A stretch of DNA of 64,000 nucleotides from Mucilaginibacter terrigena (lineage in GTDB: Bacteria > Bacteroidota > Bacteroidia > Sphingobacteriales > Sphingobacteriaceae): assembly GCF_004168255.1 (NCBI RefSeq), contig NZ_SEWG01000003.1, positions 248,001 through 312,000 on the forward strand, read 5' to 3'. The notes under the pieces were generated by a model, which saw only the letters and a program-made list of their open reading frames with translations, was not told the DNA's origin and searched no databases. Shown here in pieces: positions 1-64,000 of this stretch. Every line of letters starts with the position of its first letter. Position 1 is the stretch's first letter. Made by a program: the position numbers and the translations under genes.

Positions 1-36
1 AGATTTGTAACACGTAGGGATTACGTAGAAGCATAA
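1..36 (+). CDS. rplP: 50S ribosomal protein L16, C-terminal end only
   Basis: The first 36 bases read RFVTRRDYVEA followed by TAA, which matches the basic C-terminus of L16 in Bacteroidota. L16 always precedes L29 in the S10 operon, and rpmC follows here after a 109-base spacer. Only the last 11 codons are in the window, so the identification rests on this short tail plus position. Confidence 0.8.
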   Translation, partial: RFVTRRDYVEA

Positions 37-51
37 ATAAATGGTTGAAAA

Positions 52-133
52 GTTGTAAATGTTGAAAGGTTGTAAAGTTATTGCAGCCGCCATTAGGTAA
101 CATTAAAACATTTAAACTTTCCAACATTACAAC
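52..133. repeat. Tandem-word inverted repeat in rplP-rpmC spacer
   Basis: The left arm (52-80) is made of the words gttgtaa and gttgaaa repeated at about 9-base steps, starting already near 43. The right arm (115-133, aactttccaacattacaac) is its reverse complement with two small indels. Transcribed, the two arms would form a long A/U-rich stem just before rpmC. It has the same architecture as the spacers at 7834, 9023, 10197, 20505, 25537 and 30169 but uses different words. Confidence 0.6.
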
Positions 134-145
134 AACAATAAGAAC

Positions 146-355
146 ATGAAGAACTCAGAAATTTTAGAGCTTTCAACCGAAGAAGTGTCAGCAAGACTGA
201 GCGAGGAAAAATCAACTCTTACAAAACTGAAATTTGCACACGCGGTTTCGGCTATTGAGAACCCAACCCGCATTACAAAAGTGCGCAAGGATATTGCTCG
301 TTTGAATACTGAACTAACAAAACGCAAGGCGGCGTCAGCTTCTGAACAGAATTAA
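146..355 (+). CDS. rpmC: 50S ribosomal protein L29
   Basis: This 69-residue protein has the size and helical-hairpin character of L29, with the typical [14 protein letters not shown] opening and an [16 protein letters not shown] second helix. L29 sits beside the peptide exit tunnel of the large subunit and is the docking area for SRP and trigger factor. It lies between rplP and rpsQ as in the S10 operon. The start ATG follows an inverted-repeat spacer, with no Shine-Dalgarno sequence. Confidence 0.95.
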
Positions 356-375
356 TTTTTAAGCGTCGGAAAACA

Positions 376-630
376 ATGGAAAGAAATTTAAGAAAAACAC
401 GTACCGGCCTGGTAGTAAGCAATAAGATGGAAAAATCTATTGTTGTTGCTGTAGAGCGGAAGGTGAAGCACCCCATCTATGGTAAATTCGTAAAGAAGAC
501 TACCAAATTTATGGCTCATGACGAAGCAAACACCTGTGGTGTTGGCGATACCGTATTGATTATGGAAACCCGCCCGTTGAGCAAAAACAAAAACTGGAGA
601 TTAGTTCAAATTTTAGAGAGGGCTAAATAA
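376..630 (+). CDS. rpsQ: 30S ribosomal protein S17
   Basis: This 84-residue OB-fold protein starts [20 protein letters not shown], followed by the S17 signature near residues 26-50 ([17 protein letters not shown]). S17 binds 16S rRNA early in small-subunit assembly. It is 20 bases after rpmC and one base before rplN, so the genes are cotranscribed. Confidence 0.97.
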
Positions 631-631
631 C

Positions 632-1000
632 ATGGTACAACAGGAATCAAGATTAAATGTAGCCGATAACAGCGGTGCTAAAGAAGTTTTAGTAATACGC
701 GTATTAGGTGGTACCGGTAAAAGATATGCTTCTATTGGCGATAAGATAGTAGTTACCGTAAAAAGCGCATTACCATCAGGTAACGTGAAAAAAGGTACAG
801 TATCTAAAGCCGTAGTGGTTAGGACCAAGAAAGAGATCCGCAGGAAAGATGGTTCATATATCCGCTTTGACGATAACGCAGCCGTTTTGTTAAACAACCA
901 GGATGAGCCAAGGGGCACACGTATCTTTGGCCCTGTTGCCAGAGAGTTACGTGAAAAACAATTTATGAAAATTGTATCATTAGCACCGGAGGTATTGTAA
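632..1000 (+). CDS. rplN: 50S ribosomal protein L14
   Basis: This 122-residue protein shows the L14 hallmarks: [19 protein letters not shown] at the N-terminus and the [13 protein letters not shown] motif near residues 95-107. L14 contacts 16S rRNA and is the binding site of the silencing factor RsfS. It starts one base after the rpsQ stop and ends one base before rplX. Confidence 0.98.
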
Positions 1001-1001
1001 T

Positions 1002-1343
1002 ATGGAAAAGAAAAACACAAAACCAGCTAAATTAAAGATCCGCAAGGGCGATTTAGTTAAGGTAATAGCCGGTGATTCAAAAGGATCACAAGGTAAAATA
1101 GTTGAAATTATCATTGATAAAAACAGGGCTGTTGTTGAAGGTGCCAATATGGTATCTAAACACACCAAGCCTAATGCAGCCAACCCTAACGGCGGAATTG
1201 TAAAGCAGGAAGCTGCTATACACATTTCTAACCTGGCACTGGTTGAACCTTCAACAGGTAAAACAACCCGCGTTGGCCGTAAATTAAACGATGCCGGCAA
1301 ATTGGTTAGAGTATCAAAAAAATCAGGGGAGGAAATTAAGTAA
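1002..1343 (+). CDS. rplX: 50S ribosomal protein L24
   Basis: This 113-residue protein has a KOW motif at residues 16-40 ([18 protein letters not shown]), typical of L24, which starts large-subunit assembly on 23S rRNA. The stop overlaps the rplE start by one base (TAATG). A purine-rich GGGGAGGAAATTAAG lies just upstream of the rplE ATG, and the same GGAGGAAATTAAG string recurs before rplF. Confidence 0.97.
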
Positions 1344-1912
1344 TGACTTACGTACCAAGATTAAAATCAAAATATAAGGAAGAAATCCGCACGGCGCTTA
1401 AAGATAAGTTTGCTTATAAAAGTGTAATGCAGGTTCCTAAATTGCAGAAAATAGCTATCAACCAGGGTGTTGGCGGTGCTACTACCGATAAAAAACTTAT
1501 CGAGAACACCATCAGCGAGTTAACAACCATCACTGGGCAGCAAGCGGTTTCTTCAAAATCTAAAAAGGATATCTCTAACTTCAAATTGCGTAAAGGTATG
1601 CCAATTGGCGTGCGTGTTACATTACGCGATAATACAATGTATGAGTTTTTAGACCGTTTAATTGCTGTTGCCCTGCCACGTATCCGTGACTTTAAAGGCA
1701 TTAACGATAAAGGTTTTGACGGACGCGGAAACTATACCTTAGGTATATCAGAGCAGATCATATTCCCCGAGATCAATATTGACAAGATCAACAAGATCCA
1801 GGGTATGGACATTACCTTTGTAACCTCGGCAACAAACGATGTTGAAGCATTGGAGTTACTGAAACAATTTGGTTTACCATTTAAAAATCAAACACCAACT
1901 AACAATGGCTAA
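1343..1912 (+). CDS. rplE: 50S ribosomal protein L5
   Basis: This 189-residue L5 binds 5S rRNA and contacts P-site tRNA. The internal [11 protein letters not shown] and [18 protein letters not shown] segments are diagnostic. Its last codons overlap the rpsN start by eight bases in a different frame, which suggests translational coupling. Length is normal for the family. Confidence 0.98.
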
Positions 1913-2174
1913 AGAAGGCGTAAAGGCTCGTGAAGTAAAACGTGCCAAATTAGTAGCAAAATTTGCTGAAAAAAGAGCAGCGTTAAAAGCAGCCGGCGAT
2001 TACATAGGCTTAGATAAATTACCTAAGGCTTCATCACCGGTAAAATTGCACAACCGTTGCAAATTAACAGGCCGCCCGCGTGGCTACATGCGCCAGTTTG
2101 GTATATCGCGTGTTACATTCCGCGATATGGCACTGGCCGGTAAAATACCGGGTGTTAAAAAAGCAAGCTGGTAA
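1905..2174 (+). CDS. rpsN: 30S ribosomal protein S14, zinc-free form
   Basis: The start is the ATG at 1905, giving [17 protein letters not shown] and 89 residues. A longer in-frame opening inside rplE has no S14 similarity. The conserved tail [20 protein letters not shown] is present. Only one cysteine remains where zinc-binding S14 has CxxC pairs, so this is the C-minus type. S14 helps form the head of the 30S subunit. After it the operon has an unusual 155-base gap. Confidence 0.96.
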
Positions 2175-2201
2175 TTATCATATAATTCGTAAGCAATTAA
2201 G

Positions 2202-2239
2202 AATTCAAAACATACCTTAAATATGTTTTGAATTTTTCG
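2202..2239 (+). terminator. Stem-loop with T-rich tail between rpsN and rpsH
   Basis: A perfect 13-base inverted repeat (2202-2214 with 2222-2234, loop of 7) is followed by a short T-rich tail. It would act as an intrinsic terminator or attenuator inside the spc operon. Just downstream at 2240-2247, TATTTTCG is one base away from the TAnnTTTG -7 box, and a leader of about 80 bases leads to rpsH, so this spacer may reset transcription. Function is inferred. Confidence 0.6.
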
Positions 2240-2329
2240 TATTTTCGCGGCTCGAATTTTAAAAGAATTAACCGATAGAAGGTCGCCTGGGATGTTACCG
2301 GAAGGAAACCACTATCATAAACAACAATA

Positions 2330-2728
2330 ATGAATACAGATCCAATCGCAGATTATCTTACAAGAGTAAGGAATGCTATTAAAGCCAACCATAGGGTTGT
2401 TGAAATTCCTGCATCAAATCTGAAAAAGGAAATCACTAAAGTGCTTTTCGAAAAAGGTTACATTGCTAATTACAAGTTTGAGGATAACGGTCCTCAAGGC
2501 AGCATCAAAGTTGCTTTGAAGTATCACCCGATAACTAAAATTTCTGCTATACGCAGCATTGCACGTATTAGTAAACCAGGTTTGAGGAAATACGCAGGTA
2601 TGGACACCATGCCGCGTGTGTTAAATGGTTTAGGTATCGCCATCTTATCGACTTCTAAAGGTGTAATGACCGATAAAGAAGCCCGTGCACAAAATGTGGG
2701 TGGCGAAGTTTTATGCTACGTTTATTAA
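2330..2728 (+). CDS. rpsH: 30S ribosomal protein S8
   Basis: This 132-residue protein opens [16 protein letters not shown] and has the C-terminal [15 protein letters not shown] motif that binds the central domain of 16S rRNA. In E. coli S8 represses the spc operon by binding its mRNA. Here the gene is preceded by a terminator-like hairpin and a separate leader instead of tight coupling, so control may differ. Confidence 0.97.
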
Positions 2729-2729
2729 T

Positions 2730-2735
2730 AGGAGG
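2730..2735 (+). promoter_or_regulatory. Strong Shine-Dalgarno before rplF
   Basis: AGGAGG lies 10 bases before the rplF ATG at 2746. Most genes in this window have only A-rich leaders, so a perfect anti-SD match is an exception and supports this start. Confidence 0.6.
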
Positions 2736-2745
2736 AAATTAAGCA

Positions 2746-3303
2746 ATGTCAAGAATAGGAAAAGCACCTATTGCATTAACCGGCGGAGTTACCGTTACCG
2801 TATCAGCAGATAATGTTGTTACTGTTAAAGGCCCAAAAGGTGAATTGCAACAGGCAGTTGATAGAGATATCATCATTGAGCAAGAAGAGGGTAACTTATT
2901 AGTTAAGCGCCCGTCTGACCAGAAACGTCACAAAGCATTACACGGTTTATACCGTTCGCTTATAAACAACATGGTTGTTGGTGTAACCACCGGTTACAAA
3001 ATTGAGCAGGAATTAGTTGGTGTGGGTTACCGCGCAACTAACCAGGGCAATACATTAGACCTTGTGTTGGGTTTCTCTCACCACTATGTGTTTCAATTAC
3101 CATCAGAAATTAAAGTTACAACCACTGCTGAGAAGGGTAAAAACCCAACCATCATCCTGGAATCAAACGATAAACAATTGATCGGTCAGGTAGCGGCGAA
3201 AATACGCTCGTTACGTGCACCAGAGCCTTATAAAGGTAAAGGTATCAAGTTTGTTGGCGAAGTATTGAGAAGAAAAGCAGGTAAATCAGCATCTAAAAAA
3301 TAA
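2746..3303 (+). CDS. rplF: 50S ribosomal protein L6
   Basis: This 185-residue protein has the two repeated L6 domains. It opens [11 protein letters not shown] and carries the C-terminal signature [19 protein letters not shown] that contacts 23S rRNA near the sarcin-ricin loop. It lies between rpsH and rplR as expected for the spc operon, with a clear Shine-Dalgarno sequence. Confidence 0.98.
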
Positions 3304-3308
3304 TCGTC

Positions 3309-3656
3309 ATGAAACTATCAAGAAGAGACAGGATTAAAAAAGGCATCAGAAAACGCCTTTCAGGTTCAACAGCACGCCCTCGTCTATCTGTATTCAGAAG
3401 CAACAAAGGCATCTATGCACAAATTATTGACGATGTAACAGGAAAAACCATTGTATCTGCTTCATCATTATCAAAAGATTTTGTAGCAAGCGGTACAACA
3501 AAGTCAGACCAGTCTGTAGCTGTAGGTAAATTAGTAGCCGAAAAAGCTATTGCCGCAGGTATTAAAGATGTGGTTTTTGACAGGAATGGTTACCTGTATC
3601 ACGGCCGCATCAAATCGCTGGCCGAAGGTGCACGTGAGGGTGGTTTAAACTTTTAA
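3309..3656 (+). CDS. rplR: 50S ribosomal protein L18
   Basis: This 115-residue 5S rRNA-binding protein has the expected basic N-terminus ([15 protein letters not shown]) and the core motif [20 protein letters not shown]. The C-terminal [20 protein letters not shown] is also typical. It starts five bases after rplF and is followed 12 bases later by rpsE. Confidence 0.98.
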
Positions 3657-3668
3657 TCGAAACAGGAA

Positions 3669-4187
3669 ATGTCAACAATCAACATAAAAAGAGTAAAAAC
3701 CAGCGAGATCGAATTAAAAGATCGCCTGGTGAGCATACAGCGTGTAGCCAAAGTAACCAAAGGTGGCCGTACATTCAGCTTTTCTGCCATTGTGGTAGTA
3801 GGCGACGAGAACGGTGTTGTAGGTTACGGTTTGGGTAAAGCCAAAGAGGTTACCGAAGCTATTGCAAAAGGTATTGACGATGCAAAAAAGAACCTTGTAA
3901 AGGTCCCTATCATCAACAGTACTATCCCGCACGAGCAGATAGGTAAATTTAGCGGTGGTTTTGTTTTTATAAAACCAGCAGCTAACGGTACCGGTGTAAT
4001 TGCAGGTGGTGCAATGCGTGCAGTATTAGAAAGTGCCGGTATACACAATGTATTGGCAAAATCAAAAGGTTCATCAAACCCGCACAACGTGGTTAAAGCA
4101 ACCGTATCTGCATTATCGCAACTGCGCGATGCACATACCGTAGCGCAACAACGCGGTATTAGTTTAGGTAAAGTATTTAACGGATAA
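3669..4187 (+). CDS. rpsE: 30S ribosomal protein S5
   Basis: This 172-residue protein has the S5 N-terminal RNA-binding domain ([19 protein letters not shown], then [19 protein letters not shown]) and the C-terminal domain with [13 protein letters not shown]5 works in decoding fidelity and helicase activity at the mRNA entry. It is in the usual spc order, seven bases before rpmD. Confidence 0.98.
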
Positions 4188-4193
4188 TCAGTC

Positions 4194-4373
4194 ATGTCGA
4201 AAATTAAAATAACACAAATTAAAAGCGTTATCGACAGAAGCGAGCGCCAGAAAAAAACCGTTGAGGCCTTAGGTCTTAAAAAAATTAACCACAGCGTGGA
4301 AGTTGAAGCCACTGCGGCTATTATTGGAATGGTACGTAAAGTTAACCACCTGGTAGCAGTAGAAAATATTTAA
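4194..4373 (+). CDS. rpmD: 50S ribosomal protein L30
   Basis: I read this short gene directly from the sequence: ATG at 4194, TAA at 4371-4373, 59 residues. The protein begins [20 protein letters not shown] and ends HLVAVENI, which matches L30 in length and in the KTVEALGL and GMVRKVNHL motifs. It fills the expected slot between rpsE and rplO, with four bases before the rplO ATG. Confidence 0.95.
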
Positions 4374-4377
4374 TATC

Positions 4378-4824
4378 ATGAATTTAAGTAATCTTAAACC
4401 TGCAGAAGGTTCTACTAAAAATAGGAAAAGAATTGGCCGTGGTACAGGTTCTGGCCGTGGCGGTACATCAACCCGTGGCCATAAAGGTGCCGGTTCACGT
4501 TCAGGTACATCTACCAAGGTAGGTTTTGAAGGTGGCCAGATGCCATTACAGCGCCGTGTACCTAAGGTAGGCTTTAAAAACCCTAACCGTGTAGAGTATA
4601 CAGGTGTAAACCTTGATGTATTGCAACAATTGGTTGAGAAATATTCGCTGGCAACAGTTGATTTCGCAACTTTAAAAGAGCATGGTTTAGTTTCTCGTAA
4701 CGATCTGGTAAAAATACTTGGTCGCGGCGAATTAAAAGCTAAATTAGAGGTTAAAGCACACGCATTTACTGCTACTGCACAAAAAGCTATTGAAGCAGCC
4801 GGCGGAACTATTGTAAAGTTATAA
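4378..4824 (+). CDS. rplO: 50S ribosomal protein L15
   Basis: This 148-residue protein has the Gly/Arg-rich N-terminal tail of L15 (RKRIGRGTGSGRGGTSTRG) that threads into 23S rRNA, followed by the globular domain with GFEGGQMPLQRRVPK. It is a late assembly protein. It lies directly before secY, the classic spc arrangement. Confidence 0.98.
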   Translation: MNLSNLKPAEGSTKNRKRIGRGTGSGRGGTSTRGHKGAGSRSGTSTKVGFEGGQMPLQRRVPKVGFKNPNRVEYTGVNLDVLQQLVEKYSLATVDFATLKEHGLVSRNDLVKILGRGELKAKLEVKAHAFTATAQKAIEAAGGTIVKL

Positions 4825-4829
4825 TTTCG

Positions 4830-6173
4830 ATGAAGAAATTTTTCACCACATTATCCAATATCTGGAAAATTGAAGATCTAAGAGTGCGTATTTTAAACAC
4901 ACTCTTATTTCTTTTGATATATCGCGTTGGTTCGTTTGTTGTTTTGCCGGGTGTAAACGCGGCAGCACTTAACGCCGACCAAAATAAAGAAGGGCTTTTA
5001 GGGCTGTTAAACATGTTTGCCGGCGGCTCGTTCTCACGGTCGTCTATCATGGCATTAGGTGTTATGCCTTATATATCTGCATCAATTGTGGTGCAGTTAT
5101 TGGGTATTGCAGTACCTTACTTTATTAAATTGCAAAAGGAAGGCGAAAGCGGCCGTAACAAAATAAACCAGTGGACACGCTATTTAACAATAGCCATTAC
5201 CGCGGTACAAGCTGTTGCGTACTTAAAATCGCAAATTACGCCTGATGCAATGCTTATTGGCAACCCTTACTTTACGATATTAAATACCTGCGTATTAACA
5301 GCCGGTACCTTATTTGTAATGTGGCTGGGCGAAAAGATCACGGATAAGGGTATTGGTAACGGTATCTCGCTGATCATTATGGTGGGTATTATTGCCCAGT
5401 TACCAAGTGCGTTTATTGTAGAATTTCAATCACGTACAGGCGGACCGGGTGGTTTAATTACCTTCATTGTAGAAATTGTGGCCTTGCTTGGTGTGGTAAT
5501 GTTTACCATACTTATAGTACAAGGCACACGTAAAGTTGCTGTACAATATGCAAAACGTATTGTTGGTAATAAGCAATATGGCGGCGTACGCCAGTATATA
5601 CCTTTAAAGGTAAATGCTGCAGGTGTAATGCCTATTATATTTGCGCAGGCTTTAATGTTTATACCTGCAACCATTTCAAGCTTCTTCCCATCTATGTCAA
5701 CAAACAGCTTTTTAATGGCCTTATCAAATTATAACTCATGGCAGCATAACTTGATATTTGGTATTTTAATTATACTGTTTACATATTTTTATACAGCTAT
5801 TACGGTTAACCCTAACCAAATGGCTGATGATATGAAAAAGAATGGTGGCTTTATTCCGGGTATTAAACCGGGTAAATCTACAGCTGAGTTTATTGACGGG
5901 GTTATCTCTAAAATAACTTTACCGGGTTCTATTTTCCTGGCTATAGTTGCTATTATACCGGCCCTGGCCAGTTTAGTAGGGGTAAGCAGCATCTTTTCAA
6001 GATTTTTTGGTGGTACATCGTTAATCATCCTTGTGGGTGTGGTGTTAGATACTTTGCAGCAAATCGAAAGCCATTTATTAATGCGTCATTACGATGGGTT
6101 GATGAAAACTGGCAGGATAAAAGGCCGTGCAAGTATCCCTACAGCTTCGGGTGCTACTCCGCCGGTTATCTAA
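4830..6173 (+). CDS. secY: Preprotein translocase channel subunit SecY
   Basis: This 447-residue integral membrane protein has about ten hydrophobic helices and the SecY landmarks: a plug and TM2 region (residues 60-95, MALGVMPYISASIVVQLL), QKEGESGRNKINQWTRY, and the cytoplasmic loop NPNQMADDMKKNGGFIPGI near residue 330. It forms the Sec channel with SecE and SecG for secretion and membrane insertion. It follows rplO by five bases and precedes map by eight, so its expression is tied to ribosome synthesis. Confidence 0.98.
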   Translation: MKKFFTTLSNIWKIEDLRVRILNTLLFLLIYRVGSFVVLPGVNAAALNADQNKEGLLGLLNMFAGGSFSRSSIMALGVMPYISASIVVQLLGIAVPYFIKLQKEGESGRNKINQWTRYLTIAITAVQAVAYLKSQITPDAMLIGNPYFTILNTCVLTAGTLFVMWLGEKITDKGIGNGISLIIMVGIIAQLPSAFIVEFQSRTGGPGGLITFIVEIVALLGVVMFTILIVQGTRKVAVQYAKRIVGNKQYGGVRQYIPLKVNAAGVMPIIFAQALMFIPATISSFFPSMSTNSFLMALSNYNSWQHNLIFGILIILFTYFYTAITVNPNQMADDMKKNGGFIPGIKPGKSTAEFIDGVISKITLPGSIFLAIVAIIPALASLVGVSSIFSRFFGGTSLIILVGVVLDTLQQIESHLLMRHYDGLMKTGRIKGRASIPTASGATPPVI

Positions 6174-6181
6174 TAATATAC

Positions 6182-6973
6182 ATGTCAAAGATCATTTATA
6201 AGTCTGTCGAAGAGATAGAGCTGATAAGAGAAAGTTCTTTACTTGTTTCCAAAACACATGGGGAGATAGCTAAAGTTATAGGCCCCGGTATAACCACAAT
6301 AGAATTAAATAAACTTGCCGAAACCTTTATCCGTGATAACGGGGGGGTTCCGGCATTTTTAAATTATAACGGTTTCCCATATTCGTTATGCATCTCACTT
6401 AACGATCAGGTGGTGCACGGTTTCCCCGGTAAACATGTTTTAGTTGAGGGCGACCTGGTATCTGTTGATTGCGGTGTAGTGCTAAACAAATACTACGGCG
6501 ATTCGGCTTTTACTTTTGCCATTGGCGAAGTTGACGAAACCACAAAAAAACTAATGCGTGTTACACGCGAGTGTTTAGACCTGGGTGTTGAAAAGGCCGT
6601 AGTAGGTATGCGCATTGGCGATATTGGCTACGCGGTACAGGAACATGCCGAGAAGAATGGTTTTGGCGTAGTGAAGGAACTTGTTGGCCATGGTGTAGGC
6701 ACACGCTTACACGAAAAGCCCGAAGTACCTAACTACGGTAAACGCGGCGCAGGTATTAAATTAGAAGAAGGAATGGTGATAGCCATTGAACCAATGATCA
6801 ACGCGGGCCGTGCCGGTGTTAAGTTTTGGGATGATGGGTGGACCGTATCAACATCTGATAAAAAACCATCGGCACATTACGAACATACCGTGGCTGTTAA
6901 GAAGGGGAAACCCGATGTTTTATCAACGTTTGAATACATTGATAAAGTTTTAGAAGAAAAGAATAAAAAGTAA
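6182..6973 (+). CDS. map: Methionine aminopeptidase type I
   Basis: This 263-residue enzyme removes the N-terminal methionine from nascent proteins. The metal ligands are visible in LVSVDCGVVLNKYYGDSAFT (two Asp), ELVGHGVGTRLHEKP (His), IAIEPMI (Glu) and SAHYEHTVAV (Glu). Length and motif order fit type Ia enzymes. It lies between secY and infA, the common position at the spc-alpha junction. Confidence 0.97.
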   Translation: MSKIIYKSVEEIELIRESSLLVSKTHGEIAKVIGPGITTIELNKLAETFIRDNGGVPAFLNYNGFPYSLCISLNDQVVHGFPGKHVLVEGDLVSVDCGVVLNKYYGDSAFTFAIGEVDETTKKLMRVTRECLDLGVEKAVVGMRIGDIGYAVQEHAEKNGFGVVKELVGHGVGTRLHEKPEVPNYGKRGAGIKLEEGMVIAIEPMINAGRAGVKFWDDGWTVSTSDKKPSAHYEHTVAVKKGKPDVLSTFEYIDKVLEEKNKK

Positions 6974-6984
6974 ATATTTTTTAT

Positions 6985-6992
6985 TAATTTTG
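6985..6992 (+). promoter_or_regulatory. Bacteroidota -7 box upstream of infA
   Basis: TAATTTTG matches the TAnnTTTG -7 consensus and lies 45 bases before the infA ATG in the only sizeable gap between map and infA. I see no clean TTG -33 element, so this is a probable internal promoter rather than a certain one. Confidence 0.5.
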
Positions 6993-7036
6993 CATCCCGG
7001 TTTTGGGGTGGATAATTAAGTAATAATCAATAAAAT

Positions 7037-7255
7037 ATGGCAAAACAATCCTCGATTGAGCAAGATGGTACAATTCGCGAAGCATTATCAAATGCGATGT
7101 TTAGAGTTGAACTTGAAAACGGCCACGAGATTATTGCACACATATCCGGAAAAATGCGGATGCACTACATCAAAATATTACCTGGCGACAGAGTGAAATT
7201 GGAGATGAGCCCGTATGATTTAACAAAAGGAAGAATAACCTACAGATATAAATAA
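7037..7255 (+). CDS. infA: Translation initiation factor IF-1
   Basis: This 72-residue single OB-fold protein opens [20 protein letters not shown] and contains [19 protein letters not shown], both typical of IF-1. It occupies the ribosomal A site during initiation. Its likely own promoter is at 6985, and it is followed seven bases later by rpmJ. Confidence 0.98.
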
Positions 7256-7262
7256 AAACGAG

Positions 7263-7379
7263 ATGAAAGTTAGAGCATCCATTAAAAAACGTAGCGTTGA
7301 TTGCAAGATCATCCGCCGTAACGGGAAACTTTATGTGATAAACAAAAAGAACCCAAAGTTTAAGCAGCGTCAGGGATAA
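7263..7379 (+). CDS. rpmJ: 50S ribosomal protein L36, zinc-free form
   Basis: I read this gene directly: ATG at 7263, TAA at 7377-7379, 38 residues, starting [20 protein letters not shown] and ending [11 protein letters not shown]. The ends match L36 closely. Of the four zinc ligands of zinc-binding L36, only one Cys is left and the His is Phe, so it should not bind zinc. It lies between infA and rpsM as usual. Confidence 0.95.
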
Positions 7380-7392
7380 TTAGAAAAGTATT

Positions 7393-7432
7393 GTAATAAA
7401 CCGCACAACGGTGGCCCGCCGTTCGGTATTAC
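7393..7432 (+). promoter_or_regulatory. Imperfect stem-loop in rpsM leader
   Basis: GTAATA at 7393 pairs with TATTAC at 7427-7432, and AACGG with CCGTT inside, giving an interrupted stem 19 bases before rpsM. In E. coli the alpha operon is repressed by S4 through a pseudoknot at the rpsM start, so a leader structure here is a candidate for ribosomal-protein autoregulation. This is an inference from position and pairing only. Confidence 0.35.
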
Positions 7433-7450
7433 TTAAAAACAAAAACAAAT

Positions 7451-7828
7451 ATGGCAAGGATCTCCGGTATTGATTTACCAAAAAATAAAAGAGGTGTTAT
7501 AGGTTTAACCTATATATACGGCATAGGCCGCTCTACTGCTCAGGACATTTTAGACCAGGCAGGTATCGATGTTAACATCAAAGTTCAGGATTGGGATGAT
7601 GATCAGTTAACCGCTATCCGTACAATCATCAACGATCAAATTAAAGTTGAAGGTTCACTGCGTTCAGAAGTTCAGCTTAACATCAAACGTTTAATGGATA
7701 TTGGTTGCTATCGTGGCACCCGTCACCGTAAAGGTTTACCTCTACGTGGCCAGCGCACCAAAAACAACTCGCGTACCCGTAAAGGAAAACGTAAAACAGT
7801 TGCTAACAAAAAGAAAGCTACTAAATAG
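7451..7828 (+). CDS. rpsM: 30S ribosomal protein S13
   Basis: This 125-residue protein opens [19 protein letters not shown] and has the C-terminal [20 protein letters not shown] motif plus a basic tail that reaches the tRNAs at the A and P sites. It is the first gene of the alpha operon. It is followed by a 129-base spacer holding a tandem-word inverted repeat. Confidence 0.98.
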
Positions 7829-7833
7829 TAAAT

Positions 7834-7947
7834 AGATTTGAGACGTTAGATATGAGACATGAGATCATATCTATCATCTTGCTAAAATAGGATAGGATGT
7901 TTTTGAAATGAGCTTGTCTCACATCTCAAATCTCATATCTCAAACCT
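7834..7947. repeat. Tandem-word inverted repeat in rpsM-rpsK spacer
   Basis: The left arm from 7834 consists of variants of gagatat, gagacg and gagacat repeated about every 8 bases. The right arm (7914-7947) is its imperfect reverse complement, built from ctcatat and ctcaaat words. The element fills nearly the whole spacer and ends 10 bases before the rpsK ATG. The same word family recurs in the next two spacers of the operon. Confidence 0.75.
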
Positions 7948-7957
7948 CAAAAACAAA

Positions 7958-8347
7958 ATGGCTAAAAGCAAAAAAGTTACCAAAAAGCGCATTGTTGTTG
8001 TAGACGCTATCGGCGAAGCACACATCAACGCAACTTTTAACAACATCATCATCACCCTTACCAACAAAAGCGGACAAGCTGTATCATGGTCGTCTGCAGG
8101 TAAAATGGGTTTTAAAGGTTCTAAAAAGAACACCCCTTACGCTGCCGGTCAGGCTGCTGCCGATTGCGGTAAAGTTGCTTACGACTTAGGTCTGCGCAAG
8201 GTAGAGGTTTTTGTTAAAGGTCCGGGTTCAGGCCGCGAGTCTGCAATACGTACCCTGCAAACAACAGGTATCGAAGTAACTACTATAAAGGACATTACCC
8301 CGCTTCCGCACAACGGTTGCCGTCCGTCTAAACGTAGAAGAGTTTAA
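7958..8347 (+). CDS. rpsK: 30S ribosomal protein S11
   Basis: This 129-residue protein has the S11 features: a basic N-terminus, [18 protein letters not shown], and the C-terminal [17 protein letters not shown]. It forms part of the platform next to the Shine-Dalgarno helix. It lies between rpsM and rpsD. Confidence 0.98.
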
Positions 8348-8414
8348 TTCACTTAATTTTTAAAGCTAAGATTCGACAGCTGCGGGCTGTTTGATACTTT
8401 AAAACACACAAATA

Positions 8415-9023
8415 ATGGCAAGATATACAGGCCCCAAATCAAAAATTGCGCGTAGGTTCCGCGAGCCGATCTTCGGTCCGGACAAGGCGTTAGAACGTAA
8501 AAACTACGGACCAGGTATGCATGGCGCTTCTAAAAGAAGAGGAAAGCAATCTGAGTACGCGGTACAGCTAATGGAAAAACAAAAAGTTAAATACACTTAC
8601 GGTGTGTTAGAGCGTCAGTTCGAAAACTTATTCCATACAGCTTCTGCTAAAGAAGGTATCACCGGCGAGAACTTATTAAAGTTTTTAGAAGCCCGTTTGG
8701 ATAATGCAGTTTACCGTTTAGGTATTGCACCTACCCGTTCTGGTGCACGCCAACTGGTAGGCCACAAACACATCACTGTTAACGGCAGCGTGGTAAACAT
8801 TGCATCATATGCATTAAAAGCCGGCGACGTTATTGCAGTACGCGAAAAATCAAAATCACTTGAAAGCATCACTACATCAGTAGCAGGCCGTAAAGTAAAT
8901 AAATATAGCTGGTTAGAGTGGAACGCTGATGAATTATCAGGTAAATTCCTAAACTATCCAAACCGCGATGAGATCCCTGAGAATATCAAAGAGAACCTTA
9001 TCGTCGAGTTATATTCAAAATAA
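8415..9023 (+). CDS. rpsD: 30S ribosomal protein S4, zinc-free form
   Basis: This 202-residue protein opens [20 protein letters not shown] and carries an S4 RNA-binding domain near residues 95-155 ([20 protein letters not shown]). The N-terminal region lacks the cysteine cluster found in zinc-binding S4, so this is a C-minus S4. It is a primary 16S binder and, in E. coli, the alpha-operon repressor. A short GC hairpin (acagc/gctgt near 8380) lies in its leader. Confidence 0.98.
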
Positions 9024-9168
9024 GATTTGAGATTTTAGATATGAGATTTGAGACTTTTTTCAAGTCTCTTTTCTGGTTTCAGGTCAAAAGAAAAATAATT
9101 AAGGGGTTTTAGAAGAGAAGAAGATAAAAGGCAAGCTCTCATATCTCACGTCTCATATCTCAAATCTA
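9023..9168. repeat. Tandem-word inverted repeat in rpsD-rpoA spacer
   Basis: The left arm (9023-9054) is gatttga, gatttta, gatatga and gatttga in tandem. The right arm (9134-9168) is the reverse complement with changes. An unrelated insert of about 80 bases, T-rich at its start, lies between them. The left arm begins at the rpsD stop codon. Confidence 0.75.
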
Positions 9169-9199
9169 TAATCAAGTTAACAATAAACAAAAGATATAA

Positions 9200-10192
9200 A
9201 TGGCAATTTTAGCATTTCAAAAACCAGACAAGGTTATCATGCAAAAATCGAATGATTTTGATGGCACGTTTGAGTTTCGTCCGTTAGAACCAGGCTTCGG
9301 TGTAACCATTGGTAATGCTCTGCGTCGTATCTTACTTTCTTCATTAGAAGGTTATGCTATTACATCAGTACGTTTTTCGGGTGTGATGCACGAGTTTTCA
9401 ACCATCAAAGGTGTTGTTGAAGACGTAACCGAGATCATCCTGAACTTAAAACAAGTTCGTTTTAAAAAGACAGGTGAATCGGGCGATAATGAGAAAATAT
9501 TTGTGATCATTAACGGCCAGGATGCTTTTTCTGCAGGCGACATTACTAAGTTTTCAAACAACTTTACCGTATTGAACCCTGATCTTGTTATTTGTAATAT
9601 GGACTCATCAGTAACGCTTGAAGTTGAGCTTACTGTTGCTAAAGGCCGTGGTTACATCAGCAACGAAGAAAACAAAAATCCTGATGCTAACGTAGGCGTG
9701 ATAGCTATCGATTCGATCTTCACACCTATTAAGAACGTAAAATATACGCTTGAAAACTATCGTGTAGAACAAAAAACGGATTATGAAAAACTGATCCTTG
9801 ACATTTCTACAGATGGATCTATCCATCCCGAGGATGCATTGAAACAAGCTGCCAAGATCCTTATCCAGCACTTCATGCTGTTCTCTGACGAGAACATGAT
9901 GCTTGAAGCACAGGCTAAAGAAGAAACCAAAGAAGTTGACGAGGAAATTTTACACATGCGTAAGATCCTTAAAACCGAGTTGGTTGATCTTGACCTGAGC
10001 GTACGCGCACTAAACTGCTTAAAAGCTGCCGACATCCGCAGCCTTGCAGACCTGGTATCGTACGATGTTGCCGATATGTTAAAATTCAGGAACTTTGGTA
10101 AAAAATCATTAACCGAAATTCAGGACCTGGTTAAATCAAAAGGCTTATCTTTTGGTATGAACCTGTCTAAATTTAAGTTAGACGAAGAATAA
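9200..10192 (+). CDS. rpoA: RNA polymerase alpha subunit
   Basis: This 330-residue protein has the N-terminal dimerisation domain (residues 1-230, with [20 protein letters not shown]) and the C-terminal alphaCTD (about 255-320, with LRSLADLV-like helix-hairpin-helix and [18 protein letters not shown]). The CTD binds UP elements and activators. It lies between rpsD and rplQ as in nearly all bacteria, with repeat-filled spacers on both sides. Confidence 0.99.
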
Positions 10193-10196
10193 TCGT

Positions 10197-10272
10197 AGAT
10201 ATAAGATGTGAGATATGTGTATTGAGATTTTAGATCTTATGTCTCCAATCTCACATTTATTATCTCAAATCT
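10197..10272. repeat. Tandem-word inverted repeat in rpoA-rplQ spacer
   Basis: This compact copy begins four bases after the rpoA stop codon. The left arm is agatata, agatgtg, agatatg in tandem up to about 10235. The right arm to 10272 is built of ctcacat and ctcaaat words. It is the third successive alpha-operon spacer with this architecture and the same word family. Confidence 0.75.
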
Positions 10273-10354
10273 AATAAACAGTAAGCGAGGGCATAATTCC
10301 GAGGGCTTGATTAAGTTCGCCTGACGGTATGCACGTGCACAAATTAACAAACAA

Positions 10355-10960
10355 ATGAGACACGGAAAAAAAGTAAACCATTTAGGTCGTACAGATAGCC
10401 ACCGCAAAGCGATGATGGCTAACATGGCGTCTTCGCTTATTCAACACAAGCGTATTACAACAACATTGGCAAAAGCAAAAGCCCTGCGCGGTTATGTTGA
10501 GCCACTTTTAACAAAATCAAAAAACGATACTACACACTCTCGCCGTACAGTGTTTAGCTATTTGCAAGACAAAGACACCGTGAACATCCTGTTCCGTGAA
10601 GTTGCCGAAAAAATTGCTAACCGTCCCGGTGGTTACACACGTATAGTTAAGTTAGAGAACCGTTTAGGCGATAACGCTGAAATGGCTATCATTGAATTAG
10701 TTGATTACAACACCGTTTACGGTAAGGATGTTGATGCTAAGGCCGAGAAGAAAACAACACGTCGCCGTGGTGGTGCTTCTAAAGCTAAAACGGCTCCTGC
10801 TGCTGCAGCTGCTGATACTACTGCTGCTGCCCCCGTAGTTGCCGAAGAAGTTGTTGAAACTGCACCTGTTGCTGAAACAGCACCGGCTGTAGAGGAAACC
10901 CCTGCGGCTGAAGCTCCTGCAGCTGACGACAAAGAAGAAAATGCAGAAAAAGGCGAATAA
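10355..10960 (+). CDS. rplQ: 50S ribosomal protein L17 with acidic Ala-rich tail
   Basis: Residues 1-120 are a normal L17 ([20 protein letters not shown], then [15 protein letters not shown]). From about residue 128 the protein continues for roughly 70 more residues, first basic ([14 protein letters not shown]), then rich in Ala, Pro, Glu and Val. Total length is 201 against about 115-130 for a standard L17. The tail is probably disordered and outside the ribosome core. Last gene of the alpha operon. Confidence 0.97.
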
Positions 10961-10984
10961 TTAGTTATTCCTTTTAGAATATCA

Positions 10985-11014
10985 AAGCCTCCCGATCTTT
11001 CGGGAGGCTTTTTT
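10985..11014 (+). terminator. Intrinsic terminator after rplQ
   Basis: A perfect 11-base stem (10985-10995 with 11000-11010, four-base loop) is followed by six T residues. It closes the S10-spc-alpha block. Confidence 0.92.
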
Positions 11015-11089
11015 GCGTTATAATGTTTGTCAATTTTAAAACCCCTTCCCGTTTATTGGGTTTAAATAGTATAATATCTACAAACAATT

Positions 11090-12826
11090 ATGGCAAAGGT
11101 AGCAGACCAGATGGTTGAAATGCTGGTGAACGCAGGCATCAAAAGAATATATGCTGTAACAGGCGATAGCTTAAACGAGGTTAACGATGCTGTAAGGCGC
11201 GAAGGCAGTATCCAATGGGTGCATGTGCGGCACGAGGAAGCCGGAGCATACGCAGCGGGCGCCGAAGCGCAGCTTACCGGTAACCTGGCCTGTTGCGCCG
11301 GCAGCAGCGGCCCCGGCCATGTTCACCTCATCAACGGTTTGTACGATGCCCATCGTTCGGGTGCGCCGGTTATAGCCATAGCATCTACCGTCGCCAGCTT
11401 TGAGTATGGCACCGAATATTTCCAGGAAACAAATACCATTAAGTTATTTGACGATTGCAGCCACTATAACCAGGTGGCCACAACGCCCAAACAATTCCCC
11501 CGGATGCTTCAGGCCGGTATACAGGCTGCCCTGCACCGCAAAGGTGTTTCAGTCCTTGGCGTACCGGGCGACCTGACCAGTATGGATGCCGAAGAAATTA
11601 CAACGTCCACCCAAAATTTCGACCCGGTTGCAGTAACAAGGCCTAATGATGAAGATATTGCCAAACTTGCCGCCCTGGTTAATCAGCATAAAAAAATTAC
11701 CATGTTTTGTGGTATAGGGGCCGCCGATGCGCACGACGAAGTGGTTGCCTTATCGCAAAAACTTAATGCGCCGGTGGCCTATTCTTTCCGCTCCAAAATG
11801 GATATCCAGTATAATAACCCCAACGAGGTAGGGATGACGGGGCTACTGGGCTTGCCTTCGGCATATCACAGCATGCACGAATCTGACCTGCTGATATTAT
11901 TAGGCACCGATTTTCCGTACACACCGTTTATGCCTACCGGTTGCAAAATAGTGCAGGTTGATATAAAACCCGAGCGCATTGGCCGCCGCGCCAAGGTTGA
12001 TGTTGGGTTAAGCGGTTCTGTTAAAGATACACTTGTCGCTTTATTACCCCAGGTAGAGCAGCACGGGGACGATAGCTTCCTGAAGGCGCAGCTTGATTTT
12101 TACGCCGACGTGAAAAAGAACATGAAGATCTACGTGGATGATACCGGTAAAAAGGAAAACATCCACCCCGAGTATATTGCCAGCTTGATTGACGAATTAG
12201 CCACCGATGATGCTATATTTACAGTAGATACCGGTATGTCTTGCGTATGGGGCTCGCGCTATATCAATGCTACGGGCAAGCGTAAAATGATAGGCTCGTT
12301 CAATCATGGGTCAATGGCCAACGCGATGCCACAGGCGATAGGCGCGGCACTGGCAATGCCCGGCAGGCAGGTAATAGCGTTATGTGGTGATGGCGGGCTT
12401 TCCATGCTGCTGGGCGACATGGCAACTATAACACAATACAATCTGCCCATCAAAATAATCGTGTTTAACAATCGCTCGCTGGGGATGGTGAAGCTGGAAA
12501 TGGAAGTTGCCGGCCTGCCCGACTGGCAAACCGAGATGCACAACCCCGATTTTGCCATGGTTGCCAAAGCAATGGGCATGAAAGGGATAACTATTAAAGA
12601 CCCCGATGAAGCAAAACAAGCTTTAATTGAAGGGCTGATATATAAAGGCCCGGCATTAATAAATATATTTACCGATCCTAATGCTTTAGCCATGCCGCCA
12701 AAGGTTGAACTGGGACAGGTAAAAGGGATGGCCCTATCCATGACCAAACTGATGCTGAATGGCCGAATGGACGAAGTAGTAGATACTATTAAAGCCAACT
12801 ATAAACATTTAAAAGACCTTATATAG
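11090..12826 (+). CDS. poxB: Pyruvate oxidase, PoxB type (ThDP and FAD dependent)
   Basis: This 578-residue enzyme follows E. coli PoxB closely along its length: VTGDSLN near residue 24, RHEEAGAYAAGAEAQ with the ThDP-activating Glu at 49, SSGPGHVHLINGLYDAHR, and the ThDP-magnesium motif GDGG at 433-436. PoxB turns pyruvate into acetate and CO2 and passes electrons to quinone at the membrane. The C-terminal amphipathic tail (residues about 555-578) is present and fits membrane activation. A PAP2 gene follows after five bases. An acetolactate synthase is the main alternative, but the N-terminal match favours PoxB. Confidence 0.85.
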   Translation: MAKVADQMVEMLVNAGIKRIYAVTGDSLNEVNDAVRREGSIQWVHVRHEEAGAYAAGAEAQLTGNLACCAGSSGPGHVHLINGLYDAHRSGAPVIAIASTVASFEYGTEYFQETNTIKLFDDCSHYNQVATTPKQFPRMLQAGIQAALHRKGVSVLGVPGDLTSMDAEEITTSTQNFDPVAVTRPNDEDIAKLAALVNQHKKITMFCGIGAADAHDEVVALSQKLNAPVAYSFRSKMDIQYNNPNEVGMTGLLGLPSAYHSMHESDLLILLGTDFPYTPFMPTGCKIVQVDIKPERIGRRAKVDVGLSGSVKDTLVALLPQVEQHGDDSFLKAQLDFYADVKKNMKIYVDDTGKKENIHPEYIASLIDELATDDAIFTVDTGMSCVWGSRYINATGKRKMIGSFNHGSMANAMPQAIGAALAMPGRQVIALCGDGGLSMLLGDMATITQYNLPIKIIVFNNRSLGMVKLEMEVAGLPDWQTEMHNPDFAMVAKAMGMKGITIKDPDEAKQALIEGLIYKGPALINIFTDPNALAMPPKVELGQVKGMALSMTKLMLNGRMDEVVDTIKANYKHLKDLI

Positions 12827-12831
12827 TATAA

Positions 12832-13497
12832 ATGAATATACGCAGGCAGCACATACTGCTGTTAGTACTAACCCTCATCATCGCCGGGTTTATTGGGTTG
12901 TCTGTACTGGTGGTGCTGTATCCGGCTATGTCTATAGATGTCAGGGTTTCGCACGAGATCCAGGAACATCAAAACGCGTTTTTCGACCAACTGATGTACC
13001 TGATAAGTACACCGGGTTATATGCCCGAATCGGTAATAATGGTAGCGGTAACCAGCGTTATATTTTTCCTGTTTAAATATAAAAAAGCGGCCGCTTACGT
13101 GCTCGCTACGGGTTTGGCGAGTTTAATAAGTACCATAGTAAAAGCATTGGTTAACCGGCCCAGGCCCTCAAAAGATTTGGTGCGAATACTCCATGATACC
13201 GCCCAGCAAAGCTTCCCGAGCGGGCATATGTTATTTTACGTGGTGTTTTTTGGCTTTATGATGCTGTTGATGTTTCAGCTGGATCATCTGCCAAAAGTGC
13301 TCAGGTATAGTGTTGGTGTTATAAGCCTGTTTCTGATACTTACCATCCCGTTCTCGCGCATATACATGGGCGCGCATTGGTTTACCGATGTAGTGGGTGG
13401 CTTTTTATTAGGCCTGCTATGCCTGTATCTGCTATCGTGGTTTTACCTGCGCAAGCCCGCCGATAAGCAGGAAGCACCGGTCGCCGAAACTAAATAG
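12832..13497 (+). CDS. PAP2-family membrane phosphatase
   Basis: This 221-residue protein has about six transmembrane segments and the three phosphatase motifs: KALVNRPRP, PSGHM and SRIYMGAHWFTDVVGG, whose His and Asp are catalytic. Family members dephosphorylate lipid phosphates such as undecaprenyl pyrophosphate or phosphatidylglycerol phosphate. The substrate cannot be told from sequence. It is five bases after poxB and probably cotranscribed. Confidence 0.88.
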   Translation: MNIRRQHILLLVLTLIIAGFIGLSVLVVLYPAMSIDVRVSHEIQEHQNAFFDQLMYLISTPGYMPESVIMVAVTSVIFFLFKYKKAAAYVLATGLASLISTIVKALVNRPRPSKDLVRILHDTAQQSFPSGHMLFYVVFFGFMMLLMFQLDHLPKVLRYSVGVISLFLILTIPFSRIYMGAHWFTDVVGGFLLGLLCLYLLSWFYLRKPADKQEAPVAETK

Positions 13498-13555
13498 CCA
13501 CTTTTTATTTGTAAGCTAAATTCTGTAATTTCAGGTCGTAAACCTGTATTGCATC

Positions 13556-14746
13556 ATGACGGCAAGCTTATCCACCAAACAAAGGGTACAATCCATCGAT
13601 ATTTTACGCGGCATTATTATGCTGATCATGGCGGTAGACCATACGCGTGAGTATTTTAACATCGGTGCTATTTCAACCGACCCAAGCAACCTTGCCACAA
13701 CTACGCCGCTAATATTCTTCACGCGCCTGGCAACCCATTTTTGCGCGCCGACTTTTGTGTTTTTAAGTGGATTATCAGCCTACCTTGCCGGCACGCGCCG
13801 TACTAAGGGCGAATTGAGCGGCTTTTTACTCAAGCGCGGCTTATGGCTTATATTGGTAGAAGTTGTACTGGTTACGTTTGCTTTGTCGCTTAACCCACTT
13901 TACAATGCAATAGTATTGCAGGTGATATGGGCTATTGCAATCAGCATGATATTGCTGGCCCTGATGATAAAGTTACCGCTGCGCGCGATAGGATTAATAG
14001 GGCTGGCGATAATTGCAAGCCATCAGCTATTAAGCACCATTACGCTGGTGCCAAATAGCACTGGTGACATTTTAATGAAAATGTTTTTTACCGCAAGGGG
14101 AACGGTATTTATTTTAGATAAATCCCATTTTATTTTCGACCTGTACGCCATTATCCCATGGACGGGTGTGATGTTTTTAGGTTATGCTTTTGGAAGCCTT
14201 TACCAGGCCAAACACCAGCAGGCAGACAGGAAAAGGATGCTCCTATACGTAGCGATATTTCTATTCGCGGTGTTTGTAGCCCTGCGGTTTATAAATGCCT
14301 ATGGCGACCCGGCACCATGGTCGGTACAAAAGAATGGGGTGTTTACTTTAATGTCGTTCCTCAGCATAAGCAAATATCCACCTTCGCTGCTGTTTGTTTG
14401 CCTTACATTATCCGGTGCATTATTGATACTGGCATTAACAGAAAAATCCGCAGGCAAACTGGCAGGGTTTTTCAAGGTGTATGGCAGCGTACCATTTTTT
14501 TATTATGTGCTGCATTTTTATCTGATAAGGGTAATTACAATAGTTGTATTCTTTTTGCAAGGATTTAAACCCTCGCAAATTGTTACGCCGAACAATCCGT
14601 TCCTGTTTACACCGCCGGGGTTTGGTTTTAGCATTGGCTGGATATACCTGATCTGGCTGGCAATAATATTATCGCTTTATTATCCTTGCAGATGGTTCTC
14701 CAATTACAAAAAAACACACACCCAATGGTGGTTAAGTTATTTGTAG
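13556..14746 (+). CDS. DUF1624 / HGSNAT-like multi-pass membrane protein
   Basis: This 396-residue polytopic protein has about ten hydrophobic segments. The N-terminal motif QRVQSIDILRGIIMLIMAVDH with following TREYF, and FVFLSGLSAYLAG, are typical of DUF1624 proteins related to heparan-alpha-glucosaminide N-acetyltransferase and acyltransferase-3 families. It may transfer acyl groups to glycans across the membrane, but no substrate is known. It converges on the thioredoxin gene with only two bases between the stop codons. Confidence 0.7.
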   Translation: MTASLSTKQRVQSIDILRGIIMLIMAVDHTREYFNIGAISTDPSNLATTTPLIFFTRLATHFCAPTFVFLSGLSAYLAGTRRTKGELSGFLLKRGLWLILVEVVLVTFALSLNPLYNAIVLQVIWAIAISMILLALMIKLPLRAIGLIGLAIIASHQLLSTITLVPNSTGDILMKMFFTARGTVFILDKSHFIFDLYAIIPWTGVMFLGYAFGSLYQAKHQQADRKRMLLYVAIFLFAVFVALRFINAYGDPAPWSVQKNGVFTLMSFLSISKYPPSLLFVCLTLSGALLILALTEKSAGKLAGFFKVYGSVPFFYYVLHFYLIRVITIVVFFLQGFKPSQIVTPNNPFLFTPPGFGFSIGWIYLIWLAIILSLYYPCRWFSNYKKTHTQWWLSYL

Positions 14747-14748
14747 CT

Positions 14749-15051
14749 TTAAGGCTTGATGTATTGCTGGATAATTTGCTGCAGCGGACCGGCCTGCATT
14801 ACGCCACTTTGCCGCCATTTGCTTTCGCCGTTTTGAAATACCATTAGGGTTGGTACACTTTGCACCCGGTAAGCACTGGCTGCTGCAGGGTTTTTATCAA
14901 TGTCAATTTTAATGATGGTTACCTTATCGCCTAAGGCATCTTTAACCTGTTTTAAGATCGGTGGCATCATTTTACAGGGCCCGCACCACTCTGCCGAAAA
15001 ATCGACCAGCACCGGTTTATCCGACGCAATAATATCCTGGAAGTTTGCCAT
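14749..15051 (-). CDS. trxA: Thioredoxin
   Basis: This 100-residue protein has the redox site WCGPC (Cys23 and Cys26), the [11 protein letters not shown] strand-helix unit and the cis-proline QSVPTLMVF near residue 68. It reduces protein disulfides in the cytoplasm. Unlike most genes here it has a clear AGGAG at 15060-15064, eight bases before the ATG. Confidence 0.93.
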
Positions 15052-15084
15052 AGCTTTATCTCCTTTTAGTTATAACGCATAAAT

Positions 15085-15540
15085 TAAGAATACGTTTTTG
15101 TAGAACCAAACATTGCTGGTTAGCCGTTTTTGATCACCATTCCTTCTGTAAAATGTTCACGTTCACGATACACACAACCACTGTAATAAATATTAATACC
15201 TTATAATCAGGTAGTTGACGGTTGGGGTACTGACAAAACAGTGCCACCAATTCTATTATTTATAATGTTATCATACTTGCAGGCTCTTCTAAAGGCGGCC
15301 CTGTAAGGAAAGGCGGCGTACCTACGGTACGGAATAGCGGGTTAGGTTATTGCTACAAAGCGTTTGTCCCTACAGGACAGAAGGAAAATCAGAGGCTTCC
15401 CATAACAAACAATAATTGCCCCATGGGGCTACCGCTTTGTAGAAAAAATCGAAGTTAATTTTTTGCTCTGTAGGGGTTACCCTCAACGCTGCACAAACAA
15501 ATTAATGCAAAACCTTTCCCGCTTTTATGCAAAGCAAAAA
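15085..15540. repeat. Palindrome-chain intergenic region
   Basis: No gene is visible from 15052 to 15731. The stretch from about 15280 to 15480 holds short palindromes at roughly 40-60 base intervals: GTACC/GGTAC near 15317, GTCC/GGAC near 15368, and a perfect 12-base GCCCCATGGGGC near 15419. They are joined by linkers containing caaagcg or cgctttg. Similar palindromes recur at 16663-16812, so this is a dispersed non-coding repeat family. Confidence 0.6.
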
Positions 15541-15547
15541 GTATTCT

Positions 15548-15678
15548 ATCATTGCCGTTGACTTTAGTCAACGGGATATGATGCATAATAATGCTGGCTT
15601 TAGCCACAGTTCTATATTTCGGCTAAAGCCAATTAAAGAATTTTTGGCTTTCCGCCCCATAAATGGGACGGCAATGAT
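15548..15678. repeat. 131-bp MITE-like element with 11-bp terminal inverted repeats
   Basis: ATCATTGCCGT at 15548-15558 is the exact reverse complement of ACGGCAATGAT at 15668-15678. Inside lie two perfect hairpins: CCGTTGAC/GTCAACGG at 15555-15574, and GGCTTTAGCC at 15596-15605 with GGCTAAAGCC at 15621-15630. The architecture fits a non-autonomous, transposase-mobilised repeat. No coding capacity is seen. Confidence 0.7.
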
Positions 15679-15731
15679 GCGTGATTGCAGAATTTTTGTT
15701 CCGCAAGAGTTATCTATGACAAGAAAATACC

Positions 15732-16607
15732 CTAATGCAGCACCTTCTTCCGATCGGGCTGTAAAATATTGCTGTCTTCCAGCCAATCGGCCAAGCGCTG
15801 CGGCCAGTTGTTAATGGATTTTAGCTTGCGGTTAGTGCCCATGTTAAAGGCATGGTCGCCGCGGGCGTACATATGCATTTCTACGGGTACTTTGGCATCG
15901 CGATAGCGTTGTAAAAGTTGGATAAGTGGCAACGAGCAGCAGGCGTCATCGTTGGCGGCTACTAAAAATGCAGGGGGCGCATCTGAGGGGATACTTTCGG
16001 GCACAAAGCCGGGGCCGGGGTAAACCTGTACTATAAAATTGGGTTTGGCGTTTGCGCGGTCAATAGGGTCGGCTGCTTTTGGGTCGCCTTTCCATCCGCT
16101 GAAGGCAACCATGTCAACCACTTCGCCACCTGCCGAAAAGCCCATCATGCCTATCCGGTTGGTATCGATATTAAACTCGGCCGCCCTGCTGCGAACCAAA
16201 CGCATGGCACGGTAAGCATCCTGTTTCGGGTGGATATCGACCTTGTAAGGCGACAGCGTATCGCGGCCTAAACGGTACTTCAGTACAAAAACAGTAATTC
16301 CCAGCTGGTTATAAAATTTGGCCGGCGCTACACCTTCCGAGTTATAAACAAGCAAACGATGACCACCACCCGGACAAATAACCACCGCAGCGCCATTGGC
16401 CTTACCTGTCGGGGGCGCGTAAACGGTTAAAGATGGGTTATGAATGTTTTTTATCCAGTAGTCTTTTGCTTGTTCGGGCTCATCGCGGCGTTCCTCAAAT
16501 CCCGGTGCGCCCTTTGCCCATAGCGGAATAACCGTTTGCGCATGCGATGCAAAGCTGCACAGCATCAGCATAAATAGGATTTTATAGGATGATACCATGT
16601 TTTTCAT
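15732..16607 (-). CDS. Secreted alpha/beta-hydrolase esterase
   Basis: This 291-residue protein starts with a signal peptide ending near SHA-Q24. It has the oxyanion-hole motif CPGGGH (79-83 region), the nucleophile motif GFSAGG (Ser158), an acidic residue at Asp220 or Asp221 and His252. This order fits BD-FAE-like esterases and acetyl-xylan esterases that deacylate plant polysaccharides outside the cytoplasm. The exact ester is not known. Downstream (lower coordinates) is the MITE-like element at 15548; upstream is a palindrome-chain element. Confidence 0.82.
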   Translation of the reverse strand: MKNMVSSYKILFMLMLCSFASHAQTVIPLWAKGAPGFEERRDEPEQAKDYWIKNIHNPSLTVYAPPTGKANGAAVVICPGGGHRLLVYNSEGVAPAKFYNQLGITVFVLKYRLGRDTLSPYKVDIHPKQDAYRAMRLVRSRAAEFNIDTNRIGMMGFSAGGEVVDMVAFSGWKGDPKAADPIDRANAKPNFIVQVYPGPGFVPESIPSDAPPAFLVAANDDACCSLPLIQLLQRYRDAKVPVEMHMYARGDHAFNMGTNRKLKSINNWPQRLADWLEDSNILQPDRKKVLH

Positions 16608-16662
16608 ATGAGTAAATTTACATTATAATATCATGCGAATCAAAGACATGCATAGAGATTTA

Positions 16663-16812
16663 TTCAAACAGGAGGCCCCGCCGGGGCCGTTAACATTCGC
16701 AGATTACTATAAACAGGTAGTTCCTATGGAACTATCGCTATTTTTAATTTATTGACCCCGGAGGGGTCGCCTGTTTATAGCAGATTATAAAGTAGTCAAT
16801 GGCTCCGGAGGT
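16663..16812. repeat. Palindrome-chain intergenic element
   Basis: The spacer holds GGCCCC/GGGGCC near 16675, AGTTCC/GGAACT near 16719, GACCCC/GGGGTC near 16754 and GGAGG/CCTCC near 16808. An outer pair TATAAACAGG (16708-16717) and CCTGTTTATA (16770-16779) is perfectly complementary. The layout is like the region at 15280-15480 with different palindromes. Confidence 0.65.
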
Positions 16813-16827
16813 GCCTCCTTTAAGCTT

Positions 16828-17862
16828 TTATTCTTGATTCCTGACTCTAATATCCTGACTCTTGACGCCACTCATAAAGTCTTTCCACCATTCAGAATTA
16901 TAAGGACCGTTCACATCGGTTGGCTTGCCGGGTCCGGGCATAAAAAGTTGAATTTTTTTCTCCTCCGCAAACTTCAACAACCTTTCGGCAGGCTCGTACC
17001 AGGCATGCGGCGCCAGGTTAAAAGTGCCCCAGTGTATGGGCATCATCACCTTACCTTTAAGTGCGAGGTGCGCGTTAGTGGCATTATCAGGCCCCATGTG
17101 TATATCGGGCCAGTACTTGCCGTAAGCGCCAATTTCCAGCATCGTCAAATCAAAGGGGCCAAAGGCATCTCCTATTTCAGCAAAACCCGGAAACCAGCCC
17201 GAATCGGCACCGAAAAAGATATTATGCTGCGGGCCTTTTATTACAAACGCGGCCCATAGGGTTTCGTTACGGTTGAAGATGCCACGGCCCGAAAAATGCC
17301 TTGACGGCGTAGCTGTGATATTGCAATTGCCTATCATTACGCTATCGCCCCAGTCAACCTCGTTAACGTAATTTTTTAGGATGCCCCAATCTTCCAGGTA
17401 CTTGCAAACACCAATAGGAGTGATAAAGGGGATATTTTTGCCGGCAAAAAACCTGATGGTTGCCTTATCCAGGTGGTCATAATGATCGTGCGACACGATA
17501 ACGGCATCCAATGGCGGCAGGTCTTCCAGCGCTATTGGCGGCTGAAAAAAGCGCTTGGGGCCAAAGGCCTGGGTAAAAGAAACCCGCTGGCTCCAAACCG
17601 GGTCGGTTAAAATACGGGTCCCGTCAATTTCTATCAGCAGGCTGCTGTGCCCAACCCAGGTTATGCGCAAGCCGCTTTTTGGAGGTGTTTGATAAATTGA
17701 GGCATCTGTTTTAAACGGCCCTAAAGTGATTTTCGGAACATTCTCGGCAGTATTTTTGGCATATTCCCGCATAATGGGGATAAGCTTGCCGAAACCGGCA
17801 TCATCAGTAGGTATAGGATTTAAAAATTTTCTTCCGTTTTTCTTGGCTCCGGCTAAACTCAT
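16828..17862 (-). CDS. Metallo-beta-lactamase-fold hydrolase (NAPE-PLD/UlaG-like)
   Basis: From the ATG at 17862 this is 344 residues. The metal site is visible as SHDHYDH (His125, His127, Asp129, His130), with TWVGHSSLLIEIDG before it and later ligands in TPSRHFSGRG, GADSGW and PIHWGTF. This pattern fits the NAPE-hydrolysing phospholipase D / UlaG-like branch; the substrate is unknown. The last codons (SQDIRVRNQE) are encoded by one arm of a tandem-word repeat, so the native C-terminus has probably been replaced. Confidence 0.8.
   Translation of the reverse strand: MSLAGAKKNGRKFLNPIPTDDAGFGKLIPIMREYAKNTAENVPKITLGPFKTDASIYQTPPKSGLRITWVGHSSLLIEIDGTRILTDPVWSQRVSFTQAFGPKRFFQPPIALEDLPPLDAVIVSHDHYDHLDKATIRFFAGKNIPFITPIGVCKYLEDWGILKNYVNEVDWGDSVMIGNCNITATPSRHFSGRGIFNRNETLWAAFVIKGPQHNIFFGADSGWFPGFAEIGDAFGPFDLTMLEIGAYGKYWPDIHMGPDNATNAHLALKGKVMMPIHWGTFNLAPHAWYEPAERLLKFAEEKKIQLFMPGPGKPTDVNGPYNSEWWKDFMSGVKSQDIRVRNQE
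16831..16865. repeat. Single arm of a tandem-word repeat read as the 3' end of a gene
   Basis: The + strand reads ttcttgattcctgactct, then atcctgactcttgac, the same words as the hemE-upstream repeat at 30219-30249. Here only one arm is present and it forms the last codons and stop of the metallo-beta-lactamase gene. No matching second arm is seen nearby. Confidence 0.6.
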
Positions 17863-17937
17863 GGGCAATTATAAAACTTGTATCTGTAAAAATGTATAAT
17901 AAGCTAAAAAGATTGCTTAACGGTGGCTGCGTAACGG

Positions 17938-18768
17938 TTATTTATTAAAAAAACAAATGGCGGCATCGCAAAAAGCCGAAAGCTGGGCTGATAGATAGGG
18001 CAGCTGATAGGGGTGGCTTACGTTAAAGGTATGGTCGGCATCAGGAATAACTAAATATTCGGCATTAGGTTGGGCTGAGTGCAATTGCTCAGCATGGTTT
18101 AATGACACGCTGGTATCGGCATCGCCATGCACAATAAGCCATGGCTGTTTTATTTCGGATGCCCTAAGCTGGATATCAAGCCGTAAAGGGTTTTCGTCCA
18201 GATCAAGCAGCAGCGACGATTTATAAGGCATGTTTTGTCCTGTTCGGGAGTTTTTCATATACATTACCCCCTGCAAGCGCCATTGTTTCTCGGCTTCTTT
18301 TGGCCAAAGATTATGGAAGCTGGATATGGCAGCCATGGTAACCAATTTGGCAATACGTTTATCTTCGGCGGTTTTTACAATGCTTATACCGCCGCCCAGG
18401 CTATGGCCTATCAGGTAAACACTATTTACCCTGGGTATGGCCGACCCGCCGCAGGCAAAATCAATAACAGATTTCAGGTCTTCCAGTTCAAATGTAAAGG
18501 TGTTATCGCTAAAGGCTATCAGATCGGCAAATTCTGTAAGGTTATCGGAGGTAGTGCCGTTATGAGAAAAATTGAACTTTAGAAAGCGAAAGCCGTTTTC
18601 GGCAAAGTACCGTGCAACCAGGTTATGCGCCCCCCAATCTTTAAACCCGCGTATGCCATGGGCGAAGATCACCAACGGTGCATACGGAAGTAAAGTATCG
18701 TAGGTAATATCGGCTGTAATGCCGCGGCCTTTGGCACCGGGAATGGTATAATGCTGCTTAACGATCAT
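17938..18768 (-). CDS. Alpha/beta hydrolase
   Basis: From the ATG at 18768 this is 276 residues. Motifs are FAHGIRG (oxyanion hole), GHSLGGG (Ser123), HGDADTSVSL (Asp) and DADHTFNVS (His), the full catalytic triad of a serine hydrolase. An in-frame upstream ATG at 18852 adds 28 residues that look unlike the family, so I chose the later start. No signal peptide, so probably cytoplasmic. The substrate is unknown; peptidase- or esterase-like S9-type hydrolases are nearest in style. Confidence 0.8.
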   Translation of the reverse strand: MIVKQHYTIPGAKGRGITADITYDTLLPYAPLVIFAHGIRGFKDWGAHNLVARYFAENGFRFLKFNFSHNGTTSDNLTEFADLIAFSDNTFTFELEDLKSVIDFACGGSAIPRVNSVYLIGHSLGGGISIVKTAEDKRIAKLVTMAAISSFHNLWPKEAEKQWRLQGVMYMKNSRTGQNMPYKSSLLLDLDENPLRLDIQLRASEIKQPWLIVHGDADTSVSLNHAEQLHSAQPNAEYLVIPDADHTFNVSHPYQLPYLSAQLSAFCDAAICFFNK

Positions 18769-18941
18769 GGCCCGAAAATTACAGTTTTTACGGCGAAAAT
18801 GGTAAGATGAAATTATCGTAAACTGCTTTGTCATTTTACCACCCCGCAGCACCGTGTGCTTTACCCTCTCCGCTTCGCAAAGAGGGTAAAGGCTTCAGCA
18901 TGTTCAGTTTCGCAATGAAACATAACACGCTCAATGGCCTG

Positions 18942-20468
18942 CTAAATTTTCTTCCCGTTAAATGTTATGCCGTACAGATCGGTTCTTCTGTCCTTTAAAT
19001 TTTGTACACTGCCATACTCGTGCAACTGGCCCAGGGTAGAAAGGTCAACATCAGCAATAACGATCATCTCCGCGTTTGGCGTGGCTTCCGACTGGATGCC
19101 ATTGGTAGGGAACCCAAAATCAGATGGGGTAAACACTGCCGATTGCGCGTAAGAAATATCCATGTTGTTTACGTTGGGCAGGTTGCCCACGCAGCCGGCT
19201 ATGGCCACATAACACTCATTCTCTACCGCGCGTGCCTGCGCGCAAAACTTAACCCGATTGTAACCGTTTTGTGTATCTGTCAGGAAAGGCACAAACAAGA
19301 TCTGCATATCCTGACCGGCCAGGATGCGGCCAAGTTCAGGGAACTCTACATCATAACATATCAGTATACCTATCCGGCCGGCATCGGTATCAAAAACTTT
19401 AAGGTCGCTGCCGCCCCGCATCCCCCAGGAGTTGATCTCGGAAGGGGTGGGGTGCAGCTTAACACTCTCTTCCATGCTGCCGTTGCGCCGGAACAGGTAC
19501 GACACGTTGTATAACGAATCGTCCTCTATCTTGGGCATACTTCCGGCGATGATATTTACATTGTACGATACGGCAAGTTTAGTAAAGGCCTCGGTAATGG
19601 GCTTGGTAAATTTGGCCAGTTCGCGCATGGCCTTAGCGGCATCCATGTGGTTATACTCGGCCATGAGCGGGGTGTTAAAAAGCTCGGGGAACAAAATAAA
19701 ATCCGACTGGTAATCGCTTACGGCATCCACAAAATATTCGGCGTGCTTCATCAGTTCGCTTATGTTGCTATAGGGGCGCATCTGCCATTGCACCAAACCA
19801 ATACGCACCACGGTTTTTTGGTTAATTACGGTGCTTATCTCTTCGTAATAAACGTTGTTCCATTCTATCAGCGTAGCAAAACCTTTTGAGCGGGCATCCT
19901 CGGGTAAATAGTTGCGCAGTATTTTACGTACGTGAAAATCATTCGATAGCTGGAACGACAGGGTAGGGTCGAAGATCTCCTTGTATTTTACTTTATCGAT
20001 GTATTGCCTCGGCGTTAATTCGCTCTGAAATTTTTGATAGTTGGGGATACGGCCGCCGGCGATAATGCTCTTCAGGTTCAGCTTTTCGCAAAGGGCCTTA
20101 CGGGCATCGTATAAGCGGCGGGCCAGGCGCAGGCCGCGGTATTTTGGGTGTATAAATACCTCGATGCCGTATAACACATCCCCTTTATCGGTATGTGTTT
20201 TAAAGCTGCCGCCGCCGGTAATTTGTTTGTAAGTGTGGTTATCTCCAAACTTGGTGTAATCCACAATGATGGATAAGGCGCAGCCAACAACCTCGCCATT
20301 TACGGTAACGCAAACCTGCCCGTCGGGAAAAAGCTTGATCAGCTTCCGGATAGAGGCGAGATCCCAATGGTCGTCGTCCATATCCAGGTAGGCAGATTTC
20401 ATTGATTTTTTTAGTTCCTGGTAGTCCTGTACTTCCAGTGTGCGTAATTCAATACTTTGCAGATCCAT
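18942..20468 (-). CDS. GNAT acetyltransferase fused to carbon-nitrogen hydrolase
   Basis: This 508-residue protein has two domains. Residues 1 to about 160 resemble a GNAT N-acetyltransferase (YGIEVFIHPKYRGLRLARRL for the acetyl-CoA loop). Residues about 220-490 are a nitrilase-superfamily amidase with the Glu-Lys-Cys triad: FPELF (Glu262), KLHPTPSE (Lys337) and LICYDVEFPE (Cys371). Such fusions are known in bacteria, but the substrate is not. A plausible job is acetylation and hydrolysis of an amine or amide metabolite. Upstream of it is a tandem-word inverted repeat. Confidence 0.85.
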   Translation of the reverse strand: MDLQSIELRTLEVQDYQELKKSMKSAYLDMDDDHWDLASIRKLIKLFPDGQVCVTVNGEVVGCALSIIVDYTKFGDNHTYKQITGGGSFKTHTDKGDVLYGIEVFIHPKYRGLRLARRLYDARKALCEKLNLKSIIAGGRIPNYQKFQSELTPRQYIDKVKYKEIFDPTLSFQLSNDFHVRKILRNYLPEDARSKGFATLIEWNNVYYEEISTVINQKTVVRIGLVQWQMRPYSNISELMKHAEYFVDAVSDYQSDFILFPELFNTPLMAEYNHMDAAKAMRELAKFTKPITEAFTKLAVSYNVNIIAGSMPKIEDDSLYNVSYLFRRNGSMEESVKLHPTPSEINSWGMRGGSDLKVFDTDAGRIGILICYDVEFPELGRILAGQDMQILFVPFLTDTQNGYNRVKFCAQARAVENECYVAIAGCVGNLPNVNNMDISYAQSAVFTPSDFGFPTNGIQSEATPNAEMIVIADVDLSTLGQLHEYGSVQNLKDRRTDLYGITFNGKKI

Positions 20469-20504
20469 TTTCCTGTAACCGACTTAGGGGAGGAATGTTT
20501 TGTA

Positions 20505-20585
20505 CAAAGTCGTAAGTCTGAAGTTCTTAGTCGTAAGTCGGCTTTTTTTTATACAGACTACGCGGACTTTAGACTTACAACTTAG
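20505..20585. repeat. Tandem-word inverted repeat overlapping the DoxX gene end
   Basis: The left arm (20505-20539) is built of agtcgta, agtctga and agttctt words. The right arm (about 20555-20585) is the reverse complement with changes, separated by a T8 tract. The right arm overlaps the last codons and stop of the DoxX gene on the minus strand, so the element entered or grew into that reading frame. Confidence 0.7.
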
Positions 20586-20988
20586 CATGCCACCACGCCC
20601 ACAATATCAGCACCGGTTGCAACAGCAGCCTCGCCCATGCAATAGTAGGAGTAACCAACAGGTTGCCTACCTTTAAAGGCGCATCTGTAAGCATGGTTAT
20701 ATGCACCGGCAAAAAGGCTATCAACAATAGTACAATGCCCCACGAAGCAACCTTACGTGTTTTTGGCCGTATTAACATTAGGGCAAAAAGGATCTCGAAA
20801 AAGCCGGCTAATGCGTTTAACACAACCGGGAAGGGTAAATAAGACGGAATAATGCGGTAATACGATTGCGGGTTGTAAAAATGATTGGCCCCGGCAGCTA
20901 AATAACCGAGCACTAAAATTACAAGACTGATTTTTTTTAAGATTTTTATTTTTTGGGGCATATCTACTTCTAAAAACGATAATATCAT
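20575..20988 (-). CDS. DoxX-like small membrane protein
   Basis: This protein of up to 137 residues (128 if the ATG at 20961, MPQKIKILKK, is used) has four hydrophobic segments. The ANHFYNP motif after the first helix and the later ALAGFFEILFALMLI are typical of DoxX-like proteins. Family members are linked to quinone or redox processes, but this branch has no defined role. The final AKL and stop lie inside a repeat arm. Confidence 0.72.
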   Translation of the reverse strand: MILSFLEVDMPQKIKILKKISLVILVLGYLAAGANHFYNPQSYYRIIPSYLPFPVVLNALAGFFEILFALMLIRPKTRKVASWGIVLLLIAFLPVHITMLTDAPLKVGNLLVTPTIAWARLLLQPVLILWAWWHAKL

Positions 20989-21066
20989 AAAATTGGATGG
21001 CTAATATTATCGATATCATTTAATTTATAATCATTCTAAATGCACGCGTTTGACATATCCTTGACA

Positions 21067-21094
21067 TTGCATGCACATTGGTATGTTACTTTTG
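21067..21094 (+). promoter_or_regulatory. Promoter of hemA
   Basis: TTG at 21067-21069 and TACTTTTG at 21087-21094 are separated by 17 bases and match the Bacteroidota -33/-7 consensus (TTG, TAnnTTTG). Transcription should begin about 21100. That places the longer in-frame TTG at 21078 upstream of the mRNA and supports the TTG at 21117 as the true hemA start. Confidence 0.7.
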
Positions 21095-21116
21095 TTGGGT
21101 CAAAATAAAAACTGCT

Positions 21117-22343
21117 TTGAAGTATTTAAAAGTTATTGCTTTTACACATAAACAGATTGAGCTGAAGGAACTGGGACGATTGGTGCTATGCCAGGAGAAC
21201 ACTTCCGAAAAACTTCATGCAGCTAAAGCCCATTTTGGCATTGATGAGATCTTTTACTTATCAACCTGTAACCGCGTTGAGTTTGTATTATCAACCCAGC
21301 AAAAGGTTGACAGGGAATTTGCCGAGGCTTTTTTGACCGAGATGCAAATGGGCCTTTGTACACACTCTACCAAAGCTTTTTTAGATGCCGCTTCTATTTA
21401 CGAAGGGCAGGAAGCGCTTAACCATTTGCTGCGTACCTCATGCTCGTTAGAGAGCCTGATAGTTGGCGAAAAAGAAATATTGGCCCAGCTGCGCAAAGCA
21501 TATGACGACTGCCGCGGGGCAGGCCTTACCGGCGATAAACTTCGGCTGGTAATGGAATGTGTGGTTAAAACCGCTAAAGAGGTTTACACCAATACCAATA
21601 TCTCTAAAAACCCTATATCGGTTGTATCGCTGGCTTACCGCAAGTTAAAGGACCTGAAACTTTGCTCGAATGCCCGTGTACTGATCATCGGCGCAGGCGA
21701 AACCAACCGCAATATTTCAAAATACCTGCAAAAACATAAGTTTTCAAACTTTTCGGTTTTTAACCGTACGCTGGCAAAGGCGCAGCAACTGGCTAACGAA
21801 CTTGGCGGCCAGGCTTATGAGCTTGATGCCCTAAAAACCTTTAAACAGGGGTTTGATGCTATTATCACCTGCACATCGGCAGTTGAGCCTATAATCACCC
21901 CCGAAATATACGCGTCGTTATTAAACGGCGATACTGATAAAAAAACCATTGTCGACCTGGCCATCCCTAATGATACAGCCCCCGAAGTATTGGAGCAGTT
22001 TGATGTAAACTTTATTGAGGTACACAGCCTTAACGAAATTGCCAAAAAGAACCTGCAGGAACGTTACCAGGAACTGGTACATGCCGAAGTGATCATCGAG
22101 CAAAACATTGCCGGGCATTTGGTGATGCTTAAGCAGCGCAAAGTTGAACTTGCCATGCGCCAGGTGCCCGAGAAGATCAAAGAGATCCGCAACAACGCGG
22201 TAAACACCGTGTTTGCCGAAGAGGTACAAAGCCTTGACAAAGAATCGCGCGAGATCTTGGAAAAGGTGATGAACTACATGGAAAAAAAATATATCAGCGT
22301 CCCCATGATCATGGCGAAGGATATATTGATCAATAATAATTAG
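21117..22343 (+). CDS. hemA: Glutamyl-tRNA reductase
   Basis: With the TTG at 21117 as start the protein is 408 residues and begins MKYLKVIAFTHKQIELKELG. The nucleophilic Cys is in YLSTCNRVEF (Cys51), followed by LRTSCSLESLIVGEKEILAQ and a Rossmann NADPH domain (VLIIGAGETNRNISKYL). The C-terminal dimerisation helix follows. The enzyme reduces Glu-tRNA to glutamate-1-semialdehyde, the first step of C5-pathway tetrapyrrole synthesis; hemL nearby does the next step. There is no ATG near the N-terminus. Confidence 0.95.
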   Translation: MKYLKVIAFTHKQIELKELGRLVLCQENTSEKLHAAKAHFGIDEIFYLSTCNRVEFVLSTQQKVDREFAEAFLTEMQMGLCTHSTKAFLDAASIYEGQEALNHLLRTSCSLESLIVGEKEILAQLRKAYDDCRGAGLTGDKLRLVMECVVKTAKEVYTNTNISKNPISVVSLAYRKLKDLKLCSNARVLIIGAGETNRNISKYLQKHKFSNFSVFNRTLAKAQQLANELGGQAYELDALKTFKQGFDAIITCTSAVEPIITPEIYASLLNGDTDKKTIVDLAIPNDTAPEVLEQFDVNFIEVHSLNEIAKKNLQERYQELVHAEVIIEQNIAGHLVMLKQRKVELAMRQVPEKIKEIRNNAVNTVFAEEVQSLDKESREILEKVMNYMEKKYISVPMIMAKDILINNN

Positions 22344-22364
22344 CGATTTTCTTGAAGCCACTGG

Positions 22365-22453
22365 GAGGTACGAAGCAATCTCTCAACCATGCCCAATAAA
22401 TATGTCATTGCGAACCGGTGTGTGTGCCTGCGCGGCGAAGCAATCTCCTCGCG
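22365..22453. repeat. REP-like GTCATTGCGA repeat copy
   Basis: The sequence contains gaagcaatctc at 22374 region, then gtcattgcga at 22404 and a second gaagcaatctcctcgcg ending 22453. These words also build the perfect inverted repeat at 31292-31383 (gtcattgcgag and ggcaatctc). Here the unit appears as degenerate half copies. Confidence 0.55.
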
Positions 22454-22500
22454 TTTGTTCTTCGTTAGGAATGGTTATGCTTTATGATTAGCCTGTGGAT

Positions 22501-22986
22501 GTTACTTTCTTTTCTCTCAAAAGAAAGTAACCAAAGAAAAATCGCGGCTGTGTCCTGCTCTGTGATAGTTAGTGCTTTAGCAATGCCTGTGCTACCCGAA
22601 CAGGCCAATGCCGCATTTTGAGGTGGCCTTAGGGCAGTACTTTTAACCTATCCATTTCCTTGTCGCTGGCTTTTATATCAAATTACCATGCTACGCCCGA
22701 TAACGCGTGGGGAAATCCTTAAATAAAAAAAATCCCATAAATCATGGTTCAGAAAATTCCGCCCCCGTCAGCAAAACAGCTTCGGGCGAAAGTGGGCAGA
22801 ACGATGGTGGCCTTGAGCGTGGCAAGGGCTTAGAAAATTTTGCTGAAGAGTGGGCCTGGTGCGGCGAAGCATGGGCAAAATATTCCAGCCCGTGGTTCTG
22901 CCCGGTTGCGGGGGCAAAGGCTATGAGCGCCAAGAAGCCTTTTTGCTGACTTGATTTTTGGTTACTTTGTATCAAGACAAAGTAAC
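22501..22986. repeat. Hairpin-bounded 486-bp non-coding element
   Basis: The left end is a perfect hairpin (GTTACTTTCTTTT/AAAAGAAAGTAAC, 22501-22531). The right end is another (GTTACTTTGT/ACAAAGTAAC, 22961-22986). Both stems share GTTACTTT, and the inner flanks gtaaccaaagaaaaatc and gatttttggttac are inverted. The interior is GC-rich with open frames on both strands of under 82 codons, Pro- and Ser-rich, with no family resemblance. I read it as a non-autonomous mobile repeat. Confidence 0.65.
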
Positions 22987-23094
22987 AGCCCTCCGCGGCA
23001 ATTGAGCGGACTGGCTTTCATTAAAGCACAATCCTAAGCTACTGAGTTTAGCTCAACGTGACACATGATAGTGCACTCAGGAAAACACCACACC

Positions 23095-23158
23095 GCTGCC
23101 GCGAGTTTAGCGCAGCATAACTCGTGGTGTAGCACAAGGTAAGCTTTCAGCTTACCAA
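23095..23158. repeat. REP copy A flanking the RAYT gene
   Basis: Starts gctgccgcgagtttagcg and contains the hairpin CGAGTT/AACTCG. It matches 23804-23868 in the same orientation with a handful of differences. It lies seven bases from the transposase stop codon. Confidence 0.75.
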
Positions 23159-23164
23159 ACAAAA

Positions 23165-23713
23165 TCAAATCATTAACGAAATATCTATTAAACCCTTAAT
23201 ATCGGCGTAATCACGTGCGCTGCTGTACAGATAATGCTCCGGCTCATCAACCCACCCTGCGGTTACCGGGTTATTATGAAGATAGTCTAATTTTTGGTCG
23301 ATAACAGTATTGCTCCACAACTCTATAGGGTGATTACCCTGTTGCCAAAATTGGTACTGCTCGTTATTTGGATTCTGTTTTCCTTCCCGTTCAAAAAACC
23401 ATAACAGCCAATCCCGCCTGCTTTCCTGAATATTTTCGCTAACCGCTTTTATAAGCATTTTAGATGTATGCCTTTTAATATCCCTCAGAATATCCTGCAT
23501 GGGCTGGTTATTCGTGCTAATTATTAAGTGAACATGGTTACTCATAATAACCCATGCATATAATTCAAGTCCCTTATTTTTTATACAGTATTTAAGGCTA
23601 TCTACCAATATGTCTTTATACTCCCTTCGGGTAAATACATCTATCCAACGCACGACTGAGAATGTTACGAAGTATGGACGCTCCTGGTCGTGAAATTTAT
23701 AATTACTGCTCAT
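23165..23713 (-). mobile_element. REP-associated tyrosine transposase (RAYT)
   Basis: This 182-residue Y1-transposase-family protein has the HUH motif SNHVHLIIS (His60, His62), the family signature WVIMSNHVHLI and the catalytic-Tyr segment KLDYLHNNPVTAGW (Tyr144). RAYTs are single-copy relatives of IS200/IS605 transposases that nick single-stranded DNA at REP hairpins and are thought to spread REPs. The frame is intact. Two direct copies of a hairpin repeat flank it (23095 and 23804), which are its likely substrate. It splits hemA from the rest of the heme cluster. Confidence 0.88.
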
Positions 23714-23803
23714 GCCGTTAAATTAGTAATATGATGCTAAAGCTGAAAGCTTTATCCATGCCGTGTCACGGGTTGAAAACCCGCGACAGCAATCTTTTTC
23801 GTT

Positions 23804-23868
23804 GCTGCCGCGAGTTTAGCGTAGCGTAACTCGTGGTGTAGCACAAGGCAAGCGTTCAGCTTACTAAA
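23804..23868. repeat. REP copy B flanking the RAYT gene
   Basis: Direct copy of the 23095 unit: gctgccgcgagtttagcg, then taactcgtggtgtagcacaa, then an agc(g/t)ttcagctta tail. The hairpin arms CGAGTT and AACTCG are conserved, while changes sit in the loop and tail. The neighbouring cgggttgaaaacccg at about 23769 is a further small hairpin. Confidence 0.75.
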
Positions 23869-23931
23869 TACGCACTTAGTCAGCCCACTCTCATATCCTT
23901 ATTTAATACTATATTACTGTGCATAAAAATT

Positions 23932-23939
23932 TAAATTTG
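23932..23939 (+). promoter_or_regulatory. -7 box upstream of hemC-hemD
   Basis: TAAATTTG matches TAnnTTTG and ends 20 bases before the TTG start codon of hemC-hemD. A clear TTG -33 element is not seen at the right distance. Confidence 0.5.
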
Positions 23940-23959
23940 TGCTGTAAAAATTTATCCCT

Positions 23960-25534
23960 TTGGACAGAACAGTAATCATAGGAACGCGTGGCAGCGAATT
24001 GGCTTTGTGGCAGGCAAACTTTGTAAAAGACAGCCTTGCCGCTTTAAACATTACCGCCGAACTTAAAATTATAAAAACCCAGGGCGACCGCATCCTTAAC
24101 CTCAGCTTTGATAAGCTGGAAGGCAAGGGCTTTTTTACCAAAGAATTGGAAGAAGAATTATTGGCAGGTACTATAGACCTGGCCGTGCATTCGCACAAAG
24201 ACCTGCCGACAGAAAACCCTCCGGGACTCATCATCGCAGCAGTTTCAGAACGGGAAGACCCGGCTGAACTGTTGTTGATCTTGAAGGATTGCGTGGATGT
24301 ACGCCAAAAACTATCCGTAAAATTTGGCGGCATGGTAGGCACATCATCCAACAGGCGCAAGGCGCAATTACTGGCCACACGCCCCGACCTGGAGATAGAA
24401 GAACTGCGCGGCAATGTACCTACCCGCATTAACAAGCTGCGCGATGAAAATTACGATGCCATTATGCTGGCCAAAGCGGGCGTGTCCCGTTTGGGAATCG
24501 ACCTGAGCGAGTTTCATGTGGAGGAACTTACGCCAACCGAATTTATACCCGCGCCTGCGCAGGGTGTGCTGGCCATCCAGATCCGCGAAAGCAACGCTGA
24601 TCTGTTTGAAGCTTTACAAGCCTTGAACCACCCTGATGTGGCAGAAGAGCTGGCATTGGAGCGCGGCGTACTAAAAATGTTTGGCGGCGGCTGTCATTTA
24701 CCACTCGGCGTTTATTGCCGCCGGGACGATGGTAAATTCCAGGTGTTTACCTCAAAAGCCGAGGATGGTGAAGAATTTCCCGATAGGTATTTTATAGAAG
24801 CTGATACCCTTGATGGTGTTGCCGATAAAATTGTTGCCCGTTTTGCAAAGGACAGGAAGTTCCCCAACAAGGTATTCATCTCGCGCGATATTTCGGAGAC
24901 CAGTTACTTTCGCCGTGCGCTGGAAAAGCACAAAATCGAGATAGAAGCCCGCTCGCTGATCCGTACGGTGCCGGTTATCACCAAGTTTGACTCATACATT
25001 TTAAAAAATATCGACTGGGTGTTTTTCACCAGTAAAAACGCGGTGGAGTATTTCTTTAAACTATCACCGCAGTTCCCCAAAAAAGTAAAATTTGGGGTGA
25101 TGGGCGCCGGCAGTGAAGATATGCTGCGCCGCAACGGCCATTTTGCCGATTTTGTTGGCGAAAGCAATGATACCGCCGACGTAGCTGCCGATTTTGCCGA
25201 ACTGGCAAATGGTACTATTGTACTGTTCCCGGGAGCGGATAACCCGATGCGGAGTATCCAGCAAGGCCTGTCTGCCGAAACAAAAATAATTGACCTGCCT
25301 GTTTACGAAACCGTGCTGGAAGAAGATGTAGAGCCAAGCGGTGCCGATGTAATGGTGTTTACCAGCCCAAGCAACGTGGAAGCCTACTTTGCCGGTAACC
25401 TGCTGGAGCCCGGACAAAAGGTGATAGCCATTGGTAAATCAACTGGTAAAAAGTTTGATGAAATGGGTGTAAAATATACCCTGCCCTTCTCGCCCGACGA
25501 AGTTGGACTGGCAGAGGCGGTGTTTGGGATATAA
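23960..25534 (+). CDS. hemCD: Fused porphobilinogen deaminase / uroporphyrinogen-III synthase
   Basis: This 524-residue protein joins two consecutive heme enzymes. Residues 1 to about 295 are HemC (GTRGSELALWQANFV, SHKDLPTE, and the dipyrromethane cofactor Cys245 in FGGGCHLPLGVYC). Residues about 300-524 are HemD (uroporphyrinogen-III synthase) with VFFTSKNAVEYF and DVMVFTSPSNVEAYF. HemC builds hydroxymethylbilane and HemD closes it, so fusion would help pass an unstable product. The start is a TTG (MDRTVIIGTRGS alignment); a -7 box lies just upstream. Confidence 0.95.
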   Translation: MDRTVIIGTRGSELALWQANFVKDSLAALNITAELKIIKTQGDRILNLSFDKLEGKGFFTKELEEELLAGTIDLAVHSHKDLPTENPPGLIIAAVSEREDPAELLLILKDCVDVRQKLSVKFGGMVGTSSNRRKAQLLATRPDLEIEELRGNVPTRINKLRDENYDAIMLAKAGVSRLGIDLSEFHVEELTPTEFIPAPAQGVLAIQIRESNADLFEALQALNHPDVAEELALERGVLKMFGGGCHLPLGVYCRRDDGKFQVFTSKAEDGEEFPDRYFIEADTLDGVADKIVARFAKDRKFPNKVFISRDISETSYFRRALEKHKIEIEARSLIRTVPVITKFDSYILKNIDWVFFTSKNAVEYFFKLSPQFPKKVKFGVMGAGSEDMLRRNGHFADFVGESNDTADVAADFAELANGTIVLFPGADNPMRSIQQGLSAETKIIDLPVYETVLEEDVEPSGADVMVFTSPSNVEAYFAGNLLEPGQKVIAIGKSTGKKFDEMGVKYTLPFSPDEVGLAEAVFGI

Positions 25535-25536
25535 TT

Positions 25537-25608
25537 AGTCATTGGGTCATTGCGTCATTAGGTCATTATAATTGAGGCCAATGACTCAATGACTCAGTGA
25601 CCCAATGA
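25537..25608. repeat. Tandem-word inverted repeat between hemCD and hemB
   Basis: The left arm is gtcattgg, gtcattgc, gtcattag, gtcatt, an 8-base word repeated four times. The right arm is four aatgac-type words in reverse complement. The element fills the spacer, starting three bases after the hemCD stop codon and ending eight bases before the hemB ATG. Word sequence differs completely from the alpha-operon copies. Confidence 0.8.
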
Positions 25609-25615
25609 TAACATA

Positions 25616-26587
25616 ATGCTACAACGACCAAGAAGAAACCGTAAGAGTGAAGTTATCCGCCAGATGGTGCAGGAAACGCATGTTAGCGCGGCTAACCTGA
25701 TATTCCCGCTGTTTATTGTGGATGGCGTGAACCAGAAAACCGAGGTGGCATCCATGCCGGGCATCTATAGGTATTCGATAGATAATTTGCTGCGCGAGGT
25801 GGAAAGTTGCATGAAACTGGGCTTACATTCGTTCGACCTTTTCCCTAATATCGACGAGGCATTAAAAGATAAGTACGCTACCGAAAGCCATCGCGACGAA
25901 AGCCTTTACCTGCGCGCTATCCGTGCGGTTAAAAAGGAGTTCCCGGAAGCTTGTGTAATAACCGATGTTGCGATGGATCCCTATAGCAGCGACGGCCATG
26001 ATGGCGTTGTTGAAAATGGCGAGATCCTTAACGACGAAACACTGGAAATTTTAGGCAAAATGGCTTTGGCCCACGCCCGCAGCGGTGCTGATATCATTGC
26101 CCCAAGTGATATGATGGACGGCCGTGTGGGTTACATCCGCGAGATGCTTGACGATAACGGATTTACCGGCGTATCTATCATGTCGTACTCGGCAAAATAT
26201 GCCAGTGCTTTTTATGGCCCGTTCAGGGACGCATTAAACTCGGCCCCAAAATTCGGCGACAAAAAAACCTACCAGATGAACCCTGCCAACCAACGCGAAG
26301 CGCTAATAGAAGCCCGTTTGGATGAAGCGGAGGGCGCCGATTTCCTGATGGTGAAACCGGCTTTAGCTTACCTTGATGTTATCAAGCTAATAAAAGACGA
26401 TACCGAACTGCCGGTTGCGGCCTACAACGTAAGCGGCGAATACGCCATGATCAAAGCTGCCGTACAAAAAGGCTGGCTGAACGAGCAACGTGCTACGATG
26501 GAAGTGCTCACCAGCATCCGCCGTGCCGGCGCCAGCGCGATACTGACGTACCACGCTAAAGAGGTGTTGGCGAATAAGTGGCTTTAG
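25616..26587 (+). CDS. hemB: Porphobilinogen synthase (delta-aminolevulinate dehydratase)
   Basis: This 323-residue enzyme condenses two 5-aminolevulinates into porphobilinogen. Both Schiff-base lysines are visible: SYSAKYAS (Lys194) and MVKPALAYLD (Lys247). In the metal-site segment DVAMDPYSSDGHDG the three zinc cysteines of the E. coli-type enzyme are absent and Asp is present, so it should be a magnesium- rather than zinc-dependent type. The gene follows the tandem-word repeat after hemCD. Confidence 0.97.
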   Translation: MLQRPRRNRKSEVIRQMVQETHVSAANLIFPLFIVDGVNQKTEVASMPGIYRYSIDNLLREVESCMKLGLHSFDLFPNIDEALKDKYATESHRDESLYLRAIRAVKKEFPEACVITDVAMDPYSSDGHDGVVENGEILNDETLEILGKMALAHARSGADIIAPSDMMDGRVGYIREMLDDNGFTGVSIMSYSAKYASAFYGPFRDALNSAPKFGDKKTYQMNPANQREALIEARLDEAEGADFLMVKPALAYLDVIKLIKDDTELPVAAYNVSGEYAMIKAAVQKGWLNEQRATMEVLTSIRRAGASAILTYHAKEVLANKWL

Positions 26588-26588
26588 A

Positions 26589-26688
26589 AAGCCCCACCCA
26601 AACCCTCCCCGAAGGGGAGGGCTTATGAATGTAATATTAAAAGAAAACAAAAAGTCTCCCCTACCGGGGGAGATTTAGAGGGGGCTAA
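26589..26688. repeat. GC-rich leader repeat, copy 1 (upstream of hemL)
   Basis: The unit starts agccccacccaaaccctcc, has a small palindrome ctccccgaaggggag, an A-rich middle, then ctcccctaccgggggag and agatttagagggggct, ending at the hemL ATG. Its ends are loosely inverted. An inverted full copy lies at 36570-36646 and a right-half copy at 28012-28043. Confidence 0.75.
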
Positions 26689-27999
26689 ATGAATAAACCT
26701 GATATAAGCAGAGCAAAATCTGCAGCACTGTACGAAAAAGCGAAGACCTATTTCCCGGGTGGGGTAAACTCACCGGTAAGGGCGTTTAAATCTGTTTACG
26801 GTACCCCGCTTTTTATCGAGAAAGGCGATGGCAGCCACATATGGGATGCGGACGGTAACGAGTTTATAGATTTTTGCTGCTCGTGGGGGCCGCTTATTTT
26901 AGGGCATAATAATGCTGCTGTACGTAATAAGGTTACCGAGGTAATGCAAAAGGGCATGTCATTTGGCGCGCCTACTGCTTTGGAGAACGAGCTGGCGGAA
27001 CTGATCCTCGGCAATAATAAATTTATCGAAAAGATCCGGTTTGTAAGCTCGGGTACCGAGGCGGTAATGTCGGCCATCAGGTTGGCAAGGGGGTATACCA
27101 AACGCGATAAGATCTTAAAATTTGAAGGCTGCTACCACGGCCATTCCGATAGCTTATTGGTGAAGGCAGGCTCGGGCCTGGTAACCTTTGGCGAGACCTC
27201 ATCTGCGGGCGTACCAAAGGCTTTTGCTGATGAGACGATAGTTGTATCATTGAATGATAAAAAAGCCCTGCACGAGGCCTTTGAAGAGTTTGAGGGACAA
27301 ATCGCAGCCGTTATTATCGAGCCTATCCCTGCTAATAACGGGTTATTATTGCAAACCAAAGAATACTTGGAGTACCTGCGCCAGATCTGTACCGATAACG
27401 GCACCATGCTGATATTTGACGAAGTGATCTCCGGTTTCAGGGTCGGGTTTGAAGGCGCTGCAGCGTACTACGGCATCCGGCCGGATATTTTGACGTACGG
27501 AAAAATCATAGGTGGTGGCCTGCCCGTAGGGGCTTATGGTGCATCTGCCGAAGTAATGGATTATATCTCACCGGTTGGTTCGGTTTACCAGGCGGGTACG
27601 CTATCGGGCAACCCGGTTGCCATGGCGGCAGGCATAGCGCAGCTAACCGAGTTATTAAAGCCCGGTTTTTACGACGAACTGCATGCTAAAACCGCCGGTT
27701 TTGTAAAAGCTATACAGGATTTTGTTGCAGAGCGCGGGTACCGGTTTAGGGTATCCACCATCGGCTCCATCTTTTGGTTTGCATTTACTGACCAGGACAA
27801 CATTGCCACAGCCGAAGATATTGACCCGGCCAGCATGACAAAATTTAAAGAAATGCACCACGAACTGATAAACAGGGGCATTTATTTAGGCCCGTCGGGC
27901 TACGAGGTTGGCTTTATATCAGCCGCCCATACACCGGCCGACTTAGAAACCACAAAAACAGCTATATTTGATAGTCTGGATATTGTATTTAAATCATAA
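26689..27999 (+). CDS. hemL: Glutamate-1-semialdehyde 2,1-aminomutase
   Basis: This 436-residue PLP enzyme converts glutamate-1-semialdehyde to 5-aminolevulinate. The PLP Lys is in YGKIIGGGLPVGAYG (Lys272), with FVSSGTEAVMSAIRLARG for phosphate binding and LIFDEVISGFRVG with the PLP-ring Asp. Length is normal. The start codon directly follows a repeat whose end, agagggggctaa, could serve as a weak ribosome-binding region. Confidence 0.97.
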   Translation: MNKPDISRAKSAALYEKAKTYFPGGVNSPVRAFKSVYGTPLFIEKGDGSHIWDADGNEFIDFCCSWGPLILGHNNAAVRNKVTEVMQKGMSFGAPTALENELAELILGNNKFIEKIRFVSSGTEAVMSAIRLARGYTKRDKILKFEGCYHGHSDSLLVKAGSGLVTFGETSSAGVPKAFADETIVVSLNDKKALHEAFEEFEGQIAAVIIEPIPANNGLLLQTKEYLEYLRQICTDNGTMLIFDEVISGFRVGFEGAAAYYGIRPDILTYGKIIGGGLPVGAYGASAEVMDYISPVGSVYQAGTLSGNPVAMAAGIAQLTELLKPGFYDELHAKTAGFVKAIQDFVAERGYRFRVSTIGSIFWFAFTDQDNIATAEDIDPASMTKFKEMHHELINRGIYLGPSGYEVGFISAAHTPADLETTKTAIFDSLDIVFKS

Positions 28000-28011
28000 T
28001 TAGAAATAATG

Positions 28012-28043
28012 TTTCCCTATCGGGGAGATTTAGAGAGGGCCAA
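28012..28043. repeat. GC-rich leader repeat, right-half copy before the kinase gene
   Basis: gtttccctatcggggagat and tttagagagggccaa correspond to the last third of the unit at 26589-26688, again ending directly at an ATG followed by GAA/AAA. It separates hemL from the histidine kinase. Confidence 0.7.
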
Positions 28044-28919
28044 ATGAAAAAGACACTTGTAATATTTTACGCTATCATCATTTATGCGGTTGCAGAACTG
28101 ATATGGTGGGGGTATATGCTGGTACACCTAAACCCAAGCCGTAAAGGCATGATACTGGGCGAAGGCTGCATGTTTGTTACCGTGTTTTTAATCGGGGCTT
28201 ACTTCCTGCATAAATCCTTAAATAAAGAAACCAAACTGCGCGAGCAACAAAAAAATTTCTTGCTTTCGGTTACGCACGAGCTTAAATCGCCCCTGGCATC
28301 TATCAAAATATTATTGCAAACCATCCAAAAGCGTAACCTGACAAAAGAGCAGATATTGAACTTTATTGATAAATCGCTGCTTGATGTAGAGCGTTTGGAT
28401 GATATGGTAGAGAACATGCTGCTGGCATCAAAAATTGATAACCGCTCGTACAGCTTCCCTAAGGCTAAATTTAACCTATCTGTTTTGGTGGATAGCATTG
28501 TAAACCGCCTGCAGATCAGCAAATGCGATTGCAACCAGCAGATCATTAATGCCGAAATTGAGCCGAAAATTGAAATAACAGGTGACAAATTTGCATTAAC
28601 ATCGGTTGTTACTAACCTGGTAGAGAACGCCGTAAAGTATTCGAGCCCCTGCGAAACCGTAAACGTGAAGCTATTTGAGAAGGATGGCAAAGTTTACTTT
28701 CAGGTGGCAGACCATGGCATAGGTATTGCAGACAGTGAGAAGCCGCGTATTTTTGATAAATTTTACCGTGTAGGCAGCGAAGATACACGAAATACAAAAG
28801 GAACTGGTTTGGGCTTATTCATTGTAAAACAAGTATTGGATAAACACCAGGCCAGTATAAAAGTTAAAGACAACCGCCCTGCCGGGAGTGTATTTGAAGT
28901 TGTATTTGGATTAACCTAA
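28044..28919 (+). CDS. Sensor histidine kinase
   Basis: This 291-residue kinase has two N-terminal membrane helices (about 5-25 and 37-55) with almost no periplasmic domain. A HisKA domain follows with phospho-acceptor His78 (SVTHELKSPLASIKIL), then an HATPase domain with N-box LVENAVKYSS, DHGIGI and KGTGLGLFIVK. The lack of a sensor domain suggests it senses membrane state or a partner. It sits inside the heme cluster and pairs with the next gene after 13 bases. Confidence 0.92.
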   Translation: MKKTLVIFYAIIIYAVAELIWWGYMLVHLNPSRKGMILGEGCMFVTVFLIGAYFLHKSLNKETKLREQQKNFLLSVTHELKSPLASIKILLQTIQKRNLTKEQILNFIDKSLLDVERLDDMVENMLLASKIDNRSYSFPKAKFNLSVLVDSIVNRLQISKCDCNQQIINAEIEPKIEITGDKFALTSVVTNLVENAVKYSSPCETVNVKLFEKDGKVYFQVADHGIGIADSEKPRIFDKFYRVGSEDTRNTKGTGLGLFIVKQVLDKHQASIKVKDNRPAGSVFEVVFGLT

Positions 28920-28932
28920 ACAAATAGAGATC

Positions 28933-29640
28933 ATGCCAAACAAAAAAAGAATTTTATTAGCCGAAGACGAAGACCATTTATTGGAGGCCATCAAATTAAA
29001 CCTGGAGCTGGAGGGTTACAAGGTTTCTACAGCAAACAATGGTAAAAAAGCCCTTCAGATCTTCAAAGAGGAACGCTTTAACCTGGTAATACTGGATGTA
29101 ATGATGCCCGAGATAGACGGCTTTGTGGTTGCAGAAACCATCCGTTTAGAGAACTCGGAAGTGCCTATCATGTTCCTTACCGCCAAAAATACCAATGAGG
29201 ATAAAATATCGGGCCTTAAAAAAGGTGCCGACGATTACCTTACCAAACCATTTAACCTGGAAGAGTTGATACTGCGTGTAAATAACCTGGTAAAACGCAG
29301 TTTAAAAGGCGACGACCTGAAAGAGTTTAACAGCTACAAGATAGGCGACAAAACCATCCACTTTAACTCGTTCGAACTGGTAAATGGCGACGAAAGCATT
29401 ACCCCGCTTACCAAAAAGGAAACTATGCTTTTAAAGCTGCTGATAGAGCGCCGTAACGAGGCCGTATCGCGCGAGCAGATACTGGAAACCGTTTGGAACT
29501 ACGATGTGTACCCATCAACCCGTACTATTGATAACTTTATCCTGACGTTCCGTAAATATTTTGAGCCCGATCCTAAAAACCCGGTTTACTTCCATTCTAT
29601 ACGCGGTGTGGGCTATAAATTTACAGACAACCAGCACTAA
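28933..29640 (+). CDS. OmpR/PhoB-family response regulator
   Basis: This 235-residue regulator has a receiver domain with phospho-acceptor Asp55 (VILDVMMPEIDG), Lys in KKGADDYLTKPF, and a C-terminal winged helix (about 140-232, VSREQILETVWNYDV then SIRGVGYKF). It is the partner of the upstream kinase. Position among hemL, hemE and hemJ suggests it regulates or responds to tetrapyrrole synthesis, but no operator is visible. Confidence 0.93.
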   Translation: MPNKKRILLAEDEDHLLEAIKLNLELEGYKVSTANNGKKALQIFKEERFNLVILDVMMPEIDGFVVAETIRLENSEVPIMFLTAKNTNEDKISGLKKGADDYLTKPFNLEELILRVNNLVKRSLKGDDLKEFNSYKIGDKTIHFNSFELVNGDESITPLTKKETMLLKLLIERRNEAVSREQILETVWNYDVYPSTRTIDNFILTFRKYFEPDPKNPVYFHSIRGVGYKFTDNQH

Positions 29641-29643
29641 TAG

Positions 29644-30165
29644 ATGTTTACAAACAGGGCACGCATATTAGTAACCGGGCTTTTTGTAATACTGCTGGCC
29701 GTTATCCTTAAGTTAAAGGTTTACGAACTGGCTGCCGTATGTGTAATGTTCATCGGGTTTTTAATATGGGGCTACTTTAAACAGGGTACTATTGTGCTGG
29801 CGGCAAAAGCTTTCCACCAGAAGGATTACGACAAAGCCGAGAACCTGCTGAAGCAAGTGCCCAAAGCCGAGTGGCTGAGCAAACGCCGCCGCGGCTTTTA
29901 CGAGTTTATATACGGCGGGGTATGCCTGCAAAAGCGCGAATACGCCGAAGCCGAGCAGCACTATGAATTGGCCGCCCTGTACCCGCTGCGCAGCGCAAAC
30001 GACCATGTGGCAGCGCTGGTGCATGTGGCAAACATAAACGTACGCAACGGTAATTACGAAAAGGCAAGGGTTTACCTGCAGCTTACCGAAAAACATAAAG
30101 ACAATATAACTGCCAAAATGAAGGATGTGATCCAAAAGGTTGAGCAGGAATTAAAGAAACACTAA
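29644..30165 (+). CDS. Membrane-anchored TPR protein
   Basis: This 173-residue protein has two membrane helices at 8-25 and 29-47, then TPR-like helical repeats (AAKAFHQKDYDKAENLLKQV, REYAEAEQHYELAALYPL, NGNYEKARVYLQLTEKHK). It starts four bases after the regulator stop codon, so it is likely cotranscribed. The overall shape, membrane anchor plus TPRs beside heme genes, recalls HemY, but it is much shorter and I do not equate them. Confidence 0.75.
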   Translation: MFTNRARILVTGLFVILLAVILKLKVYELAAVCVMFIGFLIWGYFKQGTIVLAAKAFHQKDYDKAENLLKQVPKAEWLSKRRRGFYEFIYGGVCLQKREYAEAEQHYELAALYPLRSANDHVAALVHVANINVRNGNYEKARVYLQLTEKHKDNITAKMKDVIQKVEQELKKH

Positions 30166-30168
30166 AAC

Positions 30169-30249
30169 AGAATCAAGATGTAAGAGTCAAGAATCAAGAA
30201 GAAATCAACCAAATTAGCTCTTGATTCTTGACTCTTGATTCTTGACTCT
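30169..30249. repeat. Tandem-word inverted repeat upstream of hemE
   Basis: The left arm (30169-30199) is aatcaag, gtaagag, gtcaag, aatcaag. The right arm (30219-30249) is cttgatt, cttgact, cttgatt, cttgact. The loop is 19 bases. It ends nine bases before the hemE ATG. The same words form the gene end at 16831-16865. Confidence 0.8.
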
Positions 30250-30258
30250 CAAAGAAAC

Positions 30259-31284
30259 ATGAAAGATTCGTTATTTATAAAAGCCGCATTTTCAGAGAAA
30301 ACAGAACGACCGCCCGTGTGGATGATGCGCCAGGCAGGCCGTTTTATGCCCGAATACTGGGAGATCAAAAACAAGTACTCGTTCCTGGAGATGTGTAAAA
30401 CACCCGAACTGGCTGCCGATGTTACCATGCTGCCGGTTGACCTTTTGGGTATCGATGCCGCCATCCTCTTTTCGGACATTTTGGTTACCAGCGAAGCCAT
30501 GGGCGGCGACCTGAGCTTCACGCAAGGTGTAGGCCCTAAGTTTGCCAACCCGGTACGCACACAGGCAGATATCGATAACCTGCAAACCAACGTTGGCGAT
30601 AAGCTGCAATATGTTGCCGATGCTATAAAAGTAATTCAGCAGCGCTTAAATGGCAGCATCCCGCTGATAGGTTTTGCAGGCGCGCCGTTTACGGTTATGA
30701 GCTACCTGGTTGAGGGTGGATCGTCAAAAGATTTTAAGCTAACCAAACTGATGTTGCATAACCATCCGGAAATGGCGCATCAGCTTTTATCAAAAATTGC
30801 AACGGTTACGGCCGATTACCTGAACCTGCAGATAGCAGCCGGTGTTAATGCCGTACAGATCTTTGATAGCTGGGCGCAGGCATTATCATGGGATGATTAT
30901 ACCGAATTTTCGCACCGTTATATTGTGGAGATCATCAGCAAGCTGAACAGGAAGGATATCCCGGTGATATCGTTTTGTAAAGGCAGTTCGGTGTTCGCGC
31001 CACTGATGGCCGAAGCCAAACCGGATGTGATCTCCATCGATTGGAATGTTGACCTGCTGGATATCAAGAACCGTTTACCAAAAAATATCGCCGTACAAGG
31101 CAACCTCGACCCGCATATATTGTATGCTGATAAAAAAGTAATAAAAGAACGCATCTACCGCCTGTTCGACCGGATGAAAGGCGAAAACGGCTTCATCTTC
31201 AACCTGGGCCACGGCATAATGCCCGATATCCCGTTTGATAACGTGAAGTACGCGGTAGAGGTGATAAAAGAATATAAATGCTAA
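30259..31284 (+). CDS. hemE: Uroporphyrinogen decarboxylase
   Basis: From the ATG at 30259 this is 341 residues. The substrate-binding motif RPPVWMMRQAGRFMPEY is near residue 17, followed by DAAILFSDILV, GFAGAPFTVMSYL and NLGHGIMPD. It decarboxylates the four acetates of uroporphyrinogen III. An upstream in-frame TTG would add eight residues encoded by the inverted repeat, so I reject it. Confidence 0.97.
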   Translation: MKDSLFIKAAFSEKTERPPVWMMRQAGRFMPEYWEIKNKYSFLEMCKTPELAADVTMLPVDLLGIDAAILFSDILVTSEAMGGDLSFTQGVGPKFANPVRTQADIDNLQTNVGDKLQYVADAIKVIQQRLNGSIPLIGFAGAPFTVMSYLVEGGSSKDFKLTKLMLHNHPEMAHQLLSKIATVTADYLNLQIAAGVNAVQIFDSWAQALSWDDYTEFSHRYIVEIISKLNRKDIPVISFCKGSSVFAPLMAEAKPDVISIDWNVDLLDIKNRLPKNIAVQGNLDPHILYADKKVIKERIYRLFDRMKGENGFIFNLGHGIMPDIPFDNVKYAVEVIKEYKC

Positions 31285-31291
31285 TAAAGAA

Positions 31292-31383
31292 TATGTCATT
31301 GCGAGCGATAGCGTGGCAATCTCGTCGCCTGGTTAATGAACGCGAAGAGATTGCCACGTCGCTACGCCCCTCGCAATGACATA
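31292..31383. repeat. 92-bp inverted repeat between hemE and hemJ
   Basis: TATGTCATTGCGAG (31292-31305) is the exact reverse complement of CTCGCAATGACATA (31370-31383). GTGGCAATCTC (31313-31323) likewise pairs exactly with GAGATTGCCAC (31347-31357). The element would form a cruciform or long RNA hairpin and looks like a paired REP (BIME-like) or MITE. Degenerate halves are at 22365-22453. Confidence 0.8.
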
Positions 31384-31394
31384 ATATTAAAAAC

Positions 31395-31928
31395 ATGTAC
31401 CAATACGTTTTAGCCATACATATCATATTTGTAGTCTGCTGGATGGCGGGGCTGTTTTACATGGTGCGCCTGTTTATTTACCATACTGAGGCGCAGGATA
31501 AACCCGAACCCGCCCGCACCATCCTCTCTGACCAGTTTCAGATCATGGAGCGTAAGCTTTGGTGGATCATTGCTACGCCAAGTATGTATTTTGTAATTGC
31601 CGCCGGTGTAACCATGCTTTACATTAACCCAGCATTATGGAAAATGCCCTGGCTTCATATAAAGCTGTTATTTGTAGTGGGGCTGATCATCTATCATTTC
31701 ATTTGCCAACAAAAAATGAAGCAAATGGCCAAAGGGGTTTTCAAATGGACATCAACCCAATTACGCCTTTGGAATGAACTGGCCACCATCATCCTGTTTG
31801 CCATAGTTTTCCTGGTGGTTCTAAAAAGCACCATCAACTGGATCTTCGGGGTAATCGGTATTATCCTTTTCAGCCTCATCATCATGTCGGCTGTGAAGGT
31901 TTACAAGTATTTGAGGGAGAAGAAATAA
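31395..31928 (+). CDS. hemJ: HemJ-type protoporphyrinogen IX oxidase
   Basis: This 177-residue protein has about four membrane helices. The HemJ motifs are visible: a His in helix 1 (VLAIHIIFVVCWMAGLFYM) followed by VRLFIYH, and WLHIKLLFVVGLIIYH in helix 3. HemJ oxidises protoporphyrinogen IX to protoporphyrin IX with bound heme b. Its place after hemE supports this. No hemG, hemF, hemN or hemH is in the window. A CopD/DUF-type membrane protein is the alternative reading. Confidence 0.8.
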   Translation: MYQYVLAIHIIFVVCWMAGLFYMVRLFIYHTEAQDKPEPARTILSDQFQIMERKLWWIIATPSMYFVIAAGVTMLYINPALWKMPWLHIKLLFVVGLIIYHFICQQKMKQMAKGVFKWTSTQLRLWNELATIILFAIVFLVVLKSTINWIFGVIGIILFSLIIMSAVKVYKYLREKK

Positions 31929-32021
31929 CCAAATGCTATTGCATTTAGCTTATTGTTCCAATTTGAACAGATTGAACAATATCTTTACCTGGTTTTCCGT
32001 AGCCTGCTTTAGGCTTCAAGG

Positions 32022-33296
32022 TTACTTCTGCAAATAAACCACCCCATCCTTTATCACCAGCCTTACCTGTTTAACCGCTTTAATATCCTCCGCAGGGTTG
32101 CCCTCAACGGCTATAAGGTCGGCAAGAAAACCGGGTTTTATATTGCCCAGGGTTGCCAGTTCAAAAACTTTGGCGTTTACCGATGTGGCAGAACGCAGCA
32201 CATCAACAGGTTTCATGCCATACTCCGCCATTAGCAGCATTTCGCGGGCATTATCGCCATGCGTAAACACGCCCACATCGCCGCCCATGCAAATAGTAAC
32301 CCCGGCAGCTAACGCGTCCCTGAACATCGTGCGTTTCGCTTTTACGTCTTCAGGGTCGGCATCAACACCTTTTTTCCATCCGCTGTAAATATCATTGGCT
32401 TCAACTGCCGCAAGGGTGGGGCATAAGGCTATCCCTTTAGTTTTCATCAGCCTGAATAGTTCGGGCGTGCCGCCATCGCCGTGCTCAATGGTGTTAACGC
32501 CCGCCGCTATAGCCCGGCGCATGCCTTCTTCACTGCCCGAATGCACCACCACCTGCCTGCCGCGGCTGCTGGCCACCGCCACAGCAGCCTTCAGTTCATC
32601 AATCGTAAATGTCGGGGTGGCACCCTCGTCGGTAGCCCAGTAATCGGCGTAAAGCTTTACAACATCCGCCCCGTAGCCTATCTGTGAACGCACAACTCTT
32701 GATACACCCTCAACGCCATCGGCCTCTTCGGCGCCAAGCAGCAGGTGCAGCTCGGCAACGTTGCTTTTTGGCCCGTAAGCCCCTGTGGTAACAATTGCGC
32801 GTGTGGCTACAAGCATGCGGGGGCCGGGCACAATGCCTTTATTGATAGCGGTTTTTAAACCCACATCGTCATATGCGGCACCTTCGGTACCCAGGTCGCG
32901 TACGGTGGTAAAGCCTGCCATTAAGGTGGCTTTTGCATGTTCAACAGCGCGGGCGGTGCGCTCGGCCCGGCTTTCGTTCATTACCTGTTCGTTCCATTTG
33001 GTTTCATTATAAGGGTGTAAAAACAAATGCGAGTGGCCCTCTATCATCCCCGGCATAACTGTTTGGCCTTTTAACACTACGATTTTTGCAGATGCAGGTA
33101 TTTTGATGGCCGATGGTTCACCCGCTGCTTCGATATGATTGCCTTTGATTAAAACATACCAGTTGGTATGCATTTGTTGCCCGTCAAAAACACGTTCGGG
33201 TTTAAGCAGGATATATTTGTTGGATGAGGAATCTTGTGCAGCACTTCGTAAGCATAAAAGAAAGATGGCGGAGATCACAAGGTTAATAATTTTCAT
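32022..33296 (-). CDS. Secreted amidohydrolase (imidazolonepropionase-like)
   Basis: This 424-residue protein has a signal peptide ending near SAAQ21. The metal-binding motif is MPGMIEGHSHLF (His88, His90), with later ligands in VVHSGSEEGMRR, NTIEHGD and CMGGDVGVFTHGDNA. The family hydrolyses amides, often prolyl dipeptides or imidazolone-type rings. Export suggests scavenging in the periplasm. The substrate cannot be assigned. Confidence 0.85.
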   Translation of the reverse strand: MKIINLVISAIFLLCLRSAAQDSSSNKYILLKPERVFDGQQMHTNWYVLIKGNHIEAAGEPSAIKIPASAKIVVLKGQTVMPGMIEGHSHLFLHPYNETKWNEQVMNESRAERTARAVEHAKATLMAGFTTVRDLGTEGAAYDDVGLKTAINKGIVPGPRMLVATRAIVTTGAYGPKSNVAELHLLLGAEEADGVEGVSRVVRSQIGYGADVVKLYADYWATDEGATPTFTIDELKAAVAVASSRGRQVVVHSGSEEGMRRAIAAGVNTIEHGDGGTPELFRLMKTKGIALCPTLAAVEANDIYSGWKKGVDADPEDVKAKRTMFRDALAAGVTICMGGDVGVFTHGDNAREMLLMAEYGMKPVDVLRSATSVNAKVFELATLGNIKPGFLADLIAVEGNPAEDIKAVKQVRLVIKDGVVYLQK

Positions 33297-33404
33297 TAGA
33301 TATAATTTAGGTTACTTTGAGCCATTAAAAGGCAAAGGAAATTTAGCTAAAATTATTTTATAACCCATGCAACCATTTACAACAGTTTTACATCTTAGTT
33401 TTAA

Positions 33405-33977
33405 ATGATGTTTTTGGAACCTAAGCGCACGATAGATGAATTGGTAAAATGCTGCAAGGCCGGGCAGCGTAAGGCTCAGGAATTGCTGTACAAGCAGTTT
33501 GCGGCGAAAATGCTGGGGGTTTGCATGCGCTATGCTACTGATAAAATGGAAGCCGAGGATATGCTGCAGAACGGGTTTATAAAAATGTTCCAAAAAATTG
33601 ATGATTACCGCGGGGATGGATCGTTTGAGGGCTGGGTAAGGCGTATAATGGTGCACAGCTCTATTGAGTATTACCGCCGCCACCACAAAATGATGCAGGT
33701 AGTTGATATTGATAACACCGGGCACGAGCCATCTGTAAACGCCACAGCCGCAAGCAGCCTGGAAGCTAAGGACCTGCTGATGCTGATAAAGGCGCTGTCG
33801 CCGGGGTATCGCATGGTTTTCAACATGTACGCCATTGATGGCTACTCGCACAAGGAGATCGCCGAAATAGTAGGCATTAGCGAGGGTGCATCTAAATCGC
33901 AATTATCAAGGGCGCGGGCTATTTTAAAGGAACAGGTATTAAAAATGGACAATAAGAAATATGAATATGCAGGATAA
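33405..33977 (+). CDS. ECF-family RNA polymerase sigma factor
   Basis: This 190-residue protein has sigma region 2 (residues about 15-85: LLYKQFAAKMLGVCMRYATD, MLQNGFIKMFQKIDDYRGDG) and region 4 (about 125-178: YRMVFNMYAIDGYSHKEIAE followed by GISEGASKSQLSRAR). It overlaps the next gene by 17 bases, so the two are coupled. Start could be 33405 or the next codon, also ATG. Confidence 0.92.
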   Translation: MMFLEPKRTIDELVKCCKAGQRKAQELLYKQFAAKMLGVCMRYATDKMEAEDMLQNGFIKMFQKIDDYRGDGSFEGWVRRIMVHSSIEYYRRHHKMMQVVDIDNTGHEPSVNATAASSLEAKDLLMLIKALSPGYRMVFNMYAIDGYSHKEIAEIVGISEGASKSQLSRARAILKEQVLKMDNKKYEYAG

Positions 33978-34722
33978 AGAAATTGACCAACTATTCAGAT
34001 CCGGGTTGGATAACCTGGAGGTTGAGCCATCGGGTAAGGTTTGGGGCGAGATCAGGTCAGGGCTTGATGCTAAAAAACCGGGATGGAAAACATACCTGAG
34101 CATTGCGGCAAGCTTACTGATATTGCTAAGCGCGGGTCTCTATTTCATATCGCAAACAAAGGAGGATATCAAAAAGCCGGAACAAATAACCGCGGTTAAG
34201 ATCGATAAACCTGCACAGGCGGTTACAGAGCCGGTTATTGCTTTACAAGACATAGTACAACCCCAACCGGAGAAGGTTGTAGCGGTTAACACCGCAGTAA
34301 AATCGCGCAAGCAAAAAACAAAAAGCATCACCAGAAATGAGGTGCTACCCGTGAAGCAGGAAGACATATTACAACCCGCAACGCAAATGGCACAAACCAT
34401 TCAAAAACCGGCTGATGATGTGAAGTATGTGGTACCCGATAAGCAAACACCATTGAACGAAAAACCAACAGCAGCCGATGATGTGCCTTTACAGGCGAAT
34501 GCTTTAGCTGTACAACCGGCAGCAGATATCAAAACCATAGCCGCCGCGCCCGCAAAAAAACACCGCATCCGCAACCTTGGCGACCTGATAAACGCGGTGG
34601 TGAGCAAAGTGGATAAGCGCAAGGATAAACTGATAGAATTTTCGGATACAAAGGACGAGGATGAATCGGTAGTGAGCGGCCTTAACCTGGGCTTTATAAA
34701 AATTAAAAAACAAGAACGATAG
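33961..34722 (+). CDS. Membrane protein in anti-sigma position
   Basis: This 253-residue protein has a short cytoplasmic N-terminus (DKEIDQLFRSGLDNLEVEPS), one membrane helix (about 44-62) and a long, low-complexity, Lys/Pro/Gln-rich periplasmic part, then a conserved-looking C-terminal segment (NLGDLINAVVSKVDKRKDK). Topology and overlap with the ECF sigma gene fit a candidate anti-sigma or envelope-sensing partner, but no anti-sigma domain is recognisable. Function not assigned. Confidence 0.6.
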   Translation: MNMQDKEIDQLFRSGLDNLEVEPSGKVWGEIRSGLDAKKPGWKTYLSIAASLLILLSAGLYFISQTKEDIKKPEQITAVKIDKPAQAVTEPVIALQDIVQPQPEKVVAVNTAVKSRKQKTKSITRNEVLPVKQEDILQPATQMAQTIQKPADDVKYVVPDKQTPLNEKPTAADDVPLQANALAVQPAADIKTIAAAPAKKHRIRNLGDLINAVVSKVDKRKDKLIEFSDTKDEDESVVSGLNLGFIKIKKQER

Positions 34723-34740
34723 ATTATTATTATACCACAT

Positions 34741-35541
34741 ATGAAACGCCTGATTTTTACAGCACTGATATGCTTAACTGCAACCATTGCATCCGCGCAA
34801 ACCGATTCTGTTAACACCGATACCACCAAAACACGCCGCACACATATTAGACTTGGCTTTGGCGACGATGCCACACAGGTATCAATTAACGATACAACAA
34901 GCTATGCTTCAAAAGCGCCGGGCTTTTCGTTCGGGCTTACCTTTACCCGGTTTGATATCGGGTTAACCACCCTGAATGATAACGGCAGCTTTAAGCTGTC
35001 GCCAACAAACGATTTTTTAAACTACCGCTCGTGGCGGAGCAGCAACATTGGCTTCGATGTATTGCAGCTAAGCTACCGTTTTAACAGCTCGTTCAGGATC
35101 TATACCTCGGGCGGTTTCGACTGGACAAACCTGCGCCTGCGCGAAAGTGTTACCATCCTGCGCGACCAGCCCGTTTTAACTTATACACGCGATAACGTTA
35201 AATACGATAAGAACCGCCTTTCGGCCACTTATATACGTGTGCCGGTTGCGTTCGATTTCCGGACGCATAATGATGATGAAGGGAGAAGGTTCCATTTTGT
35301 TGGCGGGTTTGAAATGGGTATGTTGTTGAGCAGCAGCCTTAAGCAGGAAAGTAAAGAAAACGGCGACCAAAAGCTGAGCGGGAATTATCACTTCGCTAAA
35401 TTCAGGTATGGTGCATCAGCCAGGTTAGGCTATGGCTCTATAGGGGTGTTTGCGAAGTACTACTTTAACAATATGTTTGAGAACAGCCCCGCTCAGGATG
35501 GGCTGCGCAATTTCTCTTTCGGGATGAGCATTGGGTGGTAG
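34741..35541 (+). CDS. Outer-membrane beta-barrel protein
   Basis: This 266-residue protein has a signal peptide (MKRLIFTALICLTATIASA-Q) and alternating, aromatic-rich strands such as SFGLTFTRFDIGLTTL and FRIYTSGGFDWTNLRLR, ending in FSFGMSIGW with a terminal aromatic as barrels do. It resembles PorT-like outer-membrane proteins. It lies 18 bases after the anti-sigma-position gene and is probably part of, or a target of, the same ECF operon. Confidence 0.75.
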   Translation: MKRLIFTALICLTATIASAQTDSVNTDTTKTRRTHIRLGFGDDATQVSINDTTSYASKAPGFSFGLTFTRFDIGLTTLNDNGSFKLSPTNDFLNYRSWRSSNIGFDVLQLSYRFNSSFRIYTSGGFDWTNLRLRESVTILRDQPVLTYTRDNVKYDKNRLSATYIRVPVAFDFRTHNDDEGRRFHFVGGFEMGMLLSSSLKQESKENGDQKLSGNYHFAKFRYGASARLGYGSIGVFAKYYFNNMFENSPAQDGLRNFSFGMSIGW

Positions 35542-35559
35542 CGCAATTTTGTATCTTTG
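35531..35559 (+). promoter_or_regulatory. Promoter of the ABC ATPase gene
   Basis: TTG at 35531-35533 and TATCTTTG at 35552-35559 are 18 bases apart, a full Bacteroidota promoter. The ATG at 35566 is only six bases beyond the -7 box, so transcription should begin at or within a few bases of the start codon. The promoter overlaps the end of the beta-barrel gene. Confidence 0.7.
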
Positions 35560-35565
35560 CCCTTA

Positions 35566-36564
35566 ATGGCAGATGTACCTTTTTTACAGGCAAATTCGGT
35601 AAGCAGGAGTTATGGCGGTGCGGAAGCATCGGGAGTTAAAGGGATTGACCTTGAGATAGAACCCGGCAAAATAACCGCTATAATTGGCGAAAGCGGCAGC
35701 GGTAAAAGCACTTTATTACGCTTGTTGTATGGCTTGCTCTCGCCAGATAACGGTACGGTATCCTTTAAAGGAGAACGCATTTGGGGACCCGAAGAAAAAC
35801 TGATACCCGGCCACGACGCCATGAAAATGGTTACCCAGCACACGGATGACCTTAACCTTTTTGCCCGCGTTTGGGATAATGTATCGGGCATGCTGCCCAG
35901 CACCAATGTAAAACTTAAGGAGGAAAAAACCGAACAGGTACTTACCCAGTTGAACATAATGCAGCTGGCCTACAAGCGCGTTGCCGATTTAAGCGGCGGC
36001 GAAAAGCAGCGCGTAGCCATTGCCCGCGCCATTATTACCCGCCCCGAAGTTTTACTGCTTGACGAACCCTTCAACCAGGTGGATACCTCGTTCCGCGAAG
36101 GGCTACAGCACGATATCAGGCAGATAGTAAAGGAAACCGGCCTTACGGTAGTAATGGTATCGCACGACCCGGCAGAGGTACTTTCGATGGCTGATGAACT
36201 TATCGTATTGAAGCAGGGCGGCATAGTAGAACATGGCCACCCTAAAACACTGTATCAAACTCCGCTTAACTTATATACGGCCGAACTACTTACCAATTGC
36301 AACGTGCTCACCGTTGAAGAAGCAAAGGCGTGCGGGATCAATGCCGATAAAGAATTTGTGGTGATCTACCCCGAATGGATCCGCCTGAACAATATTTTGA
36401 AAACCAGTATCTGGACGGTGAAGCAGGTGCTATTTAAAGGTTTTTATGAAGACCTGATACTGGAGAATAACGGTACCATGCTGCGTGTGGTAAATGACGA
36501 AAGTGGCAAATACGCCGAAGGCGATACTGTTGGCCTTAAAATAAAAAAGTGGCTGGAGTATTAG
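35566..36564 (+). CDS. ABC transporter ATP-binding protein
   Basis: From the ATG at 35566 this is 332 residues. Walker A is GESGSGKST (41-49), Q-loop Gln91, signature LSGGEKQRVAIA (142-153), Walker B VLLLDEPF (162-169) and switch His in VMVSHDPAE. A C-terminal regulatory-like domain of about 100 residues (DKEFVVIYPEWIRLN, LRVVNDES) resembles the TOBE part of MalK/PotA-type importers. No permease is adjacent, so it may serve one elsewhere. Confidence 0.85.
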   Translation: MADVPFLQANSVSRSYGGAEASGVKGIDLEIEPGKITAIIGESGSGKSTLLRLLYGLLSPDNGTVSFKGERIWGPEEKLIPGHDAMKMVTQHTDDLNLFARVWDNVSGMLPSTNVKLKEEKTEQVLTQLNIMQLAYKRVADLSGGEKQRVAIARAIITRPEVLLLDEPFNQVDTSFREGLQHDIRQIVKETGLTVVMVSHDPAEVLSMADELIVLKQGGIVEHGHPKTLYQTPLNLYTAELLTNCNVLTVEEAKACGINADKEFVVIYPEWIRLNNILKTSIWTVKQVLFKGFYEDLILENNGTMLRVVNDESGKYAEGDTVGLKIKKWLEY

Positions 36565-36569
36565 TAGCA

Positions 36570-36646
36570 AGCCCCCTCTAAATCTCCCCCGGTAGGGGAG
36601 ACTTGAAAATTAAGCCCTCCCTTCCGGCGAGGGTTGGGAGAGGCTT
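36570..36646. repeat. GC-rich leader repeat, inverted copy 3
   Basis: Read on the minus strand this is the same unit as 26589-26688 in shortened form: agcctctcccaaccctcgcc, a small palindrome, then ctcccctaccgggggag, agatttagagggggct. It lies between the convergent ABC ATPase and PfkB kinase genes and abuts the kinase stop codon. Confidence 0.75.
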
Positions 36647-37563
36647 TATTTTATATCGAAAGTAGACAGCTGTACAAACTCCTGTACGCGTGCTTTAATT
36701 TCCTGCTCGGTAAGATTTCTTATTTTTTCGGTACCGAATTTTTCTACGCAGAACGATGCCAGGGCCGAACCGAAGATGATGGCGTTTTTCATGTTGTTGA
36801 AATTCACGGTGCCTACCTTGGCCATATAGCCAATAAAGCCACCCGCAAAAGTATCGCCGGCGCCGGTTGGGTCAAATACCTCGGCAAGCGGCAGGGCCGG
36901 GGCCGAAAAGATATGGTTCTCATGGAATAGCAATGCACCGTGCTCGCCTTTTTTGATGATCAGGTATTTAGGGCCCATGGTCAGGATCTTTTTGGCAGCC
37001 TTAACCAGCGAATATTCGCCCGAAAGCTGGCGTGCTTCGGCATCGTTAATGGTTAATACGTCAACCATTTTAATGGTTTCCAAAAGGTCGTCCATGGCAA
37101 TGTCCATCCAAAAGTTCATGGTGTCCATTACAATAAGCTTAGGGCGGTTTTTAAGGCGTTTGATAACGGTTTGCTGCACCTGCGGGGTAAGGTTACCCAG
37201 CATCAGGTAATGGCAGTCCTGGTAGTTCTCAGGGATTATCGGGTCAAAGTTGGCCAATACATTAAGCTCAGTAGCTAATGTGTCGCGGCTGTTCATATCG
37301 TTATGGTACTTTCCGCTCCAGAAAAACGATTTTTCGCCCTGTTTTACCTGCAGGCCTTCGGTATCAATATGGTGGTTGTTAAAGTCCTTTATCTCTTCGG
37401 TGGGGAAGTCGTCGCCAACCACGGCAACTATCTTAATCTTGTCGTAAAAGTACGAAGCGGCCAAACTTGCATAGGTTGCAGCCCCTCCCACAATTTTATC
37501 TGTCTTACCAAACGGGGTCTCGATCGCGTCAAATGCCACAGTACCAATAACTAACAAACTCAT
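36646..37563 (-). CDS. PfkB-family sugar or nucleoside kinase
   Basis: From the ATG at 37563 this is 305 residues, beginning MSLLVIGTVAFDAIETPFGK. The PfkB signatures are GGAATYASLAAS (27-38) and DPTGAGDTFAGGF (231-243) with catalytic Asp237. The family phosphorylates ribose, fructose, adenosine and similar substrates. The sequence does not settle which. A longer in-frame opening to 37632 overlaps the tRNA-Asn promoter and is unlikely. Confidence 0.85.
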   Translation of the reverse strand: MSLLVIGTVAFDAIETPFGKTDKIVGGAATYASLAASYFYDKIKIVAVVGDDFPTEEIKDFNNHHIDTEGLQVKQGEKSFFWSGKYHNDMNSRDTLATELNVLANFDPIIPENYQDCHYLMLGNLTPQVQQTVIKRLKNRPKLIVMDTMNFWMDIAMDDLLETIKMVDVLTINDAEARQLSGEYSLVKAAKKILTMGPKYLIIKKGEHGALLFHENHIFSAPALPLAEVFDPTGAGDTFAGGFIGYMAKVGTVNFNNMKNAIIFGSALASFCVEKFGTEKIRNLTEQEIKARVQEFVQLSTFDIK

Positions 37564-37596
37564 GTAAAATATTTTTAATTTTTTTTTGTGCAAATA

Positions 37597-37627
37597 TTGT
37601 GAAATTACATCAGAAATCATACTTTTG
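37597..37627 (+). promoter_or_regulatory. Promoter of tRNA-Asn
   Basis: TTG at 37597-37599 and TACTTTTG at 37620-37627 are 20 bases apart. The predicted start site, about 37634, is 16 bases before the mature tRNA. Confidence 0.75.
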
Positions 37628-37649
37628 CACACTCCAAATCAGGAAATAC

Positions 37650-37723
37650 TCCTGAGTAGCTCAGCTGGTTAGAGCATCTGACTGTTAATCAGAGGGTCGC
37701 TGGTTCGAGCCCAGCCTCAGGAG
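37650..37723 (+). tRNA. tRNA-Asn (anticodon GTT)
   Basis: The 74-base gene folds as a full cloverleaf: acceptor TCCTGAG/CTCAGGA, D-arm with agctcagctggttagagc, anticodon arm CTGAC-tGTTaat-... with anticodon GTT, and T-arm CTGG-ttcgagc-CCAG. Discriminator base is G. The CCA end is not encoded. A promoter and terminator frame it. Confidence 0.97.
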
Positions 37724-37724
37724 C

Positions 37725-37765
37725 AATAGGCCTTAGCATGCCCGCTAAGGCCTATTTTAATTTTG
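37725..37765 (+). terminator. Terminator after tRNA-Asn
   Basis: AATAGGCCTTAGC and GCTAAGGCCTATT form a perfect 13-base stem with a six-base loop, followed by a T-rich tract. Confidence 0.88.
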
Positions 37766-38474
37766 GACCATTTTAAAATGTGCGTTTAAATCAATAGGGG
37801 CTCTTTTTGGTTCGCGCCCATTAAGGTTACGGAGACTGTGTAAACTCTACCCACAACAAAAATATACTTGTAATATATTAATCATCATTTATTATTTGGA
37901 ACTGATTGTGCTTCTATTGGTTCGAGCTCAAAATAAGAACTATAGAATTTGTTAATTGAAATAATGTGTATTATTGATTAAACAGCGTGATAAGCGCCAT
38001 TTTAAAACTCCCATCCATATTCTGACTGAATTTTGGTTTTATGATTTCCGTAAATTTTGGTTCGAGGTGTCAATCCCAATAACATCTATTCTTGCCTGCT
38101 TTCCTTAATCGCAATTTTTGAAGCCTCTCATTTTGTTGTAGGATTTATTTTAGGCCAAATGAATATATTAATAGAAAAAAGCACAACACCTGAATTGCTG
38201 TGGTTTATTACAAAAAGAGAACATCAATGTAAGCCTTGATGAGGCATTACACATTAATTACTAATTTAATCAAGGAGTTGCCTTTCTGATTGGTGCCTTT
38301 ATGGGACCAATCAGAAAGGCCATTTTAAAGAAAGACGTGGCCTGTTCCTTTGCAGTCATAGTCGCATCATACTCATTTACCGTCGTTGTTCAAATGATTT
38401 TATGCTCCCGCTGCCGACTATTCCGAATTTGATGAATTACAGGATTAAAGCGTACCAGGAAACACCAGCCATAT
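37766..38474. other. 709-bp AT-rich gap downstream of tRNA-Asn
   Basis: I see no convincing gene. Features are three GGTTCG words resembling a tRNA T-loop (about 37808, 37920, 38051), a CATCAA/TTGATG hairpin near 38224, and a perfect 15-base inverted repeat (38280-38294 with 38306-38320). A frame from about 38266 to 38433 reads a hydrophobic stretch of about 50 residues (GVAFLIGAFMGPIRKA) without a start context. It may be the scar of a former insertion. Confidence 0.45.
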
Positions 38475-39272
38475 TTAATATGTTATATTAAATGTTCCTT
38501 CAGTTACCGTCAGGATCCCGGTCGTTCCGGCAATTGGTGCCAGCTTGGCGGTAAAAGAACCGCTGATTTTTTTATTGACAGGGTCAATAGCGGTAACCGT
38601 CACTTTAGCGCTTCCGCCGTCAGCCGCGCTTCCCCAGGTCCTGTAACCTATGGTACCTTTAGTTGTAACGTAAGTCATTTTAGCGTAGTAATCGCCAAGC
38701 CCCGTTACACCGGTAACGCTGATCGTTGACTCAAAAGTGTAGTAACCGAGTTTCTGGTAAGTGCCCTCAGACCGTTTTCCGGTAATTTTAAGATCTGTTC
38801 CGGTGAAAGTACCCTTGCCAGGGTAACTTTCTCTGGAACCGTTTAATTTGTAAGAAAACGAATACGTTTTATCGGGTTCCGGACTTTTTTCATCCGCTTT
38901 TATGGTGCCGATAGCAGTAGTTTGATCTTTTATTATTTGAACAGGATAATCCTTTGTTGTTAGTATGTAACCACTTTTAGGCAACACGATGAGATGATAG
39001 TTGCCGGGCTTAATTTCCCATCTGTAAAAATTACCGGTAATAGCATCAAGCTGCACGACTACGGCGACATTGGGATCAATATCACTGATCAACGTTATTT
39101 TCTCAGCAGCTCCGGCCGGGAAGATGGTACCGTTGAGGTTTCCATAAGCGATAACCGGTTCCTGGGTAGTGGAACCTGGATCGTTAACAGATGGGTCTTT
39201 TGACACCCGGCCTTTCTTGCAGGCGGTTAAGCTAATGAGCAGTACAGCCAGTATCGTAAATATTCTTTTCAT
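38475..39272 (-). CDS. Secreted lipoprotein, unknown function
   Basis: This 265-residue protein has a lipoprotein signal (lipobox LTAC, Cys18). A beta-sandwich-like stretch (WEIKPGNYHLIVLPKSGY, residues about 82-105) recalls carboxypeptidase-regulatory-like domains, and a C-terminal part (KISGSFTAKLAP, VTEGTFNITY) recalls DUF6252-type Bacteroidota lipoproteins. It is divergent from the kinase gene next door. Role not known. Confidence 0.7.
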   Translation of the reverse strand: MKRIFTILAVLLISLTACKKGRVSKDPSVNDPGSTTQEPVIAYGNLNGTIFPAGAAEKITLISDIDPNVAVVVQLDAITGNFYRWEIKPGNYHLIVLPKSGYILTTKDYPVQIIKDQTTAIGTIKADEKSPEPDKTYSFSYKLNGSRESYPGKGTFTGTDLKITGKRSEGTYQKLGYYTFESTISVTGVTGLGDYYAKMTYVTTKGTIGYRTWGSAADGGSAKVTVTAIDPVNKKISGSFTAKLAPIAGTTGILTVTEGTFNITY

Positions 39273-39295
39273 GACAAGATTTTAATTACAAATTT

Positions 39296-39315
39296 AACCG
39301 GCCTGATGACCGGTT
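39296..39315. promoter_or_regulatory. AACCGG/CCGGTT dyad in divergent spacer
   Basis: AACCGG (39296-39301) and CCGGTT (39310-39315) form a perfect six-base dyad with an eight-base centre, between the lipoprotein start and the kinase start. It could be a binding site for the NarL-type regulator encoded next. This is inferred from symmetry and position. Confidence 0.35.
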
Positions 39316-39388
39316 GCAATACCGCAGATTGGGGGATTTTTCAATCAGGCGCATCAAGACCGGCAAAAAGGATGTACTTTTATTTGTC

Positions 39389-40621
39389 ATGTTTGATCGT
39401 ATCGTTACTTTTTTTATGCCCCGGGAAATGCGCGGTAATATCGCAGACCCTCGTTATCATGAGTTCAGGGTATTGCTGAGTACCTGCCTGATCGGCCTGC
39501 CGTTGATGTTGTTATTTCCCATTCCGCTGTATTTTCTGGATAAACCAATTGCGGGCTATTTTATTAATAATGCGCTGGTGATCATCACTTTGCTGTGCGC
39601 CCGCTATTTTGGGCATTACCGGATACCGATGACCACTACAGCGCTGGTGACTTACTTTCTCATTTATGACTGGATACGCGATTCCGGGTTGATATTTTCC
39701 TCTAATGTAAGCCTGTTGCATATGTACTTGTTATGCGCGATCTGGGCTGATAAAAAGTACGGCTGGTGGGCGATATTTTCTAACCTGGCCGTATTTGGAT
39801 TCATCTACCATCAAACCTTGTACACCCACCCGGTTAAAAGTGATGCCATGTACGCCCTGATCATGAACGCTATGATAACTATATTTTTTGGTGGATTTTT
39901 GGCTTACCTGCAAATGGACCAGGAACGGGACCGAATTAAGATAAAGTCCCTGCAGGATAAGAAGATCACGATGCTGGATGAGGCTGTAAAGCAACGCACC
40001 GAACAATTGAACGCTATGCGGGAAGCAATGGCCACTGATTTCCATGACGAAACGGGCAACATGCTCTCGGCTATTACCCGGCAGGCCAGTTTACTCAAGC
40101 AAAAATACAGTGAGGGTGATGAAGCCCGCCCAATTGTGGACAGCATTATTAAAAACAGCCGCAAATTATACAGTGCCAGCAAAGATTTTCTTTGGCAACT
40201 TCATCACGACAGTGATGACCCGCAGGAACTTTGTCAATATCTTACCGCTTACGGGCAACAGTACTACAACCAGTTCGATATTGCGTTTTCTTCCGTTTCC
40301 GCAAATTGCCCGCCTGTACAATTCGCTCCTACGGCAGCATTGAATATCATTTACATTTTTAAAGAGGCCATGACGAATGTAGTAAAACATGCAGCAGCGC
40401 AGGAGGTGGTTTTTAACATGTATGGCGAAGAAAAGCAAATTACCTATCAATTACGCGATAATGGGCATTGGAAGGTTGCAGATACCAGCCAGCCGCATTA
40501 CGGTTTGGGGAATATGGAACGGCGTTGTAAGAAGAATGGCTTTACCTTAAGCGTATCTTCCACACAGGAAGGTACCTGTATTACCGTTACCATTCCTATT
40601 CAGATCACAAAAGAAAAATGA
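39389..40621 (+). CDS. Membrane sensor histidine kinase, NarX/HisKA_3-like
   Basis: From the ATG at 39389 this is 410 residues. Residues 25-175 form about six membrane helices, then a coiled linker leads to the phospho-acceptor segment ATDFHDETGNMLSAIT (His219) and an HATPase domain with FKEAMTNVVKHAAA and GLGNMERR. The DFHDE type is common in kinases paired with LuxR/NarL regulators. A TTG at 39314 would extend it but lacks support. It overlaps the regulator by four bases (ATGA). Confidence 0.88.
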   Translation: MFDRIVTFFMPREMRGNIADPRYHEFRVLLSTCLIGLPLMLLFPIPLYFLDKPIAGYFINNALVIITLLCARYFGHYRIPMTTTALVTYFLIYDWIRDSGLIFSSNVSLLHMYLLCAIWADKKYGWWAIFSNLAVFGFIYHQTLYTHPVKSDAMYALIMNAMITIFFGGFLAYLQMDQERDRIKIKSLQDKKITMLDEAVKQRTEQLNAMREAMATDFHDETGNMLSAITRQASLLKQKYSEGDEARPIVDSIIKNSRKLYSASKDFLWQLHHDSDDPQELCQYLTAYGQQYYNQFDIAFSSVSANCPPVQFAPTAALNIIYIFKEAMTNVVKHAAAQEVVFNMYGEEKQITYQLRDNGHWKVADTSQPHYGLGNMERRCKKNGFTLSVSSTQEGTCITVTIPIQITKEK

Positions 40622-41241
40622 AAAAAAGGATTTTAATTATAGAGGATAATGCCGTCATAAGAGAGGGATTTGCTGCCTTGATAGACGATACCGGCTTGTA
40701 CGAAGTTTGCGGTCAGTACCCGGCTTGTGAACCCGCACTGAAACAACTGGATACCGACCGGCCCGACCTGGTGCTGATGGATATTGATCTGCCGGGAATG
40801 AATGGTATTGATGGAACGGTGCAATTGAAAAAACGCCACCCGGCCTGCATTGTGTTGATCATCACGGTGCTGGAAGACAGCGATAAAGTGTTTCGTTCGC
40901 TTTGCGCAGGAGCAGGCGGTTATATTGTTAAAAACTCCGATACAGATAGCATTGTAAAAAGCATAGCTGAAGCTTTTGCCGGAGGGGCCCCAATGAGCCT
41001 GAGTATTGCTAAAATGGTAGTACTTTCTTTTAACCAGATAACAGGTTCTCCCTTATCCGACCGGGAGAGCGAGGTGTTGCGCGGAATCTCTGCAGGTAAA
41101 AGTTATTCGAAAATTGCACTTGACTTGTTTATCAGCAAGGAAACCGTACGCAGCCACATCAAAAATATTTATCAGAAATTAGCGGTCAACAGTAAAGCGG
41201 AGGCGCTGAAAGTTGCCGGTAACAATAAATGGATCCTTTAG
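40618..41241 (+). CDS. NarL/LuxR-family response regulator
   Basis: This 207-residue regulator has a receiver domain with Asp55 (LVLMDIDLPGMNG) and a C-terminal LuxR helix-turn-helix (about 145-200: LSDRESEVLRGISAGKSYSK, then KETVRSHIKNIYQKL). Translation is coupled to the kinase by an ATGA overlap. Targets are unknown; the divergent lipoprotein or the YncE-like gene downstream are candidates. Confidence 0.92.
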   Translation: MKKRILIIEDNAVIREGFAALIDDTGLYEVCGQYPACEPALKQLDTDRPDLVLMDIDLPGMNGIDGTVQLKKRHPACIVLIITVLEDSDKVFRSLCAGAGGYIVKNSDTDSIVKSIAEAFAGGAPMSLSIAKMVVLSFNQITGSPLSDRESEVLRGISAGKSYSKIALDLFISKETVRSHIKNIYQKLAVNSKAEALKVAGNNKWIL

Positions 41242-41421
41242 TAATATAGCCCTTAGGGGAATAAGTTTGGCGTTAATTTGTTCCTTTTTAGCGTTATTAA
41301 ACTGCATATTAACATCATTGGGGCTCATTCTACTTTATTCAAGTTTGCCCCATCTATGACCTGTTATTATTTTTCTATATAAATTCATCCAACATTCCTA
41401 CAGAATGATACTGTATATAGC

Positions 41422-42468
41422 ATGAAAAATTCCATCATGTTAAAATCTAATATCGCCAAAGTATTTTCAGTTCTTGGCATTGTGCTAATAGCGCTGGGTG
41501 CATCAGCACAGAATAAGACCGGCCTACATATACTCAAAAAACATCCTATTAAAAGTAGCGGTGGTTGGGATTATGTTACGGTTGATGCCGCGGAGAAAAA
41601 GATATACGTATCGCACGGTACGCAGGTTAACATTTTAAGCACCGCAACCGGCGATTCTATTGGCGTTATCCCAAATACCAATGGTGTACACGGTATAGCT
41701 TTGGTTAAGTCGCTTGGTAAAGGATATACAAGTAATGGCCGCGATAATAGCTGCACCGTTTTCGACCTGAAGACCAATGCCGAGATCACCAAAATCACCG
41801 TGGGCACCAATCCCGACGCGATATTTTATGATAATTTTTCTAAAAAAGTATATGCCTTTAACGGCCGCAGCAGTGATGCTACCGTTATTGACCCGGCTAC
41901 CGATAGGGTTGTTGCAACTATCCCGCTTGGCGGCAAGCCCGAGACTGGTGTATCTGATGGCAAAGGCAAGATCTTCGTCAATTCTGAAACTACTAACGAA
42001 GTTGTGGTGATAGATGCCAACACTTACAAAGTAATTAACCGTTATAAAATTAACGATGGTGATGAACCATCGGGTTTAGCTATTGACAGGGTTACTAATC
42101 GTCTGTTCATCGGGTGCGGCGGCAATGCTACTATGGTTGTTATGGATGCGGGTAATGGTAAAAACCTGGCCAAATTTAAAATTGGCGATTGCGACGGCGT
42201 AGCGTTCGACCCGGCGCTGAAGCTGGCATACAGTTCTAACGGTGATGGCAACATGTCAGTTATCAGGGAGGTAAACGCTGATAAATTTGTATTCGTAGAA
42301 AACATCACGACTGAAAAAAGCGCACGCACCATCGGCATCGACCTGATAACCCACCACCTGTTTTTACCTGCCGCACAAATGGAGGCCACACTGCCAACTG
42401 CAGAAAACGCGCATCCGCGCCCGCATATGGTAGCCGGGACATTCCATGTAATTGAGGTAGGTAAATAA
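41422..42468 (+). CDS. Secreted YncE-like beta-propeller protein
   Basis: This 348-residue protein has a signal peptide ending ALGASA-Q30 and repeated YVTN-type blades: KKIYVSHGTQVNILS, KGYTSNGRDNSCTVFD, KKVYAFNGRSSDATVID, KIFVNSETTNEVVVID. These predict a seven-bladed propeller in the periplasm. YncE-family members bind ligands or DNA, and no enzyme activity is known. A PAP2 gene follows after 16 bases. Confidence 0.83.
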   Translation: MKNSIMLKSNIAKVFSVLGIVLIALGASAQNKTGLHILKKHPIKSSGGWDYVTVDAAEKKIYVSHGTQVNILSTATGDSIGVIPNTNGVHGIALVKSLGKGYTSNGRDNSCTVFDLKTNAEITKITVGTNPDAIFYDNFSKKVYAFNGRSSDATVIDPATDRVVATIPLGGKPETGVSDGKGKIFVNSETTNEVVVIDANTYKVINRYKINDGDEPSGLAIDRVTNRLFIGCGGNATMVVMDAGNGKNLAKFKIGDCDGVAFDPALKLAYSSNGDGNMSVIREVNADKFVFVENITTEKSARTIGIDLITHHLFLPAAQMEATLPTAENAHPRPHMVAGTFHVIEVGK

Positions 42469-42484
42469 TCATTATTAAATCTGT

Positions 42485-43264
42485 TTGAAAAAGTTAATTG
42501 TTGTTGCATTAGGCATTGTTTCTTTAAGTGCAAACGCGCAAATTATAGATACCGTAAGGCGGGATTCCGCAAAAATAAATGCCCTGCCGGATACAGTGAG
42601 GCATCTGGAAAGTAAAGCTATCTCTTTTATTCCACCGGCGGTGTTTGTTACTTACGGAGCCTTGTCGTTTGTTATAAAACCTATCCGCGATGTGGATATA
42701 CATGTTTATAATGACCTTATAGAAGACCACCCCAATTTTCATTACCACCCCGAGAATTATTTGCAATATGCACCTGTTGTGATGGTTTATGGATTGAACC
42801 TGGCGGGCATACATGGTAAAAATACGTTCATAGACAGGACGGTGCTTTTGGGAATGTCTGAAGGCATTATGGCGTTAAGCACCTTCTCGTTAAAAAAAGT
42901 AACACACAGGCTTCGGCCCGATGGCTCAAACCGGTATTCGTTCCCATCGGGGCATTCGGGTAATGCTTTTGCAGCAGCCGAATTTATGGCGCAGGAGTAT
43001 GGCGATAAATCGCCCTGGTATGGCGTAGCGGGTTATACCTTTGCAACAGCCACGGCCATTTTACGCGTTTATAACCGCGACCATTGGTTTAGCGATATTA
43101 TAGCCGGTGCCGGTTTCGGTATCCTGTCAACAAAGGCGGCTTATCTTATTTATCCTTTATTCAGGAATAAGCTTTTTCACGATAAAAACTCCGGTAAAAC
43201 TACCTCGTTAATGCCAAGCTTTGGCAATGGTATGGTAGGTTTTGCATTCACCAAGCAGCTTTAA
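42485..43264 (+). CDS. Exported PAP2-family phosphatase
   Basis: This 259-residue protein starts at a TTG (MKKLIVVALGIVSLSANAQ) with a signal peptide. The phosphatase motifs are KKVTHRLRP, FPSGHSGNAFA and RVYNRDHWFSDIIAGAGFG. Fewer helices than the PAP2 protein at 12832 suggest a periplasm-facing, outer-membrane- or periplasm-bound form as seen in Bacteroidota. Its stop codon is two bases from the convergent RND gene. Confidence 0.83.
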   Translation: MKKLIVVALGIVSLSANAQIIDTVRRDSAKINALPDTVRHLESKAISFIPPAVFVTYGALSFVIKPIRDVDIHVYNDLIEDHPNFHYHPENYLQYAPVVMVYGLNLAGIHGKNTFIDRTVLLGMSEGIMALSTFSLKKVTHRLRPDGSNRYSFPSGHSGNAFAAAEFMAQEYGDKSPWYGVAGYTFATATAILRVYNRDHWFSDIIAGAGFGILSTKAAYLIYPLFRNKLFHDKNSGKTTSLMPSFGNGMVGFAFTKQL

Positions 43265-43266
43265 GC

Positions 43267-46200
43267 TTATCTTTTAACTTCTGCTTTAACAAAAACGTGG
43301 TTACGGTAAAAGATCCGCAGCATACTTGGCAACACAATCAGGAGTAAGGGCAACGCTGCTAAAAAGCCACCTATTACCGCTATCGCCAGCGGCTGGTGTA
43401 ATTGTGCGCCGGCGCCTATTCCCAAAGTCAGGGGCATCAAGGCAATTATTGCCCCCAAGGCTGTCATCAGTTTTGGGCGAAGCCGGGTTGATATGGAATA
43501 AACAATAGCATCATCCACGCTGCTTTCCCGTGCGCTTTCGCGGAATTGCCAGAAGGTGAAGATGGCGTTTTCGCCAATGATACCCACAATCATGATGAGG
43601 CCGGTATAGCTGCCTACGTTAAGCGGTGTATTGGTGAGAAATAAAGCCAGCAAACTGCCGCCGATACCTAAAACAGCCACAACCAGTATCAGCAGGGCAA
43701 TCCTGAATTGTTTGAACAGGAACAATATCACCCCGAAAACTAACAGGCTTGCGGTTACCAGTATCATCAAAAGCTCTTTAAAACTTTGTTGTTGTTCGGC
43801 ATATGCACCACCATATTCTACATGGTAGCCGGGTGGTAGGTTTATTTTTTCGGCTATTCCTTTTTGTATGGCAGGAATAACACTGCCCAGGTCGCTGTTG
43901 TCTAAACGCGCACTTATCACACCCATCGCCTGCAGATTCTCCCGCTCAACCTCGGCGTCGCCGGTGTGCAGGTTTACGTTGGCCAGCTGGGTAATCGGTA
44001 TCAGCCTGCCATCGGGCAAAAACAGGTTGAGGCGTTTAATCCCCGCCACGTCCTGCAGGCGGTTGCCGGGGTAAACCATCCGGATAGGCGATTGCTGCTC
44101 GCGCTCAAATAAATTGCCAATAACATTACCCTCTAAAGCCGATTGTACCTGGGTTTGCAAAGCGGCGGGGGTAATATTGTATTGAGCAAGCCTGGCATAA
44201 TCGGGCACAATATCTACTGATGGGCCGGCAATTACTATCCCGTCGAAAACATCGGCTGTGCCTTTAACATCGGTTACAATAGCAGCCACCTGTTTTGATA
44301 AAGCCTGCAGTTTTGCCTGGTCGTCTCCAAATACCTTTATTTCGACGGGTTGGGTGGATGTCATCAGATCGCCCAGCATATCGCCTATAACCTGTCCAAA
44401 ATCAACCCGTAGTGCCGGCTGAGTGGCTTCGATATGGGTACGCAGGTCGCTGATAACTTCTTCGGATGTTTTGCTGTGCCCTTTTTTTAACTGGATGAGG
44501 TAATCGCCGGTGTTTGGCTCGGTAATAAAGAAACCCATTTGCGTACCCGTACGGCGCGAGTATGCTGCCACATCAGGCTCTTTGATAATAACTTTTTCGA
44601 TCTCGCGCAGCATCCTGTCGGTCTCTTCAAGCGATGTGCCGGGAGGGGAGGTATAATCTAATACGATGCTGCCCTCATCCATATCCGACAGGAAACCGGT
44701 TTCTAACCTGCCCGGGATGACGATAATAACAGCCAGCAGCGCTATGATCAAAATAATGCTCATAAATGGCCGAAGAATAAAGAAAGATACCCAACGCTGC
44801 CTTTTAACCCCGTGTGCCTCTTCTTTTACCTTCAGGCTGTTAACCTGTGTGTTTTTAGTGAGCAGCAGGTAAATAACGGGCAGGCCCACCCAAGTCACAA
44901 AAAAGGACGATACCAGCGTAATGATCATAGTATCGGTCATCACTTTAAAGTAAGCGCCTGCTACGCCCGTCATCAGCAAGAATGGAATAAATATCACAAT
45001 GGTACTTACCGACGAGCCCACCATGGCCGGGAATAAATAATTGATGGCCTTTTGTAAAAGCGTTATGGTTGGTTCTTCGGGATGCTCCTCATGAACGCGG
45101 TGGATCTGCTCGACCACCACAATGGCATCATCAATAATTAAACCGATAGCGGCTGCGATAGCCCCCAGGGTCATGATGTTCAGGGTATAACCAACCGCAT
45201 ATAAAATAATTAGGGTAAGCCCTAAGGTTACCGGAATGGTGATCAAAATAGTGGCGCTTGCCTTTAACGAGCGCAGGAATATAATGGCTACAATAATGGC
45301 CAGCGCCAGGCCTATCCATAAGCTATCGCTTACGCTCTTAACCGACTCGTTCACAAAATCGGCCTGTACATAATAGGGTTTTATAGATACACCCTTTGGC
45401 AGTACCTTTTGCAGCTCGGCCACCTTGGTGGTCATGGCAGCAGACAGGTCTACCAGGTTGGAATTGGGTTGTTTGATAACCGCTATCAGCACCCCTTCGT
45501 GCCCGTTAGCGTTTATTTTAGTATACTCGATACCCGGGTTTATCTGGATCTCGGCCACATCTTTTAACTGGATAACCCGTTTACGGTTATTACTTACCAC
45601 CAGGTTTTGCAGTTGTTCGCTGGTGTTTACGCTGGCATCGGTAACGGTAAGGTACAGCATCTTAAAATCAGACAAATACCCGTTGCTTTTGATGAACGCC
45701 GTTTGCGCCAGCGTATTGGTGATCATATCGGGTGTCAGCCCAAGCGAACTCATTTTCTGGCGGTTCAGCACCAGCCAGTATTCCTTTGTTTTGCCTCCGA
45801 TAACTCTGATCTCCGACACACCATCCACCTGTGAAAGAAACGGCTTTACAGTATAGGTAGCCAGTTGTTTTAATTCTATAGGCGAAAGATTGTGGCTTTC
45901 TAACGTGTACCCGCTAACCGGCAGGATAGATGGGTTCATCTTCTCAACCGTAATATTAGCTTCGGGTGGCAATATATTTTTGATCTGCGCTATGCGCGAT
46001 TCGATGCGTTGCTGGCTCAGGTCGATATCTGCATCCCAGTTCATATAAGCGGAAATTTCGCAACTGCCGCGGCTGGTGGTGCTGCGCACATAATGCAAAT
46101 CAGGCACTTGCTTAACGGCATTCTCCAGCGGCTTTGTAACCGTTACCATCATTTTATTTACGGGCTGCAAACCGGCATCAGCAATGATCTTGATCTTTGG

Positions 46201-46329
46201 AAAAGTAATTTCAGGGAAAAGGGAAGTTTGCAGCCGCGAATAGGCAAAGCCGCCACCAAGCAACACAATAAAAAGCACCAAACTAATAGGCTTTTTATGG
46301 GTGATGAAAAAGTTATTCAGGCTGTTCAT
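43267..46329 (-). CDS. RND-family efflux pump inner-membrane transporter
   Basis: This 1020-residue protein has the AcrB/CusA layout: TM1 at 13-31, a large periplasmic loop, TM2-6 (about 335-470), a second loop and TM8-12. TM4 carries IGLIIDDAIVVVEQ with the paired proton-relay Asp residues. Substrate is unknown; both drug-type and metal-type branches look possible. It forms a pump with the HlyD and TolC genes that precede it in the operon (four-base overlap with HlyD). Confidence 0.9.
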   Translation of the reverse strand: MNSLNNFFITHKKPISLVLFIVLLGGGFAYSRLQTSLFPEITFPKIKIIADAGLQPVNKMMVTVTKPLENAVKQVPDLHYVRSTTSRGSCEISAYMNWDADIDLSQQRIESRIAQIKNILPPEANITVEKMNPSILPVSGYTLESHNLSPIELKQLATYTVKPFLSQVDGVSEIRVIGGKTKEYWLVLNRQKMSSLGLTPDMITNTLAQTAFIKSNGYLSDFKMLYLTVTDASVNTSEQLQNLVVSNNRKRVIQLKDVAEIQINPGIEYTKINANGHEGVLIAVIKQPNSNLVDLSAAMTTKVAELQKVLPKGVSIKPYYVQADFVNESVKSVSDSLWIGLALAIIVAIIFLRSLKASATILITIPVTLGLTLIILYAVGYTLNIMTLGAIAAAIGLIIDDAIVVVEQIHRVHEEHPEEPTITLLQKAINYLFPAMVGSSVSTIVIFIPFLLMTGVAGAYFKVMTDTMIITLVSSFFVTWVGLPVIYLLLTKNTQVNSLKVKEEAHGVKRQRWVSFFILRPFMSIILIIALLAVIIVIPGRLETGFLSDMDEGSIVLDYTSPPGTSLEETDRMLREIEKVIIKEPDVAAYSRRTGTQMGFFITEPNTGDYLIQLKKGHSKTSEEVISDLRTHIEATQPALRVDFGQVIGDMLGDLMTSTQPVEIKVFGDDQAKLQALSKQVAAIVTDVKGTADVFDGIVIAGPSVDIVPDYARLAQYNITPAALQTQVQSALEGNVIGNLFEREQQSPIRMVYPGNRLQDVAGIKRLNLFLPDGRLIPITQLANVNLHTGDAEVERENLQAMGVISARLDNSDLGSVIPAIQKGIAEKINLPPGYHVEYGGAYAEQQQSFKELLMILVTASLLVFGVILFLFKQFRIALLILVVAVLGIGGSLLALFLTNTPLNVGSYTGLIMIVGIIGENAIFTFWQFRESARESSVDDAIVYSISTRLRPKLMTALGAIIALMPLTLGIGAGAQLHQPLAIAVIGGFLAALPLLLIVLPSMLRIFYRNHVFVKAEVKR

Positions 46330-47264
46330 GGTTTTACAATTTTAACCCTGGCGGTATCTGCCAAACCATAATTGCCCGTTACCGCCACGCGGTCGGTTGG
46401 ATTAAATGCAGGTGACAGAATCTCTATTCGCCCGCCAGATTCTATGCCTTTTTTTACCGGTATTTTTACTGCTGTGGTGTCGTTTATCAGCTTCATTACC
46501 CAAAACTCATTTTGCGTTTCGTTTGATAAAACTGCCGATTTTGGCAACGACGGCACACTGCTTTTTGCAGTTTTAATGATAAGTGCTTTAGCCACCAAAT
46601 TTTCGGGGATGGGATGGTTGTTATCTACTTTAATAACGATGCCCTGTGTTTGCGACAGCGTATCAACTGATGGCATCAGCGAGGTAATATGCCCCTTAAG
46701 TTTCTCGCCATCGGGCAGGGTGAGCGTAAGATTTTGATTATTGGCGATAACGCCCCTCAACTCGTAAGGTAGTTGTAACACAAAAGCAAAACTCTCCCGG
46801 TCGCTGATGATGGCCAGTTGTTCGCCGTCCTGCACGTAATCGCCAACCTGGTGCAGCAACTGGGTTACAAAACCACTGCGCGATGCCCGGATGTTGTTAA
46901 TGCCCGAAAATTTAAAAGTAGTATCTAATACATTGATGGTATTACCAATACTCTGCGCCTCTTTTGTTTTTATGGTGAACATTAACTGGCCTTTTTCTAC
47001 ATAATGCCCCGGCTGCACATTCACCTTTTGGATATAACCGATCGCATTGGCACTCACATAATTTTTTTGCATGAACGATGATGTGGCGTTCAATTCAATA
47101 GAATCGGCCAGGGCGCTGTTACCTACCGTGGTTACCGTAATTGGTGTTTGCGATTGTACGGCAGCCTCTTCATCAGCAGGCGCACTGCCGCCACCGCATG
47201 ACAGCAAGGTGGTAATGCCTACACAGGCAAAAAGTATGATAAATGGCTTGTAATATCGGTTCAT
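46326..47264 (-). CDS. RND periplasmic adaptor (HlyD/MFP), lipoprotein
   Basis: This 312-residue lipoprotein (lipobox LLSC, Cys23) has the adaptor features: a split lipoyl domain (GYIQKVNVQPGHYVEKGQLM and SRSGFVTQLLHQVGDYVQDG) and a beta-barrel domain (LTLPDGEKLKGHITSLMPSV). The helical hairpin is very short, so it should dock a short way onto the TolC protein. Operon with TolC (one base apart) and RND. Confidence 0.88.
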   Translation of the reverse strand: MNRYYKPFIILFACVGITTLLSCGGGSAPADEEAAVQSQTPITVTTVGNSALADSIELNATSSFMQKNYVSANAIGYIQKVNVQPGHYVEKGQLMFTIKTKEAQSIGNTINVLDTTFKFSGINNIRASRSGFVTQLLHQVGDYVQDGEQLAIISDRESFAFVLQLPYELRGVIANNQNLTLTLPDGEKLKGHITSLMPSVDTLSQTQGIVIKVDNNHPIPENLVAKALIIKTAKSSVPSLPKSAVLSNETQNEFWVMKLINDTTAVKIPVKKGIESGGRIEILSPAFNPTDRVAVTGNYGLADTARVKIVKP

Positions 47265-47265
47265 A

Positions 47266-48504
47266 TTATCGGCTCCAGTAGTTAAGTTGGTTAATAAGTT
47301 GCAGCCTGCTGATGGTGTTTTGGGTAAGCAGGTTTTTTATAGTGAGGTAATTGTTCACAGCCAGGATCAGGTCGGCAATTTTCAGGTCTCCGGTTTGCAG
47401 TAACTGGGTGTCCACCTTTATCAGGCTTTCGGAATATTTAAACTGATCGTTTATTTCGGCGATAAGTTTATCGTACTCGCCAATTTGCTGGTTTAGCTGG
47501 TTGATCTGCTGTGTATACTGATTATTAAAAAAAGCTTTGTAAGCACGACTGGTTTCCTGCTCGAGCGATAGTTTTTTGTAAAGCAGTTTGCGCTGCCCAC
47601 CGTCATACAAGGGCATACTGACAGTAAAGCCTACGCTTGTACCAAAGTTTTTATAATACTGCGCAGTAAGGTCGGAGTTGTAACCACCATCTGCAAAAAT
47701 ACTTAGTTTGGGGCGGTAGCTGTAATCTACCAGTATACGGTTATTATCCAACCGTATACTATCCAGCTGGTATTGTTTAAAAAAGATGCTGGCGCTGCGG
47801 TCGGTAGTGTTAATGGTCTTTTGCAGCTCGGGTTTAGTTATCTCAAAAATAGTAGTATCGGCTACGCCCGACAAGTAGTTAAGCGTGGCGTAATCTGTTT
47901 TGTATTGCAATTTTGTTTGCGATAGTTGCAGCTGCGCTTGTTTAAGCGTTACTAAAAAGGTAAGGTAATCGCTTTGGCGGTAAACGTTGCTGCGGGTAAG
48001 GCGTTTTAGCAGGTCTTCCTCTTTGCTAAGCAGGTCGACCACTTCCTGATTAAAACGTTGTTGCTGAAGGCTGCCGTAAGCGGCAATGTATTGACCGATG
48101 ATAGTGCGGCGAAGGTCTTGTTCAGAAAGTTTAATGCTGTTGCGCAATGAGTCGTTTTGGATACCCAGCGCCGCAAACTGCGCATTTAAATATCCTTTTC
48201 CTATAAACGCTTTGCTTACGGTTAACAAGCCATTTAATGATTGCCCGTTAGTGATAGCCTGTGAATAGCCATATCCCTTTATTACCGGTGCATATAAGCC
48301 CGCGCTGCTGGCCGTAACTTGTGGTTTAAACCCTGCACGGATGCGCACACTATCTAATTGCGCCGACAGGATCTGGTTATTAAGATCTTTTATCAGCGGG
48401 CTGTTTTTTACGGCTTGCTGCAAATACTCATCCAGGGTTTTGGTTTGCGCGAAGCAAGTTGTGCCGAATAAAAGGAATAAAAACAGGTTAATAAAATATC
48501 TCAT
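47266..48504 (-). CDS. TolC-family outer-membrane efflux protein
   Basis: This 412-residue protein has a signal peptide (cleavage near FA-Q20) and two repeats of long helices with strand pairs, for example LDEYLQQAVKNSPLIKDLNN and GTSVGFTVSMPLYDGGQRK, the usual TolC phrase. It is the first gene of the efflux operon and would form the outer-membrane exit duct. Confidence 0.9.
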   Translation of the reverse strand: MRYFINLFLFLLFGTTCFAQTKTLDEYLQQAVKNSPLIKDLNNQILSAQLDSVRIRAGFKPQVTASSAGLYAPVIKGYGYSQAITNGQSLNGLLTVSKAFIGKGYLNAQFAALGIQNDSLRNSIKLSEQDLRRTIIGQYIAAYGSLQQQRFNQEVVDLLSKEEDLLKRLTRSNVYRQSDYLTFLVTLKQAQLQLSQTKLQYKTDYATLNYLSGVADTTIFEITKPELQKTINTTDRSASIFFKQYQLDSIRLDNNRILVDYSYRPKLSIFADGGYNSDLTAQYYKNFGTSVGFTVSMPLYDGGQRKLLYKKLSLEQETSRAYKAFFNNQYTQQINQLNQQIGEYDKLIAEINDQFKYSESLIKVDTQLLQTGDLKIADLILAVNNYLTIKNLLTQNTISRLQLINQLNYWSR

Positions 48505-48589
48505 CCGGGTCGTAAACTACAGGCTATCAAGTTAAATTTTTCAATTGTAAATTTCCTAACCAATTCTGTAAACATTTTGTGGGAGAAGC

Positions 48590-48629
48590 AGCTAAAAAAA
48601 ATGCTGCGAATGGCACATCCGCAGCATTT
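48590..48629 (-). terminator. Terminator of the PepSY-like gene
   Basis: AAATGCTGCG (48599-48608) pairs exactly with CGCAGCATTT (48620-48629). On the minus strand it is followed by a run of T. Confidence 0.85.
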
Positions 48630-48666
48630 AACCGGCCATAATCCCCCGATAAGGCCACGTCTGGTG

Positions 48667-49104
48667 TTAGTCTTGCGCCGCTTTTATGAATTTGCCGGCG
48701 CTGTCAAAAAGCAGGTCTTTGCCATTTACTTCGGCCTCGTAATTTACTTCACCGTTTGCCTTTGTAATTTTAGCGGCTTCTTTAATGGCAGCGCCTTTAT
48801 AATTTTGTTTAACGTAGCTTAAAACAGATGCAGGTAACTCCGTAGTTTTTATCTCCACTTCAGATTCTAATTGCGTACCATCTGCCTTAAATACTGCCGA
48901 CATCTCGTTACTGCCTTGTTTAAAGCCCGCTTCAAAATCGCCTTTTTCCTTTTCCCATTTAACCGTTTTTACCGCAGGGTAAGCTTTGCCGAAAGAGGCT
49001 TTTACCGCTGCAGGTACTTGCGTTGAACTAATTTTTTGAGCCATAGCAGTTACGCCCATGGCTGTTGCTATTAAAATAGCTGCTGTTGTTTTGATGAATT
49101 TCAT
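48667..49104 (-). CDS. Secreted PepSY-like (PF11396-type) protein
   Basis: This 145-residue protein has a signal peptide ending AMA-Q23 and two related halves with the pattern W/YEAEVNGKDLLFDSAGKFIK, typical of the small PepSY-like periplasmic proteins of Bacteroidota. They often sit next to two-component systems, as here, and are thought to be induced by them. No activity is known. Confidence 0.78.
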   Translation of the reverse strand: MKFIKTTAAILIATAMGVTAMAQKISSTQVPAAVKASFGKAYPAVKTVKWEKEKGDFEAGFKQGSNEMSAVFKADGTQLESEVEIKTTELPASVLSYVKQNYKGAAIKEAAKITKANGEVNYEAEVNGKDLLFDSAGKFIKAAQD

Positions 49105-49180
49105 GTTTAGTAATTTTTATACTAAGCTATACGCCAAAGCTGTGCTCAACTTGGACTAAAACTGGAGGAAATTTGGATAA

Positions 49181-50428
49181 TTAAAACCTTACCGAAAAAG
49201 CATGTTTTTTATCATTGTGTTCATAATTAAGCTTAAAGCCATGGCTGTCACAGATCTGTTTGCACAGGGTTAAGCCCAGCCCGATGCCTTCGGAACCGTC
49301 AGATTTATGAAACCTTTTTAACACCTGTCCAAAATCAAAACTACCCTCGCCTGTATTACTGATGATTAGTTTTTCCGAATCGAGGTAAACGGATAATTCC
49401 CCATCCTGGTGGTTATGCCTGATGGCGTTACTCAGCAGGTTATTCACTAAAATTTCTATGAGCGATTTATTGGCCTGTAGCTGTTTATCGCCCAAAGTAG
49501 TTTTCAGTGTGATGCCCAACTGTTGCACCATTTCCTCGTGCTGGTAAATGCACTCTTTCACCACATCTTTTACGTCAACAAGTTGGTTATCCTGTATTAA
49601 TCCATTCTCTATCTTAGCCAACAATAGCATAGATTTATTTAAACGGGTTAACCTTGTTACCGTGCCGTAAATATCGTTCAGCAGGTTGCTTTGCTTATCG
49701 GTAAACTCATCGGTTTGCACCAGGGTATCCAGTTTTGAGTTGATGACCGAAATTGGTGTCATTAGCTCGTGCGAGGCGTTTTCGGTAAATGCCTTCAGGT
49801 TTTGATAATCGTTTTTTACCCTGTCGGCCATGCTGATAACGGCCTGGTCGAGTTCGGTAAATTCATCTATTGTTGATGGGGTATTGCTGATGACGCCGTT
49901 GTTAACCAAACTAAACTCCTTTAACTGGAACAGCACTTTGTAAAAAGGTTTCCAGATACTTTTTAATATAACCCTATTTAGTATAATGAGTATCACCAGC
50001 AGGCTTACAATAACCCCGATAGTGATCAGGAAGATGATCTGGATCAGGTCTTCGGTTTCTACCTTGGATTGGGTTACCAGTATCCGATAATTTTGCCCCG
50101 ATACTTTTACGGAACTGATAAGCGCACGGCCCGCCTCAAGATCTTTTTCATCCGAGTCATGATAGGTGGTATCTAAAAACCTGCGTTCAACCTGTTTATT
50201 GCCAAGCGGCATAAAAACAATTTGCTGATGGTTGCTTTCGTAAACATCGGGCAGACGGTGATTTTTGGTTACGTAGCTAAACACTTCGTTTTCCTCAAGT
50301 TCCAAGTCCTTATCTATCTGGCCGGTTAAAATATGGCTGATGGTGTAATAATAGATAATGCCCGTAACCAGCATAATAACAACTGTAACCGCTATGTTAA
50401 CCCTATTGTATTTGGTTAAAAGTTTCAT
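49181..50428 (-). CDS. Sensor histidine kinase with periplasmic domain
   Basis: This 415-residue kinase has membrane helices at 10-30 and 128-152 around a periplasmic domain of about 95 residues. It then has HisKA with His220 (TENASHELMTPISVINSKL) and HATPase motifs (LLSNAIRHNHQ, GEGSFDFG, GIGLGLTLCKQI). It overlaps the regulator gene by four bases. Likely target: the adjacent PepSY-like gene and perhaps the efflux operon. Confidence 0.92.
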   Translation of the reverse strand: MKLLTKYNRVNIAVTVVIMLVTGIIYYYTISHILTGQIDKDLELEENEVFSYVTKNHRLPDVYESNHQQIVFMPLGNKQVERRFLDTTYHDSDEKDLEAGRALISSVKVSGQNYRILVTQSKVETEDLIQIIFLITIGVIVSLLVILIILNRVILKSIWKPFYKVLFQLKEFSLVNNGVISNTPSTIDEFTELDQAVISMADRVKNDYQNLKAFTENASHELMTPISVINSKLDTLVQTDEFTDKQSNLLNDIYGTVTRLTRLNKSMLLLAKIENGLIQDNQLVDVKDVVKECIYQHEEMVQQLGITLKTTLGDKQLQANKSLIEILVNNLLSNAIRHNHQDGELSVYLDSEKLIISNTGEGSFDFGQVLKRFHKSDGSEGIGLGLTLCKQICDSHGFKLNYEHNDKKHAFSVRF

Positions 50429-51102
50429 ACGCCGGCAAATTTATAACCCATGCCGTAGGCAGCCTGTATGTAGTCATTACCGCCTGCTTCAACCATTTTT
50501 TTGCGGATGTTTTTAATGTGCGAGTAGATAAAATCAAAATTATCAGCAATATCGATACTATCGCCCCAAAGGTGCTCGGCAATTGCGCTTTTGGATACCA
50601 CCTTACCTTTATTGGCGATGAAATACAATAACAGGGAGTATTCTTTACGGGTGAATTTTACAACAACGTCCTTCACTTTTACAGCTTTCGCATCAAGATC
50701 GATATCGATCTCGTTAAATTTAAGGTTGTTGTTTCCGTTGAATGTTCTACGCCGTACTATAGCCGTAACCCTTGATTTCAGTTCTGATAAATGGAAGGGT
50801 TTGGTCAAATAATCATCCGCTCCCAGGTCGAGCCCGGTAAGGCGATCGCTCAGCGAGTTTTTTGCAGAGATGATGAGCACCCCGTCGTTATGCCCGTTCC
50901 CTTTTAAATGTTTTACAATATCCAAGCCATTGCCGTGGGGTAGGGTAAGGTCAAGCACTACGCAATCGTAACGGTAAACACTAACCTTTGCTAAAGCCGA
51001 GGTGAAATCTTTCGCCGTTTCGCAAATGCTGTCGCTGCCTGTAAAGTACGCTTCAATGCTATCGCGCAGGCCTGTTTCGTCTTCTACTATCAGTATCTTC
51101 AC
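50425..51102 (-). CDS. OmpR-family response regulator
   Basis: This 225-residue regulator has Asp51 (CVVLDLTLPHGNG), the LGADDYLTKPF loop and a winged-helix domain with VSKSAIAEHLWGD and AAYGMGYKFAGV. It is the first gene of the regulator-kinase pair, coupled by an ATGA overlap. Confidence 0.94.
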   Translation of the reverse strand: MKILIVEDETGLRDSIEAYFTGSDSICETAKDFTSALAKVSVYRYDCVVLDLTLPHGNGLDIVKHLKGNGHNDGVLIISAKNSLSDRLTGLDLGADDYLTKPFHLSELKSRVTAIVRRRTFNGNNNLKFNEIDIDLDAKAVKVKDVVVKFTRKEYSLLLYFIANKGKVVSKSAIAEHLWGDSIDIADNFDFIYSHIKNIRKKMVEAGGNDYIQAAYGMGYKFAGV

Positions 51103-51915
51103 TTTATAAAATTAGCACTTAAAATTGGAGAAATGCTGTTGTAACTACTTTAAAGATAATTGTAATCTAAGAAACAATTAAGCCCCTTTAAATATATATA
51201 GGGCGGTAGATTTTATTGAGACTTTGAATCACTATGATAATAAATACACGTTTTAAGAAATTGAAAAATGACTGAAGTTAGGTTCGATTCCGCGAGGGGA
51301 TACCGGTCTATACAAGAGTTGTCTAAGAGGCGAATGGTTAGGTATAGCAATAGGTAAAATCGGTACCTTGATAAAGCAAAACAATTCTCATTCTCATCCC
51401 TCTCAACCCGACTAACCCACTTTTTACCACGCGAGCGGAACGATCTGAAAGTTTTCAGGAGTTTATCCAACTGCCCTAAATCGAACCATTTCAATGCTGA
51501 AGACCCATCAAAAGCTGATTGTAAATACCCACGGCTAAGCTAATCAAAGAAATCCTCAGCATAAAACAAGCGAAAACTAACCGAACAAGCGAACAATTAA
51601 AAAGGTGGCTGAGCCGACATCTTAAATCAATGAAAAGTGTTTCTCGAGATAAATTTGATTTAGAAATCATTTATTAATGGCAAACATTTCTAATTGAGTT
51701 TAGGCTCTCGTGGCTTTCTCAGTTTTACCATGTTCTCAATTTCAGTTTTCTATATGATGCTTTAGATGGATAATTTTATTTGAAACCGAGTTTAAGTACT
51801 ATGGATTTATATTGATTTAAGCTAAATTTCTCTTGTTATTTGAGTATTGGACAAGTCAACTGTTTTGCCTTTTAAGGCAAGTTATTTTAGAACATCTGAT
51901 TAATATAACAAGTAT
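51103..51915. other. 813-bp gap without a recognisable gene
   Basis: The region is AT-rich. A minus-strand frame at 51213-51494 codes 93 residues without family resemblance or promoter and is probably chance. Near 51281 there is ggttcgattcc, a T-loop-like word without matching stems. TTGCCTT/AAGGCAA at 51865-51880 is a perfect seven-base hairpin downstream of dnaE2 with no strong T-run. I see no further structure. Confidence 0.4.
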
Positions 51916-54900
51916 CTACCTGAAATTTCTTCCTTTATAAAACACCTCTTCTTGTTTACCGGCTTGTTGTTCGCCCTTGTTGCCACCGTGATGTGGTTTA
52001 GTAGTTTCATCCGCCCTTGCCATTAAGAACGGCAGTTTATCTTCAATGGTTTGTGTTAATCCACGTAACATACTATTTAGGTTAAAGCATTTGTTGGCTA
52101 CCACATGGATTACTTCACCTTCTATCTGTAAATAGCCCTGCACCATAAATAAACGCGATTGGATGATCTCTTTTCGATACATATCAAACAGCCTTTGCCA
52201 AACTACAATATTGGCCGCTCCCGTTTCGTCTTCCAATGTCATAAACAATACGCCTTTAGCAGTACCTGGCCGCTGGCGAACGGTTATTAAGCCTGTTACT
52301 TTCACAGCTTCGCCATCTTCCATTTTTTTCAGATCAGCAATTTTTGTGTTATGCAGTAAAGCCAGTTTTTCGCGAACCAAAGCAACCGGGTGATTTTTCA
52401 GGGACAAGCCCGTCGATGAATAATCCTGCACCACATGCTCACCTTCTGACATTAATGGTAATTGTACCTTTACCTCTTTTACACTTTCTGATAGCGTATC
52501 TTCAAACAGAGCCATTGGCCTATCCCCTAAAGCCGATACTTCCCACAATGCTTTACGGCGATCTAAACCTAATGAACCAAAGGCATCTGCATCGGCCAGT
52601 ATTTCTAAAGCAGCTTCAGAAATACCAGCGGTGCATAGTTGATTAATGTGGGTATATGATGCTTTACGTGCAGCTATAAGTAATTGCATATCATCTTCAC
52701 GCAATCCTTTGATTTGCCGGAAACCCAACCTCACTATATGATGTTCGCCGTTTTTTTCTTCTAAAATATTATCCCACAAAGAGTAGTTTATGTCAACGGG
52801 TAAAACCTTAACGTTATGATCTATTGCGTCACGTACTATTTGTGCCGGCTGATAAAACCCCATAGGTTGGCTATTGAGCAATGCCGCGCAAAATACATCA
52901 GGATAATAGCATTTTAACCATGATGATATATAAACCAATAAGGCGAATGATGCTGCATGGCTTTCAGGGAAACCATAGCCTTCAAAACCTTGTAATTGCT
53001 TAAATACCCGCCTTGCAAAATCTTCCTCATAGCCATTTTTGAGCATGCCTTTTACCATCTTATCTTCATAGAGGCCAAGTTTACCATTGGCCTTGAAACT
53101 TGCCATGCTTCGCCTAAGCTCATCAGCTTCAGCAGGCGTAAAACCAGCTGCAACAATGGCTATTTCCATTGCCTGTTCCTGAAATAATGGAACTCCTAAT
53201 GTACGCCCTAATATGTCCCTTAACTCTTGGGATGGATAATCAACAGGCTCTTCCTTGTTCCGCCTGCGCAGGTAAGGATGCACCATATCGCCCTGAATTG
53301 GGCCGGGTCGAACAATGGCTACTTCTATCACCAAATCATAAAAGCATTGTGGTTTGAGGCGTGGCAACATGGACATTTGCGCCCGGCTTTCAATCTGAAA
53401 TACACCAATAGTATCTGCATGGCAAATCATCTCATATACTTTTGGGTCATCCTGCGGCACATTAGCTAAGGTTAGCTTTCTGCCGTAGTGTTGTAGTACT
53501 AAATCAAATGCTTTGCGGATCATGGTGAGCATGCCCAAACCCAAAACATCCACTTTTAGAATTCCTAATGCTTCCAGGTCATCTTTGTTCCACTCCAGTT
53601 GAGTGCGGTTTTCCATTCGCGCATTCATTACCGGGCATAGATCTGATAGTTTATTATCCGTTATAACAAACCCACCCGTATGCTGCCCCAGTTGCCGGGG
53701 AAAACCCATCAGTTGGGTAGTTAATTGCAGCACTTTATGAATAAGTGGATCATTAGGGTTTAATCCCTGCTCCCGTAAGCGCTTTTCATCAAAACCTTCT
53801 TCACTAAAATCCCAAATAGTAGCACCTACGCGTTTGATGGTGTCTTCAGATAAACCCATCGCTTTACCGGCATCACGAATAGCCCCACGGTGACGTTCTT
53901 GCGTTACTGTAGCAACAATGGCGGCATGTTCCCGCCCATAATATTCGTAAATATGCTGGATAATTTCCTCGCGCCGCTCATGTTCAAAATCTACATCAAT
54001 ATCAGGCCATTCTTCCCGAGCATCAGACATAAATCGAGAGAACAACAAGCGGGATTTCATCGGGTCTACCGCTGTGATGGATAAGCAATAGCAAACAGTT
54101 GAGTTAGCTGCTGAGCCTCGCCCTTGATGCAGAATACCTAATTCTTCTGCCTTTTGGGTATACTTATATACCCGCAAAAAATAGGGTGCCAAATTTCGTT
54201 TTGCAATAAAGGCTAACTCAAATTCGATTTGATCAGATACTTTCTTTGGTATTTCACCAAACCGCTCATGTGCGCCAGCCCAAGTGTATTTGGTTAACCG
54301 TTCCTGAGGTGTAAGGCCATCAACTATTTTTTCTTCAGGCTCAATATATTTTAAGGTATCTAAAGAGAATTGACAGGCATCTGCCACTACCAAAGCATTT
54401 TCAATTGCTTCAGGATATTGCCGAAACAAACGATATATTTCATCTACAGGTTTGATAAACCGCTCGGCATTGGCGTGCAGCTTAAATCCGGCTGTATGTA
54501 TAGTGCATTTTTCCCGGATACAGGTTAAAATATCCTGCAATTCACGCCGGGTTAATTCATGATAATGCACGTCGCCTACAGCTACCATAGGTATGCCTAA
54601 TTTTGATAAGCGCGCTAATCTTTTAGCATCATCGCCGCTATACGATCGGGTGGCTGCGATATATAAAGAGCCACCAAATTCACCTTTATATTCATTTACA
54701 TTTCTTTTAAATCCATTATCATAGTCAAACCTTGCGTTCAATTCATCTGGTGGGATGATGATAAACTTAATCCCTTCTTTATGTGCATAAACATCTGTTT
54801 TATACAAATGGCATTCTCCTTTTCCAGCCCTTAAGTTACCAACCGTTAATAATGCTGAAAGCCTGCCATAAGCATCGCGGTCAGTAGGATAAGCAAGCAA

Positions 54901-55122
54901 GCTTGCCCCATCTAACAGATCAAGCCTGCAAGCAGGAATAAATTTGAGATTTAATTTTTTTGCTACGATATGGGCACGAACAATACCCGCAAGGCTATTT
55001 CGATCAACTATGGCGATAGCATCATAGCCATATAAAGACGCTTGCTCAACCAATTCTTCAGGATGTGACCCACCCCGCAGGAAGCTAAAATTTGATGTAG
55101 TTTGTAATTCAACGTACCTCAT
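51916..55122 (-). CDS. dnaE2: Error-prone DNA polymerase III alpha subunit, DnaE2/ImuC
   Basis: From the ATG at 55122 this is 1068 residues. The N-terminal PHP domain opens MRYVELQTTSNFSFLRGGSH in the DnaE2 style. The catalytic Asp pair is in EEWPDIDVDFEHERREE, followed by QERHRGAIRDAGKAMG and DVLGLGMLTMI. A C-terminal OB domain (VKVTGLITVRQRPGTAKGVL) is present. It is the translesion polymerase of the ImuABC mutasome. The start lies two bases after the imuB stop. An in-frame opening at 55152 overlaps imuB and is rejected. Confidence 0.95.
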   Translation of the reverse strand: MRYVELQTTSNFSFLRGGSHPEELVEQASLYGYDAIAIVDRNSLAGIVRAHIVAKKLNLKFIPACRLDLLDGASLLAYPTDRDAYGRLSALLTVGNLRAGKGECHLYKTDVYAHKEGIKFIIIPPDELNARFDYDNGFKRNVNEYKGEFGGSLYIAATRSYSGDDAKRLARLSKLGIPMVAVGDVHYHELTRRELQDILTCIREKCTIHTAGFKLHANAERFIKPVDEIYRLFRQYPEAIENALVVADACQFSLDTLKYIEPEEKIVDGLTPQERLTKYTWAGAHERFGEIPKKVSDQIEFELAFIAKRNLAPYFLRVYKYTQKAEELGILHQGRGSAANSTVCYCLSITAVDPMKSRLLFSRFMSDAREEWPDIDVDFEHERREEIIQHIYEYYGREHAAIVATVTQERHRGAIRDAGKAMGLSEDTIKRVGATIWDFSEEGFDEKRLREQGLNPNDPLIHKVLQLTTQLMGFPRQLGQHTGGFVITDNKLSDLCPVMNARMENRTQLEWNKDDLEALGILKVDVLGLGMLTMIRKAFDLVLQHYGRKLTLANVPQDDPKVYEMICHADTIGVFQIESRAQMSMLPRLKPQCFYDLVIEVAIVRPGPIQGDMVHPYLRRRNKEEPVDYPSQELRDILGRTLGVPLFQEQAMEIAIVAAGFTPAEADELRRSMASFKANGKLGLYEDKMVKGMLKNGYEEDFARRVFKQLQGFEGYGFPESHAASFALLVYISSWLKCYYPDVFCAALLNSQPMGFYQPAQIVRDAIDHNVKVLPVDINYSLWDNILEEKNGEHHIVRLGFRQIKGLREDDMQLLIAARKASYTHINQLCTAGISEAALEILADADAFGSLGLDRRKALWEVSALGDRPMALFEDTLSESVKEVKVQLPLMSEGEHVVQDYSSTGLSLKNHPVALVREKLALLHNTKIADLKKMEDGEAVKVTGLITVRQRPGTAKGVLFMTLEDETGAANIVVWQRLFDMYRKEIIQSRLFMVQGYLQIEGEVIHVVANKCFNLNSMLRGLTQTIEDKLPFLMARADETTKPHHGGNKGEQQAGKQEEVFYKGRNFR

Positions 55123-55124
55123 AG

Positions 55125-56621
55125 CTATGCAAAAAATCCGTGTAAGTACCATTGCGGGGCAGCATCGTAATGGCCTGATCTGAATAGCCAGTATCTTTGC
55201 CCTTCAGCATCTTCAATCGCATAATAATCGCGGTGCACACCTTTGTCCTGCCACCATTCGCGCTCAATACGTTCTGGGCCATCCGCTTTTTCTACTATGT
55301 GCCGCTTACCTTTGTAAGTAAAAACCTTTGGTGGATAATCAGGCAGTAACGCCATTACTTCAACAGGTTCGGGATGTTGCAAAAGGCGTAAAGGCCTTGG
55401 CCTATCGTTTCGCCATTTAGTTGTCGGCACATCTGTTAAGGATGAAGTTTGTTTAATCGCACGCTCAGGCCAATAATTTTCTGATGGTAAATAGCGATAT
55501 ATTGCTTTAGCGCCAATTTTACCGGCTAACTTATCTAACAATTCTGCCAAAGCCGTATCCTGCAGGCCGGGCTTATCAGCCCAGAGTTTTTCCTGTAAAG
55601 GATCAATATCTTCTACTTTGGTTGCTTCCATAAGGAATAGCTCAATGCCTAATGCCGGTTCTATTTTATTAATCTGTAACTCAAAAAGTTTAAATAAATG
55701 TGACACGCTATGCGAACCGCGATTGGTGCTGATCTTTGCATGCACCATTTTGCCATCAATCCGATAACATTTTAATGTGGCTTTACGAATGCCTTTACCC
55801 TCCGACTGTAAGCGTACACACAAACTTTCCAATAATTTTGTGATAGCGATTTCAATAGCTTTAGCCGTTCTTACTGGTTCAAGACAAGGCAACCTTTCTG
55901 TATTAGGTATTGGTGGAATAAGTGGAACAAGGTGCTCGTCTTCAACCCCCAAAGCCTGAGCCAACCTCAATAAAAAGCCGTCACCAAATCGCCTGCGCAA
56001 TACAGTACGTGGAATTTGCATAAAGCTTTTGATGGTAGCAAAACCTAATTTTTGTTGTTTTTGAAGTACAGCATCTTCTAACCGCAAAGCTATTGGGGGC
56101 AAGTTAAGCAACGCTTGTGCTTGTTCACCGCTGCCTACAATAGGTGTTATTTTTCCATAATGGCTGATAGCCCAGGCAGCACCAATAGTATCGGCAATAG
56201 CAGCCCTTGCATTATATCCTGATGACCGTAGTTTATTTACGATCTCCTTCAAATAACCACGTTCATCCTTCCATAAATGAGCACAGCCGGATATATCTAA
56301 TATCAGACTATCAGGCAAATCAACAGCTACTATTGGTGTGTATCTGATGCACCATAAGCCTAATTGCTTTAACAGTTTAGCCTCCTTACCAGGTAAGTGA
56401 TCCACAACTTGCAAGTTGGTGGTAATAGCTTTGGCATCAGCCGCCGCCATTCCTCTATAAATACCCTGGGCTTCTGCAATAGGGTTGGCAGCGGTAATAA
56501 TAATGCGGTTACGTTCAGGGGCAACAAAAGCAAAAGGCACATCTTTTAATTCCGGCTTGCGAAGTGTCAGCCAATCCGTCGTCAAATGACGAAACCATAT
56601 TACCATGTAACGCTTTTGCAT
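55125..56621 (-). CDS. imuB: ImuB, Y-family polymerase-like mutasome hub
   Basis: This 498-residue protein has a Y-family polymerase fold, but the catalytic acids look replaced: the segment that should hold the first Asp reads MVIWFRHLTTDW, and the second reads LILDISGCAHLW. That matches ImuB, which is inactive and links ImuA, DnaE2 and the beta clamp. The thumb and little-finger regions follow, then a C-terminal part (EREWWQDKGVHRDYYAIE) shared with ImuB proteins. It lies between imuA and dnaE2. Confidence 0.92.
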   Translation of the reverse strand: MQKRYMVIWFRHLTTDWLTLRKPELKDVPFAFVAPERNRIIITAANPIAEAQGIYRGMAAADAKAITTNLQVVDHLPGKEAKLLKQLGLWCIRYTPIVAVDLPDSLILDISGCAHLWKDERGYLKEIVNKLRSSGYNARAAIADTIGAAWAISHYGKITPIVGSGEQAQALLNLPPIALRLEDAVLQKQQKLGFATIKSFMQIPRTVLRRRFGDGFLLRLAQALGVEDEHLVPLIPPIPNTERLPCLEPVRTAKAIEIAITKLLESLCVRLQSEGKGIRKATLKCYRIDGKMVHAKISTNRGSHSVSHLFKLFELQINKIEPALGIELFLMEATKVEDIDPLQEKLWADKPGLQDTALAELLDKLAGKIGAKAIYRYLPSENYWPERAIKQTSSLTDVPTTKWRNDRPRPLRLLQHPEPVEVMALLPDYPPKVFTYKGKRHIVEKADGPERIEREWWQDKGVHRDYYAIEDAEGQRYWLFRSGHYDAAPQWYLHGFFA

Positions 56622-56624
56622 GGC

Positions 56625-57350
56625 TCATCCTACTTTTTGTATTTGATGTTCTAATTGTTCTTTCAGTATTGGTGTAAACCCAGTATCCGACCATTCAACA
56701 ACCCAATTACCCGGTTTGCCATTGCGTACGCGCAACAACTCAACCTGCCAGCGGGGAAACCCCAAACCCGGCAACCCGTCTATTGCTTCGCTTGCTAAAG
56801 GTTTAACATGCCATCTCGCAGCACAAGCAGTTGATCCCATTTTATTTGATCTGTTACGGAGTATAAAACCGGTTACACCGCTTTGTTCTACGGCCAACTG
56901 TAAACGCCTCGATTGTTTAAAATCAACCTCAGACAATTCTCCTACAACAGCTGTTAGACCGGCACACTTCAAAGCTTCCTCCATCGCCCATAACACATCT
57001 TTGTCTTTTTTAAGCTGGATAAAAATTATTCTGTCAGGCTCAACTTCAAATGATCTTAGCGCTACTGGGTACATATTTCCGGATAGGCTTATCCATAAGC
57101 ATGCCCCGCTATTCTGCATTAATACTGATAGTAGGCCACTGATAAAACCACTTGAAGCAGTGGCCTGTTCCGTATTATCACAAACTAATTCATGTACGGC
57201 ACGTATGGGGAATATACCATTCGGAAAGTTTGCCTCAATAGTATTTAAACCAAATAACTTCCTTTCACTAAGAGAGGGCGGCTTGTAACCTTCCCATTGC
57301 AAAATATTTTTCTGCAAACTGTTAATCAATTCTCTTTTGTTATCGGCCAT
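56625..57350 (-). CDS. imuA: ImuA, RecA-like mutasome protein
   Basis: From the ATG at 57350 this is 241 residues (a GTG one codon earlier is possible). It has the ImuA/SulA-RecA-like core: GIFPIRAVHELVCDN near residue 45, ACLWISLSG for a degenerate Walker region, and VELLRVRNGKPGNWVVEW near the C-terminus. ImuA supports translesion synthesis by DnaE2 and ImuB. It is first in the operon, three bases before imuB. Confidence 0.9.
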   Translation of the reverse strand: MADNKRELINSLQKNILQWEGYKPPSLSERKLFGLNTIEANFPNGIFPIRAVHELVCDNTEQATASSGFISGLLSVLMQNSGACLWISLSGNMYPVALRSFEVEPDRIIFIQLKKDKDVLWAMEEALKCAGLTAVVGELSEVDFKQSRRLQLAVEQSGVTGFILRNRSNKMGSTACAARWHVKPLASEAIDGLPGLGFPRWQVELLRVRNGKPGNWVVEWSDTGFTPILKEQLEHQIQKVG

Positions 57351-57368
57351 CACAAATAATTACTAATA

Positions 57369-57406
57369 CAAATCTATGCTAATATTTTTAGCAATTCATA
57401 TGAATT
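57369..57406 (-). promoter_or_regulatory. imuA promoter and palindromic operator candidates
   Basis: On the minus strand TAGATTTG (57376-57369) matches the -7 box and a TTG lies at 57394-57392 (15-base spacing, slightly short). Between them GCTAA-tattt-TTAGC (57378-57392) is a five-base dyad, and just upstream AATTCATATGAATT (57393-57406) is a perfect 14-base palindrome. A repressor bound at either site would block imuA. Which regulator binds is unknown. Confidence 0.5.
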
Positions 57407-57435
57407 ATTACAAAATATTTTTCACTTTTGTTTTG

Positions 57436-57708
57436 ATGATAAACAATGCTTATTTGGTTAATGATGCCCGGGCTTGGATTAAACGCATGAACCAACCAGA
57501 TGAGGTGGTGCGTATTATATTAGATTTAGACAGCAAAGATGCCGCGTTGTGCTACCTTTTATATACAGAATATGAAAAAGACCCTGATTACTTTGGCAGG
57601 ATATTATTTGATGCACAAGGGTACTGGATTTATGATGGAGACATTTTAACAATAGCAGAGCAGGAACAGGTAGCAAAGTTCATCGTTAATTATGTAGAAA
57701 CCGTTTGA
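57436..57708 (+). CDS. Small protein divergent from imuA, unknown function
   Basis: From the ATG at 57436 this is 90 residues, acidic, starting MINNAYLVNDARAWIKRMNQ. An in-frame start at 57376 would add a hydrophobic 20-residue leader but overlaps the imuA promoter. CACTTTTG at 57423-57430 is one base from a -7 box, six bases before the ATG. I recognise no domain. Placement suggests coregulation with the mutasome. Confidence 0.55.
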   Translation: MINNAYLVNDARAWIKRMNQPDEVVRIILDLDSKDAALCYLLYTEYEKDPDYFGRILFDAQGYWIYDGDILTIAEQEQVAKFIVNYVETV

Positions 57709-58065
57709 TTTTGTTAATATAACAACGTGATTTGTTCATTATAAAATCTGATATAAGGAGAGATTTTTATATTTATCATCAGACCCAAATATATTATCTT
57801 CAACAAAATAGGCCTTGAGACTTGATTAACTTACAGTTTCATCAAGCTTCAAAGCCTACTTTGCATTTTATCTAATGATTTAATTTGGGGTTGTACATCA
57901 TCAGATAAGAATATCACATTTTACTTTCTCAGAGAGAGAATAGATTTACCTTTACCCAGAGAAATGCCTGCGGCGCACACAGCCAAACACCACTTTTCCC
58001 CCCAGCCCCCTTTTCTCCTCTTATCTGAGAAAGCGAAAAGTATTTTTAAGTGTATCATTCGCTCA
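57709..58065. other. 357-bp gap with inverted words and a C-rich tract
   Basis: No gene is visible. TCAGATAAG (57901-57909) and CTTATCTGA (58020-58028), and CTTTCTCAGA (57924-57933) and TCTGAGAAAG (58024-58033), are perfect inverted pairs that share the same right arm, so they are mutually exclusive pairings. At 57991-58020 a C/T-rich tract holds runs of six and five C, that is, a G-rich purine tract on the minus strand. Confidence 0.45.
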
Positions 58066-58428
58066 TCAAGGCTCAAGACTTCCAAGTTTTTCTAATATGT
58101 CCCCGGCTTTGCGATTGCGCTTAAATGGTCTGATGACAATGCCTCCAAAGTATGCTTCTTCAGCAAAACATCTTACACCTTTGATGAAACAGGTTGTTCC
58201 CCTACAAAGCTTGCCATCGTCAACGTATTTACCTTGACATCCATGCCCTGAATCAGTGATATTAAAGAACGTTACTGATTTACCACCTTTATCAATAGCA
58301 AGTTCAACGCACTTCTTGCATACATAGTCAGGGTAACGTTCATCGTAAGTTACATAGCGATTACACGTTACGCAATGTTGTTGTTTTTTGTGTTCTTTAA
58401 CATGGTTGGTTTTATATTTCTTAATCAT
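58066..58428 (-). CDS. Cys-rich putative zinc-binding protein
   Basis: This 120-residue protein is basic at the N-terminus and holds two cysteine clusters: HCVTCNRYV with YVCKKC (residues about 18-40) and GHGCQGKYVDDGKLCRGTTC with GVRC (about 62-88). The first looks like a zinc ribbon; the second could be another metal or disulfide site. No named family is recognised. It lies in the integrated-element region, 159 bases from the excisionase-like gene. Confidence 0.6.
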   Translation of the reverse strand: MIKKYKTNHVKEHKKQQHCVTCNRYVTYDERYPDYVCKKCVELAIDKGGKSVTFFNITDSGHGCQGKYVDDGKLCRGTTCFIKGVRCFAEEAYFGGIVIRPFKRNRKAGDILEKLGSLEP

Positions 58429-58550
58429 TATAATAATTTATGATAGGATTGATTTTATTGGTGAAATTTGTTGCGATGGCTAATTTCTTTTTCGCATGGG
58501 CACTTATCTGCTTAATTACTTAATCGTTGCGCCTCGGCATTTAAAAGCAT

Positions 58551-58580
58551 GAAAAAAGCCTGATTCTTTCGGATCAGGCT
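58551..58580 (-). terminator. Terminator after the excisionase-like gene
   Basis: AGCCTGAT (58557-58564) pairs with ATCAGGCT (58573-58580), eight bases with an eight-base loop. On the minus strand it is followed by six T. It lies just beyond the stop codon at 58587. Confidence 0.88.
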
Positions 58581-58586
58581 CGGCAA

Positions 58587-59168
58587 TTAAGCGGCGGTGC
58601 ATTTAAGCCACTCTTTCAATTCTTTCAGGTTGTAAAATATCGGTTTGCCAATTTGTTGGTAAGGCATCCCTTCTGCCCGTAGCCTAAGTAATTTACTTTT
58701 GCTCATGCCTAACATTTCAATCACTTTCTTTTCGGGTACAAGCTCAGGGTCAAAGCTTGGTTTAAATTCGCTAAAATCTTCGTCAGCGCCGTAGGCGTTT
58801 ACTGTTGCCAACCCAGCTACCGCCATTATTTCCTCGATTTCCGCATCAATCCATTTCACAGGATTATAAAATTTCTGTTCATCGATTATTTCCGATATAT
58901 GTTCATCATATAAACCTTCGAACGCTTTATAGTGTTCCGGCTCTGGTGTTCTTCGCACCTGAACCGCCAGTTTTTTGAAATAGTACAGGCATGGAAGAAC
59001 ATCTTTCTTTGGCAATTTTTTGATAGTGGCTTCAATGAACTCAATAAATTCTTTGTTTACATACAACCATTTAATGTCCCTTTTAAGCTTTAATTTAAAC
59101 TCATGTGTAAGACGCGGCGAAGCATAGTATTTACGGGTTTGTATCTGTTTTACGGTGTTATTTTTCAT
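58587..59168 (-). CDS. Excisionase-like helix-turn-helix protein
   Basis: This 193-residue protein has a basic N-terminal part of unknown fold and a C-terminal MerR/Xis-type helix-turn-helix (about 143-190: VPEKKVIEMLGMSKSKLLRL, then GKPIFYNLKELKEWLK). Such proteins near integrases act as excision or element regulators. It is 19 bases downstream of the integrase and ends in a terminator, so the two form an operon. Confidence 0.75.
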   Translation of the reverse strand: MKNNTVKQIQTRKYYASPRLTHEFKLKLKRDIKWLYVNKEFIEFIEATIKKLPKKDVLPCLYYFKKLAVQVRRTPEPEHYKAFEGLYDEHISEIIDEQKFYNPVKWIDAEIEEIMAVAGLATVNAYGADEDFSEFKPSFDPELVPEKKVIEMLGMSKSKLLRLRAEGMPYQQIGKPIFYNLKELKEWLKCTAA

Positions 59169-59187
59169 TGATTTAAATGGTTAGGGT

Positions 59188-60291
59188 TTAAATATGCAGT
59201 AAGGTTGCCTGGTGGTTTTCGATTTTCTGTTTCCCGTGATTAACCGCCTTACTGTAGGTGTCAGCAAGTTTTTCCATGGATTTTACAAGGTTTGTTTTGG
59301 CGGGTTTGATATAAGTTTGAGTTTGCGTTATTCTTGCATGCCCCATAAGTTCCATCATAATAAATGGGTTGATATCAGCCTGAACAAGTGAAGACGCGAA
59401 CGCATATCGCGCTATGTGAAAAGTGACATTTTTAGTAATGTTGGTCTTTGATATCAATATCTTTAATTCCCTGTTGAGGACTTGATTGGTCATTTGGGGC
59501 ATTATGGTCAAGCCAACGGTTTTGATCTTGTGCTTGGTATATCTCTCCAAAATAAGTTTGGCATCTGGTAAAACAGGTATTGTTACCACCTTTTTGGTCT
59601 TCTGCATTTCGATTACAATTAGATTAAGTTCCGCATCTACGTGCTCAAAAGATAATCGCATAATATCGCTATAACGTAGTCCTGTATAAACAGATAACAA
59701 GAATATATCCCGCACCCTGTTTAAAAAACCATTCTTTTCTGGGATCAATAGTGTTTTTATCTCCTGAATTTCAGCTACAGTCAAAGGTTCACGTTTACTT
59801 ACCGTGGACTTTACCTCAAAGTGCCTATAAGGGTAATTACTTTCCTTTATTAGCTCTTTTTTTATAGCTTCACGTATCACTGCACGCAAACATTTGTGCC
59901 GCCCCCATCGACCGTTAAGTGAATTACCCCTTTTTTGACTCATATACACATCAAACTTTTGAATAAAGGCATAAGTTAGATCACCAAATGAAGCCTTTGG
60001 CGCAAATTTCTTGAGGACGTTTAATGTCGACCGATATGTTTTAAGAGTATACATCTTCTCCCACCAACTTTTCATTTGTGCCGCGAGTATCTGATTTATA
60101 AATTGGTTAGCTTTAGTATTGTTTTTTAAACAACCGCTTTTACTGTCCCAATCGCTTGCCTGGATGTATTTCCCTGTTGACACCCGGTTAGTTGCACCTC
60201 CTACGCGTATAGAAAGATTTAACGGATATAGACCGTCTTTGCGTTGCTTGTCATGCCTGATAACAGGCCTTATATTAATCGAATTTTTCAT
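59188..60291 (-). CDS. Tyrosine site-specific integrase
   Basis: This 367-residue recombinase has an Arm-binding-like N-terminus (DGLYPLNLSIRVGGATNRVS), a SAM-like core domain (about 70-150) and a catalytic domain with Arg206 (YTGLRYSD), His292 and Arg295 (FHIARYAF), His318 (MGHARITQ) and nucleophile Tyr327 (TQTYIKP). All catalytic residues are present. It is of the phage/ICE integrase type common in Bacteroidota elements, which often target tRNA 3' ends. Confidence 0.93.
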   Translation of the reverse strand: MKNSINIRPVIRHDKQRKDGLYPLNLSIRVGGATNRVSTGKYIQASDWDSKSGCLKNNTKANQFINQILAAQMKSWWEKMYTLKTYRSTLNVLKKFAPKASFGDLTYAFIQKFDVYMSQKRGNSLNGRWGRHKCLRAVIREAIKKELIKESNYPYRHFEVKSTVSKREPLTVAEIQEIKTLLIPEKNGFLNRVRDIFLLSVYTGLRYSDIMRLSFEHVDAELNLIVIEMQKTKKVVTIPVLPDAKLILERYTKHKIKTVGLTIMPQMTNQVLNRELKILISKTNITKNVTFHIARYAFASSLVQADINPFIMMELMGHARITQTQTYIKPAKTNLVKSMEKLADTYSKAVNHGKQKIENHQATLLHI

Positions 60292-60381
60292 GTCGATGGG
60301 TTTATTTTACTGGCTAATCTCCAGCGAGTTATTGGAAAAATAAAGTTTTTGATTAAGTTTATTTTAGGACAATACATTGAT

Positions 60382-60804
60382 TTACAGATGCTTTCGAGCG
60401 TTTCTTAATCTTTGCTCGGCTTTATGTGATAATCTACAACCCTCAGGAATTCTTATTGGTAACTTAGGATAACGTTCCATCAGAGTATCAAATCTTATGT
60501 AAATTCGAGAAGGGTGCTCGCGATCTCTTTTGTATGAAGTTTTAATGATTTGGTTATCCTTAAGTTCTTTTTTATATTTTTTTAACATCGTTTCCTTCAA
60601 TGCCATTTTTTTACAAAGGGTTTCAATACCGGCATAGCAATACCCTTTATTCTTACAGTAGGAGTTAATGATGAGAAATAGTATCCTCGCTTGAAAACTC
60701 AAGTTCTGATCCTCGACTATAGCAGCCGGAGCATAAAAAAAAACTCGTCCAATTTCATACTGTCCCCATTGATTTTCAAATTCTTGATTTCGTGTCTTTT
60801 TCAT
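60382..60804 (-). CDS. Winged-helix replication- or element-type protein
   Basis: This 140-residue protein has a winged-helix-like region: AILFLIINSYCKNKGYCYAG-like helix, then IETLCKKMALKETMLKKYKK and LKDNQIIKTSYKRD, typical of helix_turn_helix_36/RepA-type starts found in plasmid and phage replication proteins. The C-terminal half is basic. Upstream (higher coordinates) is a 700-base gap with hairpins, which could be its binding region. Exact role unknown. Confidence 0.6.
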   Translation of the reverse strand: MKKTRNQEFENQWGQYEIGRVFFYAPAAIVEDQNLSFQARILFLIINSYCKNKGYCYAGIETLCKKMALKETMLKKYKKELKDNQIIKTSYKRDREHPSRIYIRFDTLMERYPKLPIRIPEGCRLSHKAEQRLRNARKHL

Positions 60805-61511
60805 TTTTAATTGCTGTTGTATACTATGTATAACTTCCCTGAAGCATCGAAAACTGGCATTTTTGATGTTTTTTTAAATCTTTTTTTTTCAGGAGCGTTA
60901 ACAATCTGTACGTCAATTCAATAATTTATTAAAGGGGGGGGTGAAGAAGATTGGAAATTAAAAAAGCTGAAATAGCGACCTTTGAGAAGGCGAAATGTCG
61001 ACCAGTGAGAGGTCGGTGCCACTACATAATAAGATAAAAAGGTTTAGTTATCAACTATAGATAGCAATTTTATAAAAGAACTCGGTATACTTCTCTCTTT
61101 CGCTATGCTCAAGAAAGAAGTATACTAAGACAGAGCTACGCTCTGCTAAAGCAAGTAGTGCCAATCGTAAGTCTTCTGAATGACTATCATTTATTTTCCA
61201 GAATTAAACCCGATATTAGCCAGTGAAACAAAATTCAAATGCTTATTGAATAGATAAAAAGTAATACAACATATAATTATAACGATACAGCGTTAGCACA
61301 TAGTTCCTGAAAGAGAAAAACTGGTAATTTTTAACACAAGGGGAATAGTAAGCTGAACGCTCATGCCACAGGCGTGAGCTGTTTGCACTATTTATTTCCT
61401 GCGTGTGGGCGATACCAGTTGCCTCTCTTTCAGTGATTTATAGGCTTCAGTTTCACGCTTGTTTTTTTTAACCCACCTTTTGGAACTGGAGGTAAAAATC
61501 TAAAACCTTCA
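60805..61511. other. 707-bp non-coding hairpin cluster in the element
   Basis: No gene is visible. Structures are a G8 run (60935-60942), CGACC/GGTCG near 61000, a long dyad GTATACTTCT...AGAAGTATAC (61085-61125), a six-base-stem hairpin CAGAGC/GCTCTG (61131-61145) and GCTCATGCC/GGCGTGAGC near 61361. Such a cluster beside a winged-helix gene could be an origin or transfer site of the element. Confidence 0.45.
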
Positions 61512-61940
61512 ATGAAAACATTTTTAATTTTTGTGTTCCTACTCGTTTCTGCACAAGTATCATTTTCTCAGCAAACGTACGTATCTAAAAAGCAAATTAA
61601 GATTGGGCAGTATGAAAATGGCAAGATAAATATTGGACAATCGAATAGCACCTTCCTTTTTAAATCCGATTTTAACTTCAAATCTCTCATTGGCTCACAC
61701 TACAATTTAGTGTTAATAAATCCTAACAATGAAGCTACCGACCACTATTTAACTTTAAAAGCTGTGCGATTTAATTCAGACAAAACTGAAAAAACTTATG
61801 AGTTTTCTGTTGCTGATGGCTTATCGTATCCCCAAAGCTATATTCAAATAACAATTGGCGGCAAAGATGCCAGCTTTGATATCTGTGTCACAATTCAAAA
61901 TGACGCGGGAAAGTTCTTGTTTTACTGCAAAAAAATCTAA
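61512..61940 (+). CDS. Secreted protein, unknown function
   Basis: This 142-residue protein has a signal peptide (cleavage near FS-Q20) and a beta-rich mature part with QIKIGQYENGKINIGQ and a C-terminal ASFDICVTIQ / FLFYCKKI pair whose two Cys could form a disulfide. I recognise no family. It lies 19 bases before the next small gene. Base use is more AT-rich than the core genes, as in the rest of the element. Confidence 0.6.
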   Translation: MKTFLIFVFLLVSAQVSFSQQTYVSKKQIKIGQYENGKINIGQSNSTFLFKSDFNFKSLIGSHYNLVLINPNNEATDHYLTLKAVRFNSDKTEKTYEFSVADGLSYPQSYIQITIGGKDASFDICVTIQNDAGKFLFYCKKI

Positions 61941-61959
61941 CATACTCTAACCCATTAAT

Positions 61960-62166
61960 ATGACTTGGTTACAAACCTTATTTGTTATTGCAGGTGTACT
62001 TATCGTATTCCTTGTGATACGTGAATTTTTCACTTGGTACTGGAAAATGAATGAAATCAGTGCGAAGCAAAGCGCCACAAATGAACTACTGAAACAGCAG
62101 AATGAATTAATAGCTGCAAATAATGAACTTCTCGAAAAGTTTGTAGACGATTTCACAAACAAGTAG
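61960..62166 (+). CDS. Small single-pass membrane protein with coiled coil
   Basis: This 68-residue protein has an N-terminal membrane helix (residues 5-24, LFVIAGVLIVFLVI) and then a charged amphipathic helix (SATNELLKQQNELIAANNEL) that looks like a coiled coil. Function unknown. It is close behind the secreted protein and probably cotranscribed. Confidence 0.55.
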   Translation: MTWLQTLFVIAGVLIVFLVIREFFTWYWKMNEISAKQSATNELLKQQNELIAANNELLEKFVDDFTNK

Positions 62167-62890
62167 TAGTATGTTTCTTTCCATAACAATCATTTAAAGC
62201 ATCTTTTCTTATGCCTCGGCTTTGAAGTATTCCCGGTTGGGTCGTAACCCACGAGAGGAGATTATCTTTGCGCTCGCATCAAATTCTTTGGCTTAAATCG
62301 CTAACCTCGGATGAGCCGGAGGCTTAATTTTCGAATAAACTAATTTAATGCTATTAAAGCTTAATTCGCAAGCGGCGCATGCCAACTTATTATACTTCGT
62401 TTTTATCATCGTATAGATAAATCTGAGATTAACGATTTAATTGGGCTCATCATTTGATTCATCAAATCTCATTTGAATCAGGTTCAATCAATTCATCTCT
62501 GAGCTTTGATTTCTTGAATTTTTACTTTGAAGCACTAACAGGGAGAGAGAAATATTTTAATACAGATTAAGAACTCCTTTCCCCCGGTGGGGCAAAGGTT
62601 ATAACTTTGGTTTAAGTTATCCGACATAAAATCCATTTCAAACAAGTCTTGTCGTTGACTTCAGACCGCAAAAACTTCGACTTGCTCATGAAATTTTACC
62701 CTTTTTGATGATGGGTAAATCAAGCGTAAATAGGTCTGAATTGAACAAGCCCAAAGCCTTTTTAAATGTTCAGTTGTTCGGTGCGGATGCAGTTTAATGA
62801 TATGCGTTTGGAGATGGCGGTAAACGTGTTTCAACTTCATTCCGCGTCATTCAATTCCAGATAAATTTTACCTATTACGCGACCTATAAA
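62167..62890. other. 724-bp gap with small dyads, no gene seen
   Basis: The sequence holds TGGGT/ACCCA near 62240, ATTTGAT/ATCAAAT near 62450, TTGAA/TTCAA near 62473, CCTTTCCCCC/GGGGCAAAGG at 62576-62598 and TTTACCC/GGGTAAA near 62694. None has a T-run that makes a clear terminator. I see no open frame of note. Confidence 0.4.
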
Positions 62891-62892
62891 GC

Positions 62893-62925
62893 AAAAAACG
62901 CCGATCTCTTGTAAGAAATCGACGT
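62893..62925 (-). terminator. Terminator behind the tRNA remnant
   Basis: ACGCCGATCTCT (62898-62909) and AGAAATCGACGT (62914-62925) pair over twelve positions, two of them G-U, and six T follow on the minus strand. It lies five bases from the acceptor end of the tRNA-like remnant, as in a real tRNA unit. Confidence 0.75.
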
Positions 62926-62930
62926 TTACC

Positions 62931-63004
62931 GTAGCCCTTAGGGGACTCGAACCCCTTTTAAGCAACTTTTAAATCATTTAAAAGCTTCAACTGTTCTACC
63001 AAAT
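62931..63004 (-). pseudogene. Decayed tRNA (T-arm and acceptor end intact)
   Basis: On the minus strand AGGGG-ttcgagt-CCCCT forms a perfect T-arm (62956-62940), followed by an acceptor-like GGGCTAC end at 62931. Upstream, atttggtagaacagttga resembles the D-arm side of a Lys-type tRNA. The anticodon part is replaced by a nine-base dyad (CTTTTAAAT/ATTTAAAAG, 62966-62984), and no 5' acceptor strand GTAGCCC exists. It looks like a tRNA broken or rebuilt by integration next to the integrase-bearing element. Confidence 0.5.
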
Positions 63005-63026
63005 GTTATGTCCAGTCAGTGGAGCA

Positions 63027-63056
63027 AAGCCCCGCAAGTCCGCGGGGCTTTTTTGT
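63027..63056 (+). terminator. GC-rich intrinsic terminator
   Basis: AAGCCCCGC (63027-63035) pairs exactly with GCGGGGCTT (63042-63050), six-base loop, followed by six T on the + strand. No + strand gene upstream is evident, so the RNA it ends is unknown. Confidence 0.8.
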
Positions 63057-63147
63057 TTAATTCAATTTCCGGTTTATATACTTTATTATAGTCTACATTA
63101 GGCGGCTAATTAGGAAACCTGTGTAACTCATACTAAAAGTGCCGTCG

Positions 63148-63876
63148 CTACAAAATCCCCCTTAACATCCTGTAAAAGGCCTCGGCATAGGTATCGCTTA
63201 CTGGAATTAGCTGGTCCGCGATTTTGATCCTGTTTTTTTCGATATGGTCTATCTTATCGATAGCCACCATGTACGACCGGTGCACGCGGGCAAACCCCCG
63301 GGTAGGGAGCAGTTCTTCCAGTTTAGCAAAGTTCAGCAGGGTCATGATCTTTTCTTTGGCGGTATGGATCTGCAGGTAGTCTCTCGTGCCCTCTACAAAT
63401 ATAATATCGGAGATCGCGATTCTTCGGATGCGGTGGCCCACCTTTAGAAAGATATACCCCGGCTCATTTTTCGGCTCCGCCTTAATATCACTCTTTTCGG
63501 GCTGTAGTGTAGCACTATGTTCCTGGTAAAGGCGCAGTACACTTTTATAGAACCGTTCAAACGGGAAAGGCTTCACCAGATAGTCTTTTACTTCCAGTTC
63601 AAAGGCTTTAAGCGCGTACTGGTCGTAGGCCGTCGTTAGTATGATCATAGGCTTGGGGTTTAGCATCGGTATAAAGCTAAGCCCATCCAGGTCGGGCATG
63701 TTGATGTCCAGGAAAAGCAGGTCGGGTTTATCATCTTTTATACGCACGGCCGCTTCCAGCGGACTCATAAAGGTGCCCCTCAGTTCCAGGAAAGGCACTT
63801 TCATTACGTACTCTTCCAGTATTTCCTGGGCCAGGTATTCATCATCAATTATGTAGCAGGTGAGCTTTTCTTTCAT
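63148..63876 (-). CDS. LytTR-family response regulator
   Basis: This 242-residue regulator has a receiver domain with Asp57 (LLFLDINMPDLDG) and a C-terminal LytTR DNA-binding domain (about 140-238: IFLKVGHRIRRIAISDIIFV, then RGFARVHRSYMVAIDKIDHI). It is coupled to the kinase at the window edge by a four-base ATGA overlap. LytTR systems in Bacteroidota control varied envelope and carbohydrate genes. Confidence 0.94.
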   Translation of the reverse strand: MKEKLTCYIIDDEYLAQEILEEYVMKVPFLELRGTFMSPLEAAVRIKDDKPDLLFLDINMPDLDGLSFIPMLNPKPMIILTTAYDQYALKAFELEVKDYLVKPFPFERFYKSVLRLYQEHSATLQPEKSDIKAEPKNEPGYIFLKVGHRIRRIAISDIIFVEGTRDYLQIHTAKEKIMTLLNFAKLEELLPTRGFARVHRSYMVAIDKIDHIEKNRIKIADQLIPVSDTYAEAFYRMLRGIL

Positions 63877-64000
63877 GAAGCAGGTGAGTGTAATGCGCTG
63901 ATCTTTAAAGTTAAATTAAACATTCCGTCTGTAGTATTTATCTCCAATGTATGTGCGCCCGGGTACAATAACGCCAGTCTTTTCCTTACATTCTGCAGGC
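63873..64000 (-). CDS. LytS-type sensor histidine kinase, C-terminal end only
   Basis: Reading in from the edge on the minus strand gives LQNVRKRLALLYPGAHTLEI and then FNLTLKISAL before the TGA that overlaps the regulator ATG. The first phrase is the G2-box region of the HATPase domain in LytS/YehU-type kinases. The rest of the gene lies beyond the window. Confidence 0.88.
   Translation of the reverse strand, partial: LQNVRKRLALLYPGAHTLEINTTDGMFNLTLKISALHSPAS

Follow-up and report, generated by a model that had tools for sequence, protein, structure and literature searches.

Genes and control elements at the locus

The window analysed here, a stretch of 64,000 nucleotides of Mucilaginibacter terrigena DNA, contains a mutasome cassette and, divergent from it across the spacer 57351-57435, a gene for a small protein. 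The features of this region are as follows:

51916..55122, minus strand: dnaE2, error-prone DNA polymerase III alpha, the mutasome polymerase (NCBIfam PRK05672, 1329 bits against a cut-off of 939)
55125..56621, minus strand: imuB, Y-family polymerase-like mutasome subunit (Pfam IMS, E 4.7e-13; between imuA and dnaE2)
56625..57350, minus strand: imuA, RecA/SulA-like mutasome subunit (NF033429 ImuA, E 2.2e-19)
57369..57376, minus strand: -7-like box TAGATTTG of imuA, assigned by sequence, 1 base from the operator
57378..57392, no strand: operator GCTAATATTTTTAGC (GCTAA-N5-TTAGC; core CTAA-N5-TTAG), common to imuA and the small gene
57393..57406, no strand: perfect palindrome AATTCATATGAATT, not conserved
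57423..57430, plus strand: CACTTTTG, candidate promoter element of the small gene, within a conserved T-rich block just 5' of it
57436..57708, plus strand: small SOS-box gene, 90 aa; product acidic, with five strands and a C-terminal helix predicted

The presence of a full translesion cassette, proposed in the sequence-only reading, is borne out by NCBIfam and Pfam, which assign the three genes to ImuA, an IMS protein (ImuB) and DnaE2. The best match of the imuA product is NF033429 ImuA at 70 bits, under the 150-bit cut-off of that model. The genes lie on one strand with gaps of 2-3 bp given the chosen starts, and thus form one operon. Gene order and the three families are those of the known ImuA-ImuB-DnaE2 mutasome cassette, from which the present locus differs in that a divergent small gene shares the operator. 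Relatives of imuA were found in 72 of 149 genomes, presence being counted at E <= 1e-10 in single-sequence matches.

The longest open reading frame of the small gene encodes 110 aa from position 57376, and its first 20 codons cross the operator and beyond. The start was placed at the ATG at 57436 because conservation begins there, which gives the protein of 90 aa. Comparison with strain MD40 yields a dN of 0.074 and a dS of 0.783; the gene is under purifying selection.

The operator and its probable repressor

The core CTAA-N5-TTAG of the dyad arises in 55 of 20,000 shuffled 85-bp spacers. Of the 30 imuA matches with the highest scores, 29 have it, and the single miss has just 2 bp of upstream DNA. 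The pattern TAnnTTTG, which we take to be the -7 promoter consensus behind TAGATTTG, recurs in its exact form at this position in 16 of the 29 imuA loci having the operator site, and the proposed overlap of promoter and operator holds. On the other side of the spacer, the T-rich block that includes CACTTTTG is conserved among the upstream regions of the small gene, as judged by eye, which makes this element a candidate promoter.

The perfect 14-base palindrome beside the dyad is present at 57393-57406 as described, and is probably a chance occurrence. A perfect palindrome of 14 bp was obtained in 749 of 20,000 shuffled spacers, and at the matching place it is found in one of 88 distinct box-bearing upstream regions, namely that of the window itself; a role as second operator was rejected on these two counts. 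The 64-kb window contains six perfect 14-bp palindromes, and a palindrome of 12 bp was seen in six of the 88 upstream regions.

The dyads had been thought to differ from known LexA boxes. This proved wrong, since CTAA-N5-TTAG is the published operator of the non-canonical LexA (S24) repressors of Bacteroidetes, as shown by EMSA (PMC8565304), and a new type of operator is thereby ruled out. The same paper reports induction of target genes of these regulators by mitomycin C, and its predicted regulon already includes imuA-imuB-dnaE2.

The genome of M. terrigena displays the components of this regulon. The gene of an XRE-S24 repressor (L123:1416-2195; G000:C1) encodes HTH_3 and Peptidase_S24 domains over their cut-offs and has its own box some 22 bp upstream of the start; inspected by eye in its own sequence, the protein retains the Ala-Gly site, the Ser and the Lys (KASAGYL, GDSMLP and VVYKRA). 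Boxes also precede genes reading as recA, umuC, dinB with SRAP, and others, names that were assigned by reading the sequences. The check proposed for the motif, recurrence at recA and lexA-like genes, is therefore positive, as the motif stands upstream of genes reading as recA, dinB and umuC and of the LexA-like S24 gene. With promoter box, S24 repressor and boxed core genes, the locus very probably belongs to the Bacteroidetes non-canonical LexA regulon. Operator and repressor type, the latter with its own box, are alike in the regulon described in PMC8565304, whose overlapping targets comprise recA, dinB, umuC, imuA-imuB-dnaE2, SRAP and a SplB-type radical SAM protein.

Across the whole genome, 51 exact CTAA-N5-TTAG sites were counted, against 41 for a reversed control pattern. 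Twenty chosen regions hold 23 of the 50 listed sites (51 in total), 13 being intergenic and 10 inside open reading frames. A lone site consequently proves little, and it is conservation that carries the case.

Conservation of the small gene and its box

Among 59 small-gene copies from named GTDB genomes, 58 have an exact box within 340 bp upstream; the remainder of those loci, with 8 sites in 533,095 bp, leads one to expect about 0.005 per 340 bp. A set of 60 distinct copies, which has many species in common with the former, gave 58 with an exact box within 300 bp. The distance from the box to the first conserved residue is 49-117 bp in 57 of these 58 copies, and 260 bp in the remaining one. 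It is kept where imuA is not nearby, as in a paralogue of the same genome that precedes cdd1 (L065), and at the small genes of Daejeonella lutea and Hufsiella arboris (L171, L199). One copy lying behind umuC in genome G071 (L020, identical to L159) is broken by a stop codon and has no box.

The divergent small gene is thus conserved, as had been proposed, in a family that is narrow and is seen mainly in Mucilaginibacter. In a sample of the order, 58 of 300 genomes gave matches, remote C-type matches included, all of them within the family of the window's own organism. The gene is sometimes present in several copies, and its neighbours vary. No relative was confirmed in viral contigs and none was found in plasmids and phages, and a mobile or phage gene was accordingly rejected. 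Among the titles listed in searches of the open-licence literature, none points to the small gene.

The dyad and the predicted control of the cassette by it are already published, and what is new is the small gene. No small gene divergent from imuA is named in the sections of PMC8565304 that were consulted, and a word search of its main text returned zero hits for AlkB, hypothetical, uncharacterized and helix-hairpin. Given this conservation of the box, the small gene is very probably under SOS control.

Sequence and predicted fold of the small protein

The family has a median pI of 4.6, and the AF2 model of the protein (pLDDT 85.9) is compact, with five strands and one helix. The protein has no Pfam match over cut-off. 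The window protein, the family member scanned against NCBIfam, had no match there; in PHROGs its sole hit, at E 0.066, was to a family whose function is not known, and three other scanned proteins gave nothing. A weak match to YopX (PF09643) extends over roughly 38 residues surrounding WIYDG and recurs at E <= 0.5 in 20 of 59 members; with 17 bits for the window protein against a gathering cut-off of 22.4, YopX membership was rejected. The 13 families matched at E <= 0.5 by the 59 members include neither S24 (UmuD) nor YolD (PF08863).

Structural searches were equally sparing. Foldseek returned nothing at E <= 0.001 from the PDB and BFVD, and the best hit of a sequence search of the PDB had an E value of 0.16. 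The top VIA entry, HAT1, has a Z score of 5.6, within noise, and neither UGI (1ugh; Z 4.5) nor SAUGI (Z 3.4) stands out. As neither Foldseek nor VIA gave a fold match, the activity cannot be read off the model. The stretch EQEQLAKFI was considered as a clamp-binding motif and set aside, since it lies inside the confident helix and is altered in B-type proteins.

Genomic neighbours and alternative roles

At the 59 loci the small gene is divergent from imuA in 31, which answers the question of whether it stays next to imuA in other genomes; it is followed by alkB in 15 and by cdd1 in 11, and preceded by umuC in one and by dnaE2 in one (L189), while 14 have no recognised repair neighbour, as judged on the available flanks, which in five fall short of 5 kb on one side. 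These neighbours encode an AlkB-type oxygenase (alkB) and a Cdd1-type helix-hairpin-helix protein (cdd1). In other species, at 3 of the 59 loci, the small gene heads a small-cdd1-alkB operon. The recurrence of repair genes may merely reflect a shared operator.

The protein could be a fourth subunit of the mutasome or a polymerase manager that binds ImuA, ImuB or DnaE2 in a UmuD'/YolD-like place, a reading to which we give a small but appreciable chance. The divergence from imuA under a single operator in 31 of 59 loci speaks for it, as do the copy behind dnaE2 and the broken copy behind umuC (L159). Small beta-rich SOS partners of Y-family polymerases exist in other phyla, where PMC6511836 describes UmuD' as such and proposes this role for YolD/YqjX. 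Against it, the small gene was unseen within the flanks of 18 of 30 imuA loci (two of them with short flanks) and present in 12, and some copies belong to operons of alkB and cdd1 from which imuA is absent. Co-occurrence was scored by a single-sequence match of at least 60 bits for A-type copies, in counts that take in incomplete genomes and ignore relatedness: 43 of 72 same-genus genomes with imuA have such a copy, against 10 of 18 without detected imuA (p 0.79). Leaving out G002, G033, G039 and G071 gives 42/72 and 7/18 (p 0.19), and leaving out every copy with a stop in the match gives 40/72 and 6/18 (p 0.12), a lean towards imuA genomes. An obligate partnership with ImuA is therefore not supported in these 90 same-genus genomes when all copies are counted, a result that depends in part on how broken copies are treated.

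The comparison with UmuD covers 41 genomes and likewise takes in incomplete ones and ignores relatedness; an S24 protein was classed as UmuD-like solely from the length of its open frame (145-174 codons). An A-type copy was found in 3 of 12 genomes with a UmuD-sized S24 protein and in 17 of 29 without (p 0.085); for A or B copies the numbers are 7/12 and 20/29 (p 0.72), and the former becomes 8/12 (p 1.0) on adding one short copy in G001. These numbers fall short of proving that the small protein replaces UmuD. The umuC-like gene of M. terrigena carries an SOS box, and two S24 proteins were found in this genome, neither of them UmuD-sized.

An SOS-induced checkpoint or growth brake, SulA-like and not directly involved in DNA chemistry, is unlikely. 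Known SOS division inhibitors are small, lineage-specific and SOS-boxed with variable neighbours, and the small gene shares these traits and is at times multi-copy; its repeated placement in operons with repair enzymes and the compact fold of the model argue otherwise.

We find it improbable that the protein restrains DnaE2 or ImuB after damage as an anti-mutasome brake. The common operator, the divergent arrangement and the acidic character would suit such a function, and so would the weak structural likeness to uracil-glycosylase inhibitor, which at Z 4.5 is within noise; yet the gene is present in genomes without detected imuA and also shares operons with genes for AlkB and Cdd1. Little probability, likewise, attaches to a passenger gene with a damage-unrelated role, drawn from a broader superfamily of small proteins and brought by chance under the control of an SOS promoter. 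Remoter C-type relatives do occur in many of the genomes, and 11 of the 12 open reading frames obtained from 13 such loci are without the box, but the box is kept in 58 of 59 copies of the small gene and repair contexts recur.

A local DNA-binding regulator of imuA, one of the roles first suggested, is very improbable: regulators are commonly divergent, as this gene is, but no HTH was found with Pfam in the window protein and 59 members, the model is beta-rich and the protein acidic, the S24 regulator already accounts for the operator, and the operator persists at imuA loci where the small gene is unseen.

Proposed role of the small gene

We consider it fairly likely that the small gene encodes an SOS-induced accessory protein with a protein-contact role in lesion tolerance or repair, rather than a DNA-binding regulator; the accessory repair role taken by itself is a plausible but tentative assignment. 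Following the published system and the position of the site, the XRE-S24 repressor would bind CTAA-N5-TTAG at 57378-57392 and keep two units silent, the operon imuA-imuB-dnaE2 and the small gene divergent from it. Upon DNA damage, RecA-stimulated self-cleavage of the repressor would release both units. The product, presumably a soluble, acidic, beta-rich accessory factor, would then act through protein contact, a role that we infer, in the manner of UmuD' and, as has been proposed, of YolD proteins in other phyla. Rather than ImuA alone, it may serve several repair modules, namely ImuA-ImuB-DnaE2, the AlkB-type oxygenase, the Cdd1-type helix-hairpin-helix protein and, once, UmuC.

Like UmuD' and YolD/YqjX as described in PMC6511836, the protein is small, beta-rich and SOS-boxed, and its gene often lies near lesion-bypass polymerases. 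It differs from them in that it has no sequence match to the S24 or YolD models, and in that its gene lacks tight co-occurrence with one polymerase cassette and also stands beside AlkB and Cdd1 genes. It is a speculative and unlikely extension that the protein represents a new class of small, beta-rich partners in the SOS response, managing lesion bypass in Bacteroidota in a UmuD'/YolD-like way and also serving the AlkB and Cdd1 modules; it would then substitute where UmuD is missing.

The conservation of the gene, its shared damage switch and its recurrence beside repair genes make it a probable, so far overlooked component of the emergency DNA-damage response. An unnamed small-protein family is hereby linked to a known operator of the damage response in Bacteroidota, the SOS regulators of which were described in 2021. 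For work on lesion tolerance and induced mutagenesis in Mucilaginibacter and related bacteria, this yields a short, testable list of genes (the small gene, cdd1 and alkB). Should the small protein manage polymerases, or join lesion bypass to direct alkylation repair, it would be a new SOS component.

Organization of the cassette and its operator

The dnaE2-imuB-imuA cassette of Mucilaginibacter terrigena lies within the window, positions 248001-312000 of contig C3 in the 4.28-Mb assembly, and is separated by a short spacer from a divergent small gene:

51916-55122, minus strand: dnaE2
55125-56621, minus strand: imuB
56625-57350, minus strand: imuA
57351-57435: 85-bp spacer between imuA and the small gene
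57378-57392: operator dyad GCTAATATTTTTAGC, inside the spacer
57393-57406: palindrome AATTCATATGAATT, immediately after the operator dyad
57436-57708, plus strand, divergent from imuA: small gene, best start ATG 57436, 90 aa

ATG 57436 was chosen because a longer open reading frame begins within the operator region, its MLIFLA being the operator in translation, and because sequence conservation begins at 57436. The 14-base palindrome is probably due to chance. Beyond the small gene (58587-60804) lie a tyrosine integrase, a protein with a sub-threshold HTH/excisionase match and an HTH_36 protein; an island may have been inserted here, since the nearest relative (locus L036) has other genes at this place.

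According to the portions of PMC8565304 consulted, Bacteroidetes lack a canonical LexA, and their S24-family repressors bind GGA-N5-TCC or CTAA-N5-TTAG, as supported by EMSA and mitomycin C induction. The same source gives evidence from several species for the regulation of imuA-imuB-dnaE2 by CTAA-N5-TTAG, and places Sphingobacteriaceae among the families with large regulons. The sequence-only reading had considered the dyad to differ from known LexA boxes; it is an exact CTAA-TATTT-TTAG, identical to this published pattern (PMC8565304), and that part of the finding which concerns regulation was known before. Of the 30 imuA matches with the best scores, 29 have the box in the 350 bp upstream, and the remaining one has only 2 bp of upstream DNA. 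An exact TAnnTTTG, the Bacteroidota -7 promoter element, follows within 13 nt in 16 of the 29 boxed loci, as expected if the operator overlaps the promoter.

SOS boxes in the genome

The whole genome contains 51 exact CTAA-N5-TTAG sites versus 41 for a reversed control pattern, so that the count alone is little above chance. Twenty hand-chosen regions, mostly with AT-rich-spacer sites, take in 23 of the 50 listed sites, of which 13 are intergenic and 10 lie within ORFs. The motif, whose recurrence the sequence-only reading had proposed to check, was found upstream of a LexA-like gene encoding a 259-aa XRE-S24 protein and of genes reading as recA, umuC and dinB, the last with a divergent SRAP gene. 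Further intergenic boxes stand before or beside COG4277-kind and SplB-kind radical-SAM genes, a DnaQ-type exonuclease, DprA and a MgsA/glycosylase pair, and a few have no repair gene nearby. These gene names were read from sequence, the S24 protein alone being domain-scanned (HTH_3 and Peptidase_S24). Its KASAGYL, GDSMLP and VVYKRA are, by eye, the Ala-Gly site and the Ser-Lys dyad that would be expected in such a protein.

At the regulator's locus, a second exact site lies within the S24 gene (L123:2041-2055) and a third near L123:1330, between the end of this gene and the next, about 10 bp before the start of the latter. The umuC-like gene (L225:334-1614, contig C1) has its box about 19 bp upstream. 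The two S24 proteins found in the genome, the SOS regulator and a 231-aa protein, are both not UmuD-sized.

Conservation of the small gene

The closest named match of the small protein, from Mucilaginibacter sp. MD40, is 86% identical; the genes differ with a dN of 0.074 and a dS of 0.783, with 6, 7 and 28 changes at codon positions 1, 2 and 3. A single-sequence search (E <= 0.01, remote partial matches included) detected the protein in 73 of 149 genomes, and imuA was matched in 72 of the 149 (E <= 1e-10). Iterated HMM search of the extracted loci yielded 60 distinct copies, of which 58 have the exact box no more than 300 bp upstream; in loci from named GTDB genomes the box precedes 58 of 59 copies within 340 bp. 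The two sets have species in common and cannot be counted as independent. Elsewhere in the named loci, 8 sites occur in 533,095 bp. Pooling both sets gives 89 distinct boxed upstream regions. The box is missing from L084 and, in both sets, from the copy of genome G071 (L020 = L159), which lies downstream of umuC and is interrupted by a stop.

Genomic context

Adjacency to imuA, raised as a check by the sequence-only reading, extends to other genomes: the small gene is divergent from imuA in 31 of the 59 named loci (20 with imuA alone, 8 with alkB and 3 with cdd1 and alkB). Without imuA, cdd1 is downstream in 8 and alkB in 4; umuC and dnaE2 are upstream in one locus each, and 14 have none of the recognised neighbours. 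Representative partners exceed the Pfam cut-offs for 2OG-Fe(II) oxygenase of AlkB type (PF13532) and Cdd1 (PF11731). The fullest arrangement (L145, L147, L179) reads dnaE2-imuB-imuA, operator, small gene-cdd1-alkB, and the window's own genome has a paralogue (67% identity) that runs into the beginning of a cdd1 gene.

The neighbouring alkB proteins (e.g. L066:5334-5942) carry QL[SCAT][FLI]F among their first residues, as in MEQLSFFAEAG or MEQLTLFAP, presumably resembling the sliding-clamp-binding pentapeptide. The motif is visible in 38 of 40 alkB ORFs, duplicates between loci included; of the other two, one was covered only in part and one is a fused ORF. In L088:2048-2938 a B-type small gene and alkB share a single open frame of 296 codons, which may be a true fusion or result from a frame error. 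Fragments of a second imuA adjoin the small gene-alkB pair in L010 (1163-1433) and L146, where an intact imuA cassette is also present, as if left by a decayed duplicate cassette.

Co-occurrence does not support an exclusive tie to ImuA. Among 90 same-genus genomes, the window's type of copy is present in 43 of 72 with imuA versus 10 of 18 without (p 0.79), or in 40 versus 6 (p 0.12) when copies whose match contains a stop are left out; the latter figures would be compatible with a tie.

Family types and distribution

Types A, the window's own, and B are both SOS-boxed and have the last two thirds in common, their profile match spanning 64 columns. B-type proteins begin with MKSKLF.., and their genes diverge from an imuA cassette of a second kind, often with an extra ORF of about 95-120 aa (MVPFNLELEF...; L085-L104) between operator and imuA, on the imuA strand, a possible additional mutasome-operon gene. 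The remoter C type, of about 95-130 aa, has only the last 43 residues in common; an ORF was found in 12 of 13 loci examined, and the box is missing in 11 of the 12, the twelfth (L216) being B-like. One C-type relative (L213:3064-3450), whose sequence finishes with WIYDGD...EQEQLANF, overlaps a gene reading as SRAP at the latter's end; dinB-like and dnaE-like genes are divergently oriented here, a further context of SOS type.

The A1 profile (E <= 0.001, remote C-type matches included) detected 57 of 301 family genomes (5 of 25 genera) and 58 of 300 order genomes (6 of 17 genera), in samples that overlap. All these matches fall in the window's own family (f1); one from the order sample (G414) is a short stretch containing stops. 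Named loci belong to Mucilaginibacter, Daejeonella, Hufsiella and Sphingobacteriaceae or Bacteroidetes bins, and one bin labelled Rhodoglobus (L196) is taken as a misplaced contig. The family was not found in the viral contigs, plasmids or phages searched, the members scanned and listed gave no Pfam family above cut-off, and the window's protein had no NCBIfam match.

Predicted structure and function

The AlphaFold2 model, built from 59 sequences (pLDDT 85.9, pTM 0.77), comprises strands 10-15, 23-29, 38-44, 52-58 and 64-67 and a helix at 73-84. The invariant residues (L57 F58 D59, W64 I65 Y66 G68, E75 Q76 E77 Q78, F82 I83) are placed in or beside the last two strands and the helix. The family has a median pI of 4.6 (highest 8), and comparison of the model with PDB folds gave no significant match. 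The proposal that the small protein is a regulator is disfavoured on these grounds, which argue against DNA binding and fit a protein-contact role.

According to PMC6511836, Y-family polymerases have small SOS partners with SH3-like cores: UmuD', which it describes, and YolD, which it proposes for such a role. These are a good functional analogy. Gene neighbourhoods have previously identified SRAP and ImuB-C as SOS components (PMC3765255); in the main text of that paper, as searched, the words 'Bacteroidetes' and 'AlkB' are both absent.

The box, the positional conservation, the coding nature, the contexts and the predicted fold of the small gene are shown here. It represents an SOS-boxed family that is conserved, has apparently not been described before and keeps to a defined group of repair genes as neighbours. 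The S24 protein would repress it through the box, DNA damage would induce it, and its product may act in an accessory role.
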